IMG/VR virus record: IMGVR_UViG_3300020448_000056
Coordinates: 1 to 20,406 of that record
Reading direction: 5' to 3' (one strand)
DNA from: a virus
DNA length: 20,406 nucleotides
Of the stretch, positions 1-20,406 are shown piece by piece (the first letter of the stretch is position 1; each line of letters starts with the position of its first letter). The notes under the pieces are model-generated. The model had not been told where the DNA came from, did not search any database, and saw only the letters and a program-made list of their open reading frames with translations. Both the position numbers and the translations under genes were made by a program.

Positions 1-3000
1 ATAACAAAAAATGGTGTACCTCCAGGAATAACTGTAATGCATGAGTTAGGTCATTGGGCTTATGCTAATGTATTAGATGCAAGTCAAAAGAAACATTTCT
101 GGAACACTATGGCTAAATATGTTGTTGATGAGGGTGTAGACTTTGATGCTTTAAAAAGAAGATTACCAGGCGATCCATCTATAGGGAATGAACTTTCATC
201 TCCTTCTGAATTCTTTGCTCAACAATTTGTTCAATATGCTATTGCTCAAAACAAAGCTGGTGGCAAGGCAGATGTCATTAGTATGTGGAAGAGAATGGGT
301 AGAGTCATTAATGAAGTTATCCAAAGATGGTTCGGTATGGGTAAAGGTGCAGATGGATCAAAGGCTGTTGATATGGCTGCTATAGATCCTGATCTAATAC
401 CTTTGTTTCAAAGAATATTCCCAGACCGAGATCCAGTAAATAGATATGCAGACCTAGCGTCTAAATTTAAGAATGCAGATAACAGAACAAAGTACAGGTT
501 GTCTGTATTAATGGATTTAGATGATGTCAGAATGAAAATTGACAAAGCCCTAAATGGTAGCCATGAAGAAATGTTAGCTGCCTTAGGCGGTAGAGGAATG
601 GAATCTGATAGACCAAGTGTTGCAACGGTTCTTAACTCTTACCTTAGAAACGCAAGTGGACCTAACAAGCAAAAGAAAAGATTTGGAAATCCAACTAAAA
701 ACAGAAGAATACGATCTGCTGATAGAAAGCAATTCTTTGAAGAAGGAGAATTGGTAGACATAGAGGGTTCTGTTCCAAGACACAGAAACCAATCTGATTA
801 TCATACCTTTATGAAGATAACAGATTCGTATTGGAAGGTAATTAACCACGCAAAAAAAATGCGTGACCCAAGATTTACGGGTAAAGGTGAATATGAAATA
901 GCTACTGCTGGACAATATTTAGGAGCATTAGAAGAAACAGCAGGTAAAGGTAAGAAGGGTGCTATTGATGTAGCTAATGCAAGAGAGATTATGAAGCTAC
1001 ACAGAGAGCAGTTATTAGATGACGCTGGTTTTTCAGATACTCCAGGTATGTCAACTAGAAGCCTTGATGATTACGAAGTAGATATTAGTGGTGGTAATGT
1101 TTCTCCTACAGCCTTGATAGCTGAGAACGCTATGGCTAACGCAGCTCCAGACAATATAGACCAAGTTGCTATAACTAGAGCACTAGCCTTTGATGTTTTA
1201 GGTTCGTTAGAAGCTGCAGAAAAAAGATTAAGAAGACAACTACACAATGTCTTTGGTGAAATGGACGGATTTGATATTACTACTCAAGCAGGTGCTGATG
1301 GAACGGTATCATTAAAAGGATCTAAAAATAAAACAACTAAGAGATTTAGAACCCTTAACGCCAAGAGAAAGAATGACAATGTAAAGAATCAACTTACTAA
1401 ACAAGTTAAAGAAATAGAGAAGCTTGAAAAACAAGCCGACAAGATTTTAAAACAAGGACTTAAGAAAGAAGGCAAGGATCAACTTATAGTTAAGTCTCCT
1501 AAAGACATGTCTGTTAGAGAGATAGCAGATGAAAGTTTAGGCACTAAAAAACAATCAGCCAGAACAATGGACTTGTCTGCTGAGTTAGTTCAGAAGCTAT
1601 TATCTGAACCAGAAGTTCCTGAGTTTGGTCAAATAAAAAAAGCAATAGAAGCAGATCCATCATTGGCTATGTTGTCAAATGGTCGTCCAGCAAACACGCC
1701 TGCTGAATTTGTTCAATTGTTACAGGAAGGTTTTAACCAAGGATATCAAGCAAGAATGGACTACGCTATGTATGTCCTTAGAAACCAACCAGATGGTCTA
1801 AACTTAATACCTAAAGATCCTACAGTTAAGAGAATGGTGATTAGGGAATCACAACAAAACAAAGGTGTAAGTGGAGAGAACGGGATACCTGCTAAAACTC
1901 CCGTCTACATAAAAGAATTTTTAAGAAAAATAACTCACAGAGATCCTATTGTTGAGAACAACGCTAGAACATTTACTTACAGATTGCTTAATGTTTTAGG
2001 TAAAACTCAGTTTAATAAAGCTGAAACAAACAACTTCCTTACTATGGATGATGTTGGAATATTCTTTCCTGAAACTTATTTTGGTGCAAACTACGGAACC
2101 TTTGAACATGTTAATCATGGAGAAACCTTAAATGTAGTTAGAAAAGCTGCCAGAAAAATTGCCACTTCTTTGAAGAAAGGCAAAACAAAAATAGATTATA
2201 CTGATCCTAATGTAGATCGTAACCCAGTAGGTAGAGATCGTACAATTGTAGACGAAGCTGCTTATATGCTTTACCACGGAGGCTTTGACGAAGATAACAA
2301 ATTAAATGTTATAAATGCTTATAAAGAAGCTCTTGAGAATGGAGAAGCTCGTGCTGTTAAAATATCAGAAGCTGATGCCGCTAGAGTACAAGACGGTAGA
2401 TTTGACAGAACAGCTATGTCTGCAGCCAAATGGTTTATTGATGGATTTGATTCTTTAATTACACAAAAAACAAATAAGAAAGCTTTGTATGCTGGTCTTT
2501 CTAATCAAGCAGATATGGAAGCCAATGTTGATAAGCTAACTGAACATGTTGCTTATACTTTTAATAAGTTAATGGGCAACAAAACACTAAGACAAAGATA
2601 TAGATATCTGACTTATTTTGGTGACATGCACTATGATGCAGCGTCTTCTCATCCTATTAAGAAATCCGTAGACCAAACTGGTAATAGTGGAACACTACAT
2701 CTGGCTAAGAAATATGCTCAAGAGACTATAGATAGTTTTGATGATGCAACTGAAACAGCTCATCGTGAGTTTTTAGCTGCAAGACCACACGATAACTTAA
2801 TTGATTATGTATATTATCATGGCACTCCTAATGGTGATGCTTTTAATAAATATATAGGTGGAGGTGCACCTAGAGCTTCTAGTGCAGATTCTTTATTTGG
2901 ACCTGGATTATATCTAGCTAAAGATCCTACAGCATCAGAAACATACGCAAGATTTACTCATAAAAATTCTTTGAAGGCTATGGTAGACAGTGATGATCCA

Positions 3001-6000
3001 GATATCATAGCTGTTACAGATGAAATTATAGACGATATCATGGAGAATAATTATAAGCTTAATGATATAGCAAGAGAGTATGCTGGTAGAGACATAAGAA
3101 ACTCTACTGTAGCAAGAGTAAATGAGATTGAAAATGGCGTAGTAGACGGCATTGATGGAGATCCAGCATATAGAATGGTACAAGACTCTCAAGCATATGA
3201 AAGATTAATGCTTAAGAATGAAGAATTATTTGAAAGGTTAAGTCAATTTACAAGCGTAAAGAGAAATCCAAAAGTAGTTCCTTTCTTTGTTAAAGCAAAC
3301 AACATGTTTGATTTTAGTGAAAATGCTTCTTATTCAGTGGGAACTGGACAAGCATCAGACATATCATTCTTAATGAAAGAATTAAACTCAACTGGTTTAA
3401 TGAAAGAGAATGAAGCTTCCAGATTATTAAATGAATTTAAGTTGCAGGGAGAACTTGATGGAGCAGACTTTTATCAAAACTTAGTTGATAGTCTTGCAGT
3501 AGGTGGAAGAAGTGATGCTGAAGCAAAAACTTTGATATCTAGAATGTTTACAAAACTAGGATACGATGGCTTCTTAATTACAGAACCACACCCAGTAACT
3601 AATGAAGTTGTTGACGCTATAGTAATTAACTCTAAGCAAAGCTTGCGTACTGTAGACGCAAATGTTGAAGATAGTGTCGTCAATCCTCCTTTTGCACAAG
3701 ATAAAGTTGGTAAGTATCAATCTTTAAATGGTCAATTGCTACAAGATATAGTTGAGTTAAACAAAACATTATCAGATGGAGACTATGTAAACATTGGATC
3801 TCAAGCACAAAAACTAGGTATGCCTGATGCTATGCAAGGTTTCATAAAGAAAACTTTAAAAAAAGAAATCCCTGATATTGATGATGTTAAGGTTATAGAA
3901 AAAAATTATAGAACCAACTTCCTTAGTGAGAACTCTGCACATCTTAGAAAAATAGGTGCAGAATGGTTAGGTAATATAATGAAACCTAAAGATGGAGTAG
4001 GTATATATCAAATGCATGCAGCTGACTTAGCTAAAAAAGTTCAGCCAGTTATGACTATGCTACAAAAATTACCTGATTATGGTAATGGTGTTAAAAGATA
4101 TATTAACAAGACCGCACCTTTCTTTAAGGCAATACCACTTGTTGGCAAGGCTGTCCCAGATTCAACACTGGCACCACCAGCATCACATAAAAGAATTATT
4201 AGAGCTATGAGAGCTGGAGATATAAGTCGTTTACCAGATGCAGAAAAACAAATAGCTAACCATTTAGTTGGTTTATTTAAAAAAGAACTAAATGATATGC
4301 ATGCTCTTGGTATACCAGTAGGAGATGTTACTCTTCGTAGTGGAACTAAATACTATGTTCCTCAGATATGGAACGCAGATATAGTAAGAGAAAGACCAAA
4401 GGCATTTGTTGAAGCTATAGAAAGATTTATTATAAAAGAAAAAAGAGCAGAGGGCATACAACCTAACGCAGCTGAAGTTTCTGAAATAGCATCTCAAATG
4501 ATGAAAAGAATCATAGACACTGATGGTAGGATTGATGTTGATGTGGATGCTAGAACTTCTGGAATCAGTAGTGATCCATTCTATCAAAGGTTTATAACAC
4601 TTGACAAAGATAGCTACCCTGAGTTTGCAGACTATTTGGTAGACGATTTAGAGGGTGTAATAACTAAATACTTTGATAAGACCACAAGAAAAATGCTTAT
4701 GGCTAAGAAGTTTGGTGCAGGGGGACACGGTCTAAACGCATACACAGTAACTTCTAAGTTAGGCGTAGACGGTGCAGCGGATATATTAAGTCAAAACAAA
4801 TTAATAAGTATGTCAAGATCAACTGATGATGCTGTTCTTGAAGTATCTCATGTAGTAATACCTACACCTACACAAATAGACAGAACTGCTCTTAAAAATG
4901 TTCTAAGAGAAATACAATCTAACTTACAAAACACAAATGCTAATACAGCAAGTGCTAAAACAGATGCTGCAAGAAGAAGGTTACTTGCTCTTACAGACAC
5001 TGGAGAACTAAACCAAGCACAAATGACTAACTTAAAAATAAGAATAGATGCAGTTGTTAATGGTTTAAAAGATTTTCCTGGAGGAATGACTGAAGGTTCT
5101 GAGTCATTCATAAGAAGTATTAATGATGTTCTAGAAAGACGACCAATGTCTGATAATAGAATGTTAAACAATGTAAGTAAAAAGATGAGAGCGTTTAACT
5201 CTGTATCTTTACTTGGTTGGACAACTTTAACATCTGCACCTGATATAGCATTACCTCTTATACGAAGTGGTAACTTCAGGGGATGGATGAAAGCTTGGAA
5301 AGATGTAACCTTAGGTAGCCCAGAGTATAGACAAGCAGCCAAAGATATTGGGGTGGGTGTTGAAAACCTAATACACGATAGAATGACACATATGGCTGGT
5401 GATGGCTCACAACAATTCCAGCATGCATTTTTCTATGGTACTGGTCTACAAAGTTGGACAAACTTTATGAGAGAAGTATCAGCTGTTGTTGGCTACAATA
5501 CATTCAAAGCTGAAGCTGATGCTGCACAAAGACTTATAGCTAAAGGTCAGATGGACACTAGAGCTTACAGAAAATCATTAAGATTATTAAAACGATACGG
5601 ACTAGAGTCTTATGGTATGCCTGGAGCAAGAAGAATGGCTGATATAAAAACTGTAGCAGGAGATGATCAGTTTAGATATGCAACCATGAGGTTTGTAAAC
5701 GAAACAATATTTACACCAGATCCAAATGATGTACCTCTTTGGGCACAACATCCTATTGGATCAATGGTATTCCAGTTGAAATCATTCCCACTTATGATGA
5801 TGCGTATGGTATTCGGAGAAGGTGGAGTTACAAGTGAATTTGGAAAAGGAAATTTTGCACCAATGATAGCATTGTTAACAGTTGGTGGTGGTATGGGTAT
5901 GGCAGCCAATACAATAAAAGATTATGCTCTATCTAGAGGTGGCGAAGATGGAAGAAGTAGATCTCCTCGTGACAGACTGTTTAGTAAAACAGCAGTAGGA

Positions 6001-6510
6001 GAAACATTTAAAGTATTCACAGGTGTAGAAGGAGAAGACGCAGACAAATGGTTACGACAAAACCTAGGCGATGAAGCAGATTCATGGTTAGGAAACTATC
6101 TTGAAGGTATCGTAGCCCTTGGTGGTATGGGTCTACTAGCAGAATTATTCTTTAACACTGCAGCACAGGCAGACAATAGATATTATGGTGCAGCTAGAAT
6201 GGTGTCTGCGATTGGTGGTCCGTCTATGGGAGTAACATTTGATGCAGCAGCCAACATTGGTGGTGGTATAGAGTTCGCAAGAGAGAGCGTTGGTCTTGGA
6301 GATGATGGAAGTAACTCAGCAGAGAGAGCATTTACCAGAACATTACTACGAAGAGTACCAGTATTAGGTGGTACAAAACCTTTCACAGAAGGTGGTACAG
6401 ATTTAATAGCTGGAGAACAACAAGGTCGTGGTTCTAAATCAGAGGGTGCGGATATATTTGATGCTATGTCATCAAAAGAATTTGCCAAACTATTTGCTAA
6501 ATTTAAATAG
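1..6510 (+). CDS. Giant phage polyvalent protein (5' partial): zinc-peptidase motif, ADP-ribosyltransferase-like domain
   Basis: The reading frame is open to the left edge (residues ITKNGVPPGITV precede the first Met at 37), so the true start lies outside; about 2169 residues are visible. A zincin motif HELGHW (H14, E15, H18 of the visible part) is followed near nt 190-230 by ELSSPSEFFAQQF, which may supply the third ligand or a family-typical downstream Glu. Nt 2810-3670 look like an ART-PolyVal ADP-ribosyltransferase: YYHGTPNG, then FGPGLYLAKDP, then GYDGFLI and a closing VINSKQSLRTV strand. The region from about nt 5200 to the end has hydrophobic stretches (FQLKSFPLMMMRMVF; APMIALLTVGGGMGMAA), as in C-terminal LPD-type domains of such proteins. 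These giants are thought to be packaged in the virion and injected with the DNA; that role is inferred here. No catalytic residue has been tested by alignment. Confidence 0.85.
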   Translation: MTKNGVPPGITVMHELGHWAYANVLDASQKKHFWNTMAKYVVDEGVDFDALKRRLPGDPSIGNELSSPSEFFAQQFVQYAIAQNKAGGKADVISMWKRMGRVINEVIQRWFGMGKGADGSKAVDMAAIDPDLIPLFQRIFPDRDPVNRYADLASKFKNADNRTKYRLSVLMDLDDVRMKIDKALNGSHEEMLAALGGRGMESDRPSVATVLNSYLRNASGPNKQKKRFGNPTKNRRIRSADRKQFFEEGELVDIEGSVPRHRNQSDYHTFMKITDSYWKVINHAKKMRDPRFTGKGEYEIATAGQYLGALEETAGKGKKGAIDVANAREIMKLHREQLLDDAGFSDTPGMSTRSLDDYEVDISGGNVSPTALIAENAMANAAPDNIDQVAITRALAFDVLGSLEAAEKRLRRQLHNVFGEMDGFDITTQAGADGTVSLKGSKNKTTKRFRTLNAKRKNDNVKNQLTKQVKEIEKLEKQADKILKQGLKKEGKDQLIVKSPKDMSVREIADESLGTKKQSARTMDLSAELVQKLLSEPEVPEFGQIKKAIEADPSLAMLSNGRPANTPAEFVQLLQEGFNQGYQARMDYAMYVLRNQPDGLNLIPKDPTVKRMVIRESQQNKGVSGENGIPAKTPVYIKEFLRKITHRDPIVENNARTFTYRLLNVLGKTQFNKAETNNFLTMDDVGIFFPETYFGANYGTFEHVNHGETLNVVRKAARKIATSLKKGKTKIDYTDPNVDRNPVGRDRTIVDEAAYMLYHGGFDEDNKLNVINAYKEALENGEARAVKISEADAARVQDGRFDRTAMSAAKWFIDGFDSLITQKTNKKALYAGLSNQADMEANVDKLTEHVAYTFNKLMGNKTLRQRYRYLTYFGDMHYDAASSHPIKKSVDQTGNSGTLHLAKKYAQETIDSFDDATETAHREFLAARPHDNLIDYVYYHGTPNGDAFNKYIGGGAPRASSADSLFGPGLYLAKDPTASETYARFTHKNSLKAMVDSDDPDIIAVTDEIIDDIMENNYKLNDIAREYAGRDIRNSTVARVNEIENGVVDGIDGDPAYRMVQDSQAYERLMLKNEELFERLSQFTSVKRNPKVVPFFVKANNMFDFSENASYSVGTGQASDISFLMKELNSTGLMKENEASRLLNEFKLQGELDGADFYQNLVDSLAVGGRSDAEAKTLISRMFTKLGYDGFLITEPHPVTNEVVDAIVINSKQSLRTVDANVEDSVVNPPFAQDKVGKYQSLNGQLLQDIVELNKTLSDGDYVNIGSQAQKLGMPDAMQGFIKKTLKKEIPDIDDVKVIEKNYRTNFLSENSAHLRKIGAEWLGNIMKPKDGVGIYQMHAADLAKKVQPVMTMLQKLPDYGNGVKRYINKTAPFFKAIPLVGKAVPDSTLAPPASHKRIIRAMRAGDISRLPDAEKQIANHLVGLFKKELNDMHALGIPVGDVTLRSGTKYYVPQIWNADIVRERPKAFVEAIERFIIKEKRAEGIQPNAAEVSEIASQMMKRIIDTDGRIDVDVDARTSGISSDPFYQRFITLDKDSYPEFADYLVDDLEGVITKYFDKTTRKMLMAKKFGAGGHGLNAYTVTSKLGVDGAADILSQNKLISMSRSTDDAVLEVSHVVIPTPTQIDRTALKNVLREIQSNLQNTNANTASAKTDAARRRLLALTDTGELNQAQMTNLKIRIDAVVNGLKDFPGGMTEGSESFIRSINDVLERRPMSDNRMLNNVSKKMRAFNSVSLLGWTTLTSAPDIALPLIRSGNFRGWMKAWKDVTLGSPEYRQAAKDIGVGVENLIHDRMTHMAGDGSQQFQHAFFYGTGLQSWTNFMREVSAVVGYNTFKAEADAAQRLIAKGQMDTRAYRKSLRLLKRYGLESYGMPGARRMADIKTVAGDDQFRYATMRFVNETIFTPDPNDVPLWAQHPIGSMVFQLKSFPLMMMRMVFGEGGVTSEFGKGNFAPMIALLTVGGGMGMAANTIKDYALSRGGEDGRSRSPRDRLFSKTAVGETFKVFTGVEGEDADKWLRQNLGDEADSWLGNYLEGIVALGGMGLLAELFFNTAAQADNRYYGAARMVSAIGGPSMGVTFDAAANIGGGIEFARESVGLGDDGSNSAERAFTRTLLRRVPVLGGTKPFTEGGTDLIAGEQQGRGSKSEGADIFDAMSSKEFAKLFAKFK

Positions 6511-6519
6511 AGATGAGAA

Positions 6520-6972
6520 TTGGTATTTGCAGAAATCATAACAGGGATAACCTTAGTCAACAAAGCAGCAGAGCAGATAAAGAAGCTTGTTACAAATGCT
6601 AATGATGTATCTAAACTAGCAAAACACATAGACGATATGTTTGAAGGCGAAAGCCAGATAAACAAAAGAAGAAACAAGAGAAGTATGTTCTCTGTTCATA
6701 GTGTTGCTGAAGAAACAATCAATGCAAAGCTTGCCAGAGAAAGATTAAATGAGATGGGTCAGTTAATAGACCTAAGATTTGGTCACGGAACTTGGGCGGG
6801 TATATTAAAAGAAAGAGCAGACAGAATACACGAAGCTAAAGAAGAAGCAAAAAGAGTTGCTCATAGAAAAAGAATTCAGTATGAAGAAAACATGCAATTG
6901 TTCTGGATAATATTTGGTATTATCTTTGGTGGAGCTTGTATATTATTTGTAATGTTTATTTTACTTGGATAG
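6520..6972 (+). CDS. Small C-terminally membrane-anchored phage protein, function unknown
   Basis: 150 aa starting at TTG, nine bases after the stop of the giant gene. TTG is the only plausible start because an in-frame TGA lies just upstream (6514) and the nearby ATG at 6513 is out of frame; the upstream GAGATGAGAA is only a weak ribosome site, so coupling to the gene before is likely. The N-terminal part (FAEIITGITLVNKAAEQIKK) is amphipathic, the middle is highly charged and helical (EAKEEAKRVAHRKR), and residues 127-149 form one hydrophobic helix. This layout recurs in marine phages next to structural genes, from memory and without a search. It may be a virion or lysis accessory protein; no function is assigned. 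Its end overlaps the convergent gene by 12 bases. Confidence 0.75.
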   Translation: MVFAEIITGITLVNKAAEQIKKLVTNANDVSKLAKHIDDMFEGESQINKRRNKRSMFSVHSVAEETINAKLARERLNEMGQLIDLRFGHGTWAGILKERADRIHEAKEEAKRVAHRKRIQYEENMQLFWIIFGIIFGGACILFVMFILLG

Positions 6973-7149
6973 AAACCTATCTATAAAATTATAAACTCTG
7001 CCAAATTGTTTGTCTATATTTAGAAGCTCTTGATTCATCATAGATACTGTTGATCTTAACTCTACTACTTCTACTAGTACCCAAGTTGATAATCCTAAGA
7101 GCACTGAACCTAATAAACCTAATATCCATTTAGTATCTTTTTGTTTCAT
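6961..7149 (-). CDS. 62-aa single-pass membrane protein with short coiled coil
   Basis: Residues 8-27 (WILGLLGSVLLGLSTWVLVE) form a membrane helix near the N terminus, followed by a heptad-like VELRSTVSMMNQELLNIDKQF segment. This resembles small spanin- or holin-associated proteins of phages, and it is the last gene of the leftward lysis unit, which would fit such a role; this is inference. The start is odd: GGAG lies directly against the ATG with no spacer, and an in-frame TAG sits only three bases upstream. The next Met is at residue 37, inside the coiled coil, so this start is kept. Translation probably relies on ribosomes finishing at that TAG. Confidence 0.65.
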   Translation of the reverse strand: MKQKDTKWILGLLGSVLLGLSTWVLVEVVELRSTVSMMNQELLNIDKQFGRVYNFIDRFLSK

Positions 7150-7152
7150 CTC

Positions 7153-7224
7153 CTACCATTGGTTGTGTCTTGGATCTTTCTGTTGTTTTATATGTTCCTT
7201 TTTATATTCGCCTGCCTTGACCAC
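7153..7224 (-). CDS. Possible 23-aa ORF or alternative-frame C-terminal extension
   Basis: A GTG-started frame overlaps the end of the 45-aa basic gene by 23 bases and ends in TAG three bases before the ATG of the 62-aa membrane gene, in the same frame as it. The translation (VVKAGEYKKEHIKQQ, then KDPRHNQW) is charged and protein-like rather than random. No ribosome site is visible at the GTG. The same frame is open further upstream through the A10 run of the neighbouring gene, so it could instead be reached by slippage there. Either way its stop is placed to hand ribosomes to the next gene. It may be fortuitous. Confidence 0.25.
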   Translation of the reverse strand: MVKAGEYKKEHIKQQKDPRHNQW

Positions 7225-7339
7225 GATATTTTTTATAGTTTTTTTTTTCGTGCTTACCCATATTTTTCTTATGCCTGCCAATCTTTTTCCTAGATTTTTC
7301 AACATAAGTATTGACTCCAAACTTAGCCTTCTTGACCAT
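7202..7339 (-). CDS. 45-aa strongly basic phage microprotein (ends YRGQGRRI)
   Basis: The ORF encodes MVKKAKFGVNTYVEKSRKK, continuing through KIGRHKKNMGKHEKKNYKKY and ending RGQGRRI. The start overlaps the stop of the upstream gene region (TGAATGG), typical of a packed phage operon. About 40% of residues are Lys or Arg with almost no acidic residues, suggesting nucleic-acid binding. The pattern KFGVNT...GRHKK...YRGQGR recalls short basic proteins seen beside lysis or packaging genes in marine phages; that is memory, not a search. The codons for EKKN include a run of ten A residues (complement of 7239-7248), a candidate slippage site. Function unknown. Confidence 0.65.
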   Translation of the reverse strand: MVKKAKFGVNTYVEKSRKKIGRHKKNMGKHEKKNYKKYRGQGRRI

Positions 7340-7621
7340 TCATTTGCCTAATCTCATTTGTAGACCTTGAATAACACTAGCCAATTGTTTGCTAGTTTGA
7401 TCTAAAGTTTTTTGATGTTGTAATTGTGTAGGGGGAACTTTTCTTTGTTGCATAGCTAAAGCTTGTGCTATCTCTAAATTCATGGCTTCTTGAGGAACCA
7501 TAAACGCAGGATTGTTTTTGCCAGACATATATCTTTTAAATATCTCTGCAATTTTCTGACTCATCTGTGGATCTACCACAGCAGATGTAGGGTTAGGTGC
7601 AAATTGTTGTGCGTCCATCAT
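7340..7621 (-). CDS. 93-aa phage protein of unknown function
   Basis: Starts at the first of two adjacent ATGs, with GGAG seven bases upstream, and ends against the start of the 45-aa basic gene. The protein is rich in Gln, Met and Ala, with no transmembrane segment and no Cys. It is predicted mostly helical (QMSQKIAEIFKRYM; EAMNLEIAQALAMQQRK; the Gln-rich tail TLDQTSKQLASVIQGLQM). No known motif is recognised. Its place directly downstream of the endolysin suggests late expression. The good ribosome site and tight junctions on both sides make it a real gene. Confidence 0.7.
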   Translation of the reverse strand: MMDAQQFAPNPTSAVVDPQMSQKIAEIFKRYMSGKNNPAFMVPQEAMNLEIAQALAMQQRKVPPTQLQHQKTLDQTSKQLASVIQGLQMRLGK

Positions 7622-7637
7622 ATATAAACTCCGTTGT

Positions 7638-8087
7638 TTATATATCTATATCAAAAAGTTCCCTTTCCATCGTCCTTCTACGAACTAGACCTTTTAATAT
7701 TCTACCTCCTGCCTTCCTCCACTTAGGAAACTCAGCAGATGCACCATGGTAATCACCACGATTTAGCTTCATACGCATAGTAGACCTTTGAAAATTACCA
7801 CTACCAACATTAAATATAAATGAACACAAGGCAGAGTGCATATTCTCTGTAATTTCTGCGTCTACCAATTTAGATATTGCGTAGTAACAATGGTCTAATT
7901 CTTGCCGTAATAGAACTTCACCTTCTTCTTCTGTTATATCTGGGTGTGTTTTAGTTACTGATTTTCTATTCTTATCCCAAGTAGATCCATATCCTATAGT
8001 CCAACGATTAGCTGGACATAGGTATACGGAAGGAGAGAAGCCTTCAAAATGTTTGATTATATTTAATCCTTCTGAATTGATCTTCAT
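7638..8087 (-). CDS. Phage endolysin, GH24 lysozyme family (T4/P1 lysozyme type)
   Basis: 149 aa, the usual size for a single-domain GH24 lysozyme that cuts the N-acetylmuramic acid to N-acetylglucosamine bond in peptidoglycan. The N terminus GLNIIKHFEGF carries the catalytic Glu (E15), and the spacing E15-(8)-C24-(5)-T30 gives the catalytic triad with Cys in the middle place, as in phage P1 Lyz, instead of Asp as in T4. The WTIGYGST block and the C-terminal GLVRRRTMERELF helix are family hallmarks. There is no N-terminal signal or anchor helix, so export should depend on the holin. Its ATG overlaps the TGA of the holin gene (ATGA), so the two are translationally coupled. Confidence 0.95.
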   Translation of the reverse strand: MKINSEGLNIIKHFEGFSPSVYLCPANRWTIGYGSTWDKNRKSVTKTHPDITEEEGEVLLRQELDHCYYAISKLVDAEITENMHSALCSFIFNVGSGNFQRSTMRMKLNRGDYHGASAEFPKWRKAGGRILKGLVRRRTMERELFDIDI

Positions 8088-8521
8088 TTTCTATTAAAAC
8101 TTCTTTGACCAAACCAGAAAGAAACAACAGCAGCCCATACTGCTTGTATTTCGTTAGACCATATTCTGTTATACATCTCTAGGTCTATGGAATTAAAAGC
8201 CAACATGAATGTTAGAATCATAAATTCTAAAAATAAAAGGTATGTCATTATAGGTCTAACACTAGAAGATAGATTAATAACCCATTGAGATGACTTGACT
8301 GTCATTTTTGTTTGGCTTTTTTGTAATGCTTCTGTTTCACGAATGTCTGCTTCAACATTCATAAATTGTAGTTTTTGTTCACCAAGCTTGATTTGTTGCT
8401 CTAGTTGTTTATCCATCAACTTTAATTCGTGAGCTTGATCTCTTTTCTCTTCAAAGAATCCTAGAAGCTTAGGAAGAAAAGAAGTTCCAAATCCAAGTAG
8501 TGACCCTAGTAGTGATAGCAT
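8084..8521 (-). CDS. Holin, three-helix type similar to gene-transfer-agent holins
   Basis: 145 aa with a hydrophobic N terminus (1-23), a long charged helical middle (24-75), a helix at about 91-109 after the Arg-Pro pair RPIMTYLLF, and a C-terminal helix at about 125-138 (VWAAVVSFWFGQRSF). The Arg-Pro entry and the closing SFWFGQR block match the GTA_holin_3TM family as I know it. Such proteins form inner-membrane lesions that release the endolysin. AAGGAGG stands four bases before ATG. The gene overlaps the endolysin gene, giving a holin-endolysin pair. An extended middle region this charged could also interact with other lysis proteins; that is speculation. Confidence 0.85.
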   Translation of the reverse strand: MLSLLGSLLGFGTSFLPKLLGFFEEKRDQAHELKLMDKQLEQQIKLGEQKLQFMNVEADIRETEALQKSQTKMTVKSSQWVINLSSSVRPIMTYLLFLEFMILTFMLAFNSIDLEMYNRIWSNEIQAVWAAVVSFWFGQRSFNRK

Positions 8522-8543
8522 ATAACCTCCTTTGTTTATTTTA

Positions 8544-9068
8544 TCATAACTGAAGTATTTTAGGTATAGAGTTAATAATTTTTTCTATTGTATCATTGTT
8601 TTCTATAACTAAATCTGCATCAAAATCTTGATTTTCTGATTCGTGGTTTGTTTTTGTAGACGATGGTCTTTCCATTCTAACTACAACACCACCCATATCT
8701 CTTATTATTTTTGCTTCGTTTAGAAATCTAACATCATCAGCAACAACTCCCTGGTTCATAGATGTAAGCTCACTTACTTTCGTAGACCATAGGTTTACCC
8801 ATATATTATCGCCCATTATCTTTCTTCCCCACTCAGTACCTAATGTTTGCATAGCAAACCTAGGAGTCTTATTGCAAAGAAGTTCTGTTTCTATTTCTTT
8901 ATTCATACCCTCTAGGTGTGAGTATGATAACCCGACTGATGACAACATCTTTTTAATTGGATAAGCCATCTTTACTTTTGTAAAATTATGTTTAGAGCAC
9001 AATGCATCTGCTAATAATGTTTTACCACTACCTATATATCCAGTGATTCCTATTATTTTAGGACGCAT
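8544..9068 (-). CDS. Deoxynucleoside monophosphate kinase (T4 gp1-like)
   Basis: 174 aa. A P-loop GYIGSGKT (residues 10-17) follows an N-terminal beta strand KIIGIT. Further blocks typical of T4 gp1-like dNMP kinases are present: a lid-adjacent TPRFAMQTLGTEWGR segment, and ADDVRFLNEAKII near residue 110. It would phosphorylate dNMPs to dNDPs for phage DNA synthesis, using nucleotides from host DNA breakdown. Start: AGAGGG six bases before ATG; the start overlaps the preceding 67-aa gene by 11 bases. Neighbouring the DUF1937 gene, it suggests a nucleotide-supply pair in the recombination operon. Other P-loop nucleotide kinases are possible, but the DVRF...NEA motif favours this assignment. Confidence 0.88.
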   Translation of the reverse strand: MRPKIIGITGYIGSGKTLLADALCSKHNFTKVKMAYPIKKMLSSVGLSYSHLEGMNKEIETELLCNKTPRFAMQTLGTEWGRKIMGDNIWVNLWSTKVSELTSMNQGVVADDVRFLNEAKIIRDMGGVVVRMERPSSTKTNHESENQDFDADLVIENNDTIEKIINSIPKILQL

Positions 9069-9261
9069 TTAATACCCTCTGAACTTTTAGTTCACTAAGC
9101 TCTCTAGTAAGATGCCTAAGTTTGTCCTGAGCTTTTGTCCTTGCATCGGCATCTACTGGTTGGTTGTTTTCAACTTTCCACTCAACATCTCGTATTCTTT
9201 CTTTAACACTGGATATCTCGTGTTCTAGTTTTATGATCTCTACTTCAATGTTTTTGGTCAT
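9058..9261 (-). CDS. 67-aa coiled-coil protein, function unknown
   Basis: Nearly all of the protein is predicted coiled coil: IEVEIIKLEHEISSVKERI, then a charged hinge, then KLRHLTRELSELKVQR. There is no Cys and no membrane segment. It overlaps the end of the DUF1937 gene by 17 bases and the start of the kinase gene by 11 bases, so it is translated as part of the same unit. AGGAAAAGAAG before the ATG serves as a purine-rich ribosome site. It may be a small adaptor or oligomerisation partner of a neighbouring protein, but nothing in the sequence identifies it. Confidence 0.7.
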   Translation of the reverse strand: MTKNIEVEIIKLEHEISSVKERIRDVEWKVENNQPVDADARTKAQDKLRHLTRELSELKVQRVLNAS

Positions 9262-9763
9262 CTTCTTTTCCTGTTAAAATGTAAGCGTCAGGATGTATGA
9301 AGGAGATAGGTATGTCATTGTGTCTACAAAACTCAATCTCACGAGTAACTCCGATACTGTTTTGCCAACCATCTAACATTAAAACAAACATCCCTTTAGC
9401 ATGTTTAAGTATACCAAAATCTAATTCAAGCCAAAACCTTGTTGGTTGTCTCATCACACCACATACCTTCTGAACTGCATGATGATATGTGATAGGACTA
9501 TATACATTGAGTCCAGTCTTAAGCAACTTAAAGGTGCATCTTGTAACTTGCTCATATCTTTGTCTCATGTCAGAGCTATCAGCCGTATTGTTTAAAGAAT
9601 ACGGACTAGCTAGATACTGGAAGTCTTTGGCAGAGGATGATATCTCTCCCATTTCTGGCACTCTTCCTGACATCCATTCTGGCACTGCCATCCCCCCGAT
9701 AGTTTCGGTTGATAGTTCAGACAAGTCTTCATCGTTTGTTTTATTTCTTCGTTTTCCCAGCAT
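9245..9763 (-). CDS. DUF1937 protein, nucleoside 2-deoxyribosyltransferase-like fold
   Basis: The conserved core starts at residue 49 with YLASPYS, followed by an Arg-rich helix, VYSPITYHHAV, a Trp-containing ELDFGILKHAKGMFVLMLDGW segment and SIGVTREIEFC. This is the DUF1937 pattern, related in fold to nucleoside 2-deoxyribosyltransferases, where the Glu of the VxxEI block is the catalytic nucleophile; here E141 is the candidate. Enzymatic activity is unproven for the family. The first 47 residues are unrelated to the core and are encoded inside the exonuclease gene: the best start (ATG at 9763 with AGAGGAG just upstream) overlaps it by 154 bases. Internal ATGs at 9691, 9673 and 9652 would give shorter forms that keep the whole core. 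Next to a dNMP kinase, it suggests nucleotide salvage. Confidence 0.82.
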   Translation of the reverse strand: MLGKRRNKTNDEDLSELSTETIGGMAVPEWMSGRVPEMGEISSSAKDFQYLASPYSLNNTADSSDMRQRYEQVTRCTFKLLKTGLNVYSPITYHHAVQKVCGVMRQPTRFWLELDFGILKHAKGMFVLMLDGWQNSIGVTREIEFCRHNDIPISFIHPDAYILTGKEDDQKH

Positions 9764-10416
9764 ACGCTCCTCTTAAAACATCCCCTACATCTCCAATCAG
9801 AGGGGTCGTTTGATATTTTTCTAGCATCTCCATTGATAACTCTCTCAACTTTGACACAAAGATCATTATAAAAAAACTCGTCATACTGGATAATTTCGGA
9901 GCAGTAATCAGAGGTGTTTTTGTTGTAAGATATAAATACGCATTCCTTTAACTTTCCTAATCCTAACATGAATTGAACTTGAGAGTAGTAATGTCTATGA
10001 CTATACTTAACTCCTTTAGTAGAGAACTCTTTGAACTTATTATCGTTCATACTTTTAATTTCTAAAAGCATAGAGTCTCCGTCTATTGGACCTATCATAC
10101 CATCAGCATGACCAGTAGCATGACCACCAAAACCATCAAATGCCCACTGCTTACCAGTAAATGGATCTTTCTCCATAACTGCTACACCAGTTTTCTTTAT
10201 ATCTCGTATCACATCATCTTCAATTCTGTGACCATCACGAAATATTCTTCTTAACTTATGTCCTATGGGGTTGTTGGGGAAGCCACGCAGAGAGAAGGCA
10301 ATAAGAGCCTCGCAAGGATTACCAACAATACTGGCACCTATATAAGATCTAGGTGACTCAGGCTTGTCTTTCTCTTCCTTGTCGTATGCTTCATTAATTA
10401 ACTCTGCTAAATTCAT
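9610..10416 (-). CDS. PD-(D/E)XK exonuclease, Cas4/RecB type, probable Fe-S cluster
   Basis: 268 aa. The nuclease core is GHADGMI (D105) followed by LLEIKS (E119, K121), the PD-(D/E)XK signature, with YYSQVQFML (Q146) as the usual following helix. One N-terminal Cys (C35 in GNPCEAL) and a C-terminal C210-x2-C213-x5-C219 match the Fe-S cluster arrangement of Cas4 and AddB nucleases. It most likely resects DNA ends to give single strands for the Sak4-like and SSB-like proteins upstream in the unit. An extra tail of about 45 residues follows, with four more Cys (C232, C245, C249, C253), and this tail is the part that shares its DNA with the DUF1937 gene. AAGGA six bases before ATG. No CRISPR array is present, so a Cas4 adaptation role is not indicated. 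Confidence 0.87.
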   Translation of the reverse strand: MNLAELINEAYDKEEKDKPESPRSYIGASIVGNPCEALIAFSLRGFPNNPIGHKLRRIFRDGHRIEDDVIRDIKKTGVAVMEKDPFTGKQWAFDGFGGHATGHADGMIGPIDGDSMLLEIKSMNDNKFKEFSTKGVKYSHRHYYSQVQFMLGLGKLKECVFISYNKNTSDYCSEIIQYDEFFYNDLCVKVERVINGDARKISNDPSDWRCRGCFKRSVCWENEEIKQTMKTCLNYQPKLSGGWQCQNGCQEECQKWERYHPLPKTSSI

Positions 10417-10425
10417 ATCATTTCC

Positions 10426-10470
10426 TTAAGAAAAAGATAGCAGAGTAGACGCGTATGTCTACCCTGCTAT
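10426..10470 (-). terminator. Intrinsic terminator between SSB-like and exonuclease genes
   Basis: Arms 10437-10450 and 10457-10470 form a 14-bp stem with a six-base loop. The one non-Watson-Crick position is a G.U wobble on the minus-strand RNA but an A.C mismatch on the plus-strand RNA, so the hairpin is built for leftward transcripts. It is followed on the minus strand by CTTTTTCTT. It starts about seven bases after the SSB-like stop, and its T-tract runs into the AAGGA ribosome site of the exonuclease gene. It would lower or condition expression of everything downstream. Confidence 0.85.
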
Positions 10471-10476
10471 AGAGTT

Positions 10477-10983
10477 TTAGAATGGTATAGCTTCTTCTGC
10501 AGGATCATCTTTATCGTCTACAGGTTCGGTCATACCAGTTCCAGGGGAGGACTGCTTAGGTGTTTCTGGGTCTATTTCAGAAGGATCAAAAAATCCTTTT
10601 AGTTTAGAGCCAGTTCTTTCTTCTCCATCCATAGTATAAGTGTCTTTCTGGACAGAGGCACCAACCTTCAAACCCTTAAGCGAAGCTATATCAGATGGAT
10701 TGTCAGGAGTAGGATGTCCTCCATGAATAAGTAAAGCTTTCAATTGCTCCCTTCCAATCCTTGTAGCTGTCTGACTTGCAGGTACATTTACATTAATCCA
10801 AGCTCTTAAAGTTCCTTGACCTTTTACATCAGTCAAGCTTAACTCTACTGCCGAGCCACCATTTCTTGTTTGTTTAATAAAGGCATCTGTAATTTGACAT
10901 ACATATCTACCTGGCTGTAAAATCTGAGGTGCTGAAGATATCTCTACATTACTCAGATTTAATTCTCTAAAATTAAACGCCAT
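10477..10983 (-). CDS. Phage single-stranded DNA-binding-like protein (DUF669 type)
   Basis: 168 aa. An N-terminal beta-rich region contains the blocks ILQPGRYVCQITDAFIKQT and GSAVELSLTDVKGQGTLRAW, as in DUF669-type phage proteins found in recombination cassettes. The last 30 residues are disordered and acidic and end in DDPAEEAIPF, closely resembling the C-terminal tip of bacterial SSB (DDDIPF) that docks partner enzymes. This tail is the strongest evidence for an SSB role. It lies directly downstream of the Sak4-like ATPase, with stop and start overlapping as TAATG and AAGGAG eight bases before ATG. Sak4 annealing proteins are known to work together with an SSB, which fits this pair. Confidence 0.8.
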   Translation of the reverse strand: MAFNFRELNLSNVEISSAPQILQPGRYVCQITDAFIKQTRNGGSAVELSLTDVKGQGTLRAWINVNVPASQTATRIGREQLKALLIHGGHPTPDNPSDIASLKGLKVGASVQKDTYTMDGEERTGSKLKGFFDPSEIDPETPKQSSPGTGMTEPVDDKDDPAEEAIPF

Positions 10984-11783
10984 TATTTTTTCTCCTTGTT
11001 AAGTTTATTATATTCGTCATCGTCCATATCAAGACGCTTCAGAAGTTCTACGATGTTCCCAGTTTTTTCAACGGCTTTCAATCTTCGTTTTTCGTCACGA
11101 ACTTTCCCGTGCCAACCTCTCACTTCATCAGTGATAACATAACGAAGAACTTGTTGTCGCCCTTCAATCTCCTGAGTCACCCTTACTCCACAGAAAACAC
11201 AATCAAAGATTCCTGGAAGTTGTTGCATCGTTGCTTTTCCTGCAACCATACACCAGTAGTCCACATTACCATTGTCGTCTGTAGATTCTTTTGCAAGAGC
11301 AGTGACTATGCAGTGCATATTCATATCCCTTATGGCTTTACAAGCACCAATAAGTTGTGAGGCGTGATTACCCCATACTGCAAATCCGTCTGGATTTTTC
11401 TTGCCTAGTTTTTCTGCTCTTATCTTTTCTTCTTTCTCAGCGTGTTGATAAGAAAGATCAGATAGTTCTGTTAAACTATCTATACCAATCCAAGCATACC
11501 CTTTCTTTTTAAAGTCCTCTGACTTTGTCCACTTAAATATATCCTTAAAAGAATATATTCCTTTCTTTGGGTCTGATGGATTATCCCAAGAAGAGAAAGG
11601 TAGATAGTCTATCCCTGCAGAACGAATAGACGATAGTCCACTCTCTCCTGAAAAGATAAAACCCTTTCCATATTCCTCTTGGAAATATTTTAGTTGGGTT
11701 GTTTTACCCCAACCATGATGACCATATAAAAGAACCTTTCTTTTAGCAGTGTCATCTCCCGATGTGTTTAATGGTTCAAACAT
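10983..11783 (-). CDS. Sak4-like RecA-fold ATPase, single-strand annealing recombinase
   Basis: 266 aa. Walker A is GHHGWGKTT (residues 21-29, K27) right after the first strand KRKVLLY; Walker B is AWIGIDSLTEL (D102). Later blocks AIRDMNMHCIVTALAKE and the PGIFDCVFCGVRV strand are typical of AAA_24 phage proteins (Sak4, a compact Rad51/RecA relative). It lacks the RecA N- and C-terminal domains, as expected for Sak4. It likely anneals or pairs single strands made by the exonuclease, helped by the SSB-like protein. Its start overlaps the upstream stop as TAATG, with AAGGAG six bases before. Annotation simply as a phage nucleotide-binding protein would also be valid. Confidence 0.85.
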   Translation of the reverse strand: MFEPLNTSGDDTAKRKVLLYGHHGWGKTTQLKYFQEEYGKGFIFSGESGLSSIRSAGIDYLPFSSWDNPSDPKKGIYSFKDIFKWTKSEDFKKKGYAWIGIDSLTELSDLSYQHAEKEEKIRAEKLGKKNPDGFAVWGNHASQLIGACKAIRDMNMHCIVTALAKESTDDNGNVDYWCMVAGKATMQQLPGIFDCVFCGVRVTQEIEGRQQVLRYVITDEVRGWHGKVRDEKRRLKAVEKTGNIVELLKRLDMDDDEYNKLNKEKK

Positions 11784-12184
11784 TAGCTACTCCTTGTAAG
11801 TTTCACAGACACAGGTCCAGGCTTGCGTGTTAACGCAGGCATCAGTTCCTTTTGTTCTGCTTCGGTTAATTTTTGGAAGGTTCTTTTTTCAACGCTTAGT
11901 CTTTTTTTGATGTGTGCAGGAAGCTTCCCACTCTTGAATAGATCTTCAAGTATGTCTTGATCCCAATGGAATCTCTCTTGTCTATTTATAGTAACGACAT
12001 CCTTACCATAAACTTTTGTTTGCTCTCCAAACTCTTCAGGAAATTCAGATATTAACTCTGCTTCTAGCTTTTCTATTGCCTTGGCATTATCTTCAAGCTT
12101 TCTCTTCCTTTCCTTCAGCTCTTCTATCTTTTGAGATATCGGAGCATTCTCAGTATCAGATTCAAACTGTTCCCAGTCGCTCAT
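11783..12184 (-). CDS. 133-aa protein of unknown function, first gene of leftward unit
   Basis: The start chosen is the ATG at 12184 (MSDWEQFES), because AAGGA stands eight bases upstream; a longer in-frame start at 12217 has no such site. Residues 16-50 form a charged coiled coil (QKIEELKERKRKLEDNAKAIEKLEAELI), followed by a compact region VYGKDVVTINRQERFHWDQD and a Lys-rich helix. A basic tail ends KPGPVSVKLTRSS. No catalytic motif is recognised. Genes of this kind stand just before the Sak4-like gene in several phages as I recall, so a recombination accessory role is plausible but unproven. Confidence 0.72.
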   Translation of the reverse strand: MSDWEQFESDTENAPISQKIEELKERKRKLEDNAKAIEKLEAELISEFPEEFGEQTKVYGKDVVTINRQERFHWDQDILEDLFKSGKLPAHIKKRLSVEKRTFQKLTEAEQKELMPALTRKPGPVSVKLTRSS

Positions 12185-12228
12185 AATAACCATCCTTTTT
12201 ATGTTAATAGTATCCATAAGTTACACCA

Positions 12229-12244
12229 GTATCATATATAATAC
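12229..12244. promoter_or_regulatory. Operator-like near-palindrome, site 1
   Basis: GTATCATATATAATAC differs from the perfect palindrome GTATCATATATGATAC at one base. It overlaps the candidate -10 of the leftward promoter. Two related sites follow at 12279 and 12306 in the same divergent region, next to a Cro-like gene. Confidence 0.55.
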
Positions 12245-12265
12245 AAGGTTTATGTAGAATGATAA
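12238..12265 (-). promoter_or_regulatory. Candidate leftward promoter for the recombination-lysis unit
   Basis: On the minus strand, TTATCA (12265-12260) and TATTAT (12243-12238) are separated by 16 bases, matching 4 of 6 and 5 of 6 of the sigma70-type -35 and -10 boxes. The -10 lies inside the first operator-like palindrome (12229-12244), so a bound repressor would block it. AT-rich DNA gives such matches easily, so this is a candidate only. A rightward promoter must also lie here; TATAAA at 12324-12329 is a possible -10, but no good -35 is seen. Confidence 0.4.
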
Positions 12266-12278
12266 CCGATAAAGTATT

Positions 12279-12294
12279 GTAGCATATATTATAC
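12279..12294. promoter_or_regulatory. Operator-like near-palindrome, site 2
   Basis: GTAGCATATATTATAC matches the 16-bp palindrome consensus at 14 of 16 positions, and the flanking TT makes TTGTA at its left edge, as in site 3. It starts 50 bp from site 1, close to five helical turns. Confidence 0.5.
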
Positions 12295-12305
12295 ATATTG
12301 TTTTT

Positions 12306-12321
12306 GTATCATATGTATGAC
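12306..12321. promoter_or_regulatory. Operator-like near-palindrome, site 3
   Basis: GTATCATATGTATGAC keeps the left nine bases of the consensus exactly; its own symmetry is TCATA-TG-TATGA. It starts 27 bp after site 2 and 52 bp before the Cro-like start. It is the weakest match (12 of 16 to the consensus) and could be a lower-affinity site. Confidence 0.42.
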
Positions 12322-12357
12322 AATATAAATCTTACCAAAAAAATAAAAGGAGTTGAG

Positions 12358-12570
12358 ATGAAGTTTAACGCAAAACGATTTATTAAAGATATCGGTGGAG
12401 TAAAAGTAGTAGCCGAGGCACTTAATAAACCTCGTACTGCTCCATATAGAATGATTAACACAAGATACATGACGAGTTGGCACTTTGAAAAACTCAAAGA
12501 TGTTAACCCTGATGTATGTATTGACGATTACTTTGAGGATGACCATGGAAAACGAAAAAGAAAAGTTTAA
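12358..12570 (+). CDS. Cro-like helix-turn-helix regulator
   Basis: 70 aa from the ATG at 12358, where AGGAG stands six bases upstream; a longer frame from 12298 has no ribosome site and would run through the operator region. Residues 7-45 read FIKDIGGVKVVAEALNKP, then APYRMINTRYM, then TSWHFEKLKDV: a first helix, a Gly-Gly-started HTH and a Trp in the position seen in phage Cro and YdaS-type regulators. A basic tail KRKRKV may add DNA contact. It is the first rightward gene beside three palindromic sites, so it most likely binds them and controls both directions. Its end overlaps the primase-helicase start by 26 bases, so the two are co-expressed. Confidence 0.75.
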   Translation: MKFNAKRFIKDIGGVKVVAEALNKPRTAPYRMINTRYMTSWHFEKLKDVNPDVCIDDYFEDDHGKRKRKV

Positions 12571-14563
12571 AGCCTTATTATATGATGAGGCTTGTAAGGC
12601 AATTGATTTAGGTTGGACCATAATACCACTATCTATAAGTGGTAAGGTCCCCCTAAACGATTGGAAAAAATATCAAACAAAACCAACTACTCAGGAAGAA
12701 GTTGAAGAGTGGTTCTTAGAAGGTGCACCTACTACATCTGGTAGGCGTGTTGAAGTTTTTAATCTAGCCCTAGTAACTGGCTCAATAAGTGGTGTTATAG
12801 TTTTAGATTGTGATAATGAAGATGCAGTAGCTTATGCAAAAAAACATAATCTAGTTTCTCCTATCGCTGTTAAAACTACTAGAGGTATGCATTACTATTG
12901 GAAACATCCATTACATGGAAAGAAGTTTGCTAACAAAGTTGGTGGTGTTGCTCGTGATTGGGTAGACATACCTGGCTTAGATCTTCGTGGAGATGGTGGC
13001 TATGTTGTTATGCCCCCGTCTATAAAACTAAAAGATAGAAAAATTGTACACCAATACTCTTGGGCATTAGCTGAAGGTTTTGACTTTGATGACATTGATG
13101 ACTTTGTTTGGAAGGGAAATCCAACTGATATAAAATCAGAAGAAAATTTTTCTTTTGATAAGTTAGATCTGTCTAATGTAAAGGTAGCTTCTATTGTTGA
13201 CTCTATGTCTATATGGGAGCAGACAGAAAATAGAGTGTCCATTTTGGGTCGTAAACTTCGTGAAGGAGATGCGACTGATGATTGGATGATACGATATTGT
13301 GGACAGATTGTAAGAAGAGGTGTTTCAAAAGAAGACCTATATCAATCTGTTATTAACTATCACGACAAATTCTTTGACTCTGGTTCGTTCTCTCAAGAAG
13401 ATACAGAGAGATGGCTCCGTACTAAGATAGATTCTGCTTATGAGTTAGATAGGAGAAACTATCCAGAGGACTATGACGAATCTGGTGATCGCATAGACCC
13501 TGAAAAAGTAAACCAGACAAAGATAGTAGCCTCGTCAAGACTCGTTCCTATTTATATAAACGCTGTGGAAAGGCTCTTAAAAGAGATGGTGGACGAGCCT
13601 TATTGGTGCAACCCTCTTGTACCCGAGGCTACGATAACTCAGGTTGTAGGTTTCAATGGACATGGAAAGTCTTATTTTTTGACTGCTATGTTAACTGCTT
13701 TGTCTGCAGGTAACGAAAACTTTGGTCCATATGAAATGGGTAGACCTGCAAAAATATTCTATATGGACTACGATAATCCAAGAAGAACTGCACTTAGGCG
13801 TATGCAAGAGTTTAATAAAACATTTGGTGACACTAACGAACACTACGCCTTATGGTCACCTACATTAATTAACCCTGAAGATGGTGGGGAAATTAATCTA
13901 TTAGAAGAAAAAGATTTCAAGATACTCGGCGAGTGGTTAAAAGTTGTGCAGCCTGATATCATAGTCATAGACACGATTCGTAATGCCTTCCGTGGTCTTG
14001 AAGAAGCTAGTCCTAAAGAATGGGGCAAAGTAAATTTTGTTGCGAAACAACTTAGAAATATGGGTGTATCTGTAATTCTAGTTCATCATCGTAACAAACC
14101 TGGTGAAGGAGGAATGGGTAGAGAAGCAGGGTCTACAGCTCAGTTGACTGATGTAGATACCCAGGTATTCATTACTCAGGTCTACGAAGATAAGGCTGAA
14201 GCTAAAGCTAAGGCTGGTCTTGTAGATAACGATCTAACAATCTGGACATTAGATGGCAGAGAGTTCTCGCCTTATAATTATTTGAGAGCACAGATGAAAG
14301 CTGATTCTAGATTATCTATGGTAACACAAATATCTTTTGGTAAAATAAGACAACAGACCGAACTACATCAAACACATTATGTAGGTTGGTGTGAAAGTCT
14401 AATTGATGGAAAGAAATATATTGTGTCAACTAAATCTAAAAAACAACAAGCATTAAAATTATCATTATCTGACGGTAAAAATCCCACACAAATAAGTAGA
14501 GATATAAAAGTTCCTGCTTATGAAATTAAGAGATGGTTAGGTATTGATGAAGAAGAAACCTAA
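12545..14563 (+). CDS. Primase-helicase: prim-pol domain plus RepA-like RecA-fold ATPase
   Basis: 672 aa from the ATG at 12545, with GAGG six bases upstream (an ATG two codons earlier is also possible). The N-terminal third is a bifunctional primase-polymerase domain: GWTIIPLSISGKVPLNDW, then VIVLDCDNE with metal-binding D88 and D90, then RGMHYYW with H116 as the nucleotide-binding His. A linker leads to a RecA-fold ATPase of the AAA_25/RepA kind: Walker A GFNGHGKS (369-376) and Walker B IIVIDTIRN (D476), followed by VSVILVHHRNKPG, a typical sensor region. A short HTH-like segment closes the protein (NPTQISRDIKVPAYEIKRWL). It likely primes and unwinds at the phage origin. No separate DNA polymerase is in the window, so it may depend on the host enzyme. 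Confidence 0.88.
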   Translation: MENEKEKFKALLYDEACKAIDLGWTIIPLSISGKVPLNDWKKYQTKPTTQEEVEEWFLEGAPTTSGRRVEVFNLALVTGSISGVIVLDCDNEDAVAYAKKHNLVSPIAVKTTRGMHYYWKHPLHGKKFANKVGGVARDWVDIPGLDLRGDGGYVVMPPSIKLKDRKIVHQYSWALAEGFDFDDIDDFVWKGNPTDIKSEENFSFDKLDLSNVKVASIVDSMSIWEQTENRVSILGRKLREGDATDDWMIRYCGQIVRRGVSKEDLYQSVINYHDKFFDSGSFSQEDTERWLRTKIDSAYELDRRNYPEDYDESGDRIDPEKVNQTKIVASSRLVPIYINAVERLLKEMVDEPYWCNPLVPEATITQVVGFNGHGKSYFLTAMLTALSAGNENFGPYEMGRPAKIFYMDYDNPRRTALRRMQEFNKTFGDTNEHYALWSPTLINPEDGGEINLLEEKDFKILGEWLKVVQPDIIVIDTIRNAFRGLEEASPKEWGKVNFVAKQLRNMGVSVILVHHRNKPGEGGMGREAGSTAQLTDVDTQVFITQVYEDKAEAKAKAGLVDNDLTIWTLDGREFSPYNYLRAQMKADSRLSMVTQISFGKIRQQTELHQTHYVGWCESLIDGKKYIVSTKSKKQQALKLSLSDGKNPTQISRDIKVPAYEIKRWLGIDEEET

Positions 14564-14638
14564 TAGACTATTAGTTCTACTAACTAAACATCTTTGGACG
14601 AAGTCCATAAGATGCTGTAAGTCAATTAGTCTAATAGG
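14559..14638 (+). other. Nested inverted repeats after the primase-helicase (possible structured RNA)
   Basis: An outer imperfect inverted repeat pairs 14559-14574 with 14623-14638 (13 of 16 positions). Inside it, 14589-14599 and 14603-14614 form an 11-bp hairpin with a three-base GAA loop and one bulged T. The primase-helicase stop (14561-14563) lies in the outer left arm. The gap 14564-14782 (219 bases) holds no gene: besides this structure it has two imperfect 12-base copies starting GTCAATC (from about 14650), a T-rich stretch near 14670, a terminator, and a poorly defined promoter region before the next gene. It could be an RNA, a replication origin or a processing site. Confidence 0.45.
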
Positions 14639-14692
14639 TGTACCACCTTGTCAATCCTTTCGTCAATCTTTTTTTCGTGGACAAATCAAATC

Positions 14693-14720
14693 GGGGACTA
14701 TCGTCCCCTCATTTTTGTTA
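14693..14720 (+). terminator. Intrinsic terminator downstream of the primase-helicase
   Basis: GGGGAC (14693-14698) and GTCCCC (14703-14708) form a perfect six-bp GC-rich stem with a TATC loop, followed by TCATTTTTGTTA. The GC block stands out in AT-rich surroundings. It would end the Cro/primase transcript and any RNA made from 14559 onward, so the genes from 14783 probably need their own promoter or read-through. Confidence 0.78.
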
Positions 14721-14782
14721 GGAAAATCAATGACTTTAATATATAACGATAAAAGTTTGTATACTGAAAGAAAGGAGGGTAT

Positions 14783-15103
14783 ATGGGCAAGCCAGTTCAG
14801 GTTACGAAGCGTGATCTTGACTATCTGGCTAAGGCTCTCAAACAAAATAAACCTTACACTGAAATGGCACGGCATCTTGGCATATGCGTAGATACCGTTA
14901 AACGAATATTACATAGAGAAGGCTTGGCAGAATTTGATGGTGCGAAATATGTAGTAGCCCTATCGTCTGAGAAACATATGAAAATGTGGGAACGCCCTTG
15001 TATGAAATGCAAGTGTACTAAGCCTCGCCCAAAATGGCAGTATATATGTAACAAATGTAAAGAAAAATTTAGCAAAGAAAGTGATAGTATATGGGACTTT
15101 TAA
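14783..15103 (+). CDS. HTH plus zinc-ribbon DNA-binding protein, probable regulator
   Basis: 106 aa with a strong GGAGGG ribosome site before ATG. Residues 24-45 (PYTEMARHLGICVDTVKRIL) form a helix-turn-helix of the sigma-region-4/GcrA-like type. The C-terminal part has C73-x2-C76 and C89-x2-C92, a zinc ribbon (CMKCKCTKPRP, then YICNKCKEKF), with an extra Cys at 78. The two DNA-binding modules suggest a transcription regulator, possibly switching on the genes that follow. It is the first gene after a terminator and its end overlaps the next gene by 13 bases. The target is unknown. Confidence 0.75.
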   Translation: MGKPVQVTKRDLDYLAKALKQNKPYTEMARHLGICVDTVKRILHREGLAEFDGAKYVVALSSEKHMKMWERPCMKCKCTKPRPKWQYICNKCKEKFSKESDSIWDF

Positions 15104-15489
15104 GACCCAAAGCAAAGGGAGATAAGTATGAACGCGAAGTCGCTAAGTACTTAGATGAATTATTATATGACGAAGAATTTCAAAAAATATTAAGGGCACC
15201 TCTGTCTGGTGGTGGCAGATCGTTTCAAGGTGGGGGTTCGGCAGACATAACAGGGACTCCTGACATATGGGTAGAAGCCAAACGAACAGAAAAGTTTTCA
15301 CCCTACTCGTCTATAGAGCAGGCGGAAAAAGGTAAGGCTGCCCAGCGTGCACCCGAAATGCCTGTTGTATTTAGTAGACGAAACAGAATGGAGACTGATG
15401 AGAGTCTTGTTGTGATGAGAGCAGGGGATTGGGTTAAGTTATATAAAGCGTATCTAATTTCAAAAGGGCATAAAATAAAGGACGACTGA
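15091..15489 (+). CDS. PD-(D/E)XK nuclease, Holliday-junction-resolvase-like
   Basis: 132 aa. The N-terminal helix GDKYEREVAKYLDE contains the conserved Glu (E15), followed by a Gly-rich GGGRSFQGGGSADITGTPD loop with D52 and D58, then IWVEAKR giving E62 and K64. This is the PD-(D/E)XK order seen in archaeal Hjc-type resolvases and VRR-NUC-like enzymes. The C-terminal SLVVMRAGDWVKLY block is typical of phage members. The role would be resolving branched DNA made by replication and recombination before packaging. It starts inside the zinc-ribbon gene by 13 bases. The alternative is a general structure-specific endonuclease. Confidence 0.78.
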   Translation: MGLLRPKAKGDKYEREVAKYLDELLYDEEFQKILRAPLSGGGRSFQGGGSADITGTPDIWVEAKRTEKFSPYSSIEQAEKGKAAQRAPEMPVVFSRRNRMETDESLVVMRAGDWVKLYKAYLISKGHKIKDD

Positions 15490-15532
15490 TTAACACATAT
15501 CTGACATTATTGTTTGTATGAAAGGGTAGACA

Positions 15533-15796
15533 ATGACAAGCTTATTTGTTCCATTGTTGTTTGTCTGCTGGAGTAACGGAGAGTGTACAGCTTTCTTTGA
15601 CCCAGTAGAAAGATTTAAAGACGAAAAACAATGCGAGATATATTTGGAAACATGGAGTGGTAATTTGATAGATCAAATTAACAATAGAAGTGCACTGCCA
15701 TTTAGCTATAAAGCTGAGTGTCAGGATCATCCAAACGGACAAATACCTGCAATTGTCAGCCCAACACCTGAACCAATAGAAGGGATAAAAACATAA
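15533..15796 (+). CDS. Small Cys-containing protein with signal-like N terminus
   Basis: 87 aa. The first residues MTSLFVPLLFVCWSNGECTAFF form a hydrophobic segment like an uncharged signal or anchor sequence. Four Cys (C12, C18, C33, C63) could form disulfides outside the cytoplasm. A Pro-rich tail follows (SPTPEPIEGIKT). No family is recognised. Its stop and the start of the next gene share bases as TAATG, so it belongs to a coupled run of small genes up to 16948. The ribosome site (AAGGG, seven bases before ATG) is fair. It could be an exclusion or lysis-related protein; no evidence decides this. Confidence 0.6.
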   Translation: MTSLFVPLLFVCWSNGECTAFFDPVERFKDEKQCEIYLETWSGNLIDQINNRSALPFSYKAECQDHPNGQIPAIVSPTPEPIEGIKT

Positions 15797-15963
15797 TGCA
15801 TAGAGGTATAACAAAATGTCCAAGTCTTTTAGTTCCTAAAGGAAATAGAAACACCAAGGTTAAAGTGATCCCATCTCACTCATCAAAGAAAGATAGGGGT
15901 CCTTCAGTAATTCCAATTAATCAAAACCCAACTAAAGTTGAAGTACAAATTAAGGTAACATAA
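15796..15963 (+). CDS. 55-aa basic protein of unknown function
   Basis: The frame reads MHRGITKCPSLLVPKGNRNT, continuing with alternating Val/Lys (KVKVIP), a Ser/Lys stretch and a Val/Lys C terminus ending KVT. It is joined on both sides by TAATG overlaps (15794-15798 and 15961-15965), which strongly supports that it is translated. There is no membrane segment and a single Cys. No family is recognised. The alternating Val/Lys stretches suggest beta strands, perhaps a small structural or binding subunit of the following 244-aa protein. Confidence 0.6.
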   Translation: MHRGITKCPSLLVPKGNRNTKVKVIPSHSSKKDRGPSVIPINQNPTKVEVQIKVT

Positions 15964-16697
15964 TGGAATACAAAGATGCACCCCAAAGAATTGTAGGAGT
16001 TAATGAAGGTGTAAAACTATTACAACGATTCATCATAATGTATAAACCTACTACTGGCAGTAATGTAAACACTTGGGCAAATTCAGGTGGAACAGCATTT
16101 CCAACTCCAGAATATAGAACTACAACAAATATACTTAGACCAGGTGGCAACTTCTTCACACAAAAAATTACACCCTCTTCAAACAACACAGCTATCTGTG
16201 TAAAATTTCTTGTCTACTCTAGTGGTATGCAGAACATTGAGTTCTGGTATAACTCTTGGGGCAAGGATGTAACTGGTATTGTTCGTTTAGATATTGCAGC
16301 AACATACTATACCGTTTCCGTAGACCTGCCATCTGGTGCTAATATCTCAGATGGACTAGATGAAATACCTTCTTATTCTTGGAATAGTGCGGCTTTACCT
16401 CAGCCTTATAATCAATCGGCAACTAAATCTTATGTCTACCCACATTGGATGAAGATAGAGGAATGGGAAAACGGTGATCCAAATCATCCACAAGTTAAAT
16501 ACTGGACAGACCCTGGTCACGATGGAGTTAAATCAAACCAAACTCACCCCATTAATCATCAAACTGGTAAGACTTATGTAATGAATGAAGAATTTAATTC
16601 TGATTATGCTAATAAATATACACTAAAAAAAGATGGTAACCACCAAGATGGTGTCCCTTTCAAAGGAGAAGTGAATAAGGATGGAGGGTACGATTAA
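15963..16697 (+). CDS. 244-aa protein of unknown function, possibly virion or appendage
   Basis: The protein is rich in Asn, Thr, Tyr and Trp with predicted beta strands and no membrane helix (for example GGNFFTQKITPSSNNTAIC, IEFWYNSWGKD, TYYTVSVDLPSG). The C-terminal half is hydrophilic with many His, Asn and Lys residues (VKYWTDPGHDG, NQTHPINHQTGKTY) and looks loosely folded. Such composition is common in phage structural or receptor-contact proteins, but no motif is recognised and this is only a suggestion. The start and stop both use TAATG overlaps with neighbouring small genes. A member of an accessory cargo cassette is the other possibility. Confidence 0.6.
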   Translation: MEYKDAPQRIVGVNEGVKLLQRFIIMYKPTTGSNVNTWANSGGTAFPTPEYRTTTNILRPGGNFFTQKITPSSNNTAICVKFLVYSSGMQNIEFWYNSWGKDVTGIVRLDIAATYYTVSVDLPSGANISDGLDEIPSYSWNSAALPQPYNQSATKSYVYPHWMKIEEWENGDPNHPQVKYWTDPGHDGVKSNQTHPINHQTGKTYVMNEEFNSDYANKYTLKKDGNHQDGVPFKGEVNKDGGYD

Positions 16698-16948
16698 TGC
16701 CAGAGATGACAATGATATGGAATGCCATACTCACCGTGGCTGGTGGATCTTTAGTATGGTGGATAAGGGGGGTATCTGTGAAAATAGATGAAATAGAACG
16801 AACCGTGTACGAAGCAAAGACTGAGATGGCTAGAGAATATGCGTCTAAAAAAGATTTAAGGTTATCAATGGACGACCTGGGGCGTAGATTTGATAAGATA
16901 GAAGAGAAGATAGACACGGTTTTGATTAAAATAAAAGTGTCAGACTAA
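16697..16948 (+). CDS. 83-aa single-pass membrane protein with coiled coil
   Basis: Residues 6-23 (MIWNAILTVAGGSLVWWI) form one membrane helix, followed by an Arg and a long charged coiled coil (KIDEIERTVYEAKTEMAREY; DDLGRRFDKIEEKIDTVLIKI). The layout matches the 62-aa protein at 6961 (short N terminus, membrane helix, coiled coil), though the sequences are not obviously related. It could be a holin-like or anchor protein. Translation is coupled to the gene before through TAATG. The function is unknown. Confidence 0.65.
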   Translation: MPEMTMIWNAILTVAGGSLVWWIRGVSVKIDEIERTVYEAKTEMAREYASKKDLRLSMDDLGRRFDKIEEKIDTVLIKIKVSD

Positions 16949-16963
16949 GAAAGGACCAAACAT

Positions 16964-17071
16964 ATGCCAAAAGTTGGTAATAAAAAGTTTGCCTACACTA
17001 AAAAGGGTAAAGCAAAAGCTAAAGCTTACGCTAAAAAGACTGGCAAAAAAATGAAGTCTAAGAAATATTAA
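16964..17071 (+). CDS. 35-aa Lys-rich phage microprotein of the MPKVGNKKF type
   Basis: The sequence is MPKVGNKKFAYTKKGKAKA, then KAYAKKTGKKMKSKKY. AAGGA lies eight bases before the ATG. The pattern MPKVGxKKFxYTKKG...AKKTGKK is, from memory, a recurrent tiny protein of marine phages, which makes it more credible than its length suggests. More than a third of residues are Lys and there is no acidic residue. It probably binds DNA or RNA, or neutralises packaged DNA; this is inference. Confidence 0.7.
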   Translation: MPKVGNKKFAYTKKGKAKAKAYAKKTGKKMKSKKY

Positions 17072-17094
17072 CCACCAGAGAAAGGAAGAAACCT

Positions 17095-17250
17095 ATGCCA
17101 ATGAGATCTACATACAAAAAGTCTAAGTCTATGAAGCAGAAAGGACAAGCAAAGAAAACTTCTGCTGCAGCGATGAAGGCTAAAAAAGGTACGGTCTACA
17201 GCAAGGCTCGTATGAAGTCTGCTCGTAGAAAAAGCCTTAAAAAAACTTAA
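17095..17250 (+). CDS. 51-aa Lys/Arg/Ser-rich basic microprotein
   Basis: The protein reads MPMRSTYKKSKSMKQKGQAK, then KTSAAAMKAKKGTVYSKARMK, then SARRKSLKKT. GAAAGGAAG precedes the ATG. Like its neighbour at 16964 it has no acidic residue and begins MP, but its Ser/Ala/Lys composition is closer to histone-H1-like tails. The two genes are 23 bases apart and are probably co-expressed. A nucleic-acid-binding or virion-packaged role is inferred only from charge. Confidence 0.62.
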   Translation: MPMRSTYKKSKSMKQKGQAKKTSAAAMKAKKGTVYSKARMKSARRKSLKKT

Positions 17251-17256
17251 TCTAAC

Positions 17257-17263
17257 AGGTAGG
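17257..17263 (+). promoter_or_regulatory. Ribosome site supporting an AUU start of the HNH gene
   Basis: AGGTAGG ends eight bases before ATT at 17272. A GTG at 17267 lies closer but opens a frame that stops after 14 codons. The position of this site decides the start assigned to the HNH gene. Confidence 0.45.
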
Positions 17264-17271
17264 TAAGTGCG

Positions 17272-17775
17272 ATTTCCACAGCGTCCAAAGTTTGTAGAGT
17301 ATGTGGTATAACCAAACCACATACTTCTTTTTATCAAGATTGGAACAATAGGAGAGGTACGCGAGTTGCGTATCGCCGTTCTATATGTAGTTCCTGCGTA
17401 GGAAAAAAACGGAGAATCCGTTGGTGCAAAACTCCTGAGTCTTTTATCAAGCGTCTATTCATTCAGTTACGGTCCAGAAGGTTAGCTCAAGGCATGGTCG
17501 TAGACATAGACCACGATTACATTATTGAACTTTACTATAAACAAGATGGTAAGTGTGCGTTATCAGGTGCAAAGTTAACGCACCTATCATCTAATAAACT
17601 CCCAGCATTCAATAAAAATCCCAACAATATAAGTATTGATAGAAAGGATACGACAAAAGGATATATAAATGGTAACATCCAATTAGTGTGTAAGAGGGTT
17701 AACCTTATGAAACACACACTAACGGATAGACAATTTAAAATATGGATAAAGAGAATATTAAAACACTGGTTATAA
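17272..17775 (+). CDS. HNH endonuclease with N-terminal zinc ribbon, probable AUU start
   Basis: The frame is open from the TAG at 17260 to the stop at 17775. The only standard start in it is ATG 17494, but that would remove a clear zinc ribbon encoded upstream: C8-x2-C11 (KVCRVCGITKPHTSFYQD) and C39-x2-C42 (SICSSCVGKKRR). The C-terminal part has the HNH/recombination-nuclease blocks YKQDGKCALSGAKLT, NNISIDRKDTTKGYINGN and VNLMKHTL. The frame contains no ATG, GTG, TTG or CTG before 17494. ATT at 17272, eight bases after AGGTAGG, gives (M)STASKVCRVCG, a natural N terminus, and 167 aa. Free-standing HNH genes of this kind are common homing-type insertions in phages. A sequencing error or mutated start codon is the main alternative. 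Confidence 0.75.
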   Translation: MSTASKVCRVCGITKPHTSFYQDWNNRRGTRVAYRRSICSSCVGKKRRIRWCKTPESFIKRLFIQLRSRRLAQGMVVDIDHDYIIELYYKQDGKCALSGAKLTHLSSNKLPAFNKNPNNISIDRKDTTKGYINGNIQLVCKRVNLMKHTLTDRQFKIWIKRILKHWL

Positions 17776-17969
17776 TGATGCACCCTGATGCAGTGCCGAT
17801 GCCTACTATAGAAGTGGCACCATCCTCTGTCCTTATAAATTTTCCTGCAAAAATAAATGGTAAGTTATTCTGGCAAGGTCTACAACTTTCACCTGAAGAG
17901 GCTATAGAAACAGGTATGATGTTGATGGCAGGTGCAGAGGAGAGTATGGAAAAAGACTTTGATGCCTAG
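17775..17969 (+). CDS. 64-aa acidic protein of unknown function
   Basis: The start chosen is 17775, where the stop of the HNH gene and this ATG share bases (TAATG); a second ATG follows at once. A longer frame from 17742 lies inside the HNH gene without a ribosome site. The protein begins MMHPDAVPMPTIEVAP and has a strand-like SSVLINFPAKINGKLFWQGL, then an acidic helix PEEAIETGMMLMAGAEESME. It could be a small DNA-mimic-like or regulatory protein, but that rests on charge only. Its stop overlaps the next gene by eight bases. Confidence 0.6.
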   Translation: MMHPDAVPMPTIEVAPSSVLINFPAKINGKLFWQGLQLSPEEAIETGMMLMAGAEESMEKDFDA

Positions 17970-18228
17970 TAAACCTATCATCGTTGGTGGTAAAAAATAT
18001 TATAAGTATTTAATAATTTGGGAAGATATCGTTGGTGATAGTTCAATTTGTGATGAAAATACATTCAACAATATGCGAGTAGCAACAATACATACCGAGG
18101 CTTATATATTTAAACGAACATCTAAATATATTTATAGCTTTGCTTCTTATCAAAATGATGATGACATAGGGTTCGGAGATCGTAATGTCTATCCAAAGTC
18201 AGTCATCAAAAAAATGTCAAGGATTTAG
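17962..18228 (+). CDS. 88-aa conserved-looking phage protein (FGDRNVYPKSVIKKM)
   Basis: Starts at 17962, overlapping the gene before by eight bases (GATGCCTAG read in two frames). The protein contains VGGKKYYKYLIIWEDIVGDS, then HTEAYIFKRTSKYIYSFASY, then FGDRNVYPKSVIKKM. The ordered strand blocks and the closing FGDRN-x-(Y/F)-P motif resemble a family of small proteins seen in marine phages and in some bacteria, from memory. The fold looks like a small SH3- or OB-like barrel. The function is unknown. It is the last gene of the long rightward run before the TCGCCG repeat region. Confidence 0.68.
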   Translation: MPSKPIIVGGKKYYKYLIIWEDIVGDSSICDENTFNNMRVATIHTEAYIFKRTSKYIYSFASYQNDDDIGFGDRNVYPKSVIKKMSRI

Positions 18229-18241
18229 TTAGTGCGGGCAG

Positions 18242-18299
18242 TATCGCCGAGTGTTTGGTGGCGTGTTCAATATCGCCGTATAAATTTTCGCCGAAATTT
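18242..18299. repeat. Three TCGCCG copies and an AAATTT hairpin between convergent genes
   Basis: TATCGCCG occurs at 18242-18249 and 18271-18278, and TTCGCCG at 18287-18293. The last lies in the loop of a perfect AAATTT/AAATTT inverted repeat (18282-18287 and 18294-18299). The G+C-rich motif stands out in AT-rich DNA. The stretch 18229-18341 has no gene; on the minus strand GGCA/TGCC near 18309-18325 followed by TTGTTTTC is a weak terminator-like signal for the leftward gene. Confidence 0.4.
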
Positions 18300-18341
18300 T
18301 GAAAACAAGGCAAAGATTACCTGCCGTAAAAAAAAGAGATG

Positions 18342-18569
18342 TTACTGGGGTGGGCAGTAGACAGCGATAACTCTTGCATTCTTTAGTTTGCCTTCGTCTA
18401 CATAATAACCATGACTCATTTTATCGCCAGGTACTCTCTCCCAAGTGTGAGTTGTGTAGTTGGTTCGCCAATGTTCAAAGCTTTCTAAACAACCCATTCC
18501 ATAATTGTATTCAATGGGGTGGTATAATAATGCACCCCCCAACATTAATACTATATATAAAGTCTTCAT
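18342..18569 (-). CDS. 75-aa probable exported small protein
   Basis: Begins MKTLYIVLMLGGALLYHPIEY: one Lys then a 13-residue hydrophobic core, a plausible signal or anchor sequence. The rest is hydrophilic and aromatic (CLESFEHWRTNYTTHTWERV; SHGYYVDEGKLKNARVIAVYC) with two Cys in the mature part that could form a disulfide outside the cytoplasm. GGAG is eight bases before ATG. It follows the 19-aa peptide by one base, so the two are translated together. Small exported proteins of temperate phages often alter the envelope or block superinfection; that is only a hypothesis here. Confidence 0.68.
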   Translation of the reverse strand: MKTLYIVLMLGGALLYHPIEYNYGMGCLESFEHWRTNYTTHTWERVPGDKMSHGYYVDEGKLKNARVIAVYCPPQ

Positions 18570-18570
18570 T

Positions 18571-18630
18571 TTATTTACTCCAAAAAAATATGATTAATCC
18601 AAAAATTATATAACATAAAGTCATTCCCAT
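18571..18630 (-). CDS. 19-aa single-helix membrane peptide
   Basis: The frame reads MGMTLCYIIFGLIIFFWSK. AAGGAG stands six bases upstream, one of the best ribosome sites in this area, and the stop is one base from the ATG of the exported 75-aa protein. The peptide is almost wholly hydrophobic with a C-terminal Lys, the layout of a minimal membrane peptide (type I toxin-like, pinholin-like or coupling leader). It could also serve only to bring ribosomes to the next gene. Its shortness keeps confidence moderate. Confidence 0.5.
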   Translation of the reverse strand: MGMTLCYIIFGLIIFFWSK

Positions 18631-18717
18631 TTTTTACTCCTTATATATTTGTTTTCAAAAAATCTTGCGTTCTGAAGTGTTGCAGTTGTCCTCTTGCTTT
18701 TTATTACTCTCTTATCA

Positions 18718-18772
18718 TTAGGGTCTACAACACCCCTAACCAAGATGGTTATGCCACTCTTAACCACCATCT
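18718..18772. repeat. Overlapping, mutually exclusive inverted repeats at a gene 3' end
   Basis: TTAGGG (18718-18723) pairs with CCCTAA (18734-18739). TAACCA (18737-18742) pairs with TGGTTA (18746-18751), which can also pair with TAACCA (18761-18766). AGATGGT (18743-18749) pairs with ACCATCT (18766-18772). The pairs share bases, so only some can form together. The stop codon of the 184-aa gene (18749-18751) lies in the shared arm. The gene-free part 18631-18748 is otherwise AT-rich leader DNA for the 19-aa peptide. Confidence 0.4.
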
Positions 18773-19303
18773 CGGTAGACTCCTATCGCCTCCCCAAGTT
18801 GCGAACTTTGATTTTCCTTGCCTGTAATATTCCCTGTAAGCTTGAACGACAGACTCGTGTGAAGTGGGGTCTACACCTTTTTTTATATGCTCGTACTCCT
18901 TACCGAAGCACATTGGTGGTGGGGAATACCAAGGGTTGTCTACACAATTTTTTAATTTTTCAATCAGGGGCTGGGGCAGGTTAATGATTGTTTCTCTCAA
19001 TCTAAAACTTGCATGTTGTTTATTGTATCTTTGAATATATATCTTGTGCAATTCATCCCACATATTGAAAACATAACTATAAGCCATAGGGTGATGTCTT
19101 ACCCAAATAGAACTTGGGTGTTTCAAATGCACTGGTCTATATATATTATTATTTACTGCTCGGATCTGGTCGTGGTCATTGTCCGATAACCAATGTGCAG
19201 ACGATAACATTTGTGCATATTCAATTATCATTTTTCTTAAGTGTGCATCACAATGATATCGTGCAGATATATTAGGGTTAGTATCTATATAAAATATATT
19301 CAT
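18749..19303 (-). CDS. 184-aa conserved phage protein (pyrimidine-dimer-glycosylase-like annotation)
   Basis: The N terminus MNIFYIDTNPNISARYHCDA, then HLRKMIIEYAQMLSSAHW, is the signature of a widespread phage family with a conserved His and a HxxKMxxExAQxLS helix. Further blocks are HPSSIWVRHHPMAYSYVF and the closing VVQAYREYYRQGKSKFATW with PRWW. Homologues are sometimes annotated as pyrimidine dimer DNA glycosylase-like, but this function is not established, and the T4 endonuclease V catalytic N-terminal Thr is not evident. A DNA-repair or nucleotide-related role is possible. AAAAGG is seven bases before ATG, and the start overlaps the upstream stop (ATGA). Confidence 0.72.
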   Translation of the reverse strand: MNIFYIDTNPNISARYHCDAHLRKMIIEYAQMLSSAHWLSDNDHDQIRAVNNNIYRPVHLKHPSSIWVRHHPMAYSYVFNMWDELHKIYIQRYNKQHASFRLRETIINLPQPLIEKLKNCVDNPWYSPPPMCFGKEYEHIKKGVDPTSHESVVQAYREYYRQGKSKFATWGGDRSLPRWWLRVA

Positions 19304-19518
19304 ATTTTTTCCTTTTCATTTTCATTATTATAGTGAAGTTCAACTTTGCCTCCACTTGCCTCTACCAAAGCAATAAAGTTTCCTAGTAAAGGCTCGTGTC
19401 TACGCCATGAACGAACCGTGCTTTCAGAGAGTCCTGCTTTTTTGCAGACGCGTGTAATCGTATCTCCTCTCTTATGAACCTCGTCAAAGAGTTTATTAAC
19501 TAGCCTTGCTCTACTCAT
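19300..19518 (-). CDS. 72-aa XRE-like helix-turn-helix regulator
   Basis: Residues 18-50 read GDTITRVCKKAGLSESTVRSW, then RRHEPLLGNFIALVEASGG: a helix-turn-helix of the XRE/Cro type with the usual closing helix and Gly-Gly. An acidic-basic tail (NNENEKEKI) follows. It sits between the HTH+RHH regulator and the 184-aa gene, overlapping both, and is in the leftward operon that starts with the integrase. A lysogeny-control role is likely. Whether it binds the 12229-12321 sites cannot be judged from sequence. Confidence 0.78.
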   Translation of the reverse strand: MSRARLVNKLFDEVHKRGDTITRVCKKAGLSESTVRSWRRHEPLLGNFIALVEASGGKVELHYNNENEKEKI

Positions 19519-19957
19519 CTTTGATACTCTTCATTAGGAATTGCTTATTATTATCCTTCTGAAGATAGGTCGTTATACTATCAACAATTGCTAGTCTTGT
19601 CGTTCCAAGTATAGTGGCAAGGGCAGTGATATAGTCATAGGATTTCTCACTCACTCCTATGGTCTTATAATATCTGTCTACTTTTTCCTTTTTCACATCG
19701 GCTGCAGCAGCAGCTGCAATTTTACCTTTTGCTTTTTCAGTTTGTAGACCCTTGGTTTGCTTGATTCCAAGGCAGTGAGATACTGCAAACTCCATAATGT
19801 TGAAGTGTTCTGCTATATCCTTAACAGAAAGACCAATACTATGGAACTCTGTTATCTCTTTCCTCAATGCTTCAGGTAATTCCTTTACATTGAAGCCTTT
19901 TCTTCTCGCTTGTTGTAAAGCGATTTGACCTTTACTTAGTGTGTTATTCTCACTCAT
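19511..19957 (-). CDS. 148-aa regulator with HTH and RHH-like C-terminal half
   Basis: Residues 32-62 (ITEFHSIGLSVKDIAEHF, then NIMEFAVSHCL) form a helix-turn-helix with a resolvase-type GLSVKDIA start. An Ala-rich linker (KIAAAAAADVKKEK), encoded by GCA/GCT repeats, leads to KTIGVSEKSYDYITALATI, then TTRLAIVDSITTYL, which resembles a ribbon-helix-helix domain. The double layout suggests a DNA-binding protein controlling integration, excision or lysogeny. AAGGAG seven bases before ATG lies right after the integrase stop, and the end overlaps the XRE-like gene by eight bases. Confidence 0.72.
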   Translation of the reverse strand: MSENNTLSKGQIALQQARRKGFNVKELPEALRKEITEFHSIGLSVKDIAEHFNIMEFAVSHCLGIKQTKGLQTEKAKGKIAAAAAADVKKEKVDRYYKTIGVSEKSYDYITALATILGTTRLAIVDSITTYLQKDNNKQFLMKSIKDE

Positions 19958-19968
19958 AATTATACTCC

Positions 19969-20406
19969 TTATAATGTTAATGTTTTTGAGATATATTTCT
20001 CGGCTCTACTTCGTACCCAACCTCTATATCTCATTGTCTGAGATATATCTTTGTGTCCTAGTAGTAATTGAATGTCGCCTAAATCGGCTCCACCTTGAGC
20101 AATAAGGTAAGCGAATGTGTGTCTTAGGTCGTGAACTCTCACATTCCTCGTTACTCCTACTCCTCTTAACAATGCTCGTAATATACTATTCAACTTCTTT
20201 GAACGCACATTATCAAACATTATTCCCTTGGCTTTTGAGCCAAAGAAATCTTGTAATTCCTTATCTGCTATAGGTATTGCCCTTGAATTAGTCTTACTAT
20301 TCTTGGCATACTTGTGAACAAACAAGGTATTTGTTGTTCCATCGTATGAGCTGTGATCTAATTGCAACAACTCTCCTAGCCGTAGACCGCAGAAAATAAG
20401 GGTTCT
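19969..20406 (-). CDS. int: Tyrosine site-specific recombinase (phage integrase), 5' partial
   Basis: The frame continues to the right edge of the window: the 12 codons before the TTG at 20370 read RTLIFCGLRLGE, holding the first catalytic Arg of the family (G-L-R-x-G-E), so that TTG is not the start. In the visible 145 residues the rest of the catalytic set is present: a Lys in the beta-hairpin KYAKNSKTNSR, HDLRH (H92, R95), LLGHKD (H118) and the nucleophile Tyr (Y127 in TMRYRG). The N-terminal DNA-binding part is missing only because of the window. It would integrate the phage at a host att site. No att core is seen here, and it probably lies beyond the right edge. Confidence 0.93.
   Translation of the reverse strand, partial: RTLIFCGLRLGELLQLDHSSYDGTTNTLFVHKYAKNSKTNSRAIPIADKELQDFFGSKAKGIMFDNVRSKKLNSILRALLRGVGVTRNVRVHDLRHTFAYLIAQGGADLGDIQLLLGHKDISQTMRYRGWVRSRAEKYISKTLTL

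Follow-up and report, generated by a model that had tools for sequence, protein, structure and literature searches.

Where does translation begin in a phage nuclease gene whose open frame holds no canonical start codon ahead of its zinc ribbon? This question is raised by an HNH / endonuclease VII-like gene in the IMG/VR virus record IMGVR_UViG_3300020448_000056, a single record whose 20,406 bases make up the whole stretch of DNA analysed here (the window). An earlier reading of the bare letters (the sequence-only reading) had proposed that the gene starts at a rare AUU codon at 17272, either to limit a selfish nuclease or as the mark of a decaying homing gene. The locus was compared with relatives fetched through the neighbouring genes and the HNH protein. 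Coordinates are collected in Table 1.

Table 1. Features of the HNH locus, in window coordinates
Feature	Position	Strand	Remark
83-aa gene	16697..16948	+	syntenic; upstream of the HNH gene
Small Lys/Arg-rich protein 'basicB', 51 aa	17095..17250	+	adjoins the HNH gene in 12/12 clade contigs
18-nt leader	17254..17271	+	identical in window, L004, L005, L009
Shine-Dalgarno-like AGGTAGG	17257..17263	+	ends 8 nt 5' of ATT; identical in L004, L005, L009
In-frame TAG	17260..17262	+	closes the HNH frame upstream
TAA	17264..17266	+	ends 5 nt before ATT; in frame with the upstream gene in L004, L005, out of frame in window
Out-of-frame GTG (rival start)	17267..17269	+
Proposed start codon ATT (AUU)	17272..17274	+	ATT: window, L004, L005, L009, L013, L038; ATC: L006, L008; ATA: L037
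HNH / endonuclease VII-like nuclease gene (predicted)	17272..17775	+	167 aa from the proposed AUU; phrog_1035, predicted structure
Zinc ribbon CxxC...CxxC (Cys8, 11, 39, 42)	17293..17397	+	all 5' of the first ATG
First in-frame ATG (Met75)	17494..17496	+	not conserved in L004, L005, L006, L008, L009, L013
HNH (beta-beta-alpha metal) core, residues 75-167 (predicted)	17494..17772	+	predicted structure; PacI and T4 endonuclease VII alignments
75-aa gene	17742..17969	+	downstream; overlaps the HNH end by 34 bases

The HNH frame opens without a canonical start codon

The open HNH frame extends from 17263 to 17775 and is preceded by an in-frame TAG. A scan of its 77 codons from 17263 to 17493 returned no ATG, GTG, TTG or CTG, and the complete zinc ribbon that the sequence-only reading had placed upstream of the ATG at 17494 is encoded there, with cysteines at 17293, 17302, 17386 and 17395; both observations of that reading therefore stand. 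Among 28 hand-picked genes of the window (the large gene at 1-6510 and the integrase being left aside), 27 had a canonical start by codon 22 of the open frame, one of them, the gene at 6961, being without a relative for comparison. The HNH gene alone had to wait until codon 78, where its first canonical start sits deep inside the conserved frame.

A conserved zinc ribbon precedes the first ATG

The HNH protein of the window matches phrog_1035 (endonuclease VII) over residues 4-166 with an E value of 2.2e-24. Its predicted structure (mean pLDDT 90.8) includes the zinc ribbon as part of the fold. PacI superimposes on the model over 111 residues (Z 8.4, rmsd 4.2) and is also the best PDB entry found by Foldseek, there with an E value of only 1.2e-3, and ribbon residues 1-47 of the predicted structure align with Hpy99I (Z 5.7, 45 residues, rmsd 3.7). 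The product resembles T4 endonuclease VII (gene 49) in its phrog_1035 match and in its HNH core, of which residues 75-157 align with residues 1-74 of the T4 enzyme (1e7l, Z 4.3). It differs from that enzyme in carrying a zinc ribbon before the core and in the Pfam search, where no Endonuclease_7 (PF02945) match was listed for the window protein and 1 of 58 family members matched, at E 0.0067; NCBIfam likewise gave no match for the window protein. From these sequence and model comparisons the gene product is predicted to be an endonuclease VII-like / HNH nuclease.

Eight residues (C8, C11, C39, C42, D123, R124, N135 and N144) are invariant among 58 aligned family sequences. In the part of the gene before 17494, L004 and L005 differ by 1 nonsynonymous and 10 synonymous changes (dN/dS 0.03), and L006 and L008 by 1 and 6 (dN/dS 0.05); between the window and L004 the synonymous sites of this part are saturated. 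In a second branch of the family, described below, dN/dS over the N-terminal 80 codons is 0.07-0.12. Judged from these substitution counts, purifying selection acts on the zinc-ribbon part before the first ATG, which is hence translated. The constraint on the N-terminal part is strong, and the idea that the gene is decaying finds no support.

A near-cognate codon is conserved at the proposed start site

The ATT at 17272 is the sole AUH codon (AUU, AUC or AUA) upstream of the first cysteine, five more lying further in. The sequence-only reading was correct in placing AGGTAGG at a suitable distance from it, the gap being 8 nt. Pairing of this leader with the anti-Shine-Dalgarno sequence was calculated at -7.9 kcal/mol, and pairing was stronger at 5 of the 23 other gene starts scored (the ranking left out the 'primase' entry and one alternative start of the 75-aa gene).

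In L004, L005 and L009, whose HNH proteins are 73-74% identical to that of the window, the bases from the Shine-Dalgarno sequence to the ATT are the same without any indel, and the spacer that separates this block from the upstream stop differs by a few bases. With L031 and L073 counted, the block recurs in five relatives in all, four of them IMG/VR contigs and one a MAG contig. Since only 19 of 39 fourfold-degenerate sites are identical in the window, L004 and L005, 18 identical leader bases would be expected by chance with a probability of roughly 2e-6. The upstream stop lies 21 nt before the ATT in the window, 23 nt in L004 and 17 nt in L005, so that in the window clade the upstream gene does not terminate at the TAA that ends 5 nt 5' of the ATT.

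The clade, defined as the 12 contigs in which the HNH gene adjoins the small basic gene, was then considered as a whole. Ten of the 12 contigs lack any ATG, GTG or TTG from the last in-frame stop up to the first cysteine. The codon at the homologous start site is AUU, AUC or AUA, and AUG in none of the 12: it is ATC in L033/L035 (the same contigs as, or near-copies of, L006/L008), ATT in L036 (related in the same way to L013), ATA in L037 and ATT in L038. In these four lineages the AUH codon stands exactly 4 nt past the upstream stop, and over the clade it stands 4 to 9 codons before the first cysteine. With its spacing fixed relative to the upstream gene and variable relative to the cysteine, the AUH codon looks conserved as a signal rather than as a residue. 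AUH codons make up 7.5% of the codons of these genes (72/961), so that agreement in five lineages would have a chance probability near 2e-6, a rough figure, the lineages being related and the position having been noticed afterwards. The sole canonical start of L037 is an ATG 30 codons 5' of the cysteine, within the neighbouring gene. In L038 an ATG stands three codons 5' of the cysteine and is itself preceded, five codons earlier, by the ATT; this lineage may therefore use AUG. With the exception of L038, a non-canonical start is conserved and no canonical one lies within reach.

Other signals around the start were less marked. The more distant lineages have a weak Shine-Dalgarno sequence or none (-5.9 to +0.6 kcal/mol, versus -7.9 in the window clade). 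Synonymous conservation in the first ten HNH codons was not significant (6/10 versus 51/108, p = 0.33). A hairpin spanning the start in the RNA came out of the predictions for several lineages and was rejected as a candidate, as the fold around the start was no better than that of shuffled sequence in the five lineages analysed, one sequence each (z -0.15 to -1.56).

No relative at the locus has an ATG at the site, none shows an indel that would bring the GTG at 17267 into frame, and L004, L005, L006, L008, L009 and L013 have no start codon in the place of 17494. The best reading is the one first proposed, an AUU start at 17272. We put at about 0.8 the probability that the gene encodes a working, vertically inherited endonuclease VII-like HNH phage nuclease translated from a near-cognate AUH codon, AUU 17272 in the window.

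Start codons in the wider nuclease family

A census of the family, for which 80 of at least 573 relatives were kept, near-copies included, covered 96 distinct ORFs. Of these, 8 were dropped for want of a recognised zinc ribbon, and all counts over the remaining 88 refer to this sample. In 14 of the 88, the stretch from the last in-frame stop to the first cysteine contained no ATG, GTG, TTG or CTG. The other 74 comprised 52 with an ATG 3-7 codons before the cysteine, 15 with another canonical codon within 12, and 7 whose canonical start lies only farther off, including L037 at 30 codons; in L002, L056, L061, L165, L172 and L175 an ATG stands 18-19 codons 5' of the cysteine.

The 14 start-less ORFs of this sample fall into two branches of the tree, which was used for branching only and in which identical proteins were entered once. 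One branch is the window clade with L033, L035 and L036 (7 tree rows, support 99/97). The other holds L050, L052, L053 and L062 (4 tree rows, support 100/96), with L054 and L063 already represented. In the six contigs of this second branch the gene lies near 1920-1960, its upstream neighbour is a different gene whose end it overlaps, and GGAG is followed after 9 nt by ATT ATA.

With near-copies counted, 53 of the 88 sampled ORFs have the end of an upstream gene no more than 30-35 bases from the first cysteine, and the nuclease family thus often abuts or overlaps its upstream neighbour. The frame offset to that neighbour is +1 in 47 of these 53 and +2 in 6, which may reflect no more than codon use at a Lys/Arg-rich start. 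Among annotated phage homologues, 5 of 111 records were examined and 4 of the 5 have an ATG before the first CxxC (far before, in L205). MT840061, an unverified record, has no ATG in the open stretch before the CxxC, but its frame ends early and nothing was concluded from it. A TTG precedes the first cysteine in L026, a distant relative that was not among the 96 ORFs.

A possible role for the weak start

If the AUH codon is the start, the initiator tRNA would read it weakly and, by analogy with known genes, host IF3 would disfavour it. Poor reading and IF3 together would mean that the nuclease is made in small amounts, with few molecules per message, and scarcity would make sense for an enzyme that cuts DNA. 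In the window clade the strong Shine-Dalgarno sequence would serve the ATT, the upstream stop lying 17-23 nt before it. In the other lineages 4 nt separate the upstream stop from the AUH codon, and ribosomes arriving at the end of the small basic gene would probably initiate there anew (termination-reinitiation). In an E. coli reporter, reinitiation at a 4-nt spacing was half that at a 1-nt spacing, according to PMC2268962.

Distant relatives have a similarly weak start at the corresponding site, and this persistence suggests that the weakness serves a purpose, perhaps that of keeping enzyme levels low. Limitation of the HNH gene by IF3 is plausible on the same analogy. A bolder proposal, which we regard as possible rather than probable, is that the AUH start (AUU, AUC or AUA, never AUG) is an evolved translational throttle in this phage nuclease family, maintained while the proteins diverged by more than 50% and present in the second branch too. 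Output would then depend on host IF3 and on translation of the upstream gene, which might delay the enzyme to late infection.

The most serious rival to this regulatory reading is neutral drift, in which any near-cognate codon would be tolerated next to the upstream stop and AUG would not be selected against. It accepts the AUH start and disputes only its purpose, and is thus no rival to the start itself. Drift would account for the third base varying between T, C and A and for the weak or absent Shine-Dalgarno sequence of some lineages; AUG, however, is one step away and is never found at the start site in the clade. We consider drift rather unlikely.

Rare starts have precedents: pcnB is another gene with an IF3-repressed non-canonical start, and T4 gene 26 has an internal AUU start. 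The infC gene starts with ATT in E. coli and ATC in Streptomyces (PMC5472188), and the proposed start of the HNH gene is likewise a rare AUH codon; unlike infC, in which IF3 regulates itself, the HNH gene encodes a phage nuclease, so that no feedback on its own product arises. Weak third-base start pairs are described as disfavoured by IF3 in vitro (PMC10158994). IF3 also represses Streptomyces sigR, whose start is reported as GTC in 32 of 34 species and GTT in 2 (PMC5472188), a conserved non-canonical start with a varying third base that does not become canonical, as at the HNH locus. The sigR gene has a conserved strong Shine-Dalgarno sequence, whereas that of the HNH gene is strong in the window clade and weak or absent in other lineages, and the regulatory effect on sigR was shown by experiment, whereas the HNH gene is known from sequence comparison alone. 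Borrelia burgdorferi pncA (BBE22) has an AUU start, and its database entry begins later, without a needed N-terminal part (PMC13398362). The likeness to the HNH gene lies in that truncated database protein; pncA differs in being a single, plasmid-borne bacterial gene. Several T4 homing endonuclease genes abut or overlap their upstream neighbour and are thought to be weakly translated (PMC2988022). The free-standing mob and seg genes are in this respect similar phage nuclease genes at or over an upstream stop, but they have AUG starts (GUG is predicted for mobA), whereas the proposed start of the HNH gene is AUH and the gene is fixed at one locus in the clade.

Conserved non-canonical starts are therefore already known from infC, sigR and Borrelia pncA, and none was found for a phage nuclease, with AUU or otherwise, in a literature search whose coverage left out most subscription journals. 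Very few such starts are said to have been studied by experiment, and programs that predict starts depend on ATG, GTG and TTG (PMC5472188). Phage nucleases of this HNH kind may consequently be annotated short, without the zinc ribbon, and a third start base that drifts and is never seen as G offers a natural series for asking whether and why weak starts are selected.

Alternative routes to the zinc ribbon

Four alternatives dispense with the AUH start. In the first, ribosomes would start at the GTG at 17267 and slip -1 into the HNH frame. This codon, which is out of the HNH frame as the sequence-only reading had it, sits 7 nt past the first AGG, and GTG CGA T is common to the window clade and L006/L008, followed in the latter by a run of A. 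The place of the GTG is nevertheless taken by ATA in L013 and by AGA, then CGA TAG, in L037, yet the AUH codon stays, and no long slippery run was seen in the window clade; we judge this route very improbable.

In the second, the nuclease would be a +1 frameshift fusion with the upstream gene near its stop, needing no start codon of its own. The reading frames would allow this in L006/L008, L013, L037 and the second branch (L050, L053, L062), where the HNH frame lies +1 relative to the upstream gene and is not interrupted at that gene's stop. The same +1 phase is, however, equally seen in many family members that have an ATG, and the phase differs elsewhere, being 0 in the window and +2 in L029, L030, L032 and L073. 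In addition, the in-frame TAG at 17260 bars the fusion in the window clade, and no shared residues were seen between the upstream stop and the AUH codon (by eye, unscored). Such a fusion is most improbable.

It is scarcely credible that only a short form of 93 aa, the HNH core alone, is made from the ATG at 17494, with the upstream part a relic: the alignment of residues 75-157 with the start of T4 endonuclease VII makes a core-only protein conceivable, but this ATG is absent in 6 of 6 relatives aligned, the zinc cysteines do not vary among 58 aligned sequences and the region before 17494 is under strong purifying selection. An assembly or sequencing error that hides an ATG or a frame, to which a single virus record might be open, is practically excluded, since the Shine-Dalgarno-AUU block is repeated with identical bases in four other IMG/VR contigs and one MAG contig.

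The HNH gene and its neighbours

The order on the + strand is the 83-aa gene (16697), two Lys/Arg-rich genes (16964 and 17095), the HNH gene and the 75-aa gene (17742). This order is unchanged from the window to L037, whose HNH protein is 40-42% identical, and wherever the small basic gene occurs (12 contigs) the HNH gene is present between the same neighbours. When the upstream 83-aa gene was used to look for empty sites, none came up among 13 loci; L219 and L220 were considered as empty sites and rejected because the small basic gene is missing there too, and the L007/L212 contig ends short of the locus. The patchy presence at one site among near relatives that would mark a free-standing homing endonuclease was thus not seen here. 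Conserved gene order and the lack of an empty site disfavour recent homing in the clade, so the HNH gene appears to behave there as a resident gene, and the proposal of a recently mobile, selfish element is not upheld. The family adjoins other genes in other viruses and has therefore moved at some earlier time.

The two tiny Lys/Arg-rich proteins encoded at 16964-17250 (35 and 51 aa) are 98-100% identical in the nearest relatives where they were found, the adjoining HNH protein being only 73-74% identical. L073 (PANV01000043.1), filed under a Marinimicrobia MAG, is the same virus locus with an HNH protein 74% identical, and its filing is either a hint of the host or a mis-binned virus. At the left end of the window, an open frame of 2169 aa (1-6510) is cut by the window edge and has nothing better than a Pfam hit under the curated cut-off. 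At the right end, 19969-20406 encodes a tyrosine integrase (Phage_integrase, E 3e-13), and the virus may therefore be temperate.
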